Source of the DNA: Alphaproteobacteria bacterium
GTDB lineage: Bacteria > Pseudomonadota > Alphaproteobacteria > Sphingomonadales > Kordiimonadaceae
Assembly (NCBI GenBank): GCA_006226495.1
Contig: SBGU01000029.1
Location: forward strand, 62,001-126,000
DNA length: 64,000 nucleotides
Direction: 5' to 3'
Part shown: positions 1 through 64,000 of the stretch, piece after piece
How the letters are laid out: each line of letters starts with the position of its first letter
Numbering within the stretch: the stretch's first letter is position 1
Made by a program: the position numbers and the translations under genes
The notes under the pieces: generated by a model
The model's database searches: none
What the model was told of the DNA's origin: nothing
What the model saw: the letters and a program-made list of their open reading frames with translations, nothing else

Positions 1-119
1 CCGCTGAAGAGGCCTATCTGTCGCTTGGCAATGGTTTCTGCTGTGGCGCCTGCCAGGACTGCGCCTGCCAGTTGGTCGAAGAAGAACTGCCGAACCAGCG
101 CCTGTTGGCGGCGGAATAG
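1..119 (+). CDS. Probable bacterioferritin-associated ferredoxin (Bfd-like), C-terminal end only
   Basis: The reading frame starting at base 3 is open from the window edge to a TAG at 117-119, giving 38 residues of a truncated protein. It is cysteine-rich, with CCGAC followed by QDCAC, then a short acidic helix. A CGxC pair shortly before the C-terminus followed by a helix is what the [2Fe-2S] ferredoxin Bfd shows, where it provides the last two cluster ligands. The convergent neighbour is bacterioferritin, the protein from which Bfd releases iron by reducing the haem. The N-terminal ligand pair lies outside the window, so the assignment rests on the tail motif and on context. Another small Cys-rich protein is possible. 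Confidence 0.5.
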   Translation, partial: AEEAYLSLGNGFCCGACQDCACQLVEEELPNQRLLAAE

Positions 120-152
120 CGCCCAGCACGTCACATAATCCGGACATGAAAA

Positions 153-170
153 AGGGGCCCTGCGGCCCCT
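153..170. terminator. Bidirectional intrinsic terminator
   Basis: A perfect 7-bp stem (AGGGGCC/GGCCCCT) closes a 4-nt loop. It is preceded by AAAA and followed at a short distance by TTTT, so it can work in both directions. It lies between the convergent Bfd-like gene and bacterioferritin. Confidence 0.7.
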
Positions 171-200
171 GAATTGTTTTGAGTGGCTGCGCGCCCTGGC

Positions 201-680
201 TCAGTCTTCCGCCGGCGGCGTTTGCAGTTGCACATAATTCTGCATGCCCATCTTCTCGATCAGGCCAAGCTGGGTTTCCAGCCAGTCGATATGTTCTTCT
301 TCCGATTCGAGGATATGTTTCAGGAGATCGCGGCTGACATAGTCGCGCACTTCCTCGCAATACTGGATCGCGTCCTTGAGGTCCTTGTGGGCGGTATGCT
401 CCATCTTCAGGTCGCATTCGAGGATTTCCTTCACATCCTCGCCGATCATCAGCTTGCCCAGGTCCTGCAGGTTCGGCAGGCCCTCAAGGAACAGGATACG
501 CTCGATCAGGCTGTCGGCGTGTTTCATCTCGTCGATGGATTCTTCATATTCCTTGTCGGCCACCTTCTTCATGCCCCAGTCTTTCAGCATGCGCGAATGC
601 AGGAAATACTGGTTGATCGCCGTGAGCTCGTTCTTGAGAATCACGTTCAGGTGCTGGATGACTTTTTTGTCACCTTTCAT
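201..680 (-). CDS. bfr: Bacterioferritin
   Basis: A 159-residue haem-containing ferritin that oxidises Fe(II) and stores it as a mineral inside a 24-mer shell in the cytoplasm. All ferroxidase ligands are present at canonical positions: Glu18, Glu51, His54, Glu94, Glu127 and His130, with Tyr25 nearby. The haem-ligating Met52 is also present. Length matches the family. The start is supported by a strong GAGGAGG ribosome-binding site just upstream. It is convergent with a Bfd-like gene, its usual redox partner, and has its own promoter (711-739). No iron-response box was recognised with confidence. Confidence 0.97.
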
Positions 681-710
681 GGTGGCCTCCTCTCAGACTG
701 TATGGGCGTC

Positions 711-739
711 ACTATAACAACCGGCGGGGGGCACGCCAA
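711..739 (-). promoter_or_regulatory. Sigma70-type promoter for bfr
   Basis: Read on the minus strand, TTGGCG (734-739) is followed by a 17-nt spacer and TATAGT (711-716). This places a transcript start roughly 20-25 nt upstream of the bfr ribosome-binding site. Both hexamers match the consensus well and the spacing is ideal. Confidence 0.55.
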
Positions 740-956
740 CTAGTTTCGGTATTTGCTAATCCCTATTAATTTCAGGACTTTTTCGACTTTCGCCTTGTTC
801 GGAATGCAACTGAAAATCGCTCTCGAATTGGGCCGTGGACCGACGGGCGACACCATGCCGCGCCCGGTGCCGCCATACCCGGTTTTACTTGGGCGCTGTT
901 TGCCGGTATAAGCCGCGCACAAACCCGCTTTTTCAAGTGAACGACCGGAACAACCC

Positions 957-1913
957 ATGGCCCAGTATCTGATTGCCGCTCTTTACAAATTTGTCCGCAT
1001 CGAGGACCCGGCTGCCCTTCGGGAGCAGGTTCTGGCACTGTGCACGGACGCCGGCGTGAAGGGTACCCTGCTGATCGCGGGCGAAGGCATCAATGGTACC
1101 ATCGCGGGGTCCGAGGCCGGCATGCGCCATGTGCTTGCCACGCTGTCCGCCATGCCGGCGTTGGGTGCCATTACCCACAAGGAAAGTCGGGCCGACCATG
1201 AACCCTTCCACCGCATGAAGGTGCGGCTGAAGAAGGAGATCGTCACCATGGGGGTCGAAGGTATCGACCCCAACAAGATTGTCGGCACCTATGTGAAGCC
1301 GCGCGACTGGAACGCCCTGATTTCCGACCCCGAGGTGGTGGTGATCGATACCCGGAACGATTATGAGGTCGCGATCGGCACCTTCAGGAACGCGGTCGAC
1401 CCCAGAACCAAAAGCTTCCGCGAGTTTCCGGCATGGGTCGAAGCGCAGGCGAACCTGCATAACAAACCCAGGGTCGCCATGTTCTGCACCGGCGGCATCC
1501 GCTGCGAAAAATCGACCGCTTTCATGAAGGAGCAGGGCTTCGAGGAGGTTTACCACCTGGAAGGCGGCATCCTGAAGTATCTGGAGGAAATGCCGGCGGC
1601 CGAAAGCCTGTGGCAAGGCGAATGTTTTGTGTTCGACGAACGGGTTGCGGTCGGCCATGGCCTGGAGCAAGGCCATTACGACCTGTGCCGGGCCTGCCGC
1701 CGCCCGATCGACGAGGCCGACAAGGCCACACCCACCTTCGAACTGGGCGTCAGTTGCCCGCACTGTTTCGATGAAACCACCGAAGCCCAGAAAGCCAGTT
1801 GCCGTGAACGCCAGCGCCAGGTCGACCTGGCAGAAGCACGCGGCGCCGCCCATATCGGTGTGCGGCAGGAACTGGACCTGGGCGAAGACGACGCCATCGA
1901 AGGTCAGCAATAG
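957..1913 (+). CDS. trhO: tRNA uridine(34) 5-hydroxylase, rhodanese-domain (TrhO/YceA family)
   Basis: A 318-residue protein of the TrhO family, which hydroxylates uridine 34 of certain tRNAs to 5-hydroxyuridine using oxygen. An N-terminal acylphosphatase-like domain (about 1-95) precedes a rhodanese domain (about 115-215) with the loop [10 protein letters not shown]; Cys177 is the expected catalytic cysteine. A C-terminal part carries CxxC pairs (DLCRACRRP and SCPHCF), as in family members. Length is typical. It is transcribed away from bfr across a 276-bp shared upstream region and appears to be a single-gene unit. Confidence 0.93.
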
Positions 1914-2224
1914 GCCAGGTTTGCCGCGCCGCCACACAAGGAGGGGCGACGACCCTCCCTATTGAGGGGGCGCGCCTCGTCTCCAGAGCGGCAGGATGGT
2001 GTCGTAAAGTGGTGTCGTGACCGGGCATGTAGCCATTTTTCTATGCTGGGACTGTAACAATGCGGCACACGACCGCGAACGTCCCTGCGGTGAAAAGTGC
2101 AACGGCTGCGATTAACCGATGATTAACCATGGCTCAGCGGCAATATGCCGCGCTTTCCCCGTTGAAGGCGCCACCCCAAGTGATTACAAGCGGACTGAAG
2201 ATTTCCAGACAGGAGCACCGAACA
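1914..2224. other. Intergenic stretch between trhO and the OsmC-family gene
   Basis: About 310 bases without a convincing gene. A short GGAGGG...CCCTCC dyad near 1940-1958 could end trhO transcription but lacks a T-run. An AGGAG ribosome-binding site at 2211-2215 serves the next gene. Nothing else was recognised. Confidence 0.4.
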
Positions 2225-2650
2225 ATGAGCAAGCTGGCACGGGTAAAATGGGCAGGCGACATGACCTTCATCGGCGAAAGCCCCTCGGGCCACGCGGTGG
2301 TGATGGACGCGGGCGCCAGCTCGGGCGGCCTTGACCATGGCATCCGGCCGATGGAAATGCTGCTACTGGGCATGGGCGGCTGTTCGTCGATCGACGTGGT
2401 GATGATCCTGAAAAAGGCGCGCCAGAAAATCACCGATTGCTGGGTCGAACTGGACGCCGAACGCGCCGACGACCACCCGAAGGTGTTCAAGAAGATCCAT
2501 GCGCACTTTGTGCTGACCGGCCAGGACCTGGACAAAAAGCATGTGGAACGCGCGATCCAGCTTTCGATGGAAAAATACTGCTCGGCGTCGGCGCAACTGG
2601 CGGCCCTGGCCACCATCACCACCGACTATGAAATCCGCGCGGCTGAATAG
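2225..2650 (+). CDS. OsmC family protein (YhfA-like)
   Basis: A 141-residue OsmC/Ohr-fold protein. These are cytosolic dimers that reduce organic hydroperoxides using two cysteines. The two family cysteines are present: Cys53 in GMGGCSS and Cys119 in KYCSAS. The ATG at 2225 is preferred because AGGAG sits about 9 nt upstream and because the protein then has the family's usual length; an in-frame upstream extension reads as non-homologous sequence. The arrangement resembles YhfA more than peroxide-inducible OsmC or Ohr, so the physiological substrate is uncertain. It converges with allA with only 3 bases between stop codons. Confidence 0.88.
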   Translation: MSKLARVKWAGDMTFIGESPSGHAVVMDAGASSGGLDHGIRPMEMLLLGMGGCSSIDVVMILKKARQKITDCWVELDAERADDHPKVFKKIHAHFVLTGQDLDKKHVERAIQLSMEKYCSASAQLAALATITTDYEIRAAE

Positions 2651-2653
2651 GCC

Positions 2654-3151
2654 TTACAGCACGACCGTGATCTGATCGGCGGGCTCCAGATTGTGTTCAA
2701 CACAATTGGAACCCTCGCCGATGCGGTCGATCACCAGGAAATCGCTGACCGCGCCAAGCGCCAGGCTGAAATGATGCCAGGTGCCGGGGTGATAGTTCAC
2801 ACCCTGCCCGGCCTCCGCCCTGAACACCCGCACCGCGCCCGCGTCAAAACCGCCCTTCGGCGCCACGACCACCAGATAGGGGTTGGGCGAAAGCGGCACA
2901 AACGCCTGGCTTGAAAGCGGGTGATATTCCATCAAGCGCACCACAATCGGGCCTTCAAGCGGGGTCGAGCGGAAGATGCTGACCCCCGTGCGCCCGCCTT
3001 CGGCGCCGGTGTCGATGGCCGCCAGGTCGTGGTAGCGTTCGGTATTGCCATAATTGATCGGGAAATGCCGCACGGCGTCCGACGCTTCAATCAGGTCGCC
3101 AAACGGGCGGAAGGCCGCTGCCGTCAAAGGTTCCGGTTTGATGTGCCGCAT
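2654..3151 (-). CDS. allA: Ureidoglycolate lyase
   Basis: A 165-residue cupin-fold AllA enzyme, splitting (S)-ureidoglycolate into glyoxylate and urea, the last purine-ring step encoded here. Recognisable family segments are the N-terminal KPEPLTAAAFRPFGDLIE, the central MEYHPLSSQAF with its metal-binding type histidine, and VNYHPGTWHHF near residue 120. It lies 12 nt downstream of puuD on the same strand, so the two are probably one transcript. The substrate is made by the allantoicase at 13226-14218. No urease is seen in the window to use the released urea. Confidence 0.94.
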   Translation of the reverse strand: MRHIKPEPLTAAAFRPFGDLIEASDAVRHFPINYGNTERYHDLAAIDTGAEGGRTGVSIFRSTPLEGPIVVRLMEYHPLSSQAFVPLSPNPYLVVVAPKGGFDAGAVRVFRAEAGQGVNYHPGTWHHFSLALGAVSDFLVIDRIGEGSNCVEHNLEPADQITVVL

Positions 3152-3163
3152 GGCGGGTCTCCT

Positions 3164-4351
3164 TCAGCGCTTGGCGCCGTCCTCGATCCATTTGCCCAGA
3201 AGGGCGCGTTCCTCGTCGGTCATGCCGGTTTCATTGCCGAGGGGCATGATGTCGGACTTGACCGCCTGCTCAAGGATCTTGGGTGCATAAAGCTGAATGA
3301 GCGCCGGTTCGTCGAGCCGGGCACCTGCCGGCGCTTCCTCGAACCCTTCATGGGTCGGGGTTGCGGCATGGCACATGACACAATGTTGCTGCACGATGGC
3401 CTGCACCTCTGAAAACTGCACCGTGCCTTCGGGTGCAGCGGCAGTGCGGCCGGCGGACCAGGCGGCAAACACCATGGTACCGATGAACAGTGCTACCGAC
3501 AGGGCCACCATCGCGGGGCTTGTATTGCCCTTGTGGCGCAAGTTGAAGAAATGCCGGATGGCAATGCCCGACAGCGAAAGGCCGGCCAGCACGATCCAGT
3601 TGTTGGGGTTCGAAAACACCATCGGATAATGGTTGCTGACCATCATCAGCAAGACCGGCAGGGTCATGTAATTGTTATGCAGCGAGCGCTGTTTGCCCAT
3701 CTGGCCCAGGCGCGGGTCCGGCGCTTCGCCCTTGATCAATGCCGCAACCACCTTTTTCTGGTTGGGGATGATCACCATGAACACGTTGCAGGCCATGGCC
3801 GTGCCCACCATGGCACCCACATGGATGAAAGCGCCCCGGTCCGAGAATATGTGCGTGAGCGCATAGGCCGCCGCCAGCATGAAGCCGAACCAGGCAATGC
3901 CGAACACCTTGTTGTTGCGACCGAGCGGCGAGCGGCACATGCCGTCATACACGGCCCAGCCGCCGATCAGGAACCCGAGGCTGATGCCGATGGCCTGGGC
4001 CTGGCTCAGGTCCATCTTGGATTTGTCGATCAGGAACAGGTTGGCGCCGTAATAATAGATCACGGCCAGAAGCGCAAAACCGCTCATCCAGGTGAAATAG
4101 GCTTCCCATTTGAACCAGTGCAGCTTTTCCGGCATCTGCTCTGGCGCTACGGCATATTTCTGCTTGTGGTAAAACCCGCCGCCATGGACCGACCACAGCT
4201 CGCCCGACATGCCGGGTTTCGGCTCCTTCGGTTTTTCGAGATGGTTGTCCAGCCAGATGAAATAGAAGGACGAGCCGATCCAGGCGATGCCGGTGATGAA
4301 ATGCAGCCAGCGAATGGCCAGGTTCAGCCAGGGCGCGATATCCAGTTCCAC
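3164..4351 (-). CDS. puuD: Urate hydroxylase PuuD, membrane-bound with a cytochrome c domain
   Basis: A 395-residue integral membrane protein that oxidises urate to 5-hydroxyisourate. The N-terminal part contains about eight hydrophobic helices with conserved segments such as WLHFITGIAWIGSSFYF. The C-terminal domain carries one c-type haem site, CVMCH at 324-328, with a likely Met axial ligand in DIMPLGNETGM. Electrons from urate therefore go to the respiratory chain and not to oxygen with H2O2 release, as in soluble uricase. It is the first gene of the puuD-allA unit. The 516-bp upstream region is shared with a divergent LysR gene and holds a cluster of GAAAC motifs. Confidence 0.94.
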   Translation of the reverse strand: MELDIAPWLNLAIRWLHFITGIAWIGSSFYFIWLDNHLEKPKEPKPGMSGELWSVHGGGFYHKQKYAVAPEQMPEKLHWFKWEAYFTWMSGFALLAVIYYYGANLFLIDKSKMDLSQAQAIGISLGFLIGGWAVYDGMCRSPLGRNNKVFGIAWFGFMLAAAYALTHIFSDRGAFIHVGAMVGTAMACNVFMVIIPNQKKVVAALIKGEAPDPRLGQMGKQRSLHNNYMTLPVLLMMVSNHYPMVFSNPNNWIVLAGLSLSGIAIRHFFNLRHKGNTSPAMVALSVALFIGTMVFAAWSAGRTAAAPEGTVQFSEVQAIVQQHCVMCHAATPTHEGFEEAPAGARLDEPALIQLYAPKILEQAVKSDIMPLGNETGMTDEERALLGKWIEDGAKR

Positions 4352-4867
4352 GAGAATGTCCCCTCTTTGGTCGGTTCAGGCCGGTGCCACCCCCTGCCTC
4401 GCGTCTCTGTGGGCAGTATGGGGCCATGGCCCGGCGGCGTCAAAAAACAAAGCGGGCCTTTCCCCTGAAGGGTGGAAGAGACAGGGCGGACACACCGGCA
4501 TAAACCGGGCTTTGGTCCGCTGGGTGCCGGCACCAACACGGTGTCAGGACGGTTTCAGGGGAAAACGGGGGAACGTCCCGCCCCTTCATACCGTGCCAGA
4601 GCCGCACCTGAACCACCAAGCCATAACCGGCCTGAAACATCGGTTTCCGCACCCATGGCCCGGTCCTGCAGGGGATGGCAGTGTCCGGTGGGGGAAACCT
4701 TGCAACCGTTTCAGAAACCGGGCCGGTTGGTCCTTTGACCTGCCTCTTCCTTGCTTCTGGGGAAACGCCAATTTCCATCAGTCCGGCCAGAATACAGCCC
4801 GCCCTTATTCATGATAATCCCGATAATTCCTTATCTTTTTCAAAATATTTTTGATAATGGAAAGGCC
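4352..4867. other. Divergent intergenic region between puuD and a LysR gene
   Basis: 516 bases without a credible gene. The central part carries seven GAAAC/GTTTC pentamers (4552, 4634, 4643, 4694, 4708, 4714, 4762), two of which form close dyads (GAAAC-4-GTTTC at 4634-4647 and GTTTC-1-GAAAC at 4708-4718). The last 60 bases are AT-rich, with three GATAAT hexamers (4813, 4822, 4853) and a TCAAAA-3-TTTTGA dyad. Control sites for puuD-allA and for the LysR gene are expected here. Confidence 0.5.
4840..4854. promoter_or_regulatory. AT-rich inverted repeat just upstream of the LysR gene
   Basis: TCAAAA and TTTTGA are perfect inverted 6-mers separated by 3 bases. The dyad is immediately upstream of the GGAAAGG ribosome-binding site of the LysR gene, a position suited to autoregulation. 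It does not match the T-N11-A LysR consensus exactly, so the binding protein is unknown. Confidence 0.3.
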
Positions 4868-5800
4868 ATGAGCGTATTTGACGACATGGCGGTGTTCATC
4901 CGGGTGGTGGAAAAAGGCAGCTTTTCCGCCGCCGGGCGCGACCTGCGCATGTCTGCCGCGCTGGTGTCCAGCCGTATCGCGCGGCTGGAGCGGCATCTGG
5001 CCGTGCGCCTGTTCAACCGCACCACACGCAAGGTGGCGCTGACCGACGCCGGCCAGCGTTATTATGAGGATTGCCTCGATATCCGCCGCCGTGTGGCCGA
5101 GGCCGAAGCCCGGCTGGCGGAAGACGACGGCACCCCAAAAGGTGTGTTGCGGCTGACCGCCGGCACCGCCGTGGGGCAGCATCTGCTCACGCCCCTGATG
5201 CCGGCGTTCGCGGCCGCGCATCCTGCCATCAGCCTTCAGTATCAGGTGACCGACCGGCTGGTCGACCTGATGGGCGAGGGCATGGACCTTGCGGTCCGCG
5301 TGGGGCCCCTGGCCGACACCACCAGCCTGAAGGCGCGTATCCTGGCGCCCTGCCCGCGCTATATTTTCGCGTCGCCCGACTATCTGGCGCGCCACGGCAC
5401 CCCGCGCGTGCCGCACGATCTGGTGCATCACAATTGCCTGTTGCTGCGCTTTCCGGGCTCGCGCCAGTTCCGCTGGCGCTTCAGCGGGCCTGAGGGCGAG
5501 TATGAACTGGCGCTGTCCGGCAGCATGGACAGCAACAGCGGCGAAGTGCTGAAGGACTGGGCGCTGGCAGGTGCCGGCCTTGTGCTCAAATCCTGGTTCG
5601 AGGTGGCCGACGATGTAGCGGCGGGCCGGCTGAAGATTGTGCTTGGGTCCCATATGCCGGCGGACTGCCACCTGGCGGCGCTTTATCCCTATGACCGTTA
5701 TATCCCGCCCCGGGTCCGGGCCTTCATCGACCATCTGGCCGCGGCGGTGAAAGCGGACCCGCGTTTTGCGGAAAAACCACCAGCAAGCGCGTTTGCCTGA
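4868..5800 (+). CDS. LysR-family transcriptional regulator
   Basis: A 310-residue LysR-type regulator: an N-terminal winged helix (residues 1-60, with SFSAAGRDLRMSAALVSSRI) and a periplasmic-binding-protein-like effector domain (about 90-295). The start at 4868 is chosen for the typical opening MSVFDDMAVFIRVVE and the GGAAAGG ribosome-binding site. Similarity in layout is to the DsdC/AaeR-like branch (FDDMAVFIRVVEKGSFSAAG), whose effectors are poorly predictable. It sits between puuD-allA and the xdh operon inside the purine locus, so a purine or ureide effector is a reasonable inference, but the sequence does not show which. Confidence 0.9.
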   Translation: MSVFDDMAVFIRVVEKGSFSAAGRDLRMSAALVSSRIARLERHLAVRLFNRTTRKVALTDAGQRYYEDCLDIRRRVAEAEARLAEDDGTPKGVLRLTAGTAVGQHLLTPLMPAFAAAHPAISLQYQVTDRLVDLMGEGMDLAVRVGPLADTTSLKARILAPCPRYIFASPDYLARHGTPRVPHDLVHHNCLLLRFPGSRQFRWRFSGPEGEYELALSGSMDSNSGEVLKDWALAGAGLVLKSWFEVADDVAAGRLKIVLGSHMPADCHLAALYPYDRYIPPRVRAFIDHLAAAVKADPRFAEKPPASAFA

Positions 5801-5814
5801 TACAGAATATGGGT

Positions 5815-5896
5815 CGTCACCCGCCGGCTTGACCGGCGGGCCCAAAATGTCTGATGCCCAAAATACTGGGTTCGCCGGCCAAGCTGGCGGGTGACG
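5815..5896. repeat. Twin REP-like palindromic element
   Basis: Two 30-nt arms (5815-5844 and 5867-5896) are inverted copies with 26 of 30 positions matching, separated by 22 nt. Each arm is itself a small hairpin; the left has a perfect 8-bp stem CCCGCCGG/CCGGCGGG with loop CTTGA. The element fills the gap between the convergent LysR and xdhC stop codons, as interspersed palindromic repeats often do. It could also act as a bidirectional transcription end. No second copy was noticed in the window. Confidence 0.6.
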
Positions 5897-5904
5897 AAAA
5901 CTGT

Positions 5905-6663
5905 CTAAGGCAACAGGGCCAACAACTGCGCCACCACCGATGCCGCAATCACCGCCGGCTCCTTGCCCTTGATGGTGGCGAGGCCGATCGGGCAGGTCAG
6001 TTTCGGCAGGTCGTCTTCGGTGATGCGCCGTTCCCTGAGCATGCGGTTTTCAAACCGCGCGCGTTTGGTGGCAGAACCAATCAGCCCGCAATAGGCCGCA
6101 TCCCGCCGCGCCAATATGGCCGCCGTCAGTTCATAATCCAGTGGATGGCTGTGGGTGAAAACGAGATAGAAAGCACCGGCGGGCGCACCCTGCACTTCGG
6201 CCAGCGGGTCTTCGCTCACCACCATGCGCACGGTGTCGACGACAGTGGCGGGAAATTCCGCCGCCCGACCATCAACCCAGGTGACCGCAAAATCGAGCGG
6301 TGCAAGCGCCTGCGCCACCGCCCGGCCCACATGCCCGGCCCCGAACATGTAAAGCGGCAGCAGCTTGCGGCCCGCACCCATCTGGCGCCGGGCTTCATCG
6401 TCCGGCATTTTCTCAAAGGAAAGCACCACCTGCCCGCCGCAGCACTGGTCAAGCAGGGGCCCCAAGGCGTAGGTCTGGGTAAGGCTATCGCGGGTTTTGT
6501 CCGCCAGCAGCTTGCGCGCCTGTTCTATGGCCTGGAATTCGAGGTTGCCGCCGCCGATGGTGCCGAACAGATGGTCGGCACCGACCCACATGGCGGCACC
6601 GGCTTCACGCGGGGACGACCCTTTGGTTTCGGCCACCCGGACCATTACGCCGGACGCCGGCAT
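5905..6663 (-). CDS. xdhC: Xanthine dehydrogenase accessory protein XdhC
   Basis: A 252-residue XdhC, the chaperone that binds molybdenum cofactor, helps sulfurate it and inserts it into xanthine dehydrogenase. The N-terminal XdhC/CoxI domain has VAETKGSSPREAGAAMWV and GTIGGGNLEF, and the double cysteine of DQCCGGQV. A Rossmann-type second domain begins at MFGAGHVGRAVAQAL. The start at 6663 is chosen because it overlaps the xdhB stop as TGATG, a translational coupling pattern; longer in-frame starts lie inside xdhB. The N-terminus is then slightly short compared with many homologues. It is the last gene of uraH-xdhA-xdhB-xdhC. Confidence 0.93.
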   Translation of the reverse strand: MPASGVMVRVAETKGSSPREAGAAMWVGADHLFGTIGGGNLEFQAIEQARKLLADKTRDSLTQTYALGPLLDQCCGGQVVLSFEKMPDDEARRQMGAGRKLLPLYMFGAGHVGRAVAQALAPLDFAVTWVDGRAAEFPATVVDTVRMVVSEDPLAEVQGAPAGAFYLVFTHSHPLDYELTAAILARRDAAYCGLIGSATKRARFENRMLRERRITEDDLPKLTCPIGLATIKGKEPAVIAASVVAQLLALLP

Positions 6664-8999
6664 CAGTTGCCCCCGCGCACGGCCATGACGGCCTTCAGCA
6701 CCTCTTCGGGCGTCGCGGGCGCATTGAGGTTTGGCCAAACCTTGTGGTCGCCCGCCGCCGCAACCGCGTCCGCAAGCGCGAGGAACACTGAATTCGCCAG
6801 CATGAAGGGCGGCTCACCCACAGCCTTGGAGCGGTGTATCGTGGCCTCGACATTGCGGCCCTTGTCATAGAGCGCGATATTCATCTCGGCCGGGCGATCG
6901 CTGCAGGCAGGGATCTTGTATGTCGATGGCGCGTGGGTGCGCAGGCGCCCCTTTTCGTCGAACACCAGTTCTTCGGTGGTCAGCCAGCCCATGCCCTGGA
7001 TGAAACCGCCCTCGATCTGGCCCATGTCGATGGCCGGGTTCAGGGAGCGCCCGCAATCATGCAGGATATCGACCCGGTCGACCTTGTATTCGCCGGTCAG
7101 CGTGTCGATGGTCACTTCGCTCATGGCCGCGCCATAACAGAAATACAGGAACGGCCGACCCTTGTGGCTGGCGCGGTCATAATGGATTTTTGGCGTCTTG
7201 TAGAAACCGGTGGACGACAGCGACACCCGGCCCAGATAGGCCTGTTTGGCGACATCCGCGAAGCTGAATTCCCGGTTTTCCACATAGACATGGCCGGCGC
7301 GGAAGGTGATGCGGTCCTGCGGGCAATCGTATTTTTCTGCCAGGAATTCACTCAGCCGCGCCTTGATGCGCCGGGCAGCATCCAAAGCCGCCATGCCATT
7401 GAGGTCGGACCCCGAAGACGCGGCGGTAGCCGACGTGTTGGGCACCTTGGCGGTCGTGGTGGCAGTGATCTTGATATGGTCGATATCGATCTGGAATTCT
7501 TCGGCCACCACCTGCGCCACCTTCACAAACAGGCCCTGCCCCATTTCGGTGCCGCCATGATTGAGATGCACGCTGCCGTCGGCATAGACATGCACCAGCG
7601 CACCCGCCTGATTGAGGTGGGTGGTGGTGAAGCTGATACCGAACTTCACCGGCGTGAGCGCAAGGCCTTTCTTGAGGTACGGGTTCGCCGCATTGAAGGC
7701 ACGCACCGAAGCGACACGGGCATCATAATCCGCACTTTCCTTCAGGCCTGCGATCAGTTGCGGCGCCACATTGTCTTCAACCGTCATGCCAAAGGGCGTG
7801 GTATTGCGCCCCGGCCCGCCATAAAGGTTGGCTTCGCGCACCGCGACCGGATCGAGGCCCAGCTTGTGGGCAATGGTGCTGAGGACCACCTCGATGCCCA
7901 GCATGCCCTGCGGGCCGCCAAAGCCACGGAAGGCGGTGTTCGATACCGTATGGGTCTTCAGCCGGTGGCTGTCGATGCGCACATCACCCAGGTAATAGCA
8001 GTTGTCGACATGGAACATGGCCCGGTCGTTGATGGCAGGCGACAGGTCGGTCGACCGCCCGCAGCGCGATGCGAGGGTGACATTCAGGCCGGTGATGCGG
8101 CCGGTATCGTCGCAGCCGACATCATAATCATAGCGGAAGTCATGGCGTTTGCCGGTCATGACCATGTCGTCGTCCCGGTCGAGCCTGAGTTTTGCGGGCC
8201 GGCCGGTTTTCACCGCAGCCAGCGCCGCCATGGCCGCAAACATGGCCGGGTGGGTTTCCTTGCCGCCAAATCCGCCGCCCATGCGCCGCACTTCGACTGT
8301 GACGGCATTGGTGGGCCGCCCCAGCACATGCGCGACCAGATGCTGCACCTCGGACGGGTGCTGGGTCGAGGAATAAACATGCACATCGCCGTCCTCGAGG
8401 GGTGTCGCGAAGGCGATTTGTCCTTCCAGATAGAAGTGATCCTGCCCGCCAATGCGGAAACTGCCGGAAACCCTGTGTTTGCTGGCACTTAACCCTTGTT
8501 CCGAATCACCCTGCGCCATGATTTGGCTCGATTCGATTTTTGATTCGGCAGCCAGTGCGGCATCGATATCCAGATAGGCCGGCAGCTCGGCATACCGCAC
8601 GTCGGCAAGCCCGGCTGCCGCAATGGCCTGTTCGCGGCTGTCGGCGGCAACCGCGAAGATCGGCTGGCCGACATATTCCACAAGGTCGGTCGCAAACAAG
8701 GGGTCGTCGCCCGCAAACGGGCTGACATCATTATGGCCCGGTATGTCGGCGGCAGTCAGCACACAGGCGACGCCTTTGGCCGCGCGCACGGCCGACAGGT
8801 CCATGCCTTCAAGGCGCGCGCGCGGCACCGTGCTCATGGCGACATAGATATGCAGAAGGTTCTTTGGTTCGGGCAGGTCGTCGATATAGACCGCGCTACC
8901 GGCCACATGCTTGTGCGCGCTGTCGTGCCGGAGGTCGGTATGCACCGCACCCTTGATGTCGGAGGTCATGGGGCCTTTGCCGGTTCCGGTGTCAGGCAT
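6663..8999 (-). CDS. xdhB: Xanthine dehydrogenase, molybdopterin-binding subunit
   Basis: The large molybdenum subunit (778 residues) that hydroxylates hypoxanthine and xanthine to urate. Visible signatures include MGGGFGGKETHP, the FRGFGGPQGM loop, GGTEMGQG and the C-terminal AVGEPPFMLANSV segment holding the catalytic Glu. The start at 8999 (MPDTGTGKGPM) overlaps the xdhA stop by 8 nt and has a GGGAG ribosome-binding site 7 nt upstream; MTSDIKG at 8969 is an alternative with a weaker site. It pairs with the iron-sulfur/FAD subunit upstream and is matured by XdhC downstream. Confidence 0.95.
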   Translation of the reverse strand: MPDTGTGKGPMTSDIKGAVHTDLRHDSAHKHVAGSAVYIDDLPEPKNLLHIYVAMSTVPRARLEGMDLSAVRAAKGVACVLTAADIPGHNDVSPFAGDDPLFATDLVEYVGQPIFAVAADSREQAIAAAGLADVRYAELPAYLDIDAALAAESKIESSQIMAQGDSEQGLSASKHRVSGSFRIGGQDHFYLEGQIAFATPLEDGDVHVYSSTQHPSEVQHLVAHVLGRPTNAVTVEVRRMGGGFGGKETHPAMFAAMAALAAVKTGRPAKLRLDRDDDMVMTGKRHDFRYDYDVGCDDTGRITGLNVTLASRCGRSTDLSPAINDRAMFHVDNCYYLGDVRIDSHRLKTHTVSNTAFRGFGGPQGMLGIEVVLSTIAHKLGLDPVAVREANLYGGPGRNTTPFGMTVEDNVAPQLIAGLKESADYDARVASVRAFNAANPYLKKGLALTPVKFGISFTTTHLNQAGALVHVYADGSVHLNHGGTEMGQGLFVKVAQVVAEEFQIDIDHIKITATTTAKVPNTSATAASSGSDLNGMAALDAARRIKARLSEFLAEKYDCPQDRITFRAGHVYVENREFSFADVAKQAYLGRVSLSSTGFYKTPKIHYDRASHKGRPFLYFCYGAAMSEVTIDTLTGEYKVDRVDILHDCGRSLNPAIDMGQIEGGFIQGMGWLTTEELVFDEKGRLRTHAPSTYKIPACSDRPAEMNIALYDKGRNVEATIHRSKAVGEPPFMLANSVFLALADAVAAAGDHKVWPNLNAPATPEEVLKAVMAVRGGN

Positions 9000-10467
9000 G
9001 GGCGAGCTCCCTGTCACCAACAAGGCGGGTTGCCGCGCCTTCCGTGGTTTCCACAAACGCCTTCATCAGAAGGTTCTGTGCCGCCATCAACCGGTAGGAA
9101 GCGGATGCCCGCATATCGGAAATGGGGGCATAATCTTCGGCCATCGCCTTCATGCCGGCTTCTGCGGTTTCACGGGTCCAGCGCTGGCCGGTGATGGCGG
9201 CTTCGGCGTTTGTCGCGCGCTTCGGTGTCGCCGCCATGCCGCCAAAGGCGATGCGGGCCGATGTCACAAAGCCGTCGTCGATCTGCAGGGCGAAGGCGCC
9301 ACACACGGCGGAGATATCCTGATCAAAGCGTTTCGACAGCTTGTAGGCGCGGTATTTCAGGCCTGCAGCCGGCTTGGGCACGATGATGCGGGCGACAAAT
9401 TCGCCGGGCGCGCGGTCCTGCTTGCCGTAGGCGATGAAATAATCCTCAAGCGCGATGGTGCGTTCCTCGCCGCCACGCCGCAGGACCAGTTTTGTACCTG
9501 CCGCGATCAAGGCCGGCATGCTGTCGCCGATCGGCGACCCGTTGGCGATGTTGCCACCCAGGGTGCCGCTGTTGCGGATCTGGACCGAGGCAAAACGCCG
9601 GAACAGTTCGCCCATATCGCCATAATGCGCACCCAGCATATCCATGGCATCGGACACCGAAACCCCGGCGCCAATCTCAAACGAATCGGACGAATCGCGA
9701 GTCGCCTTGAGTTCGGCGACATCACCGACATAAATGACCACGTCCAGTTGCCGATGCTGTTTGGTGATCCACAGGCCGACATCGGTGCCGCCGGCCAGCA
9801 ATGTGGCGTCAGGGTGCGCGAGCACAAGGTCGGCCAATGCATCCATTGTTACGGGTGCGTAATAGTGTTTTTCACGACCGGTCAATGTGCTGACTGAACT
9901 GACCGCCAGCGTACCGTCGCGCCGGATCGCCTTCAGGGCCGCCACCGCAGCCTGCATGTCGGGCGCGGCGCCCGTGTCGATGGCGTGCATGCGTTCGGCG
10001 GCTTTGATGATGGGGCCATAGCCCGTACAGCGGCACAGGTTGCCGGCGAGCGCGTCATTGATGCGGGCCCGGCTCGGGTTCGGGCCTTCGAGATAAAGCG
10101 CATACAAGGACATCACAAAACCCGGCGTGCAGAAACCGCACTGGGAACCATGGGTTTCGACAAGCGCTTCCTGCACCGGGTGCAAGCCGCCGTCCCGGCC
10201 CTTGAGGCTTTCCACCGTCAGCAGTTCCTTGCCATCGAGTGTGGGCAGGAACAGGATGCAGGCGTTGACGGCGCGGTAGCGCACGCTGTCGCCCACCAGT
10301 TCACCCACCACCACGGTGCAGGCGCCACAGTCGCCTTCGGCGCAGCCTTCCTTGGTGCCGGTGCGCGCAATGCCGTAGCGCAGGTAATTGAGCAAGGTTT
10401 CGGTGGGGTCCGGGCTGTGGACCTCATGAACCTGGCCGTCGAGCATGAATTTGACCGTGCCTGCCAT
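8992..10467 (-). CDS. xdhA: Xanthine dehydrogenase, iron-sulfur and FAD-binding subunit
   Basis: A 491-residue subunit that passes electrons from the Mo site through two [2Fe-2S] clusters to FAD and NAD+. A plant-ferredoxin-type cluster is ligated by Cys42, Cys47, Cys50 and Cys70. The second cluster uses Cys110, Cys113, Cys145 and Cys147 (CGFC and LCRC). The FAD domain follows, with LLAGGTDVGLW and NIANGSPIGD, then a CO-dehydrogenase-flavoprotein-like C-terminal domain. The small-subunit fusion is the standard bacterial XdhA layout. The ATG at 10467 is preferred for its GAGGA site 8 nt upstream, which overlaps the uraH stop region. Confidence 0.96.
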   Translation of the reverse strand: MAGTVKFMLDGQVHEVHSPDPTETLLNYLRYGIARTGTKEGCAEGDCGACTVVVGELVGDSVRYRAVNACILFLPTLDGKELLTVESLKGRDGGLHPVQEALVETHGSQCGFCTPGFVMSLYALYLEGPNPSRARINDALAGNLCRCTGYGPIIKAAERMHAIDTGAAPDMQAAVAALKAIRRDGTLAVSSVSTLTGREKHYYAPVTMDALADLVLAHPDATLLAGGTDVGLWITKQHRQLDVVIYVGDVAELKATRDSSDSFEIGAGVSVSDAMDMLGAHYGDMGELFRRFASVQIRNSGTLGGNIANGSPIGDSMPALIAAGTKLVLRRGGEERTIALEDYFIAYGKQDRAPGEFVARIIVPKPAAGLKYRAYKLSKRFDQDISAVCGAFALQIDDGFVTSARIAFGGMAATPKRATNAEAAITGQRWTRETAEAGMKAMAEDYAPISDMRASASYRLMAAQNLLMKAFVETTEGAATRLVGDRELAHA

Positions 10468-10477
10468 CGCGCGTTCC

Positions 10478-10831
10478 TCAACTGCCCCTGTAGGTGCTGT
10501 AGCCATATGGCGAGATCAGGAGCGGCACATGATAATGCGCGCCTTGGTCCGAAATGCCAAAGCGGATCGGCACGATATCAAGGAAGGCCGGCTCGGAAAG
10601 CGGCACGCTGCGGGCCCGGAAATAGTCCCCGGCCGCGAATTCAAGCAGGTAGCTGCCGGCCTCCATGGCCGCGCCGTCCAGAAGCGGGCTGTCCACGCGC
10701 CCGTCGTCGTTGGTCACCGCCTCGCGGATCAGCTCAGCGGACGCGCCCTGCAGGCGGAAAAGCCTGATGGCAATGCCCTGCCCCGGGCAGCCGGCGGCGG
10801 TATCCAGAACATGGGTGGTCAGCCGTCCCAT
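10478..10831 (-). CDS. uraH: 5-Hydroxyisourate hydrolase (transthyretin-like)
   Basis: A 117-residue HIUase converting the PuuD product 5-hydroxyisourate to OHCU. It opens with RLTTHVLD (His7 catalytic) and ends with the family hallmark tetrapeptide YRGS. The central HYHVPLLISPYGYSTY segment supplies another active-site His. The ATG at 10831 is chosen for a GAGGA site just upstream; a TTG six codons earlier is possible. It is the first gene of the operon with xdhA, xdhB and xdhC, so the enzyme acting after PuuD is co-transcribed with the enzyme acting before it. Confidence 0.96.
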   Translation of the reverse strand: MGRLTTHVLDTAAGCPGQGIAIRLFRLQGASAELIREAVTNDDGRVDSPLLDGAAMEAGSYLLEFAAGDYFRARSVPLSEPAFLDIVPIRFGISDQGAHYHVPLLISPYGYSTYRGS

Positions 10832-10917
10832 CGTTTTCCTCATCTCCAATGCCCCCGGCAGGCGCCGGGGTATACACCCTCAAGCCTGAAGACTGACCGA
10901 TTGGAAGCGATCTGTAA

Positions 10918-10946
10918 AGAATATGATGCACATTTTAGTCAGTAAA
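10918..10946 (-). promoter_or_regulatory. Candidate promoter of the uraH-xdhABC operon
   Basis: Read on the minus strand, TTTACT (10941-10946), a 17-nt spacer and TATTCT (10918-10923) form a plausible sigma70 promoter. Its -35 edge abuts the GntR-type palindrome at 10946-10957, so a bound repressor would block it. Confidence 0.4.
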
Positions 10947-10957
10947 TTGTTGACAAT
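10946..10957. promoter_or_regulatory. Candidate GntR/FadR-type operator
   Basis: A perfect dyad, ATTGT-TG-ACAAT, of the TTGT-N2-ACAA form common for FCD-domain GntR regulators. It lies in the divergent region between uraH and the gntR gene. It abuts a minus-strand -35 and overlaps the plus-strand TTGACA at 10950-10955. That is the expected site for autoregulation and control of both purine operons. Confidence 0.6.
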
Positions 10958-11013
10958 CTTGTTGCAGAAGCCAGAATTCACGAGAAAAGGTCACACAAAC
11001 CGAGCCCGGAGCC

Positions 11014-11727
11014 ATGAGCACACCAGCCGTCAGCCCCCCCGCAACCAGGGACCCCTTGACCGAGGAAGACATCTGTCGCCGCGTGCGCGACAGCGTGCTT
11101 GAACAACGGCTTTCACCCGGCACGCGCCTGACCGAGGACAAGCTTTGCACCGTGTTTGGGGTCAGCCGAACCCTAGTGCGGCGCGCGTTCCTGCTTTTGA
11201 GCCGCGACAATATCGTGCGGCTGGAACGCAACAAGGGCGCGGTGGTCGCCTCCCCCACCCCCGAAGAGGCCGAACAGGTGTTCGAAGCCCGGCGTGTCGT
11301 GGAAAGCGCGCTGATCGCACAAGCTGTTGCACGTGCAACAAAACCGGACTTCGAAATGTTGCGCATGCATCTCGCGCGCGAGAAGGATGCGCTGGCCACC
11401 GCCGATATCGCCCGCTGGATCAGGCTGACCGGTGAATTCCATATTTTGCTGGCACGCCTCGCGCGCAATGCGCCCCTCCTGGCCTTCCTCGAACAACTGG
11501 TGTTCCAGACCTCGCTGATCATCGCGCTTTATGGCCGGAACGGCAGCCCCAGCAACTGCCGGGGCGACGACCATGACCGCATGGTGGCCGCGCTTGAGGC
11601 CGGCAATGCAGCAGAAGCGGTGGATATCCTGACCCACCATATGAACGGCATCGAGGCGGGCCTGAGTTTCGCCCCGCGCGACGATATGGAAGACCTGCAC
11701 CAGATTTTTGCCGCCAAGGCGTCCTGA
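11014..11727 (+). CDS. GntR-family regulator with FCD ligand-binding domain
   Basis: A 237-residue FadR-subfamily regulator: an N-terminal GntR winged helix (about 15-80, with LSPGTRLTEDKLCTVFGVSR) and a helical FCD domain (about 90-220). The FCD domain has the family's metal-binding type histidines (GEFHILLARLARN, DDHDRM, THHMNGIEAG). FCD regulators usually release DNA on binding small carboxylates or ureides. It is divergent from uraH-xdhABC and 30 nt upstream of puuE, so it most probably controls ureide and purine breakdown, probably through the 10946-10957 palindrome. The effector cannot be read from the sequence. Confidence 0.93.
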   Translation: MSTPAVSPPATRDPLTEEDICRRVRDSVLEQRLSPGTRLTEDKLCTVFGVSRTLVRRAFLLLSRDNIVRLERNKGAVVASPTPEEAEQVFEARRVVESALIAQAVARATKPDFEMLRMHLAREKDALATADIARWIRLTGEFHILLARLARNAPLLAFLEQLVFQTSLIIALYGRNGSPSNCRGDDHDRMVAALEAGNAAEAVDILTHHMNGIEAGLSFAPRDDMEDLHQIFAAKAS

Positions 11728-11757
11728 ACCGGCGCCCCGCACACGAAAGGCATACCC

Positions 11758-12678
11758 ATGATTACCGATTACCCGCGCGACCTGGTCGGATATGGCGCCA
11801 ATGTGCCGCACGCCAAATGGCCGAACGGCGCCCGCATCGCCGTCCAGATGGTGATGAATTACGAGGAAGGCGGCGAAAACTGCGTGCTGCATGGCGATGA
11901 GGGCGCGGAAACCTTCCTGTCCGAAATCATCGGTGCGGCACCCGTGGTGGGCCAGCGCCACATGAGCATGGAAAAGATTTATGAATATGGCAGCCGCGCC
12001 GGTGTGTGGCGGCTTCTGCGGCTGTTTGAAAAATACCAGACGCCGATCACGGTTTTTGCGGTCGCCATGGCGCTGGAACGCAACCGCGATGTCGCGAAGG
12101 CGATCAAGGAAGCCGGACACGAAATCTGTTCCCACGGCTACCGCTGGATCAATTACCAGTATGTGGACGAGGCCACCGAACGCCGGCACATCGCCCGCGC
12201 GGTCGAGATTATCGAACGGGTGACCGGCGAACGACCGCTGGGCTGGTACACCGGTCGCACAAGCCCGAACACCCGGCGCCTGGTGGCCGAATATGGCGGT
12301 TTCCTGTATGACGCCGACGATTATTCCGACGACCTGCCCTTCTGGGACAAGGTGGCGGGCAAACCGCAACTGATTGTGCCCTATACGCTGGACACCAACG
12401 ACATGCGGTTCGCCGCGGCCCAGGGCTTCAATTCGGGCGACCAGTTTTTCACCTACCTCAAAGACGCGTTCGACACCCTGTATGAAGAAGGTGAGACCGC
12501 GCCCAAGATGATGTCCGTCGGCCTGCATTGCCGGCTGGTCGGGCGCCCGGGGCGCTTCAAGGCGCTGGAACGTTTCATCCAGTATGCCCAAAGCCATGAC
12601 AAGGTCTGGTTCTGCACCCGGGCCGACATTGCCCGCCACTGGCGCGAACATCATCCGTATGCGGAGCCGGCGAAATGA
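11758..12678 (+). CDS. puuE: Allantoinase PuuE (polysaccharide-deacetylase type)
   Basis: A 306-residue metal-independent allantoinase of the polysaccharide-deacetylase superfamily, hydrolysing allantoin to allantoate. It opens with the family block DYPRDLVGYGANVPHAKWPNGARIAVQ and contains NYEEGGENCVLHGD, SHGYRWINYQYVDEATE and GWYTGRTSPNTRRL. Length is typical. It is not the amidohydrolase-type AllB. It follows the gntR gene closely and overlaps uraD by 4 nt (ATGA), so both are translationally coupled. Confidence 0.95.
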   Translation: MITDYPRDLVGYGANVPHAKWPNGARIAVQMVMNYEEGGENCVLHGDEGAETFLSEIIGAAPVVGQRHMSMEKIYEYGSRAGVWRLLRLFEKYQTPITVFAVAMALERNRDVAKAIKEAGHEICSHGYRWINYQYVDEATERRHIARAVEIIERVTGERPLGWYTGRTSPNTRRLVAEYGGFLYDADDYSDDLPFWDKVAGKPQLIVPYTLDTNDMRFAAAQGFNSGDQFFTYLKDAFDTLYEEGETAPKMMSVGLHCRLVGRPGRFKALERFIQYAQSHDKVWFCTRADIARHWREHHPYAEPAK

Positions 12679-13208
12679 GCCCGCGCTTCCAGACGCCCCC
12701 CAGCGGCATGGACCATGCTGCCTTCATGGCCACCTTCGGCGGCATCTACGAACATTCGCCCTGGATCGCCGAAGCCGCCTGGCTGGCACGCGATGGCGAC
12801 AACCTCGACACGGTCGAGGGCCTGCATGCCCGGATGATGAAGGCGGTCGCAGCCGCGAGCCATGAAGCCAGGCTGAAACTGATCTGCGCGCACCCGGACC
12901 TGGCCGGCCGGGCCGCCGTGCGCGGCGAACTGACAGCCGAAAGCCGGTCCGAACAGGCGGGCGCGGGCCTTGACCAGTGCAGCGCAGAAGAGTTTGAAGC
13001 CTTCCAGCACCTGAACGGCGCTTACAAGGCGAAATTCGATTTCCCCTTCATCGTCGCCGTCAAGGGGCTGGACCGGCAGGGCATCCTGGCCGCTTTCCGC
13101 ACCCGGCTGGAACACAGCCCGGCCGAAGAATTCGACACCGCCATCCATCAGATAAACCGTATCGCCGGCTTCCGGCTTGCCGCCCTGGCCCAAAACACCC
13201 AGACCTGA
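12675..13208 (+). CDS. uraD: OHCU decarboxylase
   Basis: A 177-residue 2-oxo-4-hydroxy-4-carboxy-5-ureidoimidazoline decarboxylase, giving (S)-allantoin. The catalytic His73 lies in the diagnostic CAHPDLAG motif, with SEQAGAGL around residues 92-99 and [12 protein letters not shown] near 120-130. Its start overlaps the puuE stop as ATGA. With uraH and puuD it completes the three-step stereospecific conversion of urate to allantoin. Confidence 0.95.
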
Positions 13209-13225
13209 ACATAAGGACCCACACC

Positions 13226-14218
13226 ATGACCGGTGCCGACTTCTCCCGCCGTTTTGTCAATCTTGCGAGCCCGCGCCTGGGTGCGCGTGTCACCTTCGCG
13301 ACCGACGATTTTTTTGCCGACAAGGCGCGCCTCATCAAGCCCGAGGAGCCGGTGTTCATTCCCGGCAAATATGACGATAACGGCAAATGGATGGACGGCT
13401 GGGAAAGCCGCCGCAAACGCGGTGTCGGTTACGACCATTGTATCGTGCGGCTGGGCCATGCCGGCATCATCCATGGCGTCGATATCGACACCCGCCATTT
13501 CACCGGCAATTACCCGCCGGCGGCGTCCATCGATGTCTGCGTGTCGGATGAGGATGTGCCGGGCACCGGCACCGCCTGGACCGAACTGGTGCCGCCCACA
13601 GACCTGCAGGGCAACAGCCAGCACCTGTTGCCGGTCGCAAACACCGGCGCCTGGACCCATCTGCGGCTGAATATCTTCCCGGACGGCGGTGTTGCGCGCC
13701 TCAGGGTTTATGGCACGGTCGACAAAAGCTGGACCGCGGCCGATGCCGGCCAGACCGTCGACCTGCTGGCCATGGAAAATGGCGGCCGGCCGGTGGTGGC
13801 CAACAACGAACATTTTGGCATCCTGTCGAACATCATGCTGCCGGGCAAAGGCCTGAACATGGGCGACGGCTGGGAAACCCGGCGCCGGCGCGAACCGGGC
13901 AACGACTGGGCCATCGTGGCGCTCGGGCACACCGGCACCATCGAACAGGTGCTGGTGGACACCGCCTTCTTCAAGGGCAATTACCCGAGCCATGTGTCGC
14001 TGCAGGCCGCCTTGGTGGACGGCGGCACCGACACCAGCCTGCCGGTCCAGAGCCAGTTCTGGGCCGAACTGCTGCCCAGACAGCCACTGAAGGCAGACGC
14101 GGAACACACCTTTGCCAAAGAACTGGTGGACCTTGGCCCCATCAGCCATGTGCGCGTCAATATCTTCCCGGATGGCGGCATCAGCCGGCTGAGGCTGTTT
14201 GGCAAACCCGTGATCTGA
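13226..14218 (+). CDS. alc: Allantoicase
   Basis: A 330-residue allantoicase that cleaves allantoate to ureidoglycolate and urea. Two homologous jelly-roll repeats are evident. Compare [20 protein letters not shown] (about residue 56) with [20 protein letters not shown] (about 215); each is followed by a DTxxFxGNYP block. Both repeats end with an INIFPDGG-type stretch. It is the last gene of gntR-puuE-uraD-alc, 17 nt after uraD. Its product is the substrate of AllA at 2654-3151. Use of allantoicase rather than allantoate amidohydrolase means urea, not ammonia, is released. Confidence 0.96.
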
Positions 14219-14237
14219 TCGCAAAAGGCGCTGCTTA

Positions 14238-14250
14238 TTCACATTGTGAA
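14238..14250. promoter_or_regulatory. Perfect palindrome upstream of the asparagine-synthetase-like gene
   Basis: TTCACA-T-TGTGAA is a perfect 13-nt dyad about 110 nt upstream of the start at 14361 and 20 nt past the alc stop. It is the only obvious operator-like element in the 142-bp gap. The binding protein is unknown. Confidence 0.3.
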
Positions 14251-14360
14251 GCGGTCTGCCGCCCGCTAGTCTGTTGCCGTCAATTGGGGACGACAACAGG
14301 GAAACAGGGCATGCAACAGGCGGCACAATCCGAAACCGAAATTTTGCGGACAGGTGCGGC

Positions 14361-16094
14361 ATGAGTTCGCTGGTTCTTTATGAAGACCGCCCGGGCCGCA
14401 GCGAAAAGCTGGCCGCTTTCCTGAAACCCCGCGCCGGCAGCTATCATGACATCGCCATCGATGCCGTGCCTGGTTTCCGCCTTGCCTGGTGGACCGCCGA
14501 AACCGCCACCACGGCCTTTTACCTGCCCCTGGGCGGCACCGACTTTGTCGCTGTTGCCGGCAGCTTCTTTTATGACGGCCGGTTCGGTGAAGACGCCGCC
14601 CGCGCCTTCCAGGCCGATTTCGACCCCCCGACGTTCGATTGGACCGGCTGTACCGGCCATTATGTGATGGTACTTGCAAAAGCCGGGCACATCCATCTGG
14701 TGAACGACAGCCTGGCGGCCTGGAATATCTATTCGGACACTGAAGGCAGCTTTGCGTCTGCCGGCTTCCTTGAAGCCCTGTTGCTGACCGAGCGACCCAC
14801 CTTCAATCCGCAGGGTGTGTATGAATATGTTTTCTCGGCCTTCGCGATCGGCGCCACCACTGTGGTATCGGAAATCCGTGCGCTCAGGCCCTATCATATC
14901 CTGAGCATGAACGCGGACCGGCGCATCCAGCCGGTCGAACGGGTCAACCCCATCAAGCGCGAGGCCGTGCGCGACATCCCGGTCGAGGACATGGCGGCCT
15001 ACCAGCGCGACAGGCTGGAGGAGCGGTTCCGCGCCTATGCACCGCTGCGCGACAAGGAGGTGATTTCCTCCATCTCGGGCGGTTTCGATTCGCGCCTGAT
15101 GGTCAGCACCTTCCTGCAAACCGGCATCACGCCGCGCCTGTTCGTCTATGGTCGCGACAGCGACCTGGATGTGATCTGCGCCAAACAGATTGCGGCACAC
15201 CTGGGCCAGCCGCTCGACCATTTCGACAAGAACAAACAGCGGTCCGAGCACAAGCCGGAAAAACCGTCGGTCGAGGACATGCTCTATTATTTTGATGGCT
15301 GGAAGGAAGACGGGCTTCTGGGCTTCGATATCGATATCCAGGACCGGCTGGCGCGCGGCCGCCGTGGTGCTTTCATGGCCAACGGCAAGTGCGGCGAGAT
15401 TTACCGCCATTATTTCTACCTGCGCGTCGGCAAACGTGGCATGAGCACAAAATCGGTCGTGCGCGCGGTGTTCGCGCGCCCGGTGCCCCATGTGACCACC
15501 GGCCTGTTCAATACCCGCGACTATGTCGACACCATCGAAAAGACCTTCTTCTCGCTCGCGGGCTATGACGGCGACTGGCTCTATCAGGACGATCTGGATT
15601 ATTTCTATTCCGCCGTCCGGCTTGGCAACGCGGCCGGGCGCGACATCACGGTGAACCACCGGTTTTCACACGCCCTGTATCCGTTTGTGGAAGCCAGCCT
15701 GTGTGGACCCGCCGTCGCGGTGCCGTTCGACCAGAAACAGCATGGCCGGCTGCAGGCGCATATGATCGCGCAGCAGGACCGCGGCCTTGCAGAACTGGGC
15801 ACATCCTATGGCTATGGCATGCTGGCAGGCCCGGGGGCGAAATACCGGCTGAAAATGCTGGAATCCTACAACCGCCCGGCCTGGATTCGGCACCTGATGC
15901 CGCGGGTCAAAATGCGACTCGCAAACCCCCTGAGCGCGCACCAGAAAGACATTGCCGGCTTCGGCATGCTTGAGGATCAGAGCTTCCCCTATATGCAGCG
16001 GTTCTTCCATGTAGACCTGGTGCGCGACACGGAAATGGCATCGCGTGTTGCCGCCCTTGAACTGTTGGGCCAGCATTTTGGCTTCGCGGGCTGA
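14361..16094 (+). CDS. Asparagine-synthetase-like ATP-pyrophosphatase without an N-terminal Cys nucleophile
   Basis: A 577-residue protein. The C-terminal half has a PP-loop ATP-binding motif, SGGFDS at residues 239-244, as in asparagine synthetase B, beta-lactam synthetase and related amide-forming enzymes that adenylate a carboxylate. The N-terminal half resembles the Ntn-type glutaminase domain in layout (FVAVAGSFFYDGRF, HLVNDSLAAWNIY), but the mature Cys at position 2 is absent. The protein starts MSSLVLYED, so glutamine hydrolysis is not expected. The start at 14361 is chosen because the upstream in-frame sequence looks non-coding. It is followed after 113 nt by a secreted beta-helix protein, which suggests a surface-glycan role, but the substrate is unknown. 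Confidence 0.75.
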   Translation: MSSLVLYEDRPGRSEKLAAFLKPRAGSYHDIAIDAVPGFRLAWWTAETATTAFYLPLGGTDFVAVAGSFFYDGRFGEDAARAFQADFDPPTFDWTGCTGHYVMVLAKAGHIHLVNDSLAAWNIYSDTEGSFASAGFLEALLLTERPTFNPQGVYEYVFSAFAIGATTVVSEIRALRPYHILSMNADRRIQPVERVNPIKREAVRDIPVEDMAAYQRDRLEERFRAYAPLRDKEVISSISGGFDSRLMVSTFLQTGITPRLFVYGRDSDLDVICAKQIAAHLGQPLDHFDKNKQRSEHKPEKPSVEDMLYYFDGWKEDGLLGFDIDIQDRLARGRRGAFMANGKCGEIYRHYFYLRVGKRGMSTKSVVRAVFARPVPHVTTGLFNTRDYVDTIEKTFFSLAGYDGDWLYQDDLDYFYSAVRLGNAAGRDITVNHRFSHALYPFVEASLCGPAVAVPFDQKQHGRLQAHMIAQQDRGLAELGTSYGYGMLAGPGAKYRLKMLESYNRPAWIRHLMPRVKMRLANPLSAHQKDIAGFGMLEDQSFPYMQRFFHVDLVRDTEMASRVAALELLGQHFGFAG

Positions 16095-16207
16095 GAAGGC
16101 GCGCCATTGGCCATTGTGCAGCCGTACAGGCATGGTTAATGTCTGCCAGGGTACAGCAGTATAGAAGTGTATGGCTTGAATCGATCTGAGACAGGACACC
16201 CGGATTC

Positions 16208-17428
16208 ATGAACAGAATTCTGTATATTTTTGCCGCGATCCTCGTGCTGGCCGGTGCCGCCAGGGCCGATGGCGTGCTGATCATGAACGATGATTTCAAC
16301 CGCTACCTGAAGGATGCAAAGCCCGGCGATGTTTTTACCGTTGCGCCGGGTGTTTACCGGCTGACCGGTATCGCCAAGCTTGATGCCGAAGGCACGCGGG
16401 AAGCGCCCATCACCATCCGCTCCGCCGACCCGAACCGCAAGGCGACGATCATGGTGGACACCTCGATCGGCATGCGCATCAGCGGGCCGAACTGGATTAT
16501 TGAAGACCTGGATTTCATTGGCATTTGCGACAACCACGGCCAATGCGAACATGCGTTCCAGATCATCGGCCACGCGGACAATATCATCATCCGCAACAAC
16601 CGGCTGATCGATTTCAACGCCGCCATCAAGGGCAACGGCATCATCGATGAGGGCCGCCAGTATTTCCCGGACCGGGTGCTGATCGAACATAACCAGATAT
16701 ATAATCGCACGCCGCGCCAGACCCAGAATCCGGTGGTGCCGATCGACGTTGTCGGCGGCCGATTCTGGACCATCCGCGACAATTTCATTGCCGACTTCCA
16801 GAAGGCCCAGGGCAACCAGATCAGCATGGCGGCGTTCCTGAAGGGCAATTCGGACAATGGCCTGATGGAACGCAACCTGGTGATCTGCGAATGGCAGCAC
16901 AAGGGCGGCATCCGGCTTGGCCTGTCTCTGGGCGGCGGCGGCACCACAAACCCCGACTATTGCCAGGGCCGGTCCTGCACCATCGAGCACTATAACGGCA
17001 CGCTCAGGAACAATATCATCCTGAACTGCCCCAACGATGTCGGTGTCTATCTGAACAACGCGGCCAGCACCACGATGGTCAATAATACCATCCTGAATAC
17101 GGCCGGGGTCGACGTGCGCTTCAATGGCAGTTTTGCGCTGCTGGCCAACAATATCATCGAAGGCCGTATCCTTGGCCGCGACGGTGGCCGTTTCCGCGAA
17201 GACCATAATCTGGTCGAACGTTCGCTCAAGGACCTGTTCCCGCAGTTCAAGTATTTCGACCTGGAACCCGACGACCCTGAAGATATCGAAGAAGGCGCCC
17301 GGGGCTATAATGCCGTTGATTTCTGCACCGGCGAGCCGATGGAAAAATGGCAGGGCGCGATTGCCCAGCCCAACAAATGTTCGATCCGCGACCGCCTGAT
17401 CGAATATGGCGCCACCATGCCGAAATAG
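16208..17428 (+). CDS. Secreted right-handed parallel beta-helix protein (polysaccharide-lyase-like)
   Basis: A 406-residue protein with a signal peptide (about 1-20, ending GAARA). It begins DFNRYLKDAKPGDVFTVAPGVY, the usual opening of chondroitinase-B/PL6-type beta-helix proteins. It then has many Asn-rich repeats of the beta-helix kind (NIIIRNNRLIDF, IEHNQIYN, LMERNLVI, TLRNNIILN, TMVNNTILN, LLANNIIEG). It is probably exported to the periplasm or surface and binds or cleaves an acidic polysaccharide. I could not identify catalytic Lys/Arg residues with confidence, so a non-enzymatic role remains possible. It may be co-expressed with the preceding gene. Confidence 0.75.
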   Translation: MNRILYIFAAILVLAGAARADGVLIMNDDFNRYLKDAKPGDVFTVAPGVYRLTGIAKLDAEGTREAPITIRSADPNRKATIMVDTSIGMRISGPNWIIEDLDFIGICDNHGQCEHAFQIIGHADNIIIRNNRLIDFNAAIKGNGIIDEGRQYFPDRVLIEHNQIYNRTPRQTQNPVVPIDVVGGRFWTIRDNFIADFQKAQGNQISMAAFLKGNSDNGLMERNLVICEWQHKGGIRLGLSLGGGGTTNPDYCQGRSCTIEHYNGTLRNNIILNCPNDVGVYLNNAASTTMVNNTILNTAGVDVRFNGSFALLANNIIEGRILGRDGGRFREDHNLVERSLKDLFPQFKYFDLEPDDPEDIEEGARGYNAVDFCTGEPMEKWQGAIAQPNKCSIRDRLIEYGATMPK

Positions 17429-17472
17429 GCGGGCACAGCGGCCCGGCGCAGACGCCTGAAACCTGCTGCGGC

Positions 17473-20190
17473 TCAGGTTTTGGGCCTGATCCGCTGGTAC
17501 AGGTAGCCAACACCGATAAGCGCGGCACCCAGCCCCATGAAGGACAGCGCCCGCGCCATGCCTTCAAGGCTGGCCATATCGAACAGGAAAACCTTCAGGA
17601 CCACAAAACCCAGAAGGCCAAGGCCGGCCATCCTGAGCGCACCAAACGCCGACCGAAGGCCGGCTAGCAGCAGGCCGATGGCATACACAAGCCAAACCGC
17701 GGAATAGCAGTACCATTCCCAGTTGCCGGTCGGGCCGGCGCCGAAGGGATGGAAGGCATGCCGCACTTCTGCCGTGGTCCAGAACCAGAAAACACCCAGC
17801 GCCAGCCCTCCATACAGCTTCACATCGCGCACGCGGCTGTGCCGATGCGCGAACCAGGCCTTCAGGCCATAAAGCACCGCCGGCACCAGGAGCTGCAGGA
17901 ACTGGAGGTTGAAAATGATGTAGCTGCCGATGCGGTTTTCGGTGACAAAACCGTTGAAGCGGCCACCGCCATACAGAAGACCCAGGAGGCTGAGGCCGGT
18001 CATGACCCGACGCAGGAAGGCAAAAACCCTGTCGCCCGTCCTGAGTTCGAGCCAGTAAAGCACAACCGAAGCCACCATCCAGTTGACGGTCTGCAATGCG
18101 GCTTCAAGCGCGGTGATGGCGCCATCAAGCCTGCCATCCGCACCGGCAAGCACCCTGATTTCCAGGGTGACAAAAGCAGAAGCCAGAAGCACAGCCCCGC
18201 CCCGCAGCAGGGCATCAAGCCGGCCACCGCCCCCGGCCTTTGCAAACAGGCGGGCAGCCAGCCAGAACAGGGCCGCAGAAAGGCCATAGGCATAGAAAAG
18301 CCAGTTGAGGGCCCCAAGCGAGCCCCCGCCGCCATAATTGACCACATCCGGATTGAGGAACAGGCGCGCCAGAACCAGCACGGCAAGGCCATAGGCCAGG
18401 CTGCGCAAGCCGGCAACCGGCCGTGTGCGCCAGATCCAGCCAAGCGCCGCCACTTCCAGTGCCAGTGAAAAACTCAGCCAGCCGTCGCGCAGCAGCATGG
18501 AAAGCGCCAGCGCAAGCGCGCCGGTGGTGCCAGCCGCATAGGCTGCGACCACACTGTCCGGCAGGGCGCGCGTCGCTGATCGCACCGTGGCCAGGGTACA
18601 GAGGGCCGCCATGGCAACCGCGATCCCGGCATAGGCGACGCTGGTGTCGAAATGCTGCAGGCGGCCATAAACCACGACCAGCAGCAACAGCGGAAAACCG
18701 GCCCCGACCGAAGCCCACAGGCCCTTGCGCAAAAGCGATGGCAATACCGCAAACAGGCCGAAACCGACCAACCCCGCCAGAAGTGTGGCGACGGTGGCAA
18801 AGCGCTCGAAGCCCGGCGGCGCAATCGGCCCGACGGCAAAATATTGCGCTTCGCCGGACCGGATCAGGTCGGTCATGGCGCCAATGTTCGGTTCATGCCA
18901 GCAAGCCAGCAGGAACAGCGCGCCCAGAAGCAGCATCAGGGTGCCAGCGTCATGTTCCGCGCTGCGCAGGAACGCCACCGTTTGCCCGGCAACGGCCAGC
19001 GCAAAGATGGCAAGGCTGACCGTCGTATAATGGTCCAGCCGCACGACGAAGACCAGGAACAGGCTGATGCCCAGCGCTATCAGGTCCGCAATCTGCGACG
19101 CCGGGTGGCCTGGCAGCAGGCCCAGCACAGTCGGGTCGCTGCGACGGCGTTCGCTCGCATCCGACATGGTGACAATATTCAGGCCGCCAAGCACGATCAG
19201 ATACAGCCCGACCGGCAGGCTGTCGCCGGTGTGCCAACTGGTGACAATCCAGACAGGCACCCACAGAAGCGCAAAACCAAGCGCGGCACCCGCGACATCG
19301 ACCCACGACCGGAGCCGTGCCACATAAAGCGCCGCACCGGCAATGAACAACAGATACGGGAACAGCCCCCAGGGGTTGGCTGAACCCGTGGAGACCAGCA
19401 TCGGCACCAGCATGCCGCCGATCAGGCCAAGGAAGGCGAAAAAGCGCCCCTGCAGCCAGGCAAGCGCCGACGCCGAAACGGAGATAACGGCCAACAGGGC
19501 AAACGCGGCCAGGGGCGGGATCATGTCATAAAGGGCATAGGCGCTGTAGACCGATGCAAACAGGGTGAAAAGCCCGGCGGCAGACAAGGCAGCGGGCAGA
19601 TAGTCCGGCGCGCCGTCAAGCCATGCGGTGCCGCCGCGCCGTCGGCGCACCAGGTCGCCGCCCAGCGCAAGGACAAGGCCCAGCAGCACACCAAGGCCGA
19701 TACGGACCGATGGCCCCAGGAGCCCGGCATCGATGGAATATTTCACAAGGAACGCGCCACCCAGCGCCAGCGCAAGGCCGCCGACCCACATCATCCAGCG
19801 CGACGACAGATCCCGTTCAACACGACCATAATCGCGCTGCGCCGCGGCAGAGGCCTGGGCTTTCGGCGCACTTGGCGGTGGGGCTGGCGGGGCAGCGGGT
19901 GGCGCCACAGGCGCGCTGGCTGCGGTCCGGTCCGCCACCGGTTCCGCCTTTGCGGCAACGACCGGGGCCTTTGCCGGTTCTTCGGTGGCGGGGGCCGGCG
20001 GGGCCGCTGGCATGTCGGTGTTTTCAAGGTGCCCGACACGGCGTTCGAGCCGCATGACATAGCCTTCAACCCGGAGGAGGTCCAGACGCAGGCGGCTGGC
20101 TTCCCCGCGCGCCTTGAAGGCGACGATGGCGGCCACAGGCACCAGCACAAGGAACCCGATCACCAACATGAACCAGAGAATATATTCCAC
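17473..20190 (-). CDS. Large DUF2339 multi-pass membrane protein
   Basis: A 905-residue inner-membrane protein of the DUF2339 family, function unknown. After one N-terminal helix (MEYILWFMLVIGFLVLVPV) there is a short charged, coiled-coil-like segment. A Pro/Ala-rich linker (about 60-115) follows, then the block SSRWMMWVGGLALALGGAFLV and a very long run of twenty or more hydrophobic helices to the C-terminus. Translation starts at a GTG supported by an AAGGGGGAT ribosome-binding site. It converges with the beta-helix gene and lies 27 nt after the Rieske gene on the same strand, so it may be read through from the tsaD-gpsA transcript. Confidence 0.85.
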   Translation of the reverse strand: MEYILWFMLVIGFLVLVPVAAIVAFKARGEASRLRLDLLRVEGYVMRLERRVGHLENTDMPAAPPAPATEEPAKAPVVAAKAEPVADRTAASAPVAPPAAPPAPPPSAPKAQASAAAQRDYGRVERDLSSRWMMWVGGLALALGGAFLVKYSIDAGLLGPSVRIGLGVLLGLVLALGGDLVRRRRGGTAWLDGAPDYLPAALSAAGLFTLFASVYSAYALYDMIPPLAAFALLAVISVSASALAWLQGRFFAFLGLIGGMLVPMLVSTGSANPWGLFPYLLFIAGAALYVARLRSWVDVAGAALGFALLWVPVWIVTSWHTGDSLPVGLYLIVLGGLNIVTMSDASERRRSDPTVLGLLPGHPASQIADLIALGISLFLVFVVRLDHYTTVSLAIFALAVAGQTVAFLRSAEHDAGTLMLLLGALFLLACWHEPNIGAMTDLIRSGEAQYFAVGPIAPPGFERFATVATLLAGLVGFGLFAVLPSLLRKGLWASVGAGFPLLLLVVVYGRLQHFDTSVAYAGIAVAMAALCTLATVRSATRALPDSVVAAYAAGTTGALALALSMLLRDGWLSFSLALEVAALGWIWRTRPVAGLRSLAYGLAVLVLARLFLNPDVVNYGGGGSLGALNWLFYAYGLSAALFWLAARLFAKAGGGGRLDALLRGGAVLLASAFVTLEIRVLAGADGRLDGAITALEAALQTVNWMVASVVLYWLELRTGDRVFAFLRRVMTGLSLLGLLYGGGRFNGFVTENRIGSYIIFNLQFLQLLVPAVLYGLKAWFAHRHSRVRDVKLYGGLALGVFWFWTTAEVRHAFHPFGAGPTGNWEWYCYSAVWLVYAIGLLLAGLRSAFGALRMAGLGLLGFVVLKVFLFDMASLEGMARALSFMGLGAALIGVGYLYQRIRPKT

Positions 20191-20217
20191 GGCAGATCCC
20201 CCTTGCCGACTATGGCC

Positions 20218-20598
20218 TCAGACGCTGTACAGGCCGCCGTCCCGTTCCTCGAACGCCACCGCGCGCAGATACTGGCCCTTGCAGGGACCCAGGTGGCAAT
20301 AGCCGGTTTCCACATGGAACTGCGCCCCGTGGGTGCGGCAGATCAGGCTGGAACCGTCGGTGTTCAGGAACCGCTCGTCAAACAGGTTGAGCGGCGTGCC
20401 CGCATGCGGGCAGCGGTTTTCATAAAGATAGACCTGGCCATTATAGCGCTGCACCAACAGGTGCGCGACCTGGTCGCCGTCCCGGAAGATGATCTCGGCC
20501 CCGCCATGGTCTGGCAGCGCATCGGTCCGGCACAGAAGCGTGCCGGGCTCGGGCCCCGCCGGCAAGTCATCGAGATGGAGCGGCCGGGGTGGGCGCAT
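20218..20598 (-). CDS. Small Rieske [2Fe-2S] protein
   Basis: A 126-residue protein that is essentially one Rieske domain. The cluster ligands are Cys63 and His65 (CPH) and Cys87 and His90 (CRTH), with the further family signature GAQFHVETGYCHLGPC. There is no signal peptide or membrane anchor, so it is expected to be a soluble cytosolic electron carrier or ferredoxin component of an oxygenase. No oxygenase gene is nearby. Its start overlaps the stop of the EVE gene as TGATG, indicating coupled translation. Confidence 0.88.
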   Translation of the reverse strand: MRPPRPLHLDDLPAGPEPGTLLCRTDALPDHGGAEIIFRDGDQVAHLLVQRYNGQVYLYENRCPHAGTPLNLFDERFLNTDGSSLICRTHGAQFHVETGYCHLGPCKGQYLRAVAFEERDGGLYSV

Positions 20599-21008
20599 CA
20601 GCGAAAGTCCGCGAGCGCGGCGATGGTCCGGAAGGCCGCATCGTCGATGGGCATGACCGACAGGCGCGCCTGCCGCACCAGCGCCAGGTGAGCCATGTCT
20701 TCCCGTGCCTTGATCTCGGCCAATGTCACCGGGTTCGTCGCGGTTTTTGCTGCCTTCAGGTCGACAAGGCAGAAACGCCCGGTTTCATCCCCGGGGTCCG
20801 GATAGGCTTCGCGTACCACGGTGCACAGGCCAACGATGCGGCGTTCGTTGCCCGTGTGGTAGAACAGCACCGCGTCGCCCAGTTTCATGGCACGCATGTT
20901 TTTCTGGGCGGCGAAATTGCGCACACCGGTCCAGGGCGCGGCATCCACACCCTCTTGGTCGTGCCAGCCCCATTCGTCTGCTTCGGTTTTGACAAGCCAG
21001 GCGGCCAT
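20598..21008 (-). CDS. EVE domain-containing protein
   Basis: A 136-residue EVE-domain protein (PUA-like fold). The family typically opens WLVKTEADEWGW and has the block GVRNFAAQKNMRAMKLGDAVLFYHTGNERRIVG, both seen here. EVE domains bind modified bases in nucleic acids. The human homologue is thymocyte nuclear protein 1. In alphaproteobacteria the gene commonly sits next to yciI and gpsA, as here. The cellular target in bacteria is not established. Confidence 0.9.
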   Translation of the reverse strand: MAAWLVKTEADEWGWHDQEGVDAAPWTGVRNFAAQKNMRAMKLGDAVLFYHTGNERRIVGLCTVVREAYPDPGDETGRFCLVDLKAAKTATNPVTLAEIKAREDMAHLALVRQARLSVMPIDDAAFRTIAALADFR

Positions 21009-21014
21009 GGCGGA

Positions 21015-21317
21015 TCAGCCTTCTTTTGGGACCCAGTCGCCCAGCACGGCTTTCCAGTGCCGGATTTCGACGCGTTCGAACAGGCCGGCGGTCGCGTAAG
21101 GGTCATTGTCGGCAAACAGGCGCACCGCGCCTTCGCTGGCGGCATCGATCACGATCATGCTGCCCACGGGTTTGGGCTCGTCACCCGCCGACAGGATCGG
21201 CCCCGCCACCTTGATGCGGCCTGCGGCACCCTTCAGATATTCCAGGTGCGCCGGGCGGTTGTTCATGCGGACCTCAAGGCTGTCGGGCTTGTCATGGGCG
21301 ATGATGGTGAACAGCAT
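21015..21317 (-). CDS. YciI family protein
   Basis: A 100-residue dimeric alpha/beta-barrel (ferredoxin-like) protein of the YciI family. Visible features are MLFTIIAHDKPDSLEVR, RPAHLEYLKGA and the C-terminal DPYATAGLFERVEIRHW, including the conserved His/Asp pair thought to form an active site. Biochemical function is not known for this branch. It lies 11 nt downstream of gpsA and 6 nt upstream of the EVE gene in one minus-strand run. Confidence 0.9.
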   Translation of the reverse strand: MLFTIIAHDKPDSLEVRMNNRPAHLEYLKGAAGRIKVAGPILSAGDEPKPVGSMIVIDAASEGAVRLFADNDPYATAGLFERVEIRHWKAVLGDWVPKEG

Positions 21318-21328
21318 TGTCGGGCCTC

Positions 21329-22321
21329 CTATCGGCTTTCGGTTTTGAAGGGACGGTTCAGAAGCTCGTCCATCACGGTACGCACGTCCTGCCCTTCCTT
21401 GAGAATTTTATAGACCGCTTCGGTGATCGGCATCGACAGGCCTTTTTCAGCCGCGATCTTGTGCACGATCTCGACCGTATGGGCGCCTTCGGCCACCGAA
21501 TTGCGTTCGGCCATGATGTCCGCGAAGGTGCGGCCCTCGCCGATGGCCTTGCCAAGCGACATGTTGCGCGACTGGGTGCTGCCGCAGGTCAGGATCAGGT
21601 CGCCGAGGCCCGACAGGCCCATCATGGTTTCGCGTTCGGCACCATACAGCGCGCCGAAACGCATGATTTCCGCGAGGCCCCGGGTGATAACCGCCGCCTT
21701 GGCGTTTTCCCCGATATTCAGGCCGGCCACAATGCCGCAGGCGATGGCCAGCACATTCTTGACCGCGCCGCCCACCTGGGCGCCCACCACGTCGTGATTA
21801 TAGTAGGGCCGGAAGGTCGGCTGGCCGAGCGCCTGTACAAGCGCCTCCCCCACCACCTTGTCGCGGGCCGCGAGGGTCAGGGCGCAGGGCATGCCGCGCG
21901 CCACTTCAGCGGCGAAGGTGGGGCCGGACAGCACGGCCACCGGATGGCCGGGCGCCACTTCTTCCAGCGCTTCGCTCAGCAGTTTGCCGGTCGCGACCTC
22001 GATACCCTTAGAGCAGATCACCAGCGGCACATCCGGGCGCAGGTGTTTGACAAGCGCCGCCGCCATCGACCGCAGATGCTGCGCCGGACTGACAATCAAT
22101 ACCGCATCGGACGCGGCCATATCGGCCAGGTCGCCGGTGGCGCGGATTTTGGGATCAAGCGTTACGCCGGGCAGGAACAGGGTGTTTTCGTGTTTGTCCC
22201 GGACGGATGCGACCACCTCCGCCTCCCGCGCCCACAGAATGGTATCGCGGCCTGCGCCGGCCGCTGCCGCGGCCAGTGCCGTTCCCCAGGCCCCAGCGCC
22301 CAAGACACCGATTGTCTGCAC
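21329..22321 (-). CDS. gpsA: Glycerol-3-phosphate dehydrogenase [NAD(P)+]
   Basis: A 330-residue enzyme reducing dihydroxyacetone phosphate to sn-glycerol 3-phosphate for phospholipid synthesis. The N-terminal Rossmann motif is GVLGAGAWGTALA. CSKGIE, LSGPTFAAEVARG and the catalytic-lysine segment VGGAVKNVLAIACG follow, with the C-terminal helical substrate domain (GLSGLGDLILTC). A GTG at 22321 is taken as start because GGGGAGAG lies at ideal spacing; the TTG five codons earlier lacks a site. It is downstream of tsaD on the same strand, a common alphaproteobacterial neighbourhood. Confidence 0.95.
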   Translation of the reverse strand: MQTIGVLGAGAWGTALAAAAAGAGRDTILWAREAEVVASVRDKHENTLFLPGVTLDPKIRATGDLADMAASDAVLIVSPAQHLRSMAAALVKHLRPDVPLVICSKGIEVATGKLLSEALEEVAPGHPVAVLSGPTFAAEVARGMPCALTLAARDKVVGEALVQALGQPTFRPYYNHDVVGAQVGGAVKNVLAIACGIVAGLNIGENAKAAVITRGLAEIMRFGALYGAERETMMGLSGLGDLILTCGSTQSRNMSLGKAIGEGRTFADIMAERNSVAEGAHTVEIVHKIAAEKGLSMPITEAVYKILKEGQDVRTVMDELLNRPFKTESR

Positions 22322-22381
22322 CCGTACTCTCCCCAACTGTTTGATGCATCATTGCCCGCTTGGGGCCGTTTCAGCAAGTGC

Positions 22382-23503
22382 TTATGCCTTGGCGCCTTTT
22401 TTGCCGTGGCCGACCAGGGGCGTGGCTTTTTCATCAAGCGGCCAGCGCGGGCGCGGCGAAACATCGGCGTCATCAATGCCGGGATCGGCGACAAACCGCT
22501 CGAGCCCGGCCCAGGCGATCATGGCGCCATTATCGGTGCACAGGCTGAGGGGCGGCGCATGGAACAGCATGCCCTCCTTCGCCGCCAGCGCTTCGATCTC
22601 GGCCCTCAGGTAGGCGTTCGCAGCAACACCGCCCGCAACCACCAGCGGAAATTTGCCCGCGCCCGCGCGGGTGCGGAACAGCGCGATGGCGTTCCTGAGC
22701 CGGTCGACAAGGCAGGCGCCAACCGTTTGCTGGAACGCGGCACAGATATCGGCGCGGTCGTCTTCATAGAGCATGCCGCGCTTGGCCACACAGTCTTCGG
22801 CAAGCCGCCGGACCGCGGTCTTGAGGCCGGAGAAGGAAAAATCACAGCCCGGTTTGCCGACCATCGGTTTCGGCAGGCTGAAGCGCGCAGCATTACCGGC
22901 CCTCGCCGCCGCCTCGACCGCCGGACCGCCGGGGTACGGCAGGCCCAGAAGCTTGGCCGTCTTGTCAAAGGCTTCGCCCGCCGCGTCATCAATGGTGCTG
23001 CCAAGGCGTTCATAGTCCCCAACCCCGCTGACCGACAGGATCTGGCAATGCCCGCCAGAGACCAGCAAAAGCAGAAACGGAAACTCGATATCCGCCACCA
23101 GCCGCGCGGTCAGCGCATGGCCTTCCAGGTGGTTGACCGCAACAAAGGGTTTGCCGCTGGCTTTGGCGACCGCCTTGGCGGTCATCACCCCCACCATCAG
23201 CCCGCCCACGAGCCCGGGGCCCGTTGTGGCGGCAATGGCATCGATATCCTTGAAACCCAGCCCGGCATCTTCCATCAGGCCCTTCAGGAGGTGATCGAGG
23301 TGCGAGATATGCTGCCTCGCCGCAATCTCGGGCACCACGCCGCCAAATTCGGCATGGTCGTCGATCTGCGACAGCACCCGGTGCGCCAGGATCTGCTTGT
23401 CGGCGGATACGATGGCCGCGGCCGTTTCGTCGCAACTGGTTTCGATCCCCAGCACCAGCGGGCGGCTAAAGGCTTGATCCGGCATTTTGTTTTGGCCTGG
23501 CAT
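22382..23503 (-). CDS. tsaD: tRNA N6-threonylcarbamoyladenosine transferase TsaD
   Basis: A 373-residue ASKHA-fold protein that transfers the threonylcarbamoyl group to A37 of ANN-decoding tRNAs, working with TsaB and TsaE. The opening [17 protein letters not shown], the metal-binding His pair in RQHISHLDH, and [24 protein letters not shown] and [13 protein letters not shown] are all present. The ATG at 23503 ([10 protein letters not shown]) gives a slightly long N-terminus; 23485 is an alternative. It is divergent from hemC, a conserved arrangement, with about 100 nt between them. Confidence 0.95.
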
Positions 23504-23525
23504 GGCAAAATCCCGTCTTTGGGGC

Positions 23526-23554
23526 TTGGGCGTTTGAGTATAAGGTTCTATAAG
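23526..23554 (+). promoter_or_regulatory. Promoter of the hemC-hemD-mitofilin-hemY operon
   Basis: TTGGGC (23526-23531), a 17-nt spacer and TATAAG (23549-23554) form a good sigma70 promoter. The predicted transcript start, near 23561, falls after an in-frame ATG at 23557. This favours the GTG at 23608 as the hemC start. Confidence 0.5.
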
Positions 23555-23607
23555 CCATGGAAACAGCGGCAAATTTACCGCTCGCCATACCATCCGGAGA
23601 GGGCTTC

Positions 23608-24567
23608 GTGCAACAGTCGATCAAGATCGGAACCAGGGGCAGCCCGCTTGCGCTGGCGCAGGCGGAAGATGTGAAGGCGCGCCTTGTGGCCGCGCACACG
23701 GACCTTGCGCCCGGGAATGTCGAGATCGTGGTGATCAAGACCACGGGTGACCGTATCCTCGACCGGCACCTGATGAACGCCGGCGGCAAGGGCCTGTTCA
23801 CCAAGGAAATCGAGGATGCGCTGATCGCGGGCGAGATCGACTGCGCCGTGCATTCGAGCAAGGACATGCCGACAAGCCTGCCCGACGGGCTGGTGCTGTC
23901 GACCTTCCTGAAGCGCGAGGATGCCCGCGATGTATTCATCAGCGCGGCATACGGCAGCCTTGCGGACCTGCCGGAAGGCGCAACGGTCGGCACCGCCTCC
24001 CTGCGCCGGCGCGCGCTGGCGCTGAGGGCCCGGCCGGACCTGAAGATTGTCACCTTCCGGGGCAATGTGCAGACGCGGCTCCGCAAGCTTAAGGAAGGCG
24101 AGGCAGACGCCACCTTCCTGGCCCGCGCCGGCCTGAACCGGCTGGACATGGCCGCAGCCGCAACCGAAACCCTGCCCCTGGACACCTTCCCGCCCGCACC
24201 GGCCCAAGGCGCCGTGACCGTGGAAATCCGCGACAGCGACAGGGCGATGAAAGCCCGCCTTGCGCCGCTGCACTGTGCGGAAACCGCGCTGGCGGTGACC
24301 GCCGAACGTGCTTTCCTGGCCGCGCTGGACGGGTCCTGCCGCACGCCGATTGCCGCACACGCGACAATTGCCGATAATCGCGTTATGATGCGCGCCATGC
24401 TGCTTTCGCTTGACGGAACCACGGTTTTTGAACGCAGCGGCGAAGCCGCAGCGGACCTTGACGCCGCCTTCCTTCTGGGCCGCGACCTGGGCGCCCAGGT
24501 GCGGGCCGACGCCGGCGAAGCCTTTTTCGAGACGCTCAACCTGGATATCCAGAGGGAGATTGAATGA
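23608..24567 (+). CDS. hemC: Hydroxymethylbilane synthase (porphobilinogen deaminase)
   Basis: A 319-residue haem-pathway enzyme that polymerises four porphobilinogens into hydroxymethylbilane. The opening [18 protein letters not shown], the catalytic-Asp segment [22 protein letters not shown] for substrate binding, and Cys244 in [10 protein letters not shown], which carries the dipyrromethane cofactor, are all present. GTG at 23608 is preferred over ATG at 23557 because GGAGAGG lies 5 nt upstream of it and the predicted promoter would exclude the earlier start. It overlaps hemD by 4 nt (ATGA). Confidence 0.96.
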
Positions 24568-25259
24568 GCACGGTCCTGGTCACCCGCCCGCTTGAGGAAG
24601 CGACCCCGACCGCGGAACGGCTGGAACGCCTGGGCCACCGCGTGATCATCGCCCCGATGATCCAGATCGACCCCATCTCGTTTGAAATCCCGGCAGATGA
24701 CCGCAGCCTGATCATTACCAGCAAAAACGGCGCCCGCTTCGGCCTTGCCAACATCGGCAACAAGGCGCGGCCCATTTTTGCGGTCGGTGAAGCCACGGCG
24801 GCAGAGGCCCGCGCGCTCGGTTTCACCAATATAACGGTCGGGCCGGGCACCGCCCGGCAGATGATCCCGATCCTGCTGGAGCGCGGCATCGCCCAGAAGC
24901 GCAAATATACCCACCTGGCCGGCAACGAGGTCGCCTACAATATTGCCGATGTATTGAAGAACGAAGGTGTCGACGCCAATACGACCACCACCTACCAGGC
25001 CCGGCCGATGCGCAGCTTTTCGCTGGGCGTGCAGGAAGCCTTCGATGAAGGCGAAATCAGCCATGCGCTCTTTTATTCGCCGCGCACCGCCACCATCTTC
25101 GAAGAAGCGGTTGCCGACTATGAACGGCCCGACTGGCTGCAGCGGATGAATGCCCTTGCCCTGTCGACCCGGGTGGCGGAAAATCTGATCGGGCCCTGGA
25201 AGTCGGTCCGCTACGCGATCATACCAACCGAAAAGGCCCTGTTCAGCATGCTTGGCTGA
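24564..25259 (+). CDS. hemD: Uroporphyrinogen-III synthase
   Basis: A 231-residue enzyme cyclising hydroxymethylbilane to uroporphyrinogen III. HemD sequences are poorly conserved, but VLVTRPLEEATPTAERLERLGHRV at the N-terminus, SLIITSKNGARF, FAVGEATAAEARALGF and the tyrosine-containing FYSPRTATIF are recognisable. The position directly after hemC with an ATGA overlap is decisive. Both enzymes feed haem, sirohaem and related tetrapyrroles. Confidence 0.92.
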   Translation: MSTVLVTRPLEEATPTAERLERLGHRVIIAPMIQIDPISFEIPADDRSLIITSKNGARFGLANIGNKARPIFAVGEATAAEARALGFTNITVGPGTARQMIPILLERGIAQKRKYTHLAGNEVAYNIADVLKNEGVDANTTTTYQARPMRSFSLGVQEAFDEGEISHALFYSPRTATIFEEAVADYERPDWLQRMNALALSTRVAENLIGPWKSVRYAIIPTEKALFSMLG

Positions 25260-25282
25260 GACGGACCGGCGGGGGACACAGA

Positions 25283-26491
25283 GTGAGCGATACCGACAAA
25301 AAACCCGACAGCAGCGAAACGGAAGACCTTGGCGACATTGTCGACGCCGAGGTGATTGCCGAACATAAGGCGGAACCGAGGGCCGAGCCAATGCGCGATG
25401 CCGCCGCGCCGGCACCAAAACCGGCGGCCAAATCCTTTATGGCGCGCGCCGGCTGGGTTCTGGCTTTTGGCCTGGCCGCCTTCATCGGCGGCGTGGCAGC
25501 CGCACCCAGTTTCGACGCGGGACTGGTCGAGCTCGGCCTGCGCCAGCCGCCACCGCCCGTGCTAACCACCCGTGCAGAGACCGATCCCGCCGTCATGACC
25601 GCGGTTGCGGACCTCAAGGCCGCCCTTGTGCGCCAGCAGGAAATGCTGGCCCAGCATGAAGCGAAGCTGGATGCATCGGAACAGGGCTGGGCCGCGCTCA
25701 AGGCCGATGTGAACAGCCTTGCCAGCACGCCGGCTGCCGCCGCCCCCGCGACCGACCCGGCGCAGGTGGCAGAACTGCAGGCGCAGGTGGAGCGCCTGTC
25801 CGGCGATATTGCCCGCCTCACCGATCTTGCCGGGCGCGACGACCCGGCTGTGCGCGACCTCTCAGGCGCCCTGGCCCTGGCGCGCGCAGAATCGAACCAG
25901 TTGAAGACCCGGCTTGCGAGCCTGGAGACCGCCATGAAGGCGGTTGAAAGCGGGGCGCTGGAAGCCAGCCCGCGCGGCCGACTGGTGCTGTCCCTGGGTC
26001 GCATCAAGGAACGGGCGCTGGCGGGCCAGCCGTTCGGCGCGGACCTCGCCGCGCTCGAGCCCGACTTTGCCGCGTTGCCAACCCTTGACCAGCAGCGCAT
26101 CGGTGCCGAACTTGCTGTCCTTGAACAGAATGGCATCGGCATTCGCGCCACCGACACCCTGACCGCCGATTTCGATGCCGCCGCCACCGCCGCCATGAAA
26201 GCGGCGGACAAGGCGGACGGCAGCTTCCTGACCGGCCTTTTCACCGTTCGCCGCACCGACGCCGGCGCCGAGGGGCTCGAGGCCCAGCTTGCCAAGGCCG
26301 AACGCAGCCTTTATGGCCGCGATGTCGCCGGCGCCATCACGGCGCTTGAGGGTATTGAAGGCCCGGCGGCCGGCGCGCTTGAGGCCTGGCTCTCGGCTGC
26401 ACGCGCCCATGTGGCGGTCGACACGGCCTTCAGCCGGCTGACCGCCACCGTGGCCCGCATGGATGAAGGCCTGAGGGGAGCCGCCCAGTGA
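25283..26491 (+). CDS. Mitofilin/Mic60-like inner-membrane protein
   Basis: A 402-residue protein with a cytoplasmic acidic N-terminus (1-50), one transmembrane helix (about 52-72), and a periplasmic region rich in coiled coil (about 95-220). A C-terminal helical mitofilin-type domain follows (about 240-400, with a tail rich in Ala/Leu). Alphaproteobacterial Mic60 homologues shape intracytoplasmic or envelope membranes and are encoded beside haem genes, exactly this context. A GTG start follows a GGGGGA site. It overlaps hemY by 4 nt. The call relies on architecture and synteny because primary sequence conservation is low. Confidence 0.75.
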   Translation: MSDTDKKPDSSETEDLGDIVDAEVIAEHKAEPRAEPMRDAAAPAPKPAAKSFMARAGWVLAFGLAAFIGGVAAAPSFDAGLVELGLRQPPPPVLTTRAETDPAVMTAVADLKAALVRQQEMLAQHEAKLDASEQGWAALKADVNSLASTPAAAAPATDPAQVAELQAQVERLSGDIARLTDLAGRDDPAVRDLSGALALARAESNQLKTRLASLETAMKAVESGALEASPRGRLVLSLGRIKERALAGQPFGADLAALEPDFAALPTLDQQRIGAELAVLEQNGIGIRATDTLTADFDAAATAAMKAADKADGSFLTGLFTVRRTDAGAEGLEAQLAKAERSLYGRDVAGAITALEGIEGPAAGALEAWLSAARAHVAVDTAFSRLTATVARMDEGLRGAAQ

Positions 26492-27846
26492 TCCGCCTGG
26501 CCTTCTGGTTCGTGATCATTCTGGCCGCGGCCTTCGGTGCCGCCTGGCTTGCCGATCATCCGGGCGATGTGACCATCAATTTCCAGGCTTATCGGATCGA
26601 CACCAGTTTTGCCGCGCTGACCCTGCTCGCAGCCCTTCTGGTTGCCATTGCCGGTGTGGGTGTCGGGCTTTATGGCTGGCTTCGGCGCGATATGCCGATT
26701 TTTGGCACCAATCAGGCCATCAAGCGGCAGACACGCGGCCTGAAGATGCTGAACCAGTCGCTGGTGGCCCTGTCGGCAGGCGACCACAAACTGGCACGCC
26801 GGCTGGCCGGCCAGGCCGAGGTCCTGCTGCCGCCCCAGCCCATGGTACACCTGATCGCCGCCGAAGCCGCCATGCGCGCGGGCGACCATGATGAAGCCGC
26901 CAAACGCTTCCGGGCGCTTGAAGCCACGGAAGACGGCCGCCTGATCGGCCTTCGCGGGCTGGTGGCCGAAGCGCGCCGCGTGGGCCGCGAAAACGAAGCC
27001 CTGACCCTTGCCCGCACCGCGTTCGAGGAAAACCGCAAAAGCCCGTGGGTGCTCAGAACCCTGTTCTCGCTCGAGGTTGCCGCCGGCAACTGGCAGCAGG
27101 CTGAAGAAGCGCTCAAAAAGGTGGTCAAGGAAGGTCTTGTGGGTGCCGATACCGCCGCCCGCCACCGGGGTGCGCTGGCCTATGCCGAAGCCATGGAATC
27201 CAACCTGAAGGGCGACCGCGCAGCCGCGCGCAAGGGCCTTGGCCGCGCGCTTTCAGCCCGGCCCGGTTTTGTGCCCGCCGTGATGGCGCTGGCGAAGCTC
27301 GAACAGGCCGAAGGCAACCAGAAAAAGGCCGAGAAGATCGTCCTCGATGCCTGGTCACAAAACCCGCATCCGGGCCTTGGGCGCATCTACAAATCGCTTG
27401 ATGCCGCAGAATCGATGCAGGACTGGCTGAAGCGTGTGCGCAAACTGTCGGAAAAGCGGCCCGAACATCCGGAATCGATGCTGTTGCTCGCCGATGCCCT
27501 GATGGACGCAGGCGAATATGACGCCGTGCGCCCCCTGCTGGACCGTTTGACCCACGAGGCACCCTCGCGCGAAGCCTGGCAATACCGGCTGGCGCTCGCT
27601 CATGTGCAGGGCGACAACCCGGACCCGATTGAAGCCGCGCTTGCGCATGCGCCCGAAGGCGCGGGCTGGCGCTGCAGCGACTGTGGCCACACACCGCACA
27701 ACTGGGCACCCTTGTGCCCAAGCTGCCACAGCTTCGATACCATAGACTGGAAAGCCAGGGCCGAAGCCATGCCCGCACAGGCACGGTTCGACCCCACCGG
27801 CACCATCGCACTCCTGTCCGACAGCGGGCCGGGACCGGCTGACTGA
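26488..27846 (+). CDS. hemY: HemY-type TPR membrane protein with a C-terminal zinc-ribbon-like tail
   Basis: A 452-residue protein of the proteobacterial HemY (N-terminal HemY_N) family, not the protoporphyrinogen oxidase of the same name. Two N-terminal transmembrane helices (about 2-20 and 38-62) precede RRDMPIF and a run of TPR-like helices (about 90-370). The C-terminus has two CxxC knuckles, Cys396/Cys399 and Cys410/Cys413, like the rubredoxin-type domain of LapB. Its role in haem metabolism is inferred from gene order. The GTG start overlaps the previous stop (GTGA), so it is translationally coupled. Confidence 0.85.
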   Translation: MIRLAFWFVIILAAAFGAAWLADHPGDVTINFQAYRIDTSFAALTLLAALLVAIAGVGVGLYGWLRRDMPIFGTNQAIKRQTRGLKMLNQSLVALSAGDHKLARRLAGQAEVLLPPQPMVHLIAAEAAMRAGDHDEAAKRFRALEATEDGRLIGLRGLVAEARRVGRENEALTLARTAFEENRKSPWVLRTLFSLEVAAGNWQQAEEALKKVVKEGLVGADTAARHRGALAYAEAMESNLKGDRAAARKGLGRALSARPGFVPAVMALAKLEQAEGNQKKAEKIVLDAWSQNPHPGLGRIYKSLDAAESMQDWLKRVRKLSEKRPEHPESMLLLADALMDAGEYDAVRPLLDRLTHEAPSREAWQYRLALAHVQGDNPDPIEAALAHAPEGAGWRCSDCGHTPHNWAPLCPSCHSFDTIDWKARAEAMPAQARFDPTGTIALLSDSGPGPAD

Positions 27847-27895
27847 GCCACCTTGCGCGAGTTTTCCACGAATCCGCTGCACGGAAAAATAAGGC

Positions 27896-27924
27896 TTGCC
27901 AAACGCCAAGGCAGCCCATATTTT
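27896..27924 (+). promoter_or_regulatory. Promoter of tRNA-Thr
   Basis: TTGCCA (27896-27901), a 17-nt spacer and TATTTT (27919-27924) place a start near 27931, about 25 nt before the mature tRNA 5' end. The spacing and position suit a stable RNA promoter. Confidence 0.45.
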
Positions 27925-27955
27925 GCGCCTGCTTTTTTGAGCCATTGGCTCAGAT

Positions 27956-28031
27956 GCCGCAGTAGCTCAGTTGGTAGAGCACCTCATTCGTAATGAGGGG
28001 GCCGGGGGTTCGAGTCCCTTCTGCGGCACCA
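27956..28031 (+). tRNA. tRNA-Thr (anticodon CGT)
   Basis: A complete 76-nt cloverleaf with encoded CCA. The acceptor stem pairs GCCGCAG (27956-27962) with CTGCGGC (28021-28027), followed by A-CCA. The D-arm has AGCTCAGTTGGTAGAGC. The anticodon stem CCTCA/TGAGG closes the loop TTCGTAA, giving anticodon CGT for ACG codons. The T-arm has GGTTCGAGTCC. Such tRNAs are frequent integration sites, but no partial repeat of its 3' end was noticed downstream. Confidence 0.97.
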
Positions 28032-28149
28032 CCCTTCCCGAAATTGCCATGACTGATGACGCGAATCCTTTTCGCGGCGTGCGCCTTTGGTCTTTGCGCC
28101 TTGCATCATCGCCCCTATCCTGCCGGAAGTTGCATGGACAAGGGGGAGC

Positions 28150-28521
28150 ATGACCATGACGGACACCACATCCAACGCCATCGAGACATTGTGCGCCATC
28201 GTCGAGGCGGCGCTGCCGGCTGCAGAGCGCGGTGTCAAATGGAACGGCCCCAACTATACCGTCGCCGGGCGCGACATCGTCACCCTGGGCGCCACACCAA
28301 AGGGGCGGGTGCGCATGGTGTTGCACCGGGGCGCAAAAGCGGTGGACAGCAAGACCGGCAAGCGGCTGATCGCGGATGCCGCCGGCCGGCTGAAATGGGC
28401 GACCGACCAGCGGGCCCATGTGGAATTCGGTGATAGCGACGAGATCACCGGCCTTGCCGACTGGATTGCCGATACCTGCCGCAAATGGGCAGCCGCAGCC
28501 GGGCCGGCAGACCCGGCCTGA
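28150..28521 (+). CDS. DUF1801 (YdhG-like) domain protein
   Basis: A 123-residue protein of the DUF1801/YdhG family, a CyaY-like fold of unknown function. The family core is seen as VKWNGPNYTVAGRDIVTLG, then RVRMVLHRGAKA, then LIADAAGRLKWATDQRAHVEF. The ATG at 28150 is chosen for the AGGGGGA site directly upstream; the longer in-frame start at 28087 has no ribosome-binding site. It is a single-gene unit between tRNA-Thr and the convergent trkH. Confidence 0.85.
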   Translation: MTMTDTTSNAIETLCAIVEAALPAAERGVKWNGPNYTVAGRDIVTLGATPKGRVRMVLHRGAKAVDSKTGKRLIADAAGRLKWATDQRAHVEFGDSDEITGLADWIADTCRKWAAAAGPADPA

Positions 28522-28539
28522 GCCACGCCAGCCCGCCGC

Positions 28540-30009
28540 TCAGTCGCGCCAGAAGTGCGGGTCGAACAGCATCAGGAGCGTGAAGACCTCGAGCCGGCCC
28601 AGAAGCATGGCGAACGAGAGGAGCCATTTGGCGCTGTCCGGCAGGGTGGCGAAATTGCCGGCGGGGCCGATCATGTCGCCAAGGCCGGGGCCGACGTTGG
28701 TGATGGCCGTCGCTGCCGCCGACAGCGCGGTGACGAAGTCGATGTCCATCATCGCGAGCAGCAGGGTGATGACCGCCGTTGACGCAAAAAAGATGGCCAG
28801 GAATGCGAGCACCGACAGCGGCAGATCGTCCGGCATGCGGGTGCCGTGGTAGCGCAGGATCACCACCCGGTTGGGGCTGTTGAGACGCAGCATCTGTTCG
28901 CGCATGGTGATCCAGAGCACCTGGAAACGGTAGACCTTGATGCCGCCCGCGGTTGAGCCCGCGCAGCCGCCCATGAAGGTGAGCAGGAAAAAGCCCGCAA
29001 TCGCGCCCGTGCCCCAGAGCGTGTAATCCGCCGAGGCAAAACCGGTCGTGGTGACGATCGAGACGATGTTGAAGGCCGCCATGGTGAGCGCATCGAAGAA
29101 GCCGATATGCTGGTCCGCCATCAGGAGTATGGCCGAGCCCAGGATCACCCACACGAGGAACTTCAGGAATGCCTGGATCTGCGGATCGTCGATCAGGGCC
29201 CGGTGCCGGCCACGCAGGAACTTGATGAAGGCGATGAAGGGCAAGCCGCCCGCCAGCATGAAGACGATACCGACCCACTGGGTGGCCTGGCCATAACCGC
29301 CAAAGGACGAATCATGGGTACTGAAGCCGCCGGTTGCCAGGGTCGCCATGGCATGGTTGATGGCATCGAACCCGTTCATGCCGGTGACCAGGTAACCGAG
29401 TGCGCAGGCAGCCGTGAGGCCCACATAGACGCCGGTGATCCATTGCACCATTTCGGTGGCCTTGGGGATGATTTTTTCCGACTTGTCCGAGCTTTCGGTG
29501 CGGAAAAGCTGCATGCCGCCGATCCTGAGGAACGGCAGCATGATGATGGCCATCACAATGATACCGACCCCGCCGATCCAGTTGAGGAGCGAACGCCACA
29601 ACAGAAGCCCCGGCAGCAAATCATCAAGCCCCGAGATGACGGTCGAGCCCGTGGTGGTGAGGCCAGAGACGGTTTCAAACACCGCGTCGGTATAGGAAAA
29701 ACCCACATCTTCATTGAGGCCCAGGCCCATGAGCGGCAGCGCGGCAAAGGCTGGCAGCACAATCCAACTGAGCGCGGTCAGGAGGAAGGCCTGCTTCAGG
29801 TCCAGGGTGAAATCGCCGTCGTCGCGCGTGGCCAGCACGGCCATCAGGCCAAAAAAGCCGGTCACCGCCGCCGAGAAAATGAACTCGAGCGGCAGGGTGT
29901 CGACCATCTGGGCTTCGACAAGCGCCGGAATCATCATGGTGATGGCAAGGGCCACCAGGAGAAGGCCGAGCACATGGATGATGGGACTGAGCTTGAGCGG
30001 TAAGGTCAT
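28540..30009 (-). CDS. trkH: Trk-type potassium uptake protein TrkH
   Basis: A 489-residue channel-like subunit of the Trk potassium uptake system, inner membrane. Four M1-P-M2 repeats are visible. Selectivity-filter glycines lie in TTTGSTVISG, ATLATGGFSTHDSS, TTTGFASADY and TNVGPGLGDM. The start at 30009 (MTLPLKLSPIIHVLG) is favoured by family length. The partner TrkA (KTN-domain) gating subunit is not in the window. The gene stands alone, convergent with DUF1801. Confidence 0.93.
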   Translation of the reverse strand: MTLPLKLSPIIHVLGLLLVALAITMMIPALVEAQMVDTLPLEFIFSAAVTGFFGLMAVLATRDDGDFTLDLKQAFLLTALSWIVLPAFAALPLMGLGLNEDVGFSYTDAVFETVSGLTTTGSTVISGLDDLLPGLLLWRSLLNWIGGVGIIVMAIIMLPFLRIGGMQLFRTESSDKSEKIIPKATEMVQWITGVYVGLTAACALGYLVTGMNGFDAINHAMATLATGGFSTHDSSFGGYGQATQWVGIVFMLAGGLPFIAFIKFLRGRHRALIDDPQIQAFLKFLVWVILGSAILLMADQHIGFFDALTMAAFNIVSIVTTTGFASADYTLWGTGAIAGFFLLTFMGGCAGSTAGGIKVYRFQVLWITMREQMLRLNSPNRVVILRYHGTRMPDDLPLSVLAFLAIFFASTAVITLLLAMMDIDFVTALSAAATAITNVGPGLGDMIGPAGNFATLPDSAKWLLSFAMLLGRLEVFTLLMLFDPHFWRD

Positions 30010-30100
30010 CGGAAGGTCCGGCCTTGTTGATACACGGTTGGGCGCGCTATCGGCTTCAGCAAAGTCCAGATAGCGGCTGTTGTCAAATATTGCGGTGCTG

Positions 30101-31168
30101 TCACGATTGCCCGCCCCGAAGCGCGGGGAAGCTTTCGCGCAGGCGGGCATTGATAGCCGCGCGCGCGGCCCACAGCTCGCGGTACCAGTCCAGCCGCTTG
30201 TGGATATGCTGCATCAGCATGCGTTCGTGGCGCACATACCGTTCGGCTGCCGCGGCCATACGGTGCCTGAGACCGGGTTTTTCGATCAGGGTCCTGAGGC
30301 CATTTTCCCAGTCGTTGAAGGAGCGGGCAACAAGGCCGGTTTCGCCGTGCCGGATGGTGGCGCCATAAACCGTGGGGCTTGCGATCATGACCGCGCCGCA
30401 CATGGCGGCCTCGAGGAATTTCACGTCGGTTTTGCAGTTATTCTCCGGCGTCGGCTCCAGAGGCGACAGCACGATATCGCTGTTATGCAGCCCCGCCATA
30501 TAGCTGTCATAGTCGCCGAACGGCTTGAATATCTTGTCGGGTACATCCACCGCATCGAAAAAGCCGCGGTCGCCCATGACCTGCAGCCGAACATCATTGC
30601 GCCCCGCCAGGGCCCGGTTCACCGCGTCAACGAGCGGGTGCCAGGACGGCCCACGGTTGAGGGCACCGAAGAAGATGCGCACCTTGTCCGACACCGGTTT
30701 GCTGGAGATCGGGTACCGGAATATCTGATTCGCAAAACTGCGCACATTGGGGTTGAACTGACGGAAATAGTCCTCAAGGCCCGGCGTGGTGGTCTGCACA
30801 CCGTGGCAGGCCCTGAAACAGTCGAGCCCCATGCCATTCAAAAGCTTGTCGCGAATGGCGGGCGGCAACAGTTCGACATGGTCGTCAAATTCCACGACCA
30901 GGAGCCAGTCGCCGTCCAGCGCCGCCCTGAAGGGAATCCAGCAGCCTTCCTTCTGCAGGGCAGGGCGCTGCAGGATCATGACCTTGACCATGCCGGGATC
31001 GACCTGGCGCGGCAGCGCGATCTGGCGTTCGAACGTGCGCACACGGCAGCCCAGCGCCGCCATGGCCTCGTTCGGGTGGTTGACCCGCACCGCCATGAAA
31101 TCGGGGCTCATGGCACAGGAAACGATCATCATGTCTTGGAACAAGCTTCGCTCCATGGTGCAGGGCAT
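30101..31168 (-). CDS. GT-B fold glycosyltransferase
   Basis: A 355-residue protein with the features of a GT4-like/CgeB-type glycosyltransferase. The N-terminal half contains a Rossmann-like region (LLVVEFDDHVELLPP, CHGVQTTTPGLEDYFRQF). The C-terminal half contains VRIFFGALNRGPSW, a sugar-nucleotide-binding segment ending SDIVLSPLEPTPENNCKTDV, then KFLEAAMCGAVMIASPTVYG and HGETGLVARSFNDW. No transmembrane helix is visible, so it is probably cytoplasmic. Acceptor and donor are unknown. The start is uncertain because none of the candidate Met codons (31168, 31156, 31132) has a clear ribosome-binding site. Confidence 0.78.
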   Translation of the reverse strand: MPCTMERSLFQDMMIVSCAMSPDFMAVRVNHPNEAMAALGCRVRTFERQIALPRQVDPGMVKVMILQRPALQKEGCWIPFRAALDGDWLLVVEFDDHVELLPPAIRDKLLNGMGLDCFRACHGVQTTTPGLEDYFRQFNPNVRSFANQIFRYPISSKPVSDKVRIFFGALNRGPSWHPLVDAVNRALAGRNDVRLQVMGDRGFFDAVDVPDKIFKPFGDYDSYMAGLHNSDIVLSPLEPTPENNCKTDVKFLEAAMCGAVMIASPTVYGATIRHGETGLVARSFNDWENGLRTLIEKPGLRHRMAAAAERYVRHERMLMQHIHKRLDWYRELWAARAAINARLRESFPALRGGQS

Positions 31169-31257
31169 GCAGGCATGCTGCAGCCCGGGGATACCGCTTT
31201 GCCGCTAGCTAAGGCAAATTTGCCCGCGCTGTCAAACCTTTGGCACCCGTGGCGCTA

Positions 31258-31584
31258 TCAGACGTGGAAGCTTTCGCCGCAGCCGCAGCGGCCTTTTTCG
31301 TTGGGGTTCGAAAATTTGAAGCCGGTCGAGAACATGCTGTCCTCCCAGTCCATTTGTGTTCCCAGAAGGAACAGGAGCGACTTGCGGTCAACAAAGACCT
31401 TCACGCCCTTGTCCTCAACCAGCTCATCCGCCGCGTTCGGCTCCTCGACATAATCGACCGTATAACCAAGGCCCGAACAGCCATGTGTGCTGGTGCCGAG
31501 GCGGATGCCAACCGCCGATTCCTTGCTGGCGAGCAGGGCGCGGATATGTTCCGCCGCTTTTTCCGTGATGGTGATAACCGACAT
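31258..31584 (-). CDS. sufA: Iron-sulfur assembly scaffold/carrier SufA (A-type)
   Basis: A 108-residue A-type carrier of the HesB/IscA/SufA family that receives and delivers Fe-S clusters. The three ligand cysteines are present: Cys36 (HGCSGLGY) and the C-terminal pair Cys100 and Cys102 (CGCGESF). The ATG at 31584 is taken because AAGGA lies 8 nt upstream; the ORF extends nine codons further without support. It is the last gene of the suf operon, so SufA rather than IscA is the better name. Confidence 0.9.
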   Translation of the reverse strand: MSVITITEKAAEHIRALLASKESAVGIRLGTSTHGCSGLGYTVDYVEEPNAADELVEDKGVKVFVDRKSLLFLLGTQMDWEDSMFSTGFKFSNPNEKGRCGCGESFHV

Positions 31585-31620
31585 GGAAGGTCCTTCTTTC
31601 TTCATAGCCAACAGGTGGGC

Positions 31621-32175
31621 TTACAGAAGCCCGAGTTCAAGGCGGGCCTCGTCCGACATCTTGGACATGTCCCAGGCCGGTTCCCAAACCAGCTTGACCT
31701 CGGCGCCGTTGACGCCGGGCACGCTGTTGACCTTCAACTCCACCTCGCCCGGCATGCTTTCGGCCACGGGGCAATGGGGGGTGGTCAGGGTCATGGTGAC
31801 GGTCACCAGGTTGCTGTCGCTGATATCAAGGCCGTAGATCAGACCAAGCTCATAGATATTGACCGGAATCTCGGGGTCGTAGATTTCCTGGAGCGCCGCC
31901 ACGATGCGGGCTTCAAGGTCGTCATTGTCCGCGGATGCGGGAGCAGCGGACGCCGCCTCTTTCGGGGCTTCCTCGGCCTTGTTGCTTTCAGCCAGGAACT
32001 TGTTCAGGAAGAAGCCGCCTTCCTGCGGGCTGAGGGCCGGAGTTGTTGCATCTGCAACACCTTCCGTGTCCACGCGCGGGCGCTCGGCCGGGCGGTTGGG
32101 CATGTTGGCGGCGGGGAATTCGCCCCCCGTGCTGCCCAGGTCCAGAATGTCGCGATCTTGGCTTTTGTCCGTCAT
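31621..32175 (-). CDS. sufT: SUF system maturation protein SufT (DUF59/MIP18)
   Basis: A 184-residue protein. A low-complexity Ala/Glu-rich N-terminal tail (1-85) precedes a MIP18/DUF59 domain (about 88-184). The domain has LQEIYDPEIPVNIYELGLIYG and the conserved cysteine in TTPHCPVAESMP. SufT aids delivery of clusters to target proteins under high Fe-S demand. It overlaps sufS by 4 nt (ATGA) and precedes sufA. The long disordered N-terminal extension is common in alphaproteobacterial SufT. Confidence 0.9.
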   Translation of the reverse strand: MTDKSQDRDILDLGSTGGEFPAANMPNRPAERPRVDTEGVADATTPALSPQEGGFFLNKFLAESNKAEEAPKEAASAAPASADNDDLEARIVAALQEIYDPEIPVNIYELGLIYGLDISDSNLVTVTMTLTTPHCPVAESMPGEVELKVNSVPGVNGAEVKLVWEPAWDMSKMSDEARLELGLL

Positions 32176-33416
32176 CCGAAGATTTCCATTACTTTCTTGA
32201 GACCGTCGATCAGGCGGTCCACGTCGTTCCTGTCGTTATAGATGCCGAAGCTGGCGCGCACGGTGCCGGGCACGCCAAAAAAGTCCATCACCGGCTGGGC
32301 ACAGTGGTGGCCGGCGCGCACCGCGACACCCTGGCGGTCCAGGATCGTGCCGATATCGTGCGGGTGCGCATGTTCCATGGTGAAGCTGATCAGCGCGCCC
32401 TTTTCAGGTGCCGTGCCGATGATGCGCACGCTGTTGAAGCCCGAAAGCTGGCGCGTGGCATAGTCCAGCAGATCATGCTCGTGCGCGGCAATGTTTTCAT
32501 GGCCGAGCTTGGTGATGTAATCGAGCGCGGTTTTCATGGCGATACCACCCGCAATGTTGGGCGTACCGGCCTCGAACTTGTGCGGCAGGTCGTTATAGGT
32601 GGTTTTCTCGAAGGTGACGGTCGAGATCATGTCGCCCCCCCCCTGCCAGGGCGGCATGCGGTCCAGAAGCGCTTCCTTGCCGTAGATCACACCGATGCCG
32701 GTGGGGCCATAGGCCTTGTGGGCCGAGAAGGCGTAAAAATCGGCATCCAGCGCCTGCACGTCGATCCTGAGGTGCGGTGCGGCCTGGCAACCGTCAATCA
32801 GCGCAATCGCGCCGGCGTCATGCGCCATGCGAATGATATCGGCCACCGGATTGAGGGTGCCGATCGAATTGGACACATGGGCCACGGCCACCAGTTTGGT
32901 GCGTTCGTTCAACAGGCCGGCGTAGGCATCCATATCCAGCGAACCGTCCTGGTGCATCGGGATCACGCGGATGACCGCGCCTTTTTCTTCGGCCAGCATC
33001 TGCCAGGGCACGATGTTGGAATGGTGTTCCATATGGCTGAGGATGATCTCGTCGCCCGCAGCCACATTGCTACGGCCCCAGGTCTGGGCCACCAGGTTGA
33101 TGCCTTCGGTGGCGCCGCGCACAAAGATGCATTCCTTGCCCTTACGGGCGCCGATGAAAGCGCGCACCGTTTCGCGCGTGGCTTCATAGGCTTCGGTGGC
33201 GTCCTGGCTGAACTTGTACACACCCCGGTGGATGTTGGCATAATAGCCTTCATAAAGCCCGACCTCGGCCTCGATCACGGCGCGCGGCTTTTGCGCACTC
33301 GCGGCGGTATCGAGAAAGGTCAGCGGTTTGCCGTAAACGGTCTGCGCAAGGATCGGGAAATCCGCGCGAATGGCCGCTACGTCAAGGCCGGCTTTGATGG
33401 GGCTTACATCGTTCAT
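32172..33416 (-). CDS. sufS: Cysteine desulfurase SufS
   Basis: A 414-residue PLP-dependent class-V aminotransferase-fold enzyme (type II desulfurase) that takes sulfur from cysteine. The PLP lysine lies in FYAFSAHKAYGPTG. The catalytic Cys372 lies in RAGHHCAQP, the SufS-type loop. DTAASAQKP near residue 38 and the HHSNIVPWQ block are also typical. Type II desulfurases need SufE or SufU, yet neither is encoded in this operon. It is translationally coupled to sufT. Confidence 0.96.
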   Translation of the reverse strand: MNDVSPIKAGLDVAAIRADFPILAQTVYGKPLTFLDTAASAQKPRAVIEAEVGLYEGYYANIHRGVYKFSQDATEAYEATRETVRAFIGARKGKECIFVRGATEGINLVAQTWGRSNVAAGDEIILSHMEHHSNIVPWQMLAEEKGAVIRVIPMHQDGSLDMDAYAGLLNERTKLVAVAHVSNSIGTLNPVADIIRMAHDAGAIALIDGCQAAPHLRIDVQALDADFYAFSAHKAYGPTGIGVIYGKEALLDRMPPWQGGGDMISTVTFEKTTYNDLPHKFEAGTPNIAGGIAMKTALDYITKLGHENIAAHEHDLLDYATRQLSGFNSVRIIGTAPEKGALISFTMEHAHPHDIGTILDRQGVAVRAGHHCAQPVMDFFGVPGTVRASFGIYNDRNDVDRLIDGLKKVMEIFG

Positions 33417-33451
33417 GCCTGTTCAACTTCCTTCTGTACTCTACTCTTCCC

Positions 33452-34732
33452 TCAGACCGATTTGTCGGCACGTGCCGCCATCCAGGCGTCGATCCTGGCC
33501 GCCATGGCGTCCCTGACCGCGTCGAACGGCACGCGCTCAAGTGCTGCCGCAGTGAAGGCGGCAACCAGCATCTGGCGCGCGGTCGCGGGGTCGATCCCGC
33601 GGGACGTCAGATAGAAGATCGCCTTGGCATCCAGTTCACCCACGGTGGCGCCGTGCCCGCATTTCACATCGTCCGCGAAAATCTCGAGCTCGGGTTTGGC
33701 ATTGGCTTCAGCCGTCTTGTCGAACACCAGCGCCTTGAAGCTTTGCACCGCGTCGGTTTTCTGCGCGTCCTTGTCCACGGTCACCTTGCCAGCGAACGAG
33801 GTCTTGCCCCGGCTGTCGGCAATGGTGCGGAACACCTGGCTGCTGGTTGCCGCCGGCACCTTGTGGCTTACATGGGTGCGCATGTCGTGGCTTTGGCCGG
33901 TGGCCGCAAGCGCGACCCCGTCAATGACCGCATCGGCCTCTTCACCCAGAAGCCGCACATGGGCTTCAAAACGTGCGACCCTGCCACCCGTCGACAGGCT
34001 GGCCGCCACATAACGCCCTTCGGCATCCACATTGACGAAGGCCTTGGCGGTATGAATGGCCGCAGCGCCTTCTTCCTGAAGGCGGATATGGGTCAGCTTC
34101 GCGCTTTCGGCAATACGGGCCTGCAGCATGGCATTGGTCCAATAGGCCGTATCGTCGCCGACAAACCGTTCCACAATATTGGCCACGGCGCCTTCACCCA
34201 GTTCGATGACATGGCGCACGTGGGCGGCAGCCGCATCGGCGCCGGTCATGACATGCAGAATCTCGATCGGGTCGTCAATTTCGACACCCGCCGGGATGCT
34301 CAGCACGATACCGTCGCGCAACAGCGCGGTGTTGAGGAGCGCCACACCATCATCGCCGCGCACCAGTTCGGCCACGCGGTCGGCATTCGACATGAAATGG
34401 TTGGCGAGCGGGCGGATCTGCACCGCCTGCCACAGGTCGCCGAGGTCGGAAAGCTCTTCCGCATAACGGCCGTTCACGAACACAAAACGCGCCGCGACAT
34501 CACCCAGGGTTTCCGGCAGGTCCGGCACGGTGGCTGCGGGGGCCGCGAGGCCGAACACCTGCTGGCGCAGACCGCGCACGTCGCTGTAGCGCCAGTCTTC
34601 GGTGCGGGCGGTCGGGAAACCCTTGTCCGCAAAATCCTTCAGGGCCTGCGCGCGCAGATCGTCGGTACCCGGCACCGTGCCCCTGAGCGCGGCAACCTGG
34701 CCTTCATATCCGGTGATAAGCTGGTCATCCAT
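33452..34732 (-). CDS. sufD: Fe-S cluster assembly protein SufD
   Basis: A 426-residue SufD, the paralog of SufB that completes the SufBC2D scaffold and is needed for iron entry. The right-handed beta-helix core and the C-terminal helical region with DVKCGHGATVGELDAKAIFYLTSRGID are clear; the conserved Cys-x-His of CGHGATVG is present. The ATG at 34732 has a GGAG site 8 nt upstream. It lies between sufC and sufS. Confidence 0.95.
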   Translation of the reverse strand: MDDQLITGYEGQVAALRGTVPGTDDLRAQALKDFADKGFPTARTEDWRYSDVRGLRQQVFGLAAPAATVPDLPETLGDVAARFVFVNGRYAEELSDLGDLWQAVQIRPLANHFMSNADRVAELVRGDDGVALLNTALLRDGIVLSIPAGVEIDDPIEILHVMTGADAAAAHVRHVIELGEGAVANIVERFVGDDTAYWTNAMLQARIAESAKLTHIRLQEEGAAAIHTAKAFVNVDAEGRYVAASLSTGGRVARFEAHVRLLGEEADAVIDGVALAATGQSHDMRTHVSHKVPAATSSQVFRTIADSRGKTSFAGKVTVDKDAQKTDAVQSFKALVFDKTAEANAKPELEIFADDVKCGHGATVGELDAKAIFYLTSRGIDPATARQMLVAAFTAAALERVPFDAVRDAMAARIDAWMAARADKSV

Positions 34733-34763
34733 AAAGTCAGCTCCAGTGCGGCCGTCTGCGCCA

Positions 34764-35501
34764 TCAGGCGACGTCGGCATAGCCTTTTTCTTCAAGCTCG
34801 AGCGCCAGTTCCTTGCCACCCGATTTCACGATGCGGCCATCGATCATCACATGCACCACATCAGGCTGCACATACGAGAGGAGGCGCTGGTAGTGGGTGA
34901 TCAACAGGATCGCGGTATCGTCGCGGCGCTGGGCATTGATGCCTTCGGCCACGGTCTTGAGCGCATCGATATCGAGGCCGGAATCGGTTTCATCCAGCAC
35001 AGCCAGTTTGGGGTTCAGAACCGCCATCTGGACCATCTCGTTGCGCTTTTTCTCGCCACCCGAGAAGCCGACATTGACGAAACGCTTCAGCATTTCCGGG
35101 TCCATCTGCAGCGCGGCGGCCTTCACCTTCACGAGCTTCATGAATTCGGCAGCCGACATGTCCTCAAGGCCCCGGTAACGGCGCACGCTGTTGAGCGCGG
35201 TACGCAGGAAATTCAGGTTCGACACACCCGGAATTTCGACCGGATACTGGAACCCGAGGAACAGGCCTTCGCCCACACGTTCGTGGGGTTCAAGCTCCAG
35301 AAGGTCCTTGCCTTCGAACTCAATGGTGCCGTTGGTCACTTCATAATCGTCGCGGCCCGCGATGGTGTTCGCAAGCGTGGATTTGCCGGCGCCGTTCAGG
35401 CCCATGATGGCATGCACTTCACCCGGCCTGATCTCGAGGTCCAGGCCCTTGATGATTTCCTTGCCGGCCACGGCAACATGCAGGTCTTTGATCGTAAGCA
35501 T
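34764..35501 (-). CDS. sufC: Fe-S cluster assembly ATPase SufC
   Basis: A 245-residue ABC-type ATPase of the SufBC2D scaffold. Walker A is GLNGAGKST, the signature is FSGGEKKRNEM, and Walker B runs LAVLDETDSGLDID. Unlike transporter ATPases it is soluble. The ATG at 35501 follows a GGA site; a longer in-frame start would overlap sufB. Length fits the family. Confidence 0.97.
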   Translation of the reverse strand: MLTIKDLHVAVAGKEIIKGLDLEIRPGEVHAIMGLNGAGKSTLANTIAGRDDYEVTNGTIEFEGKDLLELEPHERVGEGLFLGFQYPVEIPGVSNLNFLRTALNSVRRYRGLEDMSAAEFMKLVKVKAAALQMDPEMLKRFVNVGFSGGEKKRNEMVQMAVLNPKLAVLDETDSGLDIDALKTVAEGINAQRRDDTAILLITHYQRLLSYVQPDVVHVMIDGRIVKSGGKELALELEEKGYADVA

Positions 35502-35518
35502 ACTTTTCCGTCCGTTCC

Positions 35519-36985
35519 TCAACCCACGCTGCCTTCAAGCGAGATACCCAGAAGCTTCTGGGCCTCGACGGCAAATTCCATGGGCAGGTGTTGCATTACT
35601 TCTTTACAGAAACCGTTCACGATCATCGCCACGGCTTCTTCTTCGCCAAGGCCCCGGCTGCGGCAATAGAATAGCTGGTCCTCGGAAATCTTGGAGGTGG
35701 TCGCCTCGTGCTCGATCTGGGCAGAGGGGTTCCGGACCTCGATATAGGGTACGGTGTGGGCACCGCACTCGCTGGACACCAGGAGCGAATCGCACTGGGT
35801 GTAGTTCCGCACATTGTCGGCACCCGACAGCACCTTCACCAGGCCCCTATAGGTGTTCTGCGACTTGCCGGCCGAAATACCTTTCGAGATGATGGTCGAA
35901 CGGGTGTTCGCGCCCATATGGATCATCTTGGTGCCGGTATCGGCCTGCTGGTAATTGTTGGTCACCGCGACCGAATAGAACTCGCCAACCGAGCCTTCAC
36001 CCTGCAACACGCAACTCGGGTATTTCCAGGTGACGGCGGAACCGGTTTCAACCTGGGTCCAGCTTACCTTCGAGTTCTTGCCTTTGCAGAGTGCGCGTTT
36101 GGTCACGAAATTATAGATGCCACCCTTGCCGTTCTTGTCGCCCGGGTACCAGTTCTGCACGGTCGAATATTTGATTTCCGCGTCATCAAGGGCAACCAGT
36201 TCCACCACGGCGGCATGCAACTGGTTTTCGTCGCGCATCGGCGCGGTGCAGCCTTCAAGATAGGATACATACGAACCTTCGTCGGCCACAATCAGGGTGC
36301 GTTCGAACTGGCCGGTGTTTTCTGCATTGATGCGGAAATAGGTGGACAGCTCCATCGGGCAGCGCACACCCTTCGGCACATAGACGAAGGTGCCGTCCGA
36401 AAAGACGGCGCAATTGAGCGCGGCGAAATAATTGTCGCGGACCGGCACCACAGTCGCCAGATACTTCTTCACCAGGTCCGGATATTCGCGGATCGCTTCC
36501 GAAATCGACATGAAGATCACGCCGGCCTTTTTCAGTTCCTCGCGGAACGTGGTGGCCACGGATACCGAATCGAACACGGCATCGACCGCCACACGCGGCG
36601 CGCCTTCAACACCGGCCAGTACCTTCTGTTCCTCAAGCGGAATACCCAGCTTGGCATAGGTTGCCAGAAGCTCGGGGTCGACTTCGTCGAGGCTCTGGAG
36701 CTTTTTCCGCTTGGGCGCGGAATAATAATAGATGTCGTTATAGTCGATCTTGGGATAGCTGACGCGCGCCCAGTCGGGTTCTTCCATCTTCTGCCAGGCG
36801 GCATAGGCCTTCAGGCGCCATTCCAGCATCCATTCCGGCTCGTTCTTCTTGGCCGAGATGAAGCGCACCACTTCCTCCGACAGGCCCTTGGGCGCACGTT
36901 CGGATTCGATGTCGGTGACAAAACCGTATTTATAGTCGCCCGTGATTTCGGAAATCTGTTTCTGGGCTTCAGCGGTACCAGCCAT
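35519..36985 (-). CDS. sufB: Fe-S cluster assembly protein SufB
   Basis: A 488-residue SufB, the scaffold subunit on which clusters form. Family blocks include KPDW-like [66 protein letters not shown] and the C-terminal [20 protein letters not shown]. It is the first structural gene after the Rrf2 regulator. Sequence is highly conserved and complete. Confidence 0.97.
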
Positions 36986-37045
36986 GATGGCGGCTCCTTC
37001 CGTAACACTTACTCAGTCCAAGCCGGATAGCGGCTTTATTCTGCT

Positions 37046-37507
37046 TTATTCTGCGGCCTCGATCTTGCGGCCACCACGCGGCGCCAGCGCAAAATCACCG
37101 TTTGGCCCCGCCGCCACAAGGGCGGACAGCCGCACGTCTTCAAGCGCCGACCTGACCGCGCCATTGATGATGCGCCAGCGCGGGCGCATCTGGCAGATAT
37201 CATCCAGGGAACAGTCCGACGTGCCGGTTTCGGCACAGTGGGTCAGGGAAATCGGGCCGTCGATGGCTTCGATGATATCGACCATGGAAATCTCGTCCGG
37301 GCTTTTCGCCAGGGCAAAACCGCCCTTCAGACCCCGGTGCGACACCAGAAGCCCGACCCGACCGAGGGCATTCAGGATCTTGGCAACCGTCGGCACCGGA
37401 ATGCCGGTGGCGGCGGCCAGGTCCTGCGCGCTCAGGCGGCTGTCGGCATGCGACATTTCGCACATTAACACAACAGCATAGTCTGCTAGATTGGTCAGGC
37501 GGATCAT
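37046..37507 (-). CDS. sufR: Rrf2-family SUF operon regulator (SufR-like)
   Basis: A 153-residue Rrf2/IscR-family winged-helix repressor. It starts MIRLTNLADYAVVLMC and has the recognition segment LAAATGIPVPTVAKILNALGRVGLL. Three cluster-binding cysteines are at positions 91, 99 and 105 (HCAETGTSDCSLDDIC), the expected Rrf2 spacing. It should sense Fe-S status and repress suf transcription. The ATG at 37507 with AAGGA upstream is preferred to longer starts at 37525 or 37558. It leads the operon sufR-B-C-D-S-T-A. A dyad upstream (37568-37581) is its likely target. Confidence 0.92.
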   Translation of the reverse strand: MIRLTNLADYAVVLMCEMSHADSRLSAQDLAAATGIPVPTVAKILNALGRVGLLVSHRGLKGGFALAKSPDEISMVDIIEAIDGPISLTHCAETGTSDCSLDDICQMRPRWRIINGAVRSALEDVRLSALVAAGPNGDFALAPRGGRKIEAAE

Positions 37508-37553
37508 CGAACGCTGGTCCTTCATGGGGCATCCGCTTCGGGATGCCGCGTAA

Positions 37554-37559
37554 ATCATA
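37554..37559 (-). promoter_or_regulatory. Candidate -10 box of the suf operon
   Basis: TATGAT on the minus strand, about 47 nt upstream of the sufR start. No good -35 lies 17 nt upstream; the region is occupied by the dyad at 37568-37581, as in promoters controlled by Rrf2 proteins. Confidence 0.4.
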
Positions 37560-37567
37560 CCAAATTA

Positions 37568-37581
37568 ATCAGATTTCTGAT
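37568..37581. promoter_or_regulatory. Candidate SufR operator
   Basis: ATCAGA-TT-TCTGAT is a perfect dyad lying over the -35 zone of the suf promoter. It is the only palindrome in the sufR-to-E1alpha divergent region and it is correctly placed for repression by the Rrf2 protein encoded next to it. Confidence 0.5.
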
Positions 37582-37752
37582 ATGGGGATCAGGACGCCCG
37601 GAGTCAATAAAAACCCGACAAAGCGCTGCGCCTTATTGCCTATTTCTGACAAATTTGCACCTATTTCTTTCATCCCCGCTGCCAAATGTTAGGCTGGGGC
37701 ATAAAAATCAGGCCCAGAAGCGAAGACCGACGCCAACAAACCGGACCGATGC

Positions 37753-38724
37753 ATGACACCAGACGACCTGAAACAAGTGTTTGAAAGGGCACATTTTATC
37801 CGTGCCTTCGAACAGGAGATAGCCGCCGCAGCCGATGCCGGCGAAGTGCCCGGCCTTGTACACCTGTGCCTGGGTGCCGAACTGTTTGAAACCATGCTGT
37901 GCGCCCAGCTTGACGGCCCGCGCGACCAGGTTACCGGGTCGCACCGCAGCCACGGGCTCGCGCTCGCGATGGGTGCCGACGCGGAACAGGTGGCAGCGGA
38001 AATCCTGGGCCGTGCCGGCGGGCTGTCCGAAGGGCTTGGCGGTACACAGCATCTGCTGGCGCCCGAGCGCGGGTTCCTGACCAGCAATGGCATTGTCGGC
38101 GGCCAGGTCCCGCTGGCGGCCGGTGCGGCGCTGAGCGCCAAGACCCTGGGCACCGGCGGTATCGCCGTTGCCGTGATGGGCGATGGCGCCTCGAACCAGG
38201 GTGCCGTATTCGAAACCATGAACCTGGCGGTCTCCCTGAAGCTGCCGGTACTTTTTGTCATAGAAAACAACGGCTTCGGCCAATCAACCAGCGCGCTTTA
38301 TGCTACCGGTGGCATCAGCCCCATTGCCCGCGCCCGTGCGTTCGGCCTTGCCGCCAGCACCGTGGATGGCGGCGATATTTCGGGGCTGGAACGCACGCTC
38401 GAACGGCTGGTCGCCTGGGTGCGCGAGACCGGTTCGCCCGCGCTCGTCGAAGCGTCGGTGCCGCGACTGGGCGGCCATTATCACGGCGAAGCCGAGACCT
38501 ACCGGTCCGCGAACGAAGCCCGGCCCGACCCCTTGGACCGGTTCGAAGACTGGCTGATCCGCCAGGGCAATTCGGCGGAAGGCTGCCACCGGCGCAAGGT
38601 ACGGGCCCGCGAACAGGCGCGGGGCGCGGTCGAACGCGCCATCGCCCTGCCCGAACCGGCACCCGAAACGCTTGAGGTTTGGTCCACCCGCCTGTCGCCC
38701 GTCCGGGCCGGAGGTGCGGCATGA
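37753..38724 (+). CDS. Thiamine-diphosphate-dependent dehydrogenase E1 component, alpha subunit
   Basis: A 323-residue E1 alpha subunit of the pyruvate/acetoin/branched-chain 2-oxoacid dehydrogenase family. It decarboxylates the oxoacid on thiamine diphosphate. The cofactor-binding motif runs GDGASNQGAVFETMNLAV to IENNGFGQST. GSHRSHGLALAMG and GGTQHLLAPERGFL are active-site loops. The beta subunit follows with an ATGA overlap. No E2 or E3 gene is adjacent. Substrate cannot be fixed from the sequence; the short form without long terminal extensions resembles acetoin-type E1 more than housekeeping pyruvate dehydrogenase. Confidence 0.9.
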   Translation: MTPDDLKQVFERAHFIRAFEQEIAAAADAGEVPGLVHLCLGAELFETMLCAQLDGPRDQVTGSHRSHGLALAMGADAEQVAAEILGRAGGLSEGLGGTQHLLAPERGFLTSNGIVGGQVPLAAGAALSAKTLGTGGIAVAVMGDGASNQGAVFETMNLAVSLKLPVLFVIENNGFGQSTSALYATGGISPIARARAFGLAASTVDGGDISGLERTLERLVAWVRETGSPALVEASVPRLGGHYHGEAETYRSANEARPDPLDRFEDWLIRQGNSAEGCHRRKVRAREQARGAVERAIALPEPAPETLEVWSTRLSPVRAGGAA

Positions 38725-39725
38725 GGGAAATGAGCATCCGCGACGCGCTCAATGAAGCGCTGTTCGACCTGATGGCAGCCGATCCGACCGTGGTGGTGAT
38801 CGGCGAGGATATCGCCGGCGGCGCCGGCCTTGCGGGCGGCAGCGAACTGGGCGGTGTGTTTGGTGTGACCCGTGGCCTGGCCGCCGAATTTGGCAAAGGC
38901 CGGGTCATCGACACACCAATTTCGGAGGCCGCCTTTGTCGGCATGGCCACGGGCGCGGCGATGACCGGGCTGAAGCCGGTGGTGGAACTGATGTTCTGTG
39001 ACTTCCTGGGCGTGGCCTTCGACCAGATCATGAACCAGGCCGCCAAGGCGCGTTTCCTGTCTGGCGGGCGGCTTAAACTGCCGATGGTGATCCGCACCAC
39101 CATGGGCGCGGGCGACGGCTCTGGCGCCATGCACAGCCAGTCGCTTCATGGCCTCCTCCTTCAGGTGCCGGGGCTTTATATCGCCTGCCCGTCGACCCCG
39201 GCGGATGCCGCCGGGCTGTTGAAAGCCGCGCTGATGGCCGACGAACCGGTGGTGATGTTCGAACACAAGGGCCTGTATGGCCGTACCGGGCCGGTGCAGG
39301 ACAAACTGCCGCCTGTGCCGCTTGGCAAGGGCCGCCTTGTACATGAGGGCGACAGCATCACCATCGTGGCCACAGGCGCCATGGTGCCGGCGGCTGAAGC
39401 CGCAGCCACCAGCCTGACGGCTGAAGGTGTGCTTGTGGACCTTATCGACCCGCGCACCATCGTGCCTCTCGATATCGAGCTGATCACCGACAGCCTCCGG
39501 AAAACCGGACGGCTGCTGGTGGTCGACGAAGGCACGGCGTTTGGCGGCTTCGCCGACGCGCTGGTCAGCACCATATGCCGGCACGACTTTTGCTTGTTGA
39601 AAGTCGCGCCGGTTACCCTGACCCCGCCCCACACGCCTGTGCCTTATGCCCGGACGTGCGAGGGCGCATGGGTACCGCATACTGCCGGCATCGTCGCCGC
39701 GGCGCTTGAACTGATGGAGGCCTGA
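38721..39725 (+). CDS. Thiamine-diphosphate-dependent dehydrogenase E1 component, beta subunit
   Basis: A 334-residue E1 beta (transketolase-like) subunit. REMSIRDALNEALFDLMAADP, VIGEDIAGG, RVIDTPISEAAFVGMATGAAM and ELMFCDFLGVAFDQIMNQAAK match the family, with the C-terminal LLVVDEGTAFGGF block. It begins inside the stop of the alpha subunit (ATGA). With the alpha subunit it should form the alpha2beta2 E1 heterotetramer. A cytochrome b561 follows 12 nt later, which is unusual for this enzyme family. Confidence 0.92.
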   Translation: MREMSIRDALNEALFDLMAADPTVVVIGEDIAGGAGLAGGSELGGVFGVTRGLAAEFGKGRVIDTPISEAAFVGMATGAAMTGLKPVVELMFCDFLGVAFDQIMNQAAKARFLSGGRLKLPMVIRTTMGAGDGSGAMHSQSLHGLLLQVPGLYIACPSTPADAAGLLKAALMADEPVVMFEHKGLYGRTGPVQDKLPPVPLGKGRLVHEGDSITIVATGAMVPAAEAAATSLTAEGVLVDLIDPRTIVPLDIELITDSLRKTGRLLVVDEGTAFGGFADALVSTICRHDFCLLKVAPVTLTPPHTPVPYARTCEGAWVPHTAGIVAAALELMEA

Positions 39726-39737
39726 TCAGGAGGGGGT

Positions 39738-40391
39738 ATGAAAAAGGTAAAGATATGGGACGGCGCGATCCGGCTGTTCCATTGGGGGCTGGCCGCAGCC
39801 TTCGGCATTTCGGTCTATTCCGCGTTCCAGGACAAGTTCGGCATCTATGCCGACCTGCACCTGTATGCCGGCGTCACCATCCTGGCGCTTGTGGCCTGGC
39901 GCATCCTGTGGGGTTTCATCGGCAGTGAAACTGCCCGCTTTGAAACTTTCGTCAAAAAGCCGCGCAGCGTTCTCCTGTATGTACGACACAAGCGCAAACC
40001 TGGTGAACCCTATGCCTGGCTGGGCCACAACCCGGCAGGCGGCTGGTCCGTTGTCGCCATGCTTGCCCTTCTGTTCCTGCAAGCCTTGCTCGGGCTTTTC
40101 TCCAGCGATGACATGATCTTTTCCGGCCCCTTCGCGGAAGCGGCGGGCGATGCTTCGGGTGTGATCACCGAACTGCACGAGACCATCGGTTATGCGCTGA
40201 TCGGGCTTGTCAGCATCCATATCCTGGCGGTTTTCGGCTATGCCACACGCCGGGTGAACCTGTTGATGCCGATCATTTTCGGCACCCGGCGGGTTGAGGA
40301 CGGTGTCACCGGCCCCAAAATGGCGCCGACCCTGAAAGGCCTGGCCCTGATGGCCGTCTTTGGCGGACTGGCCTGGCTGCTGTTGCTCTAG
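39738..40391 (+). CDS. Cytochrome b561-type membrane protein
   Basis: A 217-residue di-haem cytochrome b of the b561/YodB type, with four main transmembrane helices. Probable haem-ligating histidines are His15 (RLFHWGLAAAFG), one in DLHLYAGVTILALVAWR, and those in ELHETIGYALIGLVSIHILAVFGYA. It is expected to pass electrons between the quinone pool and periplasmic partners. The WDGAIRLFHWGLA opening is typical. A periplasmic cytochrome c' is encoded convergently next to it and is a plausible redox partner. Confidence 0.88.
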   Translation: MKKVKIWDGAIRLFHWGLAAAFGISVYSAFQDKFGIYADLHLYAGVTILALVAWRILWGFIGSETARFETFVKKPRSVLLYVRHKRKPGEPYAWLGHNPAGGWSVVAMLALLFLQALLGLFSSDDMIFSGPFAEAAGDASGVITELHETIGYALIGLVSIHILAVFGYATRRVNLLMPIIFGTRRVEDGVTGPKMAPTLKGLALMAVFGGLAWLLLL

Positions 40392-40403
40392 CGCCCCCAT
40401 GAA

Positions 40404-40429
40404 AAAAGGGCCGGAACCCCGGCCCTTTT
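40404..40429. terminator. Bidirectional intrinsic terminator
   Basis: A perfect 11-bp stem, AAAAGGGCCGG/CCGGCCCTTTT, with loop AACC. Its A-rich and T-rich flanks allow termination in both directions, for cytochrome b561 (plus) and cytochrome c' (minus). Confidence 0.8.
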
Positions 40430-40456
40430 CCCTGAAATCGCATCGGACGGCGAAGC

Positions 40457-40918
40457 CTAGTCCTTGTATTTGTCGTGGCAGCTTTTGCAGTTGCGGGTCA
40501 GCTTGCCGAGACCGCCTGCAATGTCGCCACCCGCCTTGGCCGTGTCGGCGAAGGCGCGGGCATCGGCGGCAAAGCTGTCCATACGGCTGGCAAAATCTTC
40601 CCAGTTTTCCCAGATTTCAGGGCGCGCCTCGGTCTTGCCTGCCATGCCCCGCGTGTCTTTTTCGAAGCTGGCTTTGCTTTCAGCCGCAGACTGGGCGATG
40701 ATTTCCGCCAGCGCGGCGATATCGTCGTCTTCCGAGCCTTCGCCCTTGATATGCTTCACAATCTTGCCAAGCGCCTCCTTGCCGCGATGCATGATATCGT
40801 GGCGCTGCTGGGATTCGGCGAATCGCTTCTCGTGGCTCTCGTCGCCATGGGCCAGCACCGGACCGGCAAGGGTTACACCTAAAGCCAGCATCGTCGCCGC
40901 CGCTGCAAGTTTACGCAT
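40457..40918 (-). CDS. Cytochrome c' (prime)
   Basis: A 153-residue periplasmic four-helix-bundle cytochrome. A signal peptide (about 1-23, ending GPVLA) is followed by helices containing RHDIMHRGKEALGKI. The c-type haem site lies at the extreme C-terminus, CKSCHDKYK, residues 144-148, as is diagnostic. Cytochromes c' bind NO and CO and can protect against nitrosative stress. It shares a terminator with the convergent cytochrome b561. Confidence 0.93.
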   Translation of the reverse strand: MRKLAAAATMLALGVTLAGPVLAHGDESHEKRFAESQQRHDIMHRGKEALGKIVKHIKGEGSEDDDIAALAEIIAQSAAESKASFEKDTRGMAGKTEARPEIWENWEDFASRMDSFAADARAFADTAKAGGDIAGGLGKLTRNCKSCHDKYKD

Positions 40919-41054
40919 GGATTGTTCCTCCCTAAGGTGACCCGCAAACGGCTGGGCCGGCCTGCGGGCAATATATGATTTGATACGATCTTATCGGCTG
41001 GCCGGATTGCCTCAAGGGCCCGGGGGCTGCAAATCCGTGCGGTCGCGCAAATGT

Positions 41055-41082
41055 GAACGGCCCGCCAAGGGGCGGGCCGTTC
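41055..41082 (-). terminator. Strong hairpin after gcrA
   Basis: A perfect 12-bp stem, GAACGGCCCGCC/GGCGGGCCGTTC, with loop AAGG, just downstream of the gcrA stop. There is no T-run on the minus strand, so it may protect the transcript end rather than terminate efficiently. Confidence 0.5.
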
Positions 41083-41088
41083 GGGCAA

Positions 41089-41505
41089 TCACATGATCGG
41101 CGGACGCGGGGTCTGCCGGCGGTCGCGGCGCGGCGGCTGGGCCTGGTAGGCCTCGGCACAGTGGCCGGCACAGTAAGGCATGCCCGGTTCGGACTGTTTG
41201 CCACAGAAATGGAAATCGGCATCACCCGGGTGGCCCAGCGGCCATTTGCACATGCGGTCCGTGAGGTCGAGAAGCGTGACCAGCTTCTTGTCGGCCTTCT
41301 TGACCAGCTTCTTCGGCGCGGCGACTTTCTTTTCCTTGTCGGATTTCACCGGCGACGGGCGCGACTTCAGGCCCAGCCTGTGGGCCTTGCCGATCACGGC
41401 GTTGCGGGTGACGCCCTCGCCCAGTTCTTTTGCGATCTGGCTTGCGCTCAAGCCGTCGTCCCAAAGTTTCTTGAGCTGATCAATGCGCTCGTCCGTCCAG
41501 GCCAT
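41089..41505 (-). CDS. gcrA: Cell-cycle regulator GcrA
   Basis: A 138-residue GcrA, the alphaproteobacterial factor that binds RNA polymerase sigma70 domain 2 and activates promoters methylated at GANTC by CcrM. The helix-turn-helix region MAWTDERIDQLKKLWDDGLSASQIAKELG and TRNAVIGKAHRLGL are diagnostic. A basic linker (about 45-78) leads to the sigma-interacting domain with CKWPLGHPGDADFHFCG and PYCAGHCAEAY. Its presence supports assignment of the organism to Alphaproteobacteria. It is divergent from the ABC-2 permease. Confidence 0.97.
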   Translation of the reverse strand: MAWTDERIDQLKKLWDDGLSASQIAKELGEGVTRNAVIGKAHRLGLKSRPSPVKSDKEKKVAAPKKLVKKADKKLVTLLDLTDRMCKWPLGHPGDADFHFCGKQSEPGMPYCAGHCAEAYQAQPPRRDRRQTPRPPIM

Positions 41506-41665
41506 GGTCTTTCCTTATTTGGTGCATTACTTTTTTTCATCTGCGCCGTGCGCGTTTTAAACTGCACACGGGGCGTTTCCCCGCTTATATCGTCCGGAGG
41601 GGCCTCTTGCCAAGGCCCCAAACGTCCCCATATGTTGTTCCCCAAGCGAAAATGAGGAGCTTAGC

Positions 41666-42490
41666 GTGCAGGCAGAGGCACAAAACCAGTACCCGGCACC
41701 GGGTACGCGCAGCATCGGTCGTGTCAACTGGCTGGGTCTCTGGACCCTCTATATGCGGGAAACCCGGCGGTTCATGAAGGTCTGGGCCCAGACCCTGGCA
41801 TCACCCGCGATCACCACCATTCTCTACATGATCATCTTCTCGCTGGCGCTTGGCGGTTCGGGCCGCAACATCGCCGGCATGGCCTACGGCACCTTCCTGG
41901 CGCCGGGCCTGATTGTGATGACCATGCTGCAGAACGCCTTCGCCAACACCTCCTCGTCGCTGATCATCTCCAAGGTGCAGGGCAATATCGTCGACACCCT
42001 GATGCCGCCGATGTCCGCCATCGAACTGACCACCGGTTTTGTCATGGGCGGTGTCACCCGCGGTATCGTGGTTGGCCTGTCTGTCGGGCTCGCCTTCGTG
42101 TTGATGCCGGGCGTGGACATGCATGTCAGCCATATCTGGGCCGTGGTCTATTTTGCCGTCGCCGCCAGCGCCATGCTGTCGCTGATTGGCGTGCTGACCG
42201 GTATCTGGGCCGAGAAGTTCGACCATACGGCGGCCATCACCAACTTTGTCGTGGCGCCCTTGAGCCTTCTGTCCGGCACCTTCTATTCCATCGACCGGCT
42301 CGCCCCCGCGTGGCAGGTGGTTTCGCACGCAAACCCCTTCTTCTACCTGATCGATGGTTTCCGCTACGGCTTCATCGACCGGGCCGACAGCGATATCCTG
42401 GTGGGCGTGCTTTATACCCTTGCCATCAATGCGGTACTGACCGTCTGGGTCTACCGTGTCTTCAAAAGCGGCTACCGGCTGAAGGCCTGA
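41666..42490 (+). CDS. ABC-2 type transporter permease
   Basis: A 274-residue inner-membrane permease with six predicted helices of the ABC-2/YadH-NodJ type. Typical segments are the amphipathic RRFMKVWAQTLASPAITTILYMIIFSLALG, FLAPGLIVMTMLQNAFANTSSS, the LMPPMSAIELTTGF cytoplasmic loop, and VVAPLSLLSGTFYSIDRLAP. It may export a lipid-linked glycan or drug. The ATP-binding subunit is not adjacent in this window. A GTG start has GAGGAG upstream. It is divergent from gcrA. Confidence 0.88.
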   Translation: MQAEAQNQYPAPGTRSIGRVNWLGLWTLYMRETRRFMKVWAQTLASPAITTILYMIIFSLALGGSGRNIAGMAYGTFLAPGLIVMTMLQNAFANTSSSLIISKVQGNIVDTLMPPMSAIELTTGFVMGGVTRGIVVGLSVGLAFVLMPGVDMHVSHIWAVVYFAVAASAMLSLIGVLTGIWAEKFDHTAAITNFVVAPLSLLSGTFYSIDRLAPAWQVVSHANPFFYLIDGFRYGFIDRADSDILVGVLYTLAINAVLTVWVYRVFKSGYRLKA

Positions 42491-42566
42491 CCCGTCAGGC
42501 CTGACAAAAAGCCCCCACCGTGCATTGACTTATTGAGGGGGCGTAGGCATCCTCTGGCCTCATTTT

Positions 42567-42592
42567 GGCCGGTGCGCCGGGACGCACCGGCC
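42567..42592 (+). terminator. Terminator between the ABC permease and argD
   Basis: A perfect 10-bp stem, GGCCGGTGCG/CGCACCGGCC, with a 6-nt loop, followed by GAAAGTTTTTC. The T-run makes it a good intrinsic terminator for the permease transcript, 48 nt before the argD start. Confidence 0.65.
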
Positions 42593-42639
42593 GAAAGTTT
42601 TTCTGACACTCACCGACCGATCCTTGAGGGAGAGAAGTT

Positions 42640-43833
42640 GTGATTACGCCGCTGCTGCCGACCTACGCCCGCATCCCTGTTGCCTTTGAACGGGGCGAAG
42701 GCATGTATCTCTATGATGCGAATGGTAAAAAACACCTGGATTTCTATTCCGGCATCGGGGTCATGTGCCTGGGGCACTGCCACCCGACCCTGGTGAATGC
42801 AGTCCGCGAACAGGCTGGCAAACTGTGGCATGTGGCGAATACATACCGAATTCCCGAAGGCGACCGCCTGGCCGAGCGCCTGGCCGCTGCGTCGTTCGCC
42901 GACACCATGTTCTTCACCAACTCGGGCGCCGAGGCGATCGAGTGCGCGATCAAGATGGTGCGCAAATATCATTATGACAAAGGCCAGAAGGGCAAATACC
43001 GCCTGATCACCATGTCGAACGCCTTCCATGGCCGCACGCTCGCGGGCATTGCCGCCGCAGGCCAGGAAAAGCTGACCAAGGGTTTTGAACCCCTGCCCGA
43101 CGGTTTCGACGTTGTGCCCTTTGGCGATATCGAAGCGGTGAAAGCCAAGATCGGCCCGGAAACCGGCGGCATCATGGTCGAACCGATCCAGGGTGAAGGC
43201 GGCATCCGCCCCTTGAGCAAGGAAAAGATGCAGGCGCTCAGGGACCTGTGCGACGAAAACGGCCTTCTTCTGGTGCTGGACGAAATCCAGTGCGGCATGG
43301 GCCGGACCGGCAAGCTGTTCGCGCATGAATGGTCGGACGTCAAACCCGATATCGTGACTGCGGCCAAGGGTATCGGCGGCGGTTTCCCGCTGGGCGCGTG
43401 CCTGGCTACCGAAGACGCCGCGTCCGGCATGACCGTGGGCACCCACGGCAGCACCTATGGCGGCAACCCGCTGGCCATGGCCGTGGGCAACGCGGTCCTG
43501 GATGAAATGCTGAAACCCGAGTTCCTGCCGCGCGTGAAAGACATGGGCGACCTGTTGCAGGCGCGTCTTGGCGCGCTTCAGCAGCGCCATGGCGACTTTA
43601 TCCAGGAAGTGCGCGGTGTCGGCCTGATGGCCGGCCTGCGCATGCCCGATGTCGGCACCCGCAGCGCCGTGATCGACTTTGTCGAACGCGGGTTCCTGCC
43701 CGCCGTTGCCGGCGACCAGGTCCTGCGCATGCTGCCGCCCCTGATCATCGATGAAAGCCACATCGATGAAGCCATGGAAATTTTCGATGCCGCCTTTGAC
43801 GACTGGCGGAAAAACGGGACCCCGACCGGGTAA
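42640..43833 (+). CDS. argD: Acetylornithine aminotransferase
   Basis: A 397-residue class-III PLP aminotransferase, converting N-acetylglutamate semialdehyde to N-acetylornithine in arginine synthesis; it may also serve lysine synthesis. TNSGAEAIECAIKM binds the cofactor phosphate, LLVLDEIQCGMGRTG holds the PLP Asp, and Lys243 in AAKGIGGGFPLGA forms the Schiff base. A GTG start follows GAGGGAGA. It is 34 nt upstream of argF. Confidence 0.95.
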   Translation: MITPLLPTYARIPVAFERGEGMYLYDANGKKHLDFYSGIGVMCLGHCHPTLVNAVREQAGKLWHVANTYRIPEGDRLAERLAAASFADTMFFTNSGAEAIECAIKMVRKYHYDKGQKGKYRLITMSNAFHGRTLAGIAAAGQEKLTKGFEPLPDGFDVVPFGDIEAVKAKIGPETGGIMVEPIQGEGGIRPLSKEKMQALRDLCDENGLLLVLDEIQCGMGRTGKLFAHEWSDVKPDIVTAAKGIGGGFPLGACLATEDAASGMTVGTHGSTYGGNPLAMAVGNAVLDEMLKPEFLPRVKDMGDLLQARLGALQQRHGDFIQEVRGVGLMAGLRMPDVGTRSAVIDFVERGFLPAVAGDQVLRMLPPLIIDESHIDEAMEIFDAAFDDWRKNGTPTG

Positions 43834-43867
43834 CCCCCCAACTTTTCAGAGAACAGGAAATACCTAA

Positions 43868-44809
43868 ATGAGTTTGCCTTCCAACCAACGCCATTTTGTC
43901 GACATCAAGGATATTCCGGGCGACGCGCTCCGCCATATTCTGGAAACGGCCAAGCGCTGGAAGGCAGTACGACGGGATTTGCCAAAAGGGGCACTTGATC
44001 CCGAACCGATGCTGGTGGGTCATGCGCTGGCGATGATTTTCGAAAAATCCTCGACCCGCACACGCATCAGCTTCGAAATGGGCATGCAGCAGATGGGCGG
44101 CTCGTCGCTGATGCTGCAGGGCGGCAACATGCAGCTTGGCCGCGGCGAAACCGTGGCCGACACTGCGCGGGTGATGGCGCGCTATGTCGATGCCATCATG
44201 ATCCGGGCCAAGGACCACAAGGCTGTGGTCGAATTGGCGCGCGAAGGCAGCATCCCGGTCATCAATGCCCTGACCGACCGGTCGCACCCGTGCCAGTTGA
44301 TGGCCGACATCATGACCTATGAAGAACATCGCGGCCCGATTGCCGGCCGCCATGTCGCCTGGCTGGGTGACGGCAACAACGTCGCCACGTCGCTGATCGA
44401 ATCTGCCGTGCGTTTCGGCTTTTCGCTGACCCTTGGCTGCCCGCAGATCCTGGCGCCCGATACCGCGATCCTGAACTGGGCGCGTTCGGAAGGCGGCAAG
44501 ATCAGCGTGACCGACGTGGCCGAGGACGCGGTCAAGGGTGCGGATGCCGTTTTCACCGACACCTGGGTGTCGATGGGCGACACACGCACGGACGATCGCA
44601 TGGAAGCCCTTGAAGCTTTCCAGGTGAATAGCCATCTGATGTCCTTGGCCAAGCCCGACGCGCTGTTCCTGCACTGCCTGCCCGCCCACCGGGACGAGGA
44701 AGTGACCGCCGCCGTGATCGACGGACCCCAGTCCGTGGTATGGGACGAGGCCGAAAACCGCTTGCACGCACAAAAAGCCATCCTGGCCTGGTGTCTGGGG
44801 AAAATCTGA
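43868..44809 (+). CDS. argF: Ornithine carbamoyltransferase
   Basis: A 313-residue enzyme joining carbamoyl phosphate and ornithine to citrulline. Carbamoyl-phosphate-binding STRTR (in EKSSTRTRISFEMG), DRSHPCQLMAD, and ornithine-binding DTWVSMGDT and FLHCLPAHRDEEVT are all in place. Length is normal. It belongs to argD-argF-hslO, a conserved alphaproteobacterial string. Confidence 0.97.
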   Translation: MSLPSNQRHFVDIKDIPGDALRHILETAKRWKAVRRDLPKGALDPEPMLVGHALAMIFEKSSTRTRISFEMGMQQMGGSSLMLQGGNMQLGRGETVADTARVMARYVDAIMIRAKDHKAVVELAREGSIPVINALTDRSHPCQLMADIMTYEEHRGPIAGRHVAWLGDGNNVATSLIESAVRFGFSLTLGCPQILAPDTAILNWARSEGGKISVTDVAEDAVKGADAVFTDTWVSMGDTRTDDRMEALEAFQVNSHLMSLAKPDALFLHCLPAHRDEEVTAAVIDGPQSVVWDEAENRLHAQKAILAWCLGKI

Positions 44810-44862
44810 TTGTCCGGGCAAGACCTGATTTTTTGTTCTGAGTTCCAAGTGAAGGCAAAGCC

Positions 44863-45816
44863 ATGAGCGAAGCACCGATTGTCATCAAGGACCCGGCAGG
44901 CAGCCGGGACAACGAGGTTCGTCCGTTCCAGATCGAGGGCATGGACGTGCGCGGCCGCGCCGTGCGTCTGGGTACCGTGGCGGACCAGGTGCTGAGCGCG
45001 CACAATTACCCCGAACCGGTCGCCCGCATCCTGGGCGAACTGCTGGCGCTTGCCGCCCTTCTGGGGTCGATCCTGAAGTTCGAGGGCATCATCACGATCC
45101 AGACCAAATCCGGCGGGCCGATTCCCATGCTGGTGGCCGACTTCGAACTGAAGGCGGACGGTACGGGCTATCTGCGCGGTTATGCGGACATCGACCATGA
45201 CAAGCTTTCCACCTATGGCAAGAATCCGAGCTTCCACGGCATGATCGGCAGCAAAAGCGGTTATCTGGCGCTGACCATCGACCAGGGCCAGGACATGGAA
45301 CGCTACCAGGGCATTGTCGACCTCAAGGGCGAAACCCTGTCGGATGTGGCGCGCAATTATTTCCTGAATTCGGAACAGACACCCACGGCCATGCGCCTGA
45401 GCTGCGACCGCGACCCCGTGACCGGCCACTGGCGCGCGGGCGGCATCATGGTGCAGCACCTGGCGCGCGGTGAAACCGGGCGCGAGCGTATCCTGGACCG
45501 CGAGACCGAAGAACACTGGAACCGCGCCTCGGCCCTGATGCTGAGCGTGAAGCCCGAGGAAATGCTTGATCCGCAACTGGACCTGGACCAGCTTCTGTAC
45601 CGGCTGTTCAACGAGGACGGTGTTCGTGTGTTCGAAGCTGCCCATCTGGCCAAAGGCTGTCGCTGCGACCGCGCCCGCCTCTTGACCGTGCTCAGCCAGT
45701 TTTCGGACGATGATATCGAGCATATGACCGTTGACGGCAACATCGGTGTCAATTGCCAGTTCTGCAACAAGACCTGGGATTTCACGCCCGAGGAAGCCCG
45801 AGGCGGCACCGCCTGA
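44863..45816 (+). CDS. hslO: Redox-regulated chaperone Hsp33
   Basis: A 317-residue holdase chaperone activated by oxidative stress. The N-terminal substrate-binding domain leads to a C-terminal zinc switch with Cys266 and Cys268 (CRC) and Cys298 and Cys301 (CQFC). The CxC...CxxC order is as required for Hsp33. Oxidation of these cysteines releases zinc and unfolds the linker. It follows argF by 53 nt. Confidence 0.95.
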   Translation: MSEAPIVIKDPAGSRDNEVRPFQIEGMDVRGRAVRLGTVADQVLSAHNYPEPVARILGELLALAALLGSILKFEGIITIQTKSGGPIPMLVADFELKADGTGYLRGYADIDHDKLSTYGKNPSFHGMIGSKSGYLALTIDQGQDMERYQGIVDLKGETLSDVARNYFLNSEQTPTAMRLSCDRDPVTGHWRAGGIMVQHLARGETGRERILDRETEEHWNRASALMLSVKPEEMLDPQLDLDQLLYRLFNEDGVRVFEAAHLAKGCRCDRARLLTVLSQFSDDDIEHMTVDGNIGVNCQFCNKTWDFTPEEARGGTA

Positions 45817-46032
45817 TTTTCCAGGTTTTCCAGCCATTCAAATGAACCCGACCGGCACCCCGATAAAGGGGCTGCCGGGGACGGACCATTGGGTGGTTGG
45901 GATGGAAGGTGGCCCGTCCCCTGCTTCTGCTCCAGGGAGGGAGCAGTCCACATGACCGCGTCAATTTGGGATTGGACGTCGGTTCCTATCTTACGCCGCG
46001 CCCCTGCTACAGCCTTTGCCGAAATGATAAAA

Positions 46033-46062
46033 AAAGGCCGGAAGCGGTTGCCTCCGGCCTTT
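46033..46062 (-). terminator. Terminator of the CC0125/CC1285-type lipoprotein gene
   Basis: A 10-bp perfect stem (AAAGGCCGGA/TCCGGCCTTT) with a 10-nt loop, followed on the minus strand by a T-run. It lies 24 nt beyond the lipoprotein stop. Confidence 0.75.
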
Positions 46063-46085
46063 CGGCTTTTCCGGTATCGCACGTC

Positions 46086-46613
46086 TTACGACAGGCGGTC
46101 GCGGATGGTGTTCGAGATGGTGCGGGCGTCATAGATGTTGCCGCCGTTCGGCTGCGGGCCCTCACCCATCTTGATCTCGACAAAGGTGACGGTCGAACCC
46201 GGTTCGTAGTGGCGCGTCTCAACCCAGGTCGGGTCCACATAGGCCGGGCGGGTCACCGTGCGGCAGGTCAGCACACCACATTCGCGGTAGGTTTCGGCGC
46301 CAACCCGCATGGCGGTTTCCACATGGGTATGGCTGGCGTCCCGCTTCTGTTCGGTTTCGCGGTCGACAACCTCGAACCAGTCATAACCGTGCTGCAGGGT
46401 CAGTTCAGCCGCACGCAGCATGGCATAATCCTTGGCCTCTTCGGTCTTTGCACCACGGGCCTTGTAGGCTACGCGGTAGCGGTCCTGCTCGAGGGCGCTT
46501 TCATAATAGCCATAGTCGCCCGGTTCATCGGCCGCCATATAGTGGGCCGGGCTCGACGATGCGCAGGCAGCCAGCATGGCCACAAGCGGCAGAGCATAAA
46601 TCGATTTCATCAT
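46086..46613 (-). CDS. CC0125/CC1285-type lipoprotein
   Basis: A 175-residue protein with a lipoprotein signal ending LAAC; Cys17 is the expected acylated residue. The mature part has the family pattern YRVAYKARGAKTEEAKDYAMLRAAELTLQHGYDWFEVV and a C-terminal TVTFVEIKMGEGP block. Members are predicted envelope lipoproteins of unknown function, found mainly in alphaproteobacteria. The start uses an AGGAGG site 6 nt upstream of ATG-ATG. It has its own terminator and lies beside stress-related genes. Confidence 0.78.
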   Translation of the reverse strand: MMKSIYALPLVAMLAACASSSPAHYMAADEPGDYGYYESALEQDRYRVAYKARGAKTEEAKDYAMLRAAELTLQHGYDWFEVVDRETEQKRDASHTHVETAMRVGAETYRECGVLTCRTVTRPAYVDPTWVETRHYEPGSTVTFVEIKMGEGPQPNGGNIYDARTISNTIRDRLS

Positions 46614-46706
46614 TTCCAACCTCCTGTTGTTGGAGCCGTTGCTGTTACGGTTTCCAAGCTAGGCAAGCCGGAATGAAATCTCGATCTGGATGGCGCTTCA
46701 AATGAT

Positions 46707-46732
46707 AAAGCCGGCATAAAGATGCCGGCTTT
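46707..46732 (-). terminator. Terminator after the KdpE-like gene
   Basis: An 11-bp perfect stem, AAAGCCGGCAT/ATGCCGGCTTT, with a 4-nt loop, 12 nt past the response-regulator stop. The outer A/T pairs make it a reasonable intrinsic terminator. Confidence 0.65.
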
Positions 46733-46743
46733 TGCTTCTGGCT

Positions 46744-47442
46744 TCAGGCCTGGGCCACTTCCATGCGGTAGCCGATGCCCGGTTCGGTGATGATATAGTC
46801 GGGGCTCGATGGATCGGGTTCCACCTTCTCCCGCACCTGGCTGACATAGACGCGCAGATATTGCATGTCGTCGCCATGCGCCGGCCCCCACACTTCATGC
46901 AGGATCTGCCGGTGGGTCAGCATCTTGCCCCGGTGCACCAGGAAATAGCGCAGCAGGTCATATTCCTTGGGCGTGAAATCGACCTTTTTGCCATCGATCA
47001 GCACTTCGTGGCGCACCAGGTCCATCCTGACCCGGCCGTTGACCAGCTCTGGCTCGCCCGCTTCCTGGGTCGCGGCCTTGCGAAGGTTCGCGGTCACACG
47101 GGCAATGAGCACATCCGGATTGAAGGGTTTGGTGACATAATCGTCCGCGCCCTTGTCGAAGGCCTCGATCATTTCCTTGTCGTCGCCGCGGGCCGAGCAG
47201 ACGATGATCGGCACCTGCGACCAGCCGCGCACGCTTTCAATCACTTCCTTGCCGTCCATGTCCGGCAGGCCCAGGTCCAAAAGGATCAGGTCCGGCTTCA
47301 AAGATGCGCTCAGGCGCACGGCCTCGCCGCCCTTTTCCGCTTCTTCTGCCTTCATGCCATAGGCTTCGAGCGAGATTTTCAGGAGCTTCCTGATCTGCGG
47401 TTCGTCGTCCACAACCAGGATCGTGCTTTTTTTCTGTTTCAT
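46744..47442 (-). CDS. OmpR/KdpE-family response regulator
   Basis: A 232-residue two-domain regulator. The receiver (about 6-120) has the acidic pair VVDDEPQ, phosphoacceptor Asp56 in LLDLGLP and the KPF motif in YVTKPFNPD. The DNA-binding winged helix (about 135-228) has DFTPKEYDLLRYFLVHRGKMLTHRQILHEVWG and QYLRVYVSQVREK, typical of KdpE. No kdpFABC transporter genes are present in the window. The likely kinase, a KdpD-like protein at 50616-52610, lies 3 kb away on the same strand, separated by envelope genes. Confidence 0.9.
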   Translation of the reverse strand: MKQKKSTILVVDDEPQIRKLLKISLEAYGMKAEEAEKGGEAVRLSASLKPDLILLDLGLPDMDGKEVIESVRGWSQVPIIVCSARGDDKEMIEAFDKGADDYVTKPFNPDVLIARVTANLRKAATQEAGEPELVNGRVRMDLVRHEVLIDGKKVDFTPKEYDLLRYFLVHRGKMLTHRQILHEVWGPAHGDDMQYLRVYVSQVREKVEPDPSSPDYIITEPGIGYRMEVAQA

Positions 47443-47554
47443 GAAACGCTATCCCCCTTCGGCAAGGAAAAATGCCGACCTTTGATGCAACTTATCCAAT
47501 GCGCGCAGGCGTGTCGTCAACATATGTCGTCCAAGCGCTATAGCCGGCACAGGA

Positions 47555-47589
47555 AAGGGAGCCCGGGACCTGGTCCCGTGGGCTCCCTT
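47555..47589 (-). terminator. Strong hairpin after the YfdX-type gene
   Basis: Outer 10-bp arms AAGGGAGCCC/GGGCTCCCTT plus inner GGGACC/GGTCCC with a single-base loop form a long stem 18 nt beyond the yfdX-type stop. No T-run follows, so efficiency is uncertain. Confidence 0.5.
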
Positions 47590-47606
47590 GCCCGGCCTTG
47601 GCTCCC

Positions 47607-48470
47607 TTAGCTCAGCGACTTCCACCAAGCCTCGAGCTGCTTGTCGATCTTGTCGGCAAGCGTCGGGTCGCGACGGGAAATCAGCTCGGCCAGTTCGTCG
47701 GCCTGCGCCTGGATTTCCTCGACGCTCGGGGCGCTCCGGCCGACCACATCCTTGTCGCCGCCCAGCTTGACGAGTGCGGCCTCGGCCACATCGAGCGCCT
47801 CGCGGGCCCCTTCATATTCGTTCGCCTTCAGCATGAAGCGGGTGAGGGTGATATGGTCCCGCGCCACTGTCTCAGGCGGTTCTTCGCCGTCATAGTCGAC
47901 AATCATGGACTTCTGGGCGTCCAGCAGTTGGGCGCGGGCCCCTGTGAGGTCGTTATCGGTCAGTTCCTCACGGGTTTCGTTCAGGTCATGGATCAGCTTG
48001 TCGTCGTCCAGCTTCAGGCGCACATAGCGCACTTCGGCATCTTCGACATCACCGCGTTCGATACCCTTGATGCGCAGCGTGTCGGCCAGGCCGTCAATCG
48101 TCAGGTCACCGTCGCCCAGCGGCACATAGATCACCTTGGGCATCAGCGCACTGCCATATTTGAGTTCTGCCACCTTCACGGGTGCGATCATGGCCAGGTC
48201 CTCGTCCGGCGCGCCCGCCAGCGTGGCTTTCTCCAACGTTTCGAAAGCCTTGTTGATATGGCGTTCGGCGTCTGTCCTGGCGCCCTGCTGCAGGCTCATC
48301 TGTGCATCAAAAAGAGAGGTCAGGATCGCCTGCTTCTCGCGCGAGAAATCACTTTTCATCAGCTCGGATGCCGACAGTTCAGCCGTCGCGGTTTTATCCG
48401 CCGCAACTGCGCCCGGCAAGGCAAGCGTGGCCGAAAGCGCTGTTGCAATCATGAAAACGGTGGTCCGCAT
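47607..48470 (-). CDS. YfdX-type exported protein
   Basis: A 287-residue protein with a signal peptide (about 1-23, ending PGAVA) and an alpha-helical mature part. It matches the YfdX layout: an initial helix rich in Asp/Gln (LTSLFDAQMSLQQGARTDAERHINKAFETLEKA), a beta segment (APVKVAELKYGSALMPKVIYVPLG), and two later TPR-like helices (LTRFMLKANEYEGAREALDVAEAAL). E. coli YfdX is under EvgA control and linked to acid resistance. It is divided from the KdpE-like gene by a hairpin and lies near an entericidin, which fits an envelope-stress setting. The periplasmic location is predicted. Confidence 0.7.
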   Translation of the reverse strand: MRTTVFMIATALSATLALPGAVAADKTATAELSASELMKSDFSREKQAILTSLFDAQMSLQQGARTDAERHINKAFETLEKATLAGAPDEDLAMIAPVKVAELKYGSALMPKVIYVPLGDGDLTIDGLADTLRIKGIERGDVEDAEVRYVRLKLDDDKLIHDLNETREELTDNDLTGARAQLLDAQKSMIVDYDGEEPPETVARDHITLTRFMLKANEYEGAREALDVAEAALVKLGGDKDVVGRSAPSVEEIQAQADELAELISRRDPTLADKIDKQLEAWWKSLS

Positions 48471-48531
48471 TTCAGGTCTCCTTGATCATGCTCGATGATC
48501 GTCGTGAGGGGCGCCGGGTGAGGCCGCCCCG

Positions 48532-48663
48532 TTAATCCTTCGCTTCATCCGCGATGGTGTCGCCGACGGATTCGATATCCTCGCCTGCGCCGTGAATGGT
48601 GTTGCAGGCGCTGGTCGCCAGAAGCGCCATGAGCGAAACAAGTACGAGGGCCAGAGTGCGCAT
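48532..48663 (-). CDS. Entericidin A/B family lipoprotein
   Basis: A 43-residue peptide. Its signal ends in the lipobox TSAC (Cys20), followed by NTIHGAGEDIESVGDTIADEA, the hallmark CNT-x-GAG-DI-x-G-I-DEA pattern of entericidins. Entericidins are tiny outer-membrane lipoproteins linked to a toxin/antidote pair (EcnA/EcnB) and to stationary-phase lysis in enterobacteria. A GGAGG site lies 5 nt before the ATG. A single copy is seen, without a second entericidin alongside. It lies in a stress/envelope gene cluster. Confidence 0.9.
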   Translation of the reverse strand: MRTLALVLVSLMALLATSACNTIHGAGEDIESVGDTIADEAKD

Positions 48664-48849
48664 TTTATCCTCCATAGGTCGGTTAATGGGACAGACTTCA
48701 GGGTATGGAGGGGGGCATCAAGGGTCGATTGGCGGTGCAGCGGATGGATATAAATTTGCCATAAGGCCACAAAAGACGATGAAAACGCGCCAGGCCGCCA
48801 GCCCTGAGTGTGCTGGCAACATGCCGGGCCTGGTGTCGGGTATCCAAAG

Positions 48850-49095
48850 AAAAAAAGAAGCGGTTCGTGCCCAGGGGAAGTATTCGGGGGGAGGATAAGC
48901 ACGAACCGCTTCACAGCGAGGGTTGGTCTTTGGGGAATTGCCAACGACCCCAAGATGGCGCATGCGCCGTAAAAGCGCGATACGGGCGACACGCCAACAA
49001 ATAAAGAAGTCATAAGGATGCAATTTCGGCCCCTGAAGGCCGGTACCGCCGCCGCACCGCGCGACCGGAAAACACGGATTGCGCCGAACCGGGCG
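48850..49095 (-). ncRNA. Candidate small RNA with a C-rich anti-Shine-Dalgarno loop
   Basis: The minus-strand unit lies between the terminator at 49105-49122 and a second terminator-like element. The 3' hairpin has a perfect 14-bp stem (48857-48870 pairing with 48899-48912) followed on the minus strand by seven T residues, and a 28-nt loop reading CCTCCCCCC. That loop is complementary to ribosome-binding sites, as in several alphaproteobacterial small RNAs. The exact 5' end is unknown; a TTCAGG/TTATGA pair near 49010-49035 is a weak promoter candidate. It could instead be a leader or processed 3' end. Boundaries are approximate. Confidence 0.35.
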
Positions 49096-49104
49096 TAAAA
49101 AAAA

Positions 49105-49122
49105 GAGCCGCAAAAGCGGCTC
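49105..49122 (-). terminator. Intrinsic terminator of the 49155-49673 gene
   Basis: A 7-bp stem, GAGCCGC/GCGGCTC, with loop AAAA. It is followed on the minus strand by an eight-base T-run. It lies 33 nt past the stop codon. Confidence 0.8.
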
Positions 49123-49154
49123 CGGTATCGGGTTTTGTCTGGCGGCACAAGGTC

Positions 49155-49673
49155 CTAATGATGGGCCGCGCTGCCGTTGCCGCGCATGACGCCGGTATCA
49201 TGCAGCGCCTCTGCCCGGTCGATATCCTGGCTGTCCCTGGCATCTGCAGGACGGGATTCCGTTTCGCGGGCGGCCAGGCCTTCGGTGAAGCCTTCAACCG
49301 CCTGACGGGCAACCACAAGGGCCAGGGTACCCAGGTCCTGAAACAATGATTCTGCCGGACTGGCACTGGTTTCCTGCACCATGGGAGGCGGCGGCGATGC
49401 GGCCTCGCCCCGACGCATGAAAAAGCCCCAGGCGACCGACCCGGCGGCAATCAGAAGTGCCGCCAGCACCAGAAGCGCCAACGCGGGGCTGAGGCCCAGC
49501 GACAGCATCCAGAAATAACCGGCGCCACCAAGCGCAAGGATGCCGGCCGCAATGACCGGACCGGCGACAATGGCCCCCAGAAGCCCGTAACGGGCCTGGT
49601 TGATCGGACGCTCGAGCGCAGACTGCGACGACGCAGTCTGCACCCAAAGCATTTTAAGAATGGCCTCGAACAT
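49155..49673 (-). CDS. Small membrane protein, two predicted helices
   Basis: A 172-residue protein with two strongly hydrophobic helices at about 29-55 and 58-85 (starting LLGAIVAGPVIAAGILALGG and ALALLVLAALLIAAGSVAWG). The hydrophilic tail (about 90-172) is rich in Glu/Ala and probably cytoplasmic. I do not recognise a named family. It lies 12 nt downstream of a DUF883 gene, so the pair resembles the E. coli yqjD-yqjE arrangement in layout (DUF883 protein plus small membrane protein). Its terminator is immediately downstream. Confidence 0.65.
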   Translation of the reverse strand: MFEAILKMLWVQTASSQSALERPINQARYGLLGAIVAGPVIAAGILALGGAGYFWMLSLGLSPALALLVLAALLIAAGSVAWGFFMRRGEAASPPPPMVQETSASPAESLFQDLGTLALVVARQAVEGFTEGLAARETESRPADARDSQDIDRAEALHDTGVMRGNGSAAHH

Positions 49674-49685
49674 CGGCCGCGCCTT

Positions 49686-50000
49686 CTAGTGGCGGCGGGC
49701 CAGAAGCGCCGCGACGATCGCGCCACCAGCGAAGGCGGCCGCCGTGGCCGTGAACGGACGTTCCTGGATGGCCTTTTCCGTCGCATCCCTGGCGTCGCGG
49801 GCCTGGACCTGCTTCTGGCGCAGGTACTTGCGGGCTTTCACGCCGGCGTGGCGGGCGCGGGCCTTGATATCATCCATGCTCGGCATGCCGTTCTTGGCGG
49901 TGCCGTTCGGCAGTTCTTCCTGGACACGTTCGGCCAGGATATCCTTGAGGTCTGCCAGGTCCTTTTTCAGGGCTTTGATTTCCTGCTGGGCGGTAGCCAT
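49686..50000 (-). CDS. DUF883 (YqjD/ElaB-like) membrane-anchored protein
   Basis: A 104-residue protein. An N-terminal helical, charged region (ATAQQEIKALKKDLADLKDI) leads to a C-terminal hydrophobic anchor (AAAFAGGAIVAALLARRH), the layout of DUF883 proteins such as YqjD and ElaB. These bind ribosomes and are induced in stationary phase in E. coli. The C-terminal PFTATAAAFAGGAIVAALLA segment matches the family motif. It has a good ribosome-binding site (GGAGAC) and is upstream of a small membrane protein. Confidence 0.85.
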   Translation of the reverse strand: MATAQQEIKALKKDLADLKDILAERVQEELPNGTAKNGMPSMDDIKARARHAGVKARKYLRQKQVQARDARDATEKAIQERPFTATAAAFAGGAIVAALLARRH

Positions 50001-50180
50001 GATGGTCTCCTTTCGGGTTAGGTCCTATACAACTCCAGTTTCTGGCATTCGGGTCATGGCGGTGGTGCCGTTCCCGGAATGTCCATGCCCCGAGAGTGCC
50101 CGCACGAGCCTAAAGGAACAATTCGGGTGCCGGTGCAGGGCATAAAAATCCGATAAAAGCGCCTGGCCCCGGCAAAAAAA

Positions 50181-50205
50181 CGCCGGCTCCCGTGGGGAAC
50201 CGGCG
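50181..50205 (-). terminator. Terminator after the receiver gene
   Basis: The stem CGCCGG/CCGGCG with inner TCCC/GGGA closes a 3-nt loop. It is followed on the minus strand by seven T residues. It ends the kinase-receiver transcript 37 nt beyond the stop. Confidence 0.7.
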
Positions 50206-50241
50206 GTTTCCTTGCAACCGGAACTGGCTGTGCCAAGCGGC

Positions 50242-50619
50242 CTAATGCAGGCGTTCGCGGATGACATCCACCAGTTCGTCAAATTCAAACGGTTTGGTGA
50301 GGAAGGCGTCGGCGCCACGTTCGGTGGCAACCTCGCGCGTGCGGCGATCGTCCCGCACGGTCAGCACCACCACGATGGGCGGATTGTCCGCCCGTGCCGC
50401 CTTTATACGGGGTAGGATCTCGAGCCCGTCCTCGTCCGGCAGGCCGAGGTCGAGCACAACCACATCCGGTGTCCGGGTGCGGCACAGGTCCAGCCCTTCG
50501 CGGGCTGTTGCCGCCTCATAGAATTCCGCGCCCCTGATGGTCAGGGATATCCTGAGGAAGGTGCGGATCGCCGGTGCATCGTCAATGGCAAGTACGGTTT
50601 TGTCGTTGAGGAAGTTCAT
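50242..50619 (-). CDS. Stand-alone response-regulator receiver protein
   Basis: A 125-residue protein made of one CheY-like receiver domain. Acidic residues lie in LAIDDAPA, the phosphoacceptor is Asp57 in VVLDLGLP, and KPF is in FLTKPFEFDE. There is no output domain, so it should work as a phospho-relay or protein-binding switch. Its start overlaps the stop of the sensor kinase (ATGA), making it the kinase's probable direct partner rather than the distant KdpE-like protein. Confidence 0.92.
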   Translation of the reverse strand: MNFLNDKTVLAIDDAPAIRTFLRISLTIRGAEFYEAATAREGLDLCRTRTPDVVVLDLGLPDEDGLEILPRIKAARADNPPIVVVLTVRDDRRTREVATERGADAFLTKPFEFDELVDVIRERLH

Positions 50620-52610
50620 GGGTTACCTCCTGTGTCTGCCCCTGATGTCGCGTACCCATCGGCCAGGGGGAAGATTAACACAAACTCGGCGCCGCCATCC
50701 GGATGGTTGGTAACAATGATGTCGCCGCCCTGGGCCTGCATCACCGATTTGGCGATCGCGAGCCCGAGCCCGGTGCCGGCCACCTGGCTGTCGCTCTTGT
50801 TCAGGCGTTCATATTTGTCAAACACCCGGTCAAGCTTGTCGTCCGGAATACCGGGTCCATGGTCCCGAATCCGATACTCGAAAAACCCTTCTGCTGCGAC
50901 GAGGCGAATATCGATCGGCGTCCTGTCCGGCGAATATTTCACCGCATTGTCGATGACATTCTGCAGCACCTGCCCGGTCATCAGGCTGTCCATATGGACG
51001 AGGCGGCCATTCGCTTCGTTGCTGACATTGACTTCCCGACCCTTCAGGCGGGTTTTCATGGTCTTGCGCACCCGGCCCAGCGGTTCCTCGGGGTCCTGTG
51101 CCTGGATGGCGAATTCGACTGCGCCGCTTTCGATGCGGGTCATGGACAGGATATTGGTGATGAAACTGTCCAGCCGCTGCGCTTCCTCGAGCGCGGTTTC
51201 CGTGAGGGTCCTGGCCTGTTCCGGCGTCAGCCGCTCCGCCATGCGCAGGCTGTGCAACACGCTCAGGCTGCCGATGATCGAGGCCAATGGTGTCTTCAGG
51301 TCGTGCGACACGCTGGACAGCAGCATGGACCGCAGTTTTTCCCGTTCCTCGCGAAAGCGGCTTTCACTCATCTCGTTCGCAAGCGTGATACGTTCGAGGG
51401 TTGCCGCCACCTGGTCGGCCACACCGGCCATCAGTTTGGCAAAGGCCGGGTCCAGCCGGAAGCGGAGCGGCACATGTACGCCGAAGGCACCATAATGGCG
51501 ATCCGCCGTGGTCATGGGTTCGAAGCGCCAGGACGTGCCGAACCCGAACAGGGTGCCATAGCCGGTGCCCCGGTTTTCCGCCCAACATTTTTCGAGCGCG
51601 GTGCGGTCCTTGTCCGGCAGCACGAGGCCGGCCGGGTATTTTTCGAAACTGCTGCCTTCCGCATCGACGGCCAGGAAAAAGCCGATATCCATGCCGAACA
51701 GGCGGCTGAGCTCCCGATCCAGGATTTCCAGCGCCTGGTGGACATTGTCGGCGTCCGCTGTCAGGCGGGCAATGTCATACAGGGCGCGGCTGCGCTGTTC
51801 GCGCCCGCGCGCGCCCTCTGCGCTGGCCCGCACATGGCCGCCAAGCACGGACACGGTGATGGCTGCGATCAGGAAGATTGCGATATTGATGATGTCGGTC
51901 AGGCTGCCGATGTTGAAGCGGTAGATCGGGATCACATAGGCATAGTTGATCACCAGTGAACTCAGCACCGACGCAACCAGCGCCGCCACGATGCCCTGCC
52001 TGAGCGCGACGATCACACACGCCAGCAGGAAGATCAGCGAGATATTGTGGTTGTTGATCTTGTATAGAATCAGGGGCATGGAAGCCTTCAGCGCCTCTGC
52101 CGCCATCACAGCACAGAAAACTGCCAGCACGGGGGCAACGAAGGTCATCCAGGTAATGGGGCCAAGGCGCAGGCGCTCCAGCAAGGTCGGTTTCACCACA
52201 TGGCCTTCAAGCGGCACGATGGTGACCTGTGCGGAACGACCATACCGGCGGGCGATCTTTTCAGCGAGCGGCCGGTCGAGAATGCCGGCAAGGCCGGTGT
52301 CCGAATGCTGGCCGACGATGATATGGCCCACGGGTTCGCCACCGGCGAAACAACCGCGGATATAATCAAGCGTCGCTTTGCCGCTGTCGGGTTCTTCCAG
52401 ATGGGCAATCAGCGCACCTTCGTCGCGCGCGCGGTCCAGAAGGCGCATCATGGCTTCGCGGCGCGAGGTGCTGCCGACACTTTCCAGCGGCTGCTCGATA
52501 TACAGCACACACCAGGAAAGGCCTGTCTCGCGGGCGCGGTTCAGACCGGCTTCCACGAGCAGGTGGCTTTTGGGGTGGCCGTCAATACAGACCAGAATGT
52601 CGAACGCCAT
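50616..52610 (-). CDS. KdpD-like membrane sensor histidine kinase with an Usp domain
   Basis: A 664-residue kinase. The N-terminal part (about 1-140, FDILVCIDGHPKSHLL) has a universal-stress-protein-like fold as in KdpD. Next come four transmembrane helices of the DUF4118 type (about 155-260), a GAF-like domain (about 285-410), a HisKA domain with phospho-acceptor His436 (SSVSHDLKTPL), and a HATPase with NVIDNAVKYSPD, DHGPGIPDDK and GTGLGLAIAKS. The larger KdpD domain with a Walker motif is missing. The start at 52610 follows AAGGTG; 52625 is possible. No kdpFABC genes are seen. It is transcribed with the receiver downstream. Confidence 0.9.
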   Translation of the reverse strand: MAFDILVCIDGHPKSHLLVEAGLNRARETGLSWCVLYIEQPLESVGSTSRREAMMRLLDRARDEGALIAHLEEPDSGKATLDYIRGCFAGGEPVGHIIVGQHSDTGLAGILDRPLAEKIARRYGRSAQVTIVPLEGHVVKPTLLERLRLGPITWMTFVAPVLAVFCAVMAAEALKASMPLILYKINNHNISLIFLLACVIVALRQGIVAALVASVLSSLVINYAYVIPIYRFNIGSLTDIINIAIFLIAAITVSVLGGHVRASAEGARGREQRSRALYDIARLTADADNVHQALEILDRELSRLFGMDIGFFLAVDAEGSSFEKYPAGLVLPDKDRTALEKCWAENRGTGYGTLFGFGTSWRFEPMTTADRHYGAFGVHVPLRFRLDPAFAKLMAGVADQVAATLERITLANEMSESRFREEREKLRSMLLSSVSHDLKTPLASIIGSLSVLHSLRMAERLTPEQARTLTETALEEAQRLDSFITNILSMTRIESGAVEFAIQAQDPEEPLGRVRKTMKTRLKGREVNVSNEANGRLVHMDSLMTGQVLQNVIDNAVKYSPDRTPIDIRLVAAEGFFEYRIRDHGPGIPDDKLDRVFDKYERLNKSDSQVAGTGLGLAIAKSVMQAQGGDIIVTNHPDGGAEFVLIFPLADGYATSGADTGGNP

Positions 52611-52723
52611 ATCACCTTGCCTCATGTCCACTGCTTTAGCACGACCGGCGACCGGGCTCCAGCCCGGGACCAAAACACCCGCGCCGGAGCCACTGTTGCC
52701 GGATGGAAGAACCGGGTTCATGA

Positions 52724-53674
52724 TCAAAGCGATGCACCGAGCATCCAGACCGCCTTGTCATGGAATTGCCTGCGGGCAACCACGATATCGGCAGTTACAT
52801 CATCACCGGCGTCTTCGGCGATCTCGAACACGCGGCGGGCCTCCTTGGTGCACAGTTCATGCGCGGCCCGCAGGTTCTTGATCATGCCCTTGGCGTCCTC
52901 GGGCAGGCGTTCATCGTCTTTTACAACCGACAGCGCTGCGAAGGCCTGCAGGGTGCCCGGCGTGAAATGGCCCAGGGCCCGGATACGTTCCGCCAGTTCG
53001 TCGCCGGCTTCGTGCAGATTCTGGTAATGCTCCTCGAAAAGGGCATGCAGGCCGATGAATTGCGGGCCGGTCACGTTCCAGTGGTAGAAGAGCGACTTCA
53101 CATACAGCGAATAGGTCGACGCCAGGAGCCGCGCCAGCGCATCAGCCACCAGCGCCTGGCTTTTGGCATCAAGCGGGGCTTCGGCCTGTTGACCATCGGC
53201 TTCAGGGGTTACGATCTTCATCGTTTCTTCTCCTTTGTTGCTGTTGGGTTTTGCATCCAGCGGCGCAGGCGTGGGCGCCTTGGCCTCGGGAAATTCATGG
53301 CTGTCGGATGCCTCGATAAGGCGTTCGAGTGCATCAGAGACATCGCGGAGCGCACGGGCATACCGGTGCTGGATCGATTCTTCCTGATCCAGTGCCTCCG
53401 GGAATTCATCGGCGGCGCGCTGCTGTTCGCGAAGCGCAAGTTCGATGCGGTTGCGCAGGTTGTCCAGGCTTTCGGGGCCGTATTTCTCCAGCGCGTCAAG
53501 CGCGGTCATCGAGCCGGCATAGACCCGGTCGGTCCAGCGCACCAGGGCGCCAAGTTCCGCAACCATGCCTTCGGCCTCCAGCGCCCGCTGGTTCCGCTTG
53601 AGGCACTGGTGCAGGCTTACGGCAAATGCGTCGAATTCATTTCCCTTTCCGTAACGGGCCGTTGTTGCACTCAT
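52724..53674 (-). CDS. dps: Dps-family ferritin with an N-terminal helical module; internal in-frame start
   Basis: A 316-residue open frame. The last 165 residues (from an internal ATG at 53221) are a full-length Dps. Canonical di-iron ligands are His47, His59, Asp74 and Glu78 in that numbering (YHWNVTG, HALFEEHYQNLHEAGDELAERI). Dps protects DNA and oxidises iron with H2O2. The first 151 residues (from ATG 53674, after AAGGAGAG) are helical, with no family I recognise. The internal ATG has its own AAAGGAGAAG site 5 nt upstream, encoded as Lys-Gly-Glu-Glu. Either two products are made, or an adjacent gene fused by stop-codon loss. APLDAK occurs on both sides of the junction. Confidence 0.85.
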   Translation of the reverse strand: MSATTARYGKGNEFDAFAVSLHQCLKRNQRALEAEGMVAELGALVRWTDRVYAGSMTALDALEKYGPESLDNLRNRIELALREQQRAADEFPEALDQEESIQHRYARALRDVSDALERLIEASDSHEFPEAKAPTPAPLDAKPNSNKGEETMKIVTPEADGQQAEAPLDAKSQALVADALARLLASTYSLYVKSLFYHWNVTGPQFIGLHALFEEHYQNLHEAGDELAERIRALGHFTPGTLQAFAALSVVKDDERLPEDAKGMIKNLRAAHELCTKEARRVFEIAEDAGDDVTADIVVARRQFHDKAVWMLGASL

Positions 53675-53805
53675 GACACTCTCCTTTTCTTCCGAAGGGT
53701 GCCGCCTCGGGCATGAGTTTTCGATTGGGGAGCCGCCACCTGACATAAAGGGACCGTAAAGATGCCCGAATCCGGCCACACACGGAGACGGTCAAAACGG
53801 CGCCA

Positions 53806-53833
53806 TTGACTGTAACCATACGTTGTCTAAACT
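53806..53833 (+). promoter_or_regulatory. Candidate promoter of the tandem membrane-protein genes
   Basis: TTGACT (53806-53811), a 16-nt spacer and TAAACT (53828-53833) lie about 65 nt upstream of the first gene in the three-gene set. Both boxes are reasonable matches to the sigma70 consensus. Confidence 0.35.
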
Positions 53834-53896
53834 GATTTTTCCGAGTACCGGCCAACCTGCTGGTCGCGGTCGGAACATAAAATTGGGGGATATTTC

Positions 53897-54694
53897 ATGA
53901 GCGATATGAACGCGGGGCAGGTACTGCCCGAATTCCGCGTGGGTGACGTACTGTCGCAGACTTTCAGCACATTGTTTGGCAATTTTTTCAAGATCGTGCT
54001 GCTTGGCATCCTGTTCTATGTGGTATTCGGCCTGGTGATGATGCTGTTCACCGGCAGCTTTTCCGCCGCGGTTGAAGGCGGCCTTGGCAGCAATGGCGCT
54101 TTGCCTTCGGTGCCGCTGTTCGTCGGCTATATTCTCGGCATGGTCGTCCTCTCGATGGCTATCCAGGCGGCCATTACCTACGGTGCCATCGAATTCCAGG
54201 CCGGGCGCAGGGCGCCGCTGGGTGCCATGCTGCGTGTCGGCATGGGCTCGATCGTTTCGGTCATCATCGCCTCCATCATCATCGGCATCGCTGTCGGTAT
54301 CGGCAGCCTGCTGCTCCTGATCCCCGGCATCATCATCTGGCTGATGATGAGCATCACCATCCCGGTCATCGTGGCAGAAGGCAAAGGCCCGTTTGACGCC
54401 ATGGAACGCAGCGCAAGCCTGACCAAGGGGTACAAATGGTCGGTTTTCGGCTCCTATATCGTGGTCATGATCGTGGCCTGGCTTATTGACATTGTCCTGA
54501 CGTTCGCAGGCGGCCTCATTGCCGGCATCGCCGGTGCTTCGGGTGCCCAGCAGACGGTATTGCTGATCGTCGCCGTGGTGTCAGGCGCACTGTTCTATGG
54601 TCTGAACGCCTGTTGCGTTGCATCCATCTATACGGGCCTGCGGGCCGCCAAGGAAGGCACCGGCGTCGACGAGATCGCCAAAGTCTTCGAATAG
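53897..54694 (+). CDS. Multi-pass membrane protein, first of three tandem paralogs
   Basis: A 265-residue protein with about six hydrophobic helices, resembling the membrane domain found in glycerophosphodiester phosphodiesterases of some bacteria. Common features with the two downstream genes are an N-terminal RVGDVLSQTF-like segment, LLLLIPGIIIWLMMSITIPVIVAEGKGPFDAMERSASL, and a C-terminal tail DEIAKVFE. No catalytic motif is seen. It is divergent from dps. Function is not known; context with the convergent MoxR cluster suggests an envelope role. Confidence 0.75.
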   Translation: MSDMNAGQVLPEFRVGDVLSQTFSTLFGNFFKIVLLGILFYVVFGLVMMLFTGSFSAAVEGGLGSNGALPSVPLFVGYILGMVVLSMAIQAAITYGAIEFQAGRRAPLGAMLRVGMGSIVSVIIASIIIGIAVGIGSLLLLIPGIIIWLMMSITIPVIVAEGKGPFDAMERSASLTKGYKWSVFGSYIVVMIVAWLIDIVLTFAGGLIAGIAGASGAQQTVLLIVAVVSGALFYGLNACCVASIYTGLRAAKEGTGVDEIAKVFE

Positions 54695-54817
54695 GTTCCT
54701 GCCGCCCCGGCCCGCATCGGCCGGGGCTTCCCACCTCACGGAAGCACCATGAAACAAGTCAAGTCCAACGCATTGTATCAGCCGTCGATACCCGCACAGC
54801 ACACAGGGGGAAGCGCC

Positions 54818-55561
54818 ATGCGCGATTTTCAGATCGGCGGAACACTGGGAACAGCGTTTCAGTTGTTGTTCGGGAATTTTGGCAGTTTTGTCCTGATCGG
54901 CATGCTGGCGTTTTTGCCGCTCGCGCTCTGGATGGCTGCGGTCGCGAGCCCGGAACATACCGAAATTCTCGGCGTATTCGGCGCCGGATGGGCAGGCATC
55001 GGCTCCAGCATATTTGCCACCATGCTGTTCACCTATATCGCCTATGGCGCCATCGTGCATGGTGCGATCCAGAGCCATGCCGGTCATGACGCGGGTCCCG
55101 GGGCCATGCTGGGTGGTGCCGTGAATACACTGCCGGCGGTCCTGGCCGCGTCGCTGATGTCCGCTGTCATCATCATCATCGGATATGCGCTGCTTTTGAT
55201 CCCCGGCATCATTTTTAGCGTCATGCTGTTCGTGACCATCCCGACCATCATTGAGGAGGGACAGGGGCCCGTCGCTGCCCTGCGGCGCAGTATTGAACTG
55301 ACCGACAGCTATCGCTGGCCGATTTTCTGGACCAGCGTCGTGGGCGGCCTTGTAACCGGCGTACTGTCGATGGTCATGAGCCTGATCGGCAATGCCATCG
55401 TGACCGGCGGTTCGTCACCTTTCATCGAAGCAGGCCTGTTCCTGATCGAATCGGGCTTGTCGACCGCGTTCAGCGGTGCATTGGTCGCCGCCGTCTATCT
55501 GGAACTGCGCGAAATTCGCGAAGGCATCCCGGACGACCGGATCGCCGAGACCTTTGCATGA
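54818..55561 (+). CDS. Multi-pass membrane protein, second of three tandem paralogs
   Basis: A 247-residue paralog of the preceding protein, with the same order: FQIGGTLGTAFQLLFGNFG, six hydrophobic helices, LLLIPGIIFSVMLFVTIPTIIEEGQGPVAALRRSIEL and a C-terminal DRIAETFA. The ATG at 54818 is chosen to match the paralog N-termini and has AGGGGGA upstream; an in-frame ATG at 54749 would add 23 residues. It ends with an ATGA overlap into the third gene. Confidence 0.72.
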   Translation: MRDFQIGGTLGTAFQLLFGNFGSFVLIGMLAFLPLALWMAAVASPEHTEILGVFGAGWAGIGSSIFATMLFTYIAYGAIVHGAIQSHAGHDAGPGAMLGGAVNTLPAVLAASLMSAVIIIIGYALLLIPGIIFSVMLFVTIPTIIEEGQGPVAALRRSIELTDSYRWPIFWTSVVGGLVTGVLSMVMSLIGNAIVTGGSSPFIEAGLFLIESGLSTAFSGALVAAVYLELREIREGIPDDRIAETFA

Positions 55562-56295
55562 CAAAGGTGCCGGAGGCAGGCGCGGTACACCTGGGGGCAG
55601 TCCTCGCGGATGCCTGGTACCTGATCCGGCACCTGTTTGTGCAGCAACTGGCGGCGGGCCTTCTGCTGATGCTGCCGCTGATTGGCCTGATCGCGCTTCT
55701 TAACGGCGGACTGTCGGTCCTGACCGACGCGGAATCCATCGGATACTGGGTCTATTCGGTGCTGGCGCCAGCCGTGCTGTGGGGTGCTGTCGGCACCTTC
55801 TGCACCACCGGCAACCTAGCGCTACTGGACGGCACGCCGCTGTCTGTTGGCGACACCCTGCGCCAAAGTCTCAAATATTGCCTGCCGATCCTGGTGGCCG
55901 AAATTGTGCTGACCATCGCCGCGGGCATCGGCATGATTCTCCTGGTCGTGCCCTATTTCATAGTTGTCGGTTTTACCATGGTTGTCATGCCCGTGATCGT
56001 GGCGGACCGGCGCGGGCCGCTGGCGGCGCTCAAGCGCAGTGGACAGATGATCAGGGGCAATTTCTGGCGGGCGCTGGCACTGGCGCTCCTTTACATGGTG
56101 CCCTATCTGGTCCTCGAGGAACTGCTCTGGTACCAGATTCCGGACCCGGAACCCTTCTGGTACGCCATCGGCACCTTTGGCATGAGCGCCACCACCGCCG
56201 TGGTGGCAACCGCCTTCAGCGCCAGCCTGTACCAGCACCTGCAGGCCGCCTGGTCTGGCGACAGCCACGCTGAAATCGAACAGGTTTTCGAGTAA
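55558..56295 (+). CDS. Multi-pass membrane protein, third of three tandem paralogs
   Basis: A 245-residue protein of the same layout and more diverged. VHLGAVLADAWYLIRHLF replaces the first motif, LLVVPYFIVVGFTMVVMPVIVADRRGPLAALKRSGQM the central one, and the tail is AEIEQVFE. The start overlaps the second paralog by 4 nt. It converges with the RDD gene, with 17 nt between stops. All three keep the proline-containing helix followed by a P-V-I-V-x-D/E-x-x-GPxxAL-x-RS amphipathic segment. Confidence 0.72.
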   Translation: MTKVPEAGAVHLGAVLADAWYLIRHLFVQQLAAGLLLMLPLIGLIALLNGGLSVLTDAESIGYWVYSVLAPAVLWGAVGTFCTTGNLALLDGTPLSVGDTLRQSLKYCLPILVAEIVLTIAAGIGMILLVVPYFIVVGFTMVVMPVIVADRRGPLAALKRSGQMIRGNFWRALALALLYMVPYLVLEELLWYQIPDPEPFWYAIGTFGMSATTAVVATAFSASLYQHLQAAWSGDSHAEIEQVFE

Positions 56296-56312
56296 GCCCT
56301 GCCCCGGCCGTA

Positions 56313-57224
56313 TCAGGCCACAGGCGGTGGGCCGTCGAACTTGTTTTCCTTGCGTTTGCCCATCAGAAGGCCGCCTTCCAGATGTTTCCTGAGCGCATGA
56401 TAATAGGCCTGCAGAAACGCATCCATCTGGCCTTCATGCACCGGGTCCGGCCATTTTATCTTGCGCACGATGGCCTTGCCGGCGGTCAGCCGTTTCATGC
56501 CGCCTTCCGGCGAAACATTGCGCAACAGTTCCTCCAGCATCTGCAATTCATAGATGCCGTAGACCCTGAGCTGTTCGGTGGTGAAGCTGTACTGGCCATC
56601 GCCGCTCGCCTGCAGTTTTTCCCCGCTTTCCAGCATGTCGCGGGCAAGGCCGGTCGCGGGCTGGCGCACCACAAGCGTGCCGGCGATCAGATCGCCCGCG
56701 CGCAGGTTGTCGCGGTTGAAGAAGGGCAGGCACACAAGGGCGCCCGCCCAGATGAAGGAAAACAACTGCATGAGCCCGCTGACACCCGTGGCACCGCCTG
56801 AAAAGACAATGCCCAGCGGGATGAAAATCTCCACCTCGCGCATCATGTTGCGGGCGAAAATCGCCTCGGATGTCAATGGCTGGCCGAAACGGTCGATCAC
56901 CTTGATACCCAGCTTGCGCTTGCCCGGCGTCTGACCCTGCCACCTGAGCTCGAAGAACATGAAATAGAAGTTCCGGAACAGGAACATCGACAAGAGCACA
57001 ATGATAAGCCCGAGCCTGTCGAGGCCGACACTGCCGGTGATAAAAAAGATGGCCACCACGGCCCCGATCATACCGAGCAGCAGGATGACAAGGTCAATGA
57101 TAAGCGCCCCTGCCCTGTCGCCCCGGTCGGCCAGTTCTACCTTCAGGGACACACCTTCGGGTGTCGCTATCTCGCGGATCTTGCGGATGCGCGCCGGCCG
57201 CCGGTTTTTGGCCGCCGCGCTCAT
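56313..57224 (-). CDS. RDD family membrane protein
   Basis: A 303-residue protein. The RDD domain occupies about 25-185, with three hydrophobic helices and DRGDRAGALIIDLVILLLG and QGQTPGKRKLGIKVIDRFGQPLT as signatures. The C-terminal soluble region (about 190-303) is charged. RDD proteins are transport-like membrane proteins of largely unknown role. Its start overlaps the spoIIM-type stop by 4 nt, so it is the last gene of the six-gene minus-strand operon. Confidence 0.88.
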   Translation of the reverse strand: MSAAAKNRRPARIRKIREIATPEGVSLKVELADRGDRAGALIIDLVILLLGMIGAVVAIFFITGSVGLDRLGLIIVLLSMFLFRNFYFMFFELRWQGQTPGKRKLGIKVIDRFGQPLTSEAIFARNMMREVEIFIPLGIVFSGGATGVSGLMQLFSFIWAGALVCLPFFNRDNLRAGDLIAGTLVVRQPATGLARDMLESGEKLQASGDGQYSFTTEQLRVYGIYELQMLEELLRNVSPEGGMKRLTAGKAIVRKIKWPDPVHEGQMDAFLQAYYHALRKHLEGGLLMGKRKENKFDGPPPVA

Positions 57225-58228
57225 GCTTCATCCTCCTCGGGTCCGCGTCCGGCCCGCAGGTAATAGAGTGTCCACAGGCCCAGCATGAAAATGCCAATGC
57301 CGTAGCGCAGGCCGTCGCTGACAATCTGCTGCCGCCCGAAACCTTCCAGAAGGCCCGCCAGCAGGAACATCAGGAGGCAGCCGAAGGCCACCAACGCGGC
57401 CTTGCGACCATGCACCGCCAGCGCCTGCAGGCGGCTCATCCTGCCCGGGAAAATATAGTGCCGCGCGATCGCAAGCCCCGCCGCACCACACAGCAGGATC
57501 GCCAGAATTTCGGTCGAGCCATGGATGATCAGCCAGCCCCCGATTTCGAACAGCAGGCCCTTGGAATAATAGAGCGCCAGGAACGCGCCCAGGGTGCTGC
57601 CATTGGCAAACACCAGCCACAGGGTCGGGATGCCAAGCGCAAAACCGAGCGCAAAGGCCATAAGCCCCACCTGGGCATTGTGGGTGAAAAGCTGGGTCGC
57701 AAACACATCCAGCCCGTCGCCGACATCCTTGACGGCATAGAGGGGTTCGCGCAGGTCCTCGACACTGGCGCCGGGTTGCCGCCCCTGCGCCATGGACTGG
57801 TCGATGAAGGTGAAATACCAGTCGGGATTCTCAAGCACGAGGAAAAAGGCGGCAAACAGGCCAATGAGGAATACCGCCGTGATGATCAGAAACTCGCGGC
57901 TGATCGACCGTACCGCATCGGGCACCGAGCGTGCGAGCAGGCGCATGAAAGCCTGCCCCGCCGGCCGCTGGTGGCCATACAGCAGGAAATAGGCACGCGC
58001 GGTCAGGTTTTCGAGATAGTCCACCACATTGCGGTCGAGCGAGATGGACCGCGCGACACTGAGGCTTGAAAGCGCCCCCCTGTAAAGGTGCGGCAGCTCG
58101 AACACCTCGCGCGCAGACAGGGCGGCGATGCCGTCCTTTTCAGCCCGGCGTACATAATCCTCAAGCTGCAGCCAGCCTTCCTGCCGCTCCATGCGGAACT
58201 GGTAACTTTTTGTACCCGGTGTCGCCAT
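57221..58228 (-). CDS. SpoIIM-like (stage II sporulation M) membrane protein
   Basis: A 335-residue membrane protein of the SpoIIM/DUF95 family, with a soluble N-terminal region (about 1-95) and five or six transmembrane helices. GFALGIPTLWLVFANGSTLGAFLALYYSKG and WLIIHGSTEILAILLCGAAG are family marks. The name does not imply sporulation here; such genes occur in non-sporulating bacteria beside MoxR and DUF58. The ATG overlaps the DUF58 stop by one base (TAATG). Confidence 0.88.
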   Translation of the reverse strand: MATPGTKSYQFRMERQEGWLQLEDYVRRAEKDGIAALSAREVFELPHLYRGALSSLSVARSISLDRNVVDYLENLTARAYFLLYGHQRPAGQAFMRLLARSVPDAVRSISREFLIITAVFLIGLFAAFFLVLENPDWYFTFIDQSMAQGRQPGASVEDLREPLYAVKDVGDGLDVFATQLFTHNAQVGLMAFALGFALGIPTLWLVFANGSTLGAFLALYYSKGLLFEIGGWLIIHGSTEILAILLCGAAGLAIARHYIFPGRMSRLQALAVHGRKAALVAFGCLLMFLLAGLLEGFGRQQIVSDGLRYGIGIFMLGLWTLYYLRAGRGPEEDEA

Positions 58229-59538
58229 TACACCAGCTCCCGGTTGATGATGGTGCGGTACTGGCGCAGCACCTGGCCAACAAGGTGCGCGGCCCCGGGC
58301 TCGATGCACAGGATGCCCTGCCGCCGCAGCCGGTTGAACAGGAGGCGCCGTTCTTTCAACAGTTCGCTGGCCATGGCGGCCTTGGCGATGTCCTTCACCG
58401 TTTCGGGCTCGTGCGCGGCCTCGCGGTTCAGGTACGGGTCCTCAAGCGCCACGAACACCACAAAATGATGAACAGCCAGCCGGCTCAGGTTTTCGTGCAT
58501 CAGTTCGGATGTCGTGGTGTCGACAAAATCGGTAAACAGGATCACAAGCGTGCGGCGGGTCAGTTGTTCCGCCAGCCGGGTCATGGCCAGGGTATAGTTG
58601 GTTTCGCTGTCCGCGCATTCGAGCCCGGCGAGATAGTGCTGCAGATGGCCATAGGCCGCCATGCCGGACAGTGGCTTGACCATGGTGCGCACCTGCGCGT
58701 CGAAGGAAAACAGGCCAACACGGTCACCGCCCCTGAGGGCGGCGTGCGCGAGCACGAGGCCGGCATTGACCATATGGTCGAGCCGGGTGATGCCCGAGAG
58801 GCGTTCTTTCATCAGATGGCCGGTGTCGTAGGCAAGGATGACCTGGTGGTTGCGCTCGGTCTCGAATTCCTTGACCAGCAGGCCCCGGTAGCGGGCGGAT
58901 CGTTTCCAGTCGACCGTGCGCGGGTCCATGCCGGGTACATAGTCGCGCAAGGCCGTGAATTCCGAGCCTTCACCCCTGAGCGGGCTGGCGCGCTGGCCAA
59001 TATCCTCCGCTGCGGCGCCTACCAGGTCGTTCGCGGCCTGGGCCACCAGTTGCAGGTTCGGCACCACGGGGATACGGAGCGCCGGTGCCTCCACAACCTG
59101 CCGGCACACAAGGCCCATGGGGCCCGACCAGCGAAACCAGACCCTGTCGATGGTGGCGATACCCCGGCTGTGGGGCCTGAGCTCGATCTCCGCGCTGACC
59201 GCGCCTTCCGGGATGGTGACCGGGTCCTGGGCGGAAAGGTCGAGGATATCATTCACTTCAATCGCCACATCGACGGGCGACAGGACGGCACCGTTTTTCC
59301 GTGCCGCACTGACCTTCAGGCTGCCCCGGTCGCCGATAAAAAGCCGTGCCGGTTCCTCGATCGCAAAATCGAGCCGGCGCGCGGGCGGACAGGCCGCCAG
59401 ATCCAGAAGGACCAGGAAAGCCACCAGCAGAAGATAATAGAGGGTCAGGGACACCGCGCTGCTGTCGAACGCCAGCAGCAACAGGGCCATGGGTACCGCA
59501 ACCAGTACCAGCCAGAATGCCCTGAGGCTCGGCCGCAT
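58228..59538 (-). CDS. DUF58 domain-containing protein
   Basis: A 436-residue protein. Two N-terminal hydrophobic helices (about 5-45) are followed by a beta-rich region. The DUF58 signature comes next, FTALRDYVPGMDPRTVDWKRSAR, with a vWA-like region containing VILAYDTGHLM and ILFTDFVDTTTSELM. DUF58 proteins work with MoxR ATPases, perhaps as metal- or substrate-binding partners. Start and stop overlap its neighbours by single bases, so translation is coupled. Confidence 0.9.
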   Translation of the reverse strand: MRPSLRAFWLVLVAVPMALLLLAFDSSAVSLTLYYLLLVAFLVLLDLAACPPARRLDFAIEEPARLFIGDRGSLKVSAARKNGAVLSPVDVAIEVNDILDLSAQDPVTIPEGAVSAEIELRPHSRGIATIDRVWFRWSGPMGLVCRQVVEAPALRIPVVPNLQLVAQAANDLVGAAAEDIGQRASPLRGEGSEFTALRDYVPGMDPRTVDWKRSARYRGLLVKEFETERNHQVILAYDTGHLMKERLSGITRLDHMVNAGLVLAHAALRGGDRVGLFSFDAQVRTMVKPLSGMAAYGHLQHYLAGLECADSETNYTLAMTRLAEQLTRRTLVILFTDFVDTTTSELMHENLSRLAVHHFVVFVALEDPYLNREAAHEPETVKDIAKAAMASELLKERRLLFNRLRRQGILCIEPGAAHLVGQVLRQYRTIINRELV

Positions 59539-60494
59539 CAGCGCGGCGCCTCGATCTGCTGCAACAGTTGCTGGACCACGTCGCCCGCCTTGATGCCCTC
59601 GATTTCGGCCGAGGGGCTGAGCACAAGCCGGTGCCTGAGTGCGGGCAGGGCGATGCGTTTGATATCGTCGGGGATGACATAGTTGCGGCCATCCAGCGCT
59701 GCCGAGGCGCGGGCCGCGCGGGCCATCATGGCACCGCAGCGCGGCGACGCGCCCACCCGCACGGACGGGTGGTCCCGCGTTCCGCGCACCAGGTCGACGA
59801 TATAATCCAGAAGCTCGTCCGCCACCGGCATGTCGGCAATGGCGGTACGCATGGCCTGCAGTTTTTCAAGGTTCAGCACGGCAGAAATACCCATGGCCGA
59901 AACTGTCGGCATGGTTGCCCGGTGACCGTGCAGCCCAAGGATGCGGCGTTCTTCATCCCGGTCCGGATAGTCCAGGATATGCTGGAACAGGAAACGGTCG
60001 AGCTGGGCTTCCGGCAGCGGATAGGTGCCCTGCTGTTCGATGGGGTTCTGGGTCGCGATCACCATGAAGCCGGCACCAAGGCTGTAGTTGCTGCCGTCGA
60101 TCGTGACCTCGCGTTCATGCATGGCCTGCAAAAGCGCCGCCTGGGTTTTGGGCGGCGTGCGGTTCACTTCGTCCGCCAGCAGAAGGTCGGTGAAAACCGG
60201 CCCCTTGGTCAGCACAAATTCGCTGGTTTCGAACCGGTAGATGTTGGTGCCCAGCACATCGCCCGGCATCAGGTCCGGTGTGAACTGGATTCTGCCGAAA
60301 CGGAGATCAAGACTGGCTGCGAAGGTTTGTGCCAGCAGGGTCTTGGCAACACCCGGCACGCCTTCGAACAGGATATGGCCTTCCGACAGAAGGCAGATCA
60401 GCAAGAGGTCGACCGCCTCGTCCTGCCCGACAATGACCTTGCCGATATTCTGCCTCAGGTCCGTGGCCACGGCCTTGATGTCACTTGGGTTCAT
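59538..60494 (-). CDS. MoxR family AAA+ ATPase
   Basis: A 318-residue MoxR ATPase, a chaperone-like AAA+ protein that helps activate metal- or vWA-containing partners. Walker A is [10 protein letters not shown], Walker B is LLLADEVNR, followed by [19 protein letters not shown], sensor 1 [24 protein letters not shown], and an arginine-finger region. It overlaps the DUF4350 gene by 14 nt and DUF58 by one base. The probable client is the DUF58 protein. Confidence 0.94.
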
Positions 60495-61722
60495 TCAGGA
60501 TCTCCCGTTTCCAGGTATTGAATTGATTTGCGAGTATGAGCAGGCGGCGCGCGCGTGTGTCGTCGTCTTCGCTGATGCGAACGACCCGCCGGCGCAATGT
60601 GGTGAAATCGGGCGCAATAGCGCGCTTGTGGCTCATGGTATCAAGCCAGCCGTGCAGGCGGTTGAGCGGCAGGTCCGTCGGCGCATTAAGCTGCCGCGCA
60701 ACGGTGACCGCCGTATCGTCCATCAGCCGTATCAGCGCTTCCTGTTCCTTGCCGGCAAGGGTGAGGATGCGGGCGGCATTGCCGATGAAGACGGCCTTGG
60801 AATCGTGGGTGGCATCCTGGTCGCGCCACGGCGCACCGAACCGGCGGGTCAGAGCCAGCAGGAACATCACAAGAGCCAACAGCACCGCGAGCGTGGCATA
60901 GACAAACGGGCTCGAGAACATGGCGCGCGCGAGGCTGGGTTCCATGGCAAATCCGTGCATCACCTCGTCCACCACCAGTTCCTGCCGGCCCTGGGCCACG
61001 GTTTGCATCAGACGCACCGCAAAGTCGGCGTTGGCGCCGCGCGCCAGGCCATGGGTTGCGATCAGGTCGGGGTCCGACAGGATATAGGTCGGCGCAAAAT
61101 CGTCATCCTTGAGACGACCGAACAGGATGCCGGCGTCCGTGCTGATGATCGGTTCGATCTGTTCGGAGATAATGAGCTGTAGTTCGCTGATGTCCGGACG
61201 GGCATCAGGGATCAATGTCCGGGTCCAGCCCTCGACCCTGGTATCGGGACGCACAAGGGTCGCATCCTCGATCAGATGGCGGGCAAGGCTTTGCACAAGG
61301 TCCTTGTCCATCAGGAACTGCATGCCGATCCAGCCGGCCTGGTAGGGATGCGGCACACCCCGGCGCTTCGGCAGCACAACAAGGGTGGGCACAACACCCG
61401 ATACCTCTTCAAGCCGGTCGCGACCCAGTTGATTGTTATGGGGTTCCAGCAACAGGAGAGCAGTATCCGAACCGAGGCGGTTTTCAGTATTGTGCTGGCT
61501 TTGCTGCACACGCCAGCCTTCCATTTTCAGAAGTTCGACAAGGGCCGCATGCCCAAGCGCGGACCTGGAAAAGCTGTTGCTGCCGCTTGAGGCTTCGTAC
61601 CGGCCGTCGCCTTCAAGCACCGAGGTGACAGCAAAGCCGATGGTGGCCAAAAGGCCGATCAGGACCAGCCAGAAGACGCTACGAGCAGAAAATGGCGCCT
61701 GGTCAGACCGTGCTTGTGCCAT
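60481..61722 (-). CDS. DUF4350 domain-containing membrane protein
   Basis: A 413-residue protein. One N-terminal helix (about 10-32) is followed by the DUF4350 domain (about 40-230, [37 protein letters not shown]), a second helix around 260-285 and a cytoplasmic tail. DUF4350 proteins are always found with MoxR/DUF58 clusters and their role is unknown. The ATG at 61722 overlaps the DUF4129 stop (TGATG); an extended in-frame start at 61773 would sit inside DUF4129. Confidence 0.85.
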
Positions 61723-62498
61723 CAGGCGGCCCTCCGCTCGGTTTTGGCAAGCAGGTGGCAGCCCTGCAGGCAATTGGCATAGTCATCGGCACTGACAGAC
61801 AGACCGGCAAAAGCATAGGCCTCGACGGTTGCGACCAGGAGCGACAGGGCATCCGTGGCATCGGGCGCCAGGCGCGCGGACCGCACAATTTCACGCCCGG
61901 TCATCGACGGGCGGATTCGCACCAGTTCGCGCCGCGCGAGGCTGACCAGCGCCACCGACAGCAGTTTGCGCACGGCGTCGCCAAACTGGCCGGCAGCCGC
62001 GAGGGCTTCGGCATCGGCAAGCGTGGCCGGCTGGATCAGGTCATGCTGCGGCAGGATCGGCACCACCATCTTTTTGTCGGCGCGCGACAACACCTTGGCC
62101 TGGTGCGATGGCCGGCGTGCCCCGGTAACCAGAATCCACACAAAAACAGCAACCGTGAAAATGCCAAGGCCGACGAACAGATAGAAGATCAGGTCCCCGA
62201 GCCACTTTGGCATGCTGCCATTCCGGCGGGCAGGCTTTTCCGGCGGTTTTGGCCGGGTCGGCAGTTCCGACTGGTAGCTTTCGTCCTTCAAGATCAGGCG
62301 CACTTCATCGCCGACCGGGGTGTCAGCAAGGGGTGCAGGCGCGTCTTCGGTGGCTGGGTCCTTCTCGGGCGCCTCTACAGGCTCGGCGGGCTTGGTCGCA
62401 AGCCAGTAGGCCACGCCGAACATAAGCGCGGCAACCACCGCCAGCACAGCCAGACGGCGTTTGTTTTCAACAATATTCTTGCGAAAGCCCCCATTCAT
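61722..62498 (-). CDS. DUF4129 domain-containing membrane protein
   Basis: A 258-residue protein with two transmembrane helices (about 16-34 and 105-125). A Pro/Glu-rich segment follows the first helix and RNGSMPKWLGDLIFYLFVGLG sits at the second. The C-terminal DUF4129 domain (about 150-250) has QFGDAVRKLLSVALVSLARRELVRIRPSMTGREIV, the family pattern. It is the first gene of DUF4129-DUF4350-MoxR-DUF58-SpoIIM-RDD, 98 nt downstream of the CaCA exchanger on the same strand. Confidence 0.85.
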   Translation of the reverse strand: MNGGFRKNIVENKRRLAVLAVVAALMFGVAYWLATKPAEPVEAPEKDPATEDAPAPLADTPVGDEVRLILKDESYQSELPTRPKPPEKPARRNGSMPKWLGDLIFYLFVGLGIFTVAVFVWILVTGARRPSHQAKVLSRADKKMVVPILPQHDLIQPATLADAEALAAAGQFGDAVRKLLSVALVSLARRELVRIRPSMTGREIVRSARLAPDATDALSLLVATVEAYAFAGLSVSADDYANCLQGCHLLAKTERRAA

Positions 62499-62596
62499 TT
62501 TGCCACTCTAGGAAGCGGCTTTCGCACAGTAAAGTCGAAAAACAAGCGCTCTAATTGTTTATAGGCAAGGCCTTGGCCAGGCAGGAAAAACTCGCC

Positions 62597-63562
62597 TCAG
62601 GCGGTCATCAGCAACAGGCCGGAATATCCGCAATAGGCGAGCAGCAGTCCCACCCCTTCCAGCCGGTTGATACGGCCCCGCCGGCCCGCGATGCCGAAGC
62701 CCATGAAAAACAGCACCAGGCTCATGCCCGCCATCACCGCAAGGTCGCGGTGCAGGACCATGGCATCCACCGCCAGCGGGTGAATGGCGCCCGCAATGCC
62801 GATCACCGCCATGGTGTTGAAAAGGTTCGAGCCCAGCACATTGCCCATGGCCAGTTCGTGTTCGCCCTTGCGCGCCGCCAGCACCGACGCCGCAAATTCC
62901 GGCAATGAGGTACCGACAGCCACGATGGTCAGGCCGATGATCAGGTCGCTGACCCCAAGCGCGGTGGCAATCTCGATTGCGCCCCAGACCAGCACACGCG
63001 AACTGGCCACCAGAAGCAATAGCCCCACCACCAGCCACATCATGGCGCGGCGTTTCGACATGCCGGAACAGGCAACACCGCCCTCAACCTCCGTTGCCAG
63101 CTTGTCGCCCCGCGTGCGCAGGCCGGCACGGATGGTCCACACCATGAACAGGGAAAAAAGCGCCAGCATCGCCGTCGCATCAAGCCGCGAAAGGGCCCCA
63201 TCCCACAGGAGGTAGCCAACCAGAAGGGTGGCACCCAGGAGGATCGGGAATTCTTTCTTGAGTATCCCCGAACCGACGGCGATGGGGCTGATAAGGGCCG
63301 TGGTGCCCAGGATGAGGCCGATGTTGGTGATGTTGGACCCAAGCGCGTTGCCAAGCGCAATACCGGGATTGCCATCAGCCGACGCCAGCGCCGATACCAC
63401 AATCTCGGGGGCGGAGGTGCCAAAACCCACCACCACCATGCCGATCAGGAGAGGCGGCACACTAAGGTGTCGCGCCGTAGCAGCCGCGCCTTCCACGAAC
63501 CGGTCAGCGCTCCAGAGCAAGAGAACAAGACTGCCGACAACCGCCAGAACGGGTACTAACAT
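62597..63562 (-). CDS. CaCA family calcium/sodium antiporter (YrbG-like)
   Basis: A 321-residue, ten-helix inner-membrane exchanger. The two inverted alpha repeats are clear: GFGTSAPEIVVSALASADG with GNALGSNITN, and AVGTSLPEFAASVLAARKG with GNVLGSNLFN. These provide the ion-binding Glu and Asn residues of the YrbG branch, which exchanges Ca2+ for Na+ or H+. Length is complete. It lies upstream of the DUF4129 operon on the same strand and may share its transcript. Confidence 0.93.
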   Translation of the reverse strand: MLVPVLAVVGSLVLLLWSADRFVEGAAATARHLSVPPLLIGMVVVGFGTSAPEIVVSALASADGNPGIALGNALGSNITNIGLILGTTALISPIAVGSGILKKEFPILLGATLLVGYLLWDGALSRLDATAMLALFSLFMVWTIRAGLRTRGDKLATEVEGGVACSGMSKRRAMMWLVVGLLLLVASSRVLVWGAIEIATALGVSDLIIGLTIVAVGTSLPEFAASVLAARKGEHELAMGNVLGSNLFNTMAVIGIAGAIHPLAVDAMVLHRDLAVMAGMSLVLFFMGFGIAGRRGRINRLEGVGLLLAYCGYSGLLLMTA

Positions 63563-63595
63563 ACAACGCCTTCCAAATCGCGGCGATACCGCCGG

Positions 63596-64000
63596 TTACC
63601 AGTTCAATATGGTCATGGCGCGCGCCTTCGCAACACCACGAGTTTTCCGGTCGGGCGACACGACAACAGCGACATCCGCCCAGTCCAGAAGTGCCAAGTC
63701 GGACCGGTGATCGGTATAGACTGACACATGAAGATGTGTCCTGTCGACCGTTCCGGATGCCAAAAGTGCCGCCTCGACCCGCCGGCGCTTTTCGGCGCCA
63801 TAACAGTTCTCGCCGGCGATAAACAGGGGCGGGTTGCCCCGGGCCGCAAAGGCGGTCGGGGTGCAGATCACCTCATCAAAGCCCAGATAGCGCGCAAACA
63901 GGTCGGCATACAGGTCGATGCCGGCGGTCGCCAGCACCAGCCGGTCGCCGCCCATGCGGTGCATCCCGATGGCGAGCCGGCAACCTGGCCTGAGGCCCCT
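63596..64000 (-). CDS. HAD superfamily phosphatase, truncated by the window edge
   Basis: The reading frame is open from the window end to a stop at 63596, giving the last 134 residues. The visible part begins RGLRPGCRLAIGMHRMGGDRL, then VLATAGIDLYADLFARYLGFDEVICTPTAF, the motif II region of HAD-IB (phosphoserine-phosphatase-like) enzymes, where the Thr/Ser of LATA follows a hydrophobic strand. HVSVYTDHRSDLALLDWADVAVVVSPDRK carries the later Asp (motif IV) and a typical C-terminus. The nucleophile Asp at the N-terminus is outside the window, so activity cannot be judged. Confidence 0.75.
   Translation of the reverse strand, partial: RGLRPGCRLAIGMHRMGGDRLVLATAGIDLYADLFARYLGFDEVICTPTAFAARGNPPLFIAGENCYGAEKRRRVEAALLASGTVDRTHLHVSVYTDHRSDLALLDWADVAVVVSPDRKTRGVAKARAMTILNW

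Follow-up and report, generated by a model that had tools for sequence, protein, structure and literature searches.

How many proteins does a gene specify when a complete second start lies inside its own frame? We investigated this question at a locus in a 64,000-nt stretch of Kordiimonadaceae DNA (hereafter the window), where one minus-strand open reading frame of 316 codons joins 151 N-terminal residues to a 165-residue Dps with no stop codon between them. Dps is a cage protein that stores iron and protects against stress. This in-frame fusion, described in an earlier note on the same DNA without its strand, was confirmed. As set out below, sequence comparison makes it probable that one gene here encodes a second Dps (Dps2) in two subunit forms, a long one of 316 residues and a plain one of 165. 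The gene, dps2, comprises the following features:

53681..53685, minus strand: Shine-Dalgarno sequence AGGAG for the long-form start, read from the sequence
ATG 53674-53672 to TGA 52726-52724, minus strand: dps2 fusion gene, 316 aa, no internal stop
53222..53674, minus strand: N-terminal module and linker, residues 1-151 of the long product, from the ATG start at 53674
53222..53302, minus strand: low-confidence linker (residues 125-151, pLDDT <50), which holds the internal ribosome-binding site
53229..53234, minus strand: internal Shine-Dalgarno sequence AGGAGA, at -13 to -8 of the internal ATG, invariant in five of five fused genes
53219..53221, minus strand: internal ATG, putative start of the short product; Met invariant in six of six aligned sequences
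52724..53221, minus strand: Dps part, 165 aa plus stop, residues 152-316 in the long form; PF00210, E 1.7e-25

The open frame reaches further upstream to a GTG at 53779 (351 aa), but ATG 53674 is the likely start of the long form because it has a strong Shine-Dalgarno sequence of its own (AAAAGGAGAGTGTC). The internal ATG at 53221-53219 is preceded by AAAGGAGAAGAAACG. The hexapeptide APLDAK, which the earlier note had placed on both sides of the junction, is indeed encoded at 53249-53266 and 53162-53179 (minus strand), with codons that have diverged between the copies. The pair is absent from the six other aligned loci and is thus private to the genome of the window (G000), whose linker is also the longest; it may record a small duplication.

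The Dps half is complete, as had been proposed: residues 152-316 match PF00210 at 90 bits against a cut-off of 24.5. Its nearest solved chain by sequence is Pseudomonas aeruginosa PA0962 (8ff9; E 1.1e-37), with a fold match of TM 0.88 normalised by the target; PA0962 differs in being a plain Dps chain of 156 residues without an N-terminal module. Residues H198, W199, H210, D225 and E229, which by their spacing correspond to the inter-subunit ferroxidase set, are invariant in six of six aligned sequences. With 76 bits against a cut-off of 114 for the enterobacterial-type Dps equivalog NF006975 (PRK09448), Dps2 is by sequence score a Dps-family protein that is not filed under that equivalog, and by homology it would assemble as a 12-mer. 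The Dps2 proteins are acidic (pI 4.9-5.3), and an E. coli-type DNA-binding tail is doubtful because the first 20 residues of the short form contain two lysines, a point tempered by the five in G007. G000 also encodes a second, ordinary Dps on another contig.

The N-terminal module had been called an unrecognised helical protein. The first part of that description stands, as no Pfam or NCBIfam family scored over its cut-off with residues 1-151; the second holds as a low-confidence prediction of helices at 4-8, 12-34, 38-53, 58-90 and 98-125 followed by a disordered tail (mean pLDDT 65 for the module and 66 for the whole fusion, with residues 125-165 below 50). The best Pfam match, DUF2959, was set aside at 18.4 bits against a gathering cut-off of 26.8, and was found in one of six module members at E ≤0.5. 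Eight further Pfam families each matched one of the six members scanned (E 0.0033 to 0.5), and NCBIfam gave none at E ≤1. A PDB sequence search returned four matches at E ≤1, which we took as helix noise: the best was PtuA (0.0026), and two of the other three are designed proteins or scaffolds. Foldseek with the module model reached E 0.67 at best, with none at 0.001. VIA-align 2 gave a best Z of 9.6 (7c79_L), where scores below about 13 may, by the tool's guidance, reflect an arrangement common among helical bundles; copper storage proteins (Csp) recur at Z 5.6-7.9, a range that the tool calls common and that was obtained with a low-confidence helical model. Modules of the fused genes are acidic (pI 4.7-6.0).

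We then asked how widely the fusion is distributed. The Dps2 subfamily was present in 6 of 59 genomes, G000 included. Searching 396 genomes from the order recovered these six again and one further match, G641, a plain Dps of 48% identity; a class-wide search at E 1e-45 recovered only G000, of 385 genomes. Five of the six (G000, G004, G007, G010 and G013) share a single genus; G010 is Kordiimonas gwangyangensis DSM 19435, G013 an uncultured Kordiimonas (176-3Z) and G004 the MAG HF-Din21. The sixth, G029, is an uncultured alphaproteobacterium from a different family of the same order. An alignment scan of genome contigs yielded 12 loci: five (L044 to L048) fall in the Dps2 subfamily and seven are other Dps. 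It added a single new Dps2 locus, L048, from the MAG WBA_2_307. A single-sequence scan of the contigs with the module found nothing. Among plasmids, 664 records matched the query, none covering 80% of it, and the 15 matches listed all fell in the Dps half. A profile of the module recovered, from the 396 genomes of the order, the same six genomes together with G451 (E 1.2e-12) and three marginal matches (E 0.003 to 0.008); an earlier version of the profile gave one additional marginal match, G009 (E 0.001). The G451 copy (L064, 6189-6569) stands alone, with no dps recognised in the surrounding 13 kb, and by eye its neighbours include stress-protein-like and ZIP-type-transporter-like genes.

The seven Dps2 loci form one clade (100/99), and five of them are fused in frame: four from Kordiimonas (G000, G007, G010, G013) and G029. 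Next to the 316 aa of G000, the other four fused products come to 298 to 303 aa when counted from the assigned starts, which include a GTG in G013 and, in G007, a codon that the true start may precede by five codons. Among 44 Dps matches at E ≤1e-20, open frames span 307-411 codons in the five fused genes, 189 in split G004 and at most 222 in the remaining 38; the same set contains a second Dps for G000, G004, G007, G010 and G013 and none for G029. In G004 a TAG closes the module gene; AGGAGG and then the dps ATG, which lies in a different frame, come after it. In L048, dps is preceded by a separate ORF with weak similarity to the module profile (E 2.6e-5, in a small set), and a small ORF lies between the two. 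The earlier note had expected a stop between the modules in relatives if the fusion were recent, and an open frame with its Shine-Dalgarno sequence in all of them if both products were translated. The relatives divide: open frame, Shine-Dalgarno sequence and ATG are kept in five of seven, and a stop with a change of frame appears in G004, alongside the separate, weakly matching ORF of L048.

This distribution bears on the possibility that only the short Dps matters, an upstream stop having been lost and the long form being a tolerated by-product. Such a view draws on G004, where a stop and an AGGAGG ahead of dps hold the two proteins apart, on the separate ORF of L048 with its weak similarity, and on the rapid evolution of the module, which retains 16-54% identity between loci. 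We nevertheless consider it unlikely, given that the open frame is kept in five divergent genomes from two families although the fused-gene linkers vary in length, and that the module carries a signature of coding constraint. In each of the 10 pairwise comparisons of fused genes, identity is higher at codon positions 1 and 2 than at position 3 (0.23-0.40 at position 3), and by this measure the module is translated and constrained. Since a translated module with no stop before Dps leads ribosomes onward into Dps, the long form would be made.

The trees allow more than one history of the fused and split arrangements. With L048 as outgroup and G013 excluded, support is 96/74 for the separation of Kordiimonas from G029 and 68/46 for placing G004 next to the fused Kordiimonas; including G013 gives 95/57 and 70/27, and a kinase tree 78/52 and 73/39. 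A Dps-plus-module tree pairs G004 with G013 instead (89/36), and in the Dps tree L048 branches first with the other six drawn open. G004 may therefore be nested among fused loci, at these weak values, and one fusion with a later split in G004 is compatible with the trees, as are separate ancestral genes. Reading L048 as a split ancestor depends on its upstream ORF being homologous to the module. The covalent link is dispensable at least in G004, because that genome does without the fusion.

The internal start was the other element on which the earlier note had relied, and its strong Shine-Dalgarno sequence was upheld both in the window and in the fused relatives. AGGAGA occupies -13 to -8 of the internal ATG in all five fused genes, whereas the adjoining linker (-39 to -16) has a mean pairwise nucleotide identity of 0.31, near chance, when the five are right-anchored on the ATG. 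Column -15 is the single extra invariant among 39, and the spacer at -7 to -1 is variable. Codon shuffles gave no run of six invariant columns in 20,000 trials (longest run, three). The glycine inside the hexamer is encoded by GGA in all five genes, a codon whose share of the glycine codons, counted over long ORFs, is 5.2, 6.1, 6.5, 16.8 and 13.2% in the five loci (5 to 9 ORFs in four of them); the product of these fractions, 4.6e-6 if independent, overstates independence because the genes share ancestry. The internal Met aligns with the plain dps start of split G004 (MKLVxP), and is invariant in all six sequences aligned.

Predicted pairing with an assumed anti-Shine-Dalgarno tail is -8.7 at the internal start in four fused genes and -7.3 in one, values that rank 4 and 7 of 378 window controls; the window's own internal site ranks 4, better than expected by chance. 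These controls are in-frame ATG codons in 59 long window ORFs that were called mechanically, some of them probably spurious, and they include the internal site and the gene's own start. Predicted RNA structure is weak around the internal start (ranks 19/303, 38/285, 13/288, 19/289 and 69/290), with G010 ranking best (13/288) and G029 least (69/290). A drop in GC is clear in the window gene (7/304), weaker in G013 (35/290) and G010 (60/289), and absent in G007 (98/286) and G029 (112/291). By these comparisons a strong in-frame internal Shine-Dalgarno sequence is conserved across relatives. Dual translation, which the earlier note had regarded as plausible, is well supported because the Shine-Dalgarno sequence and its spacing are invariant though the surrounding linker is nearly randomised.

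The same data speak to the converse idea that only the long fusion is made and the internal Shine-Dalgarno sequence is an unused relic of a separate gene. Internal sequences of this kind are not necessarily active, and the five fused genes have a common ancestry; but hexamer, spacing, ATG and rare codon have all been kept in a randomised linker where a relic would decay, and we regard this idea as improbable. Slightly less credible still is cleavage of the long product within the linker into free module and Dps, the fusion serving only to fix their ratio: the linker is predicted to be unstructured and module and dps are separate genes in G004, yet the linkers have no obvious motif in common besides the residues encoded by the Shine-Dalgarno sequence, and free Dps would already be supplied by internal initiation. 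A stop or frameshift hidden by sequencing error, the objection raised in the earlier note, could account for a single case and has a negligible chance of being right, because four further genomes carry the same open frame, G007 on a 4.04 Mb contig.

We therefore return to the reading of one gene with two subunits, and infer that both products exist in the cell. Ribosomes starting at ATG 53674 would make 316 residues, first the module, acidic and probably a helical bundle, then a flexible linker and Dps; those entering at the internal AGGAGA and ATG 53221 would make the plain 165-residue Dps2. Co-assembly is possible because the whole Dps fold and its ferroxidase residues are common to both forms, so that long and short subunits may mix in one 12-mer. 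The N-terminus of Dps points outward; for this reason the module would decorate the outside of the cage, and the two start sites would determine its copy number. Most likely, the module would act as an adaptor that docks or tethers the cage to a protein partner, with the number per cage held below twelve; this role is a guess, because the module model is of low confidence (pLDDT 65; fusion, 66).

Cages of mixed subunits have precedents. H/L ferritins are mixed-subunit cages, and the subunits of both these and the hetero-bacterioferritins are encoded by separate genes. Dps2 would resemble them in forming a mixed ferritin-family cage, and differ in drawing its subunits from one gene. For bacterioferritins, hetero-multimeric cages with mixed subunits are reported (PMC12120770). 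Internal initiation is established elsewhere: in beta-cyanobacteria, CcmM is made as long M58 and as short M35 via an internal ribosome binding site (PMC8580825 and PMC11005335, from the portions available). CcmM parallels dps2 in its single gene, its internal start and an additional N-terminal domain confined to the long form, and both of its forms enter one assembly; it differs in being an unrelated protein, a Rubisco scaffold, whereas the common part here is a self-assembling ferritin-like cage. CheA, ClpB, InfB and ClpA likewise have truncated partners from in-frame internal initiation, and N-terminal proteoform pairs in Salmonella are enriched among (inner membrane) higher-oligomer-forming proteins, as stated in the available text of PMC11005335. 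None of these four is a Dps or a ferritin, and the word Dps is absent from that text in the form available. Searches of the open-licence literature turned up no Dps or other ferritin-family cage for which a single gene is reported to give two products, and no description of the present gene; Kordiimonas and Dps co-occur there in a review on alkane degraders. The principle is known from CcmM and CheA, and more widely from scaffolds and kinases; as far as could be seen, its use in a protein of this kind is new. If the reading is right, one cistron would furnish a symmetric cage with large domains in sub-stoichiometric number, and nature would have solved a problem of protein design. The reading can be tested directly thanks to the natural contrast between five fused loci and one relative that is clearly split.

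We also examined the surroundings of dps2. The neighbouring features are:

53744..53760, minus strand: KdpE-box-like direct repeat TTTACG-N5-TTTATG upstream of dps2, with half-sites after the available text of PMC3264566
53710..53725, minus strand: second upstream element ATCGAAAACTCATGCC, which lies 35-36 nt past the box start in the five loci compared
50616..52610, minus strand: KdpD-like sensor kinase downstream, start codon tentative; DUF4118, HisKA and HATPase, with Usp below cut-off
50242..50619, minus strand: receiver-only response regulator, PF00072 E 6.2e-24
49155-50000, minus strand: DUF883-like gene, then a small membrane protein; PF19029 below cut-off
46744..47442, minus strand: KdpE-like response regulator and a candidate for binding the box; best NCBIfam model KdpE

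The kinase scores 290 bits against a KdpD cut-off of 1123 and the regulator 211 bits against a KdpE cut-off of 325 (NCBIfam), so by these scores the neighbours are Kdp-like and not filed as KdpDE. A KdpD-like kinase follows dps2 in G000, G004, G007, G010 and G029 and, in part, in L048; the stretch of G013 examined showed no such kinase. The receiver-only regulator adjoins the kinase in G004, G007 and G010 too, where the DUF883-like gene (presumably of the ElaB/YqjD type) and the small membrane protein are also conserved 3' of the kinase-regulator pair. Homologues of the KdpE-like regulator lie near dps2 in G029 and L048.

The half-sites of E. coli KdpE are TTTATA and TTTACA, 5 bp apart (PMC3264566, available text). 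The pattern TTTAYR-N5-TTTAYR, which resembles them, precedes five of seven Dps2 genes (G000, G004 with one mismatch, G007, G010 and G029), 85-105 nt before the assumed long start (in G004, the module start), and a ATCGAAAAYTCA-like sequence lies 35-36 nt after the start of that box in the same five; close upstream of dps2 in G013 and L048 there was no match to the box. The likeness to E. coli KdpDE thus extends to box and neighbours, and the differences are that both neighbours fall below the curated cut-offs and that the target here is a Dps. Both patterns were drawn after seeing the upstream alignment, so the match at dps2 is by construction. With up to one mismatch, the window contains four matches against 0.29 expected, a number reached in none of 100 shuffles, all on the minus strand (53744-53760, 50141-50157, 48749-48765 and 46704-46720); the last may, by eye, be the terminator hairpin of the regulator gene. 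Two of the four precede dps2 and the DUF883-like gene, with similar sites at both places in G004, G007 and G010. Six neighbour loci, leaving out L064 (no matches) and L046 (a duplicate of L067), contain 24 matches against about 4.2 expected from 20 simple shuffles each. Genome-wide, a stricter pattern gave three matches, the same as its reversed control; the enrichment is clear locally and not genome-wide. An EcfG-type promoter pattern was found in none of six upstream regions, and a sigma-70 scan gave no minus-strand site within 52500-54000.

More tentatively, and with less confidence than in the two products themselves, these elements could be combined: the decoration of a ferritin-family nanocage would be written into one gene, with internal initiation setting how many of the twelve Dps2 subunits display an outward adaptor module. 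Under Kdp-like two-component control, such a gene might allow K+ or osmotic stress to call up a tethered cage for iron handling, separate from the ordinary Dps in the same cell. On the opposite strand, divergent from dps2, lie three consecutive similar-looking membrane protein ORFs (53897-56295, plus strand), the first of which has matches to GPDPase_memb and UPF0259 below cut-off.
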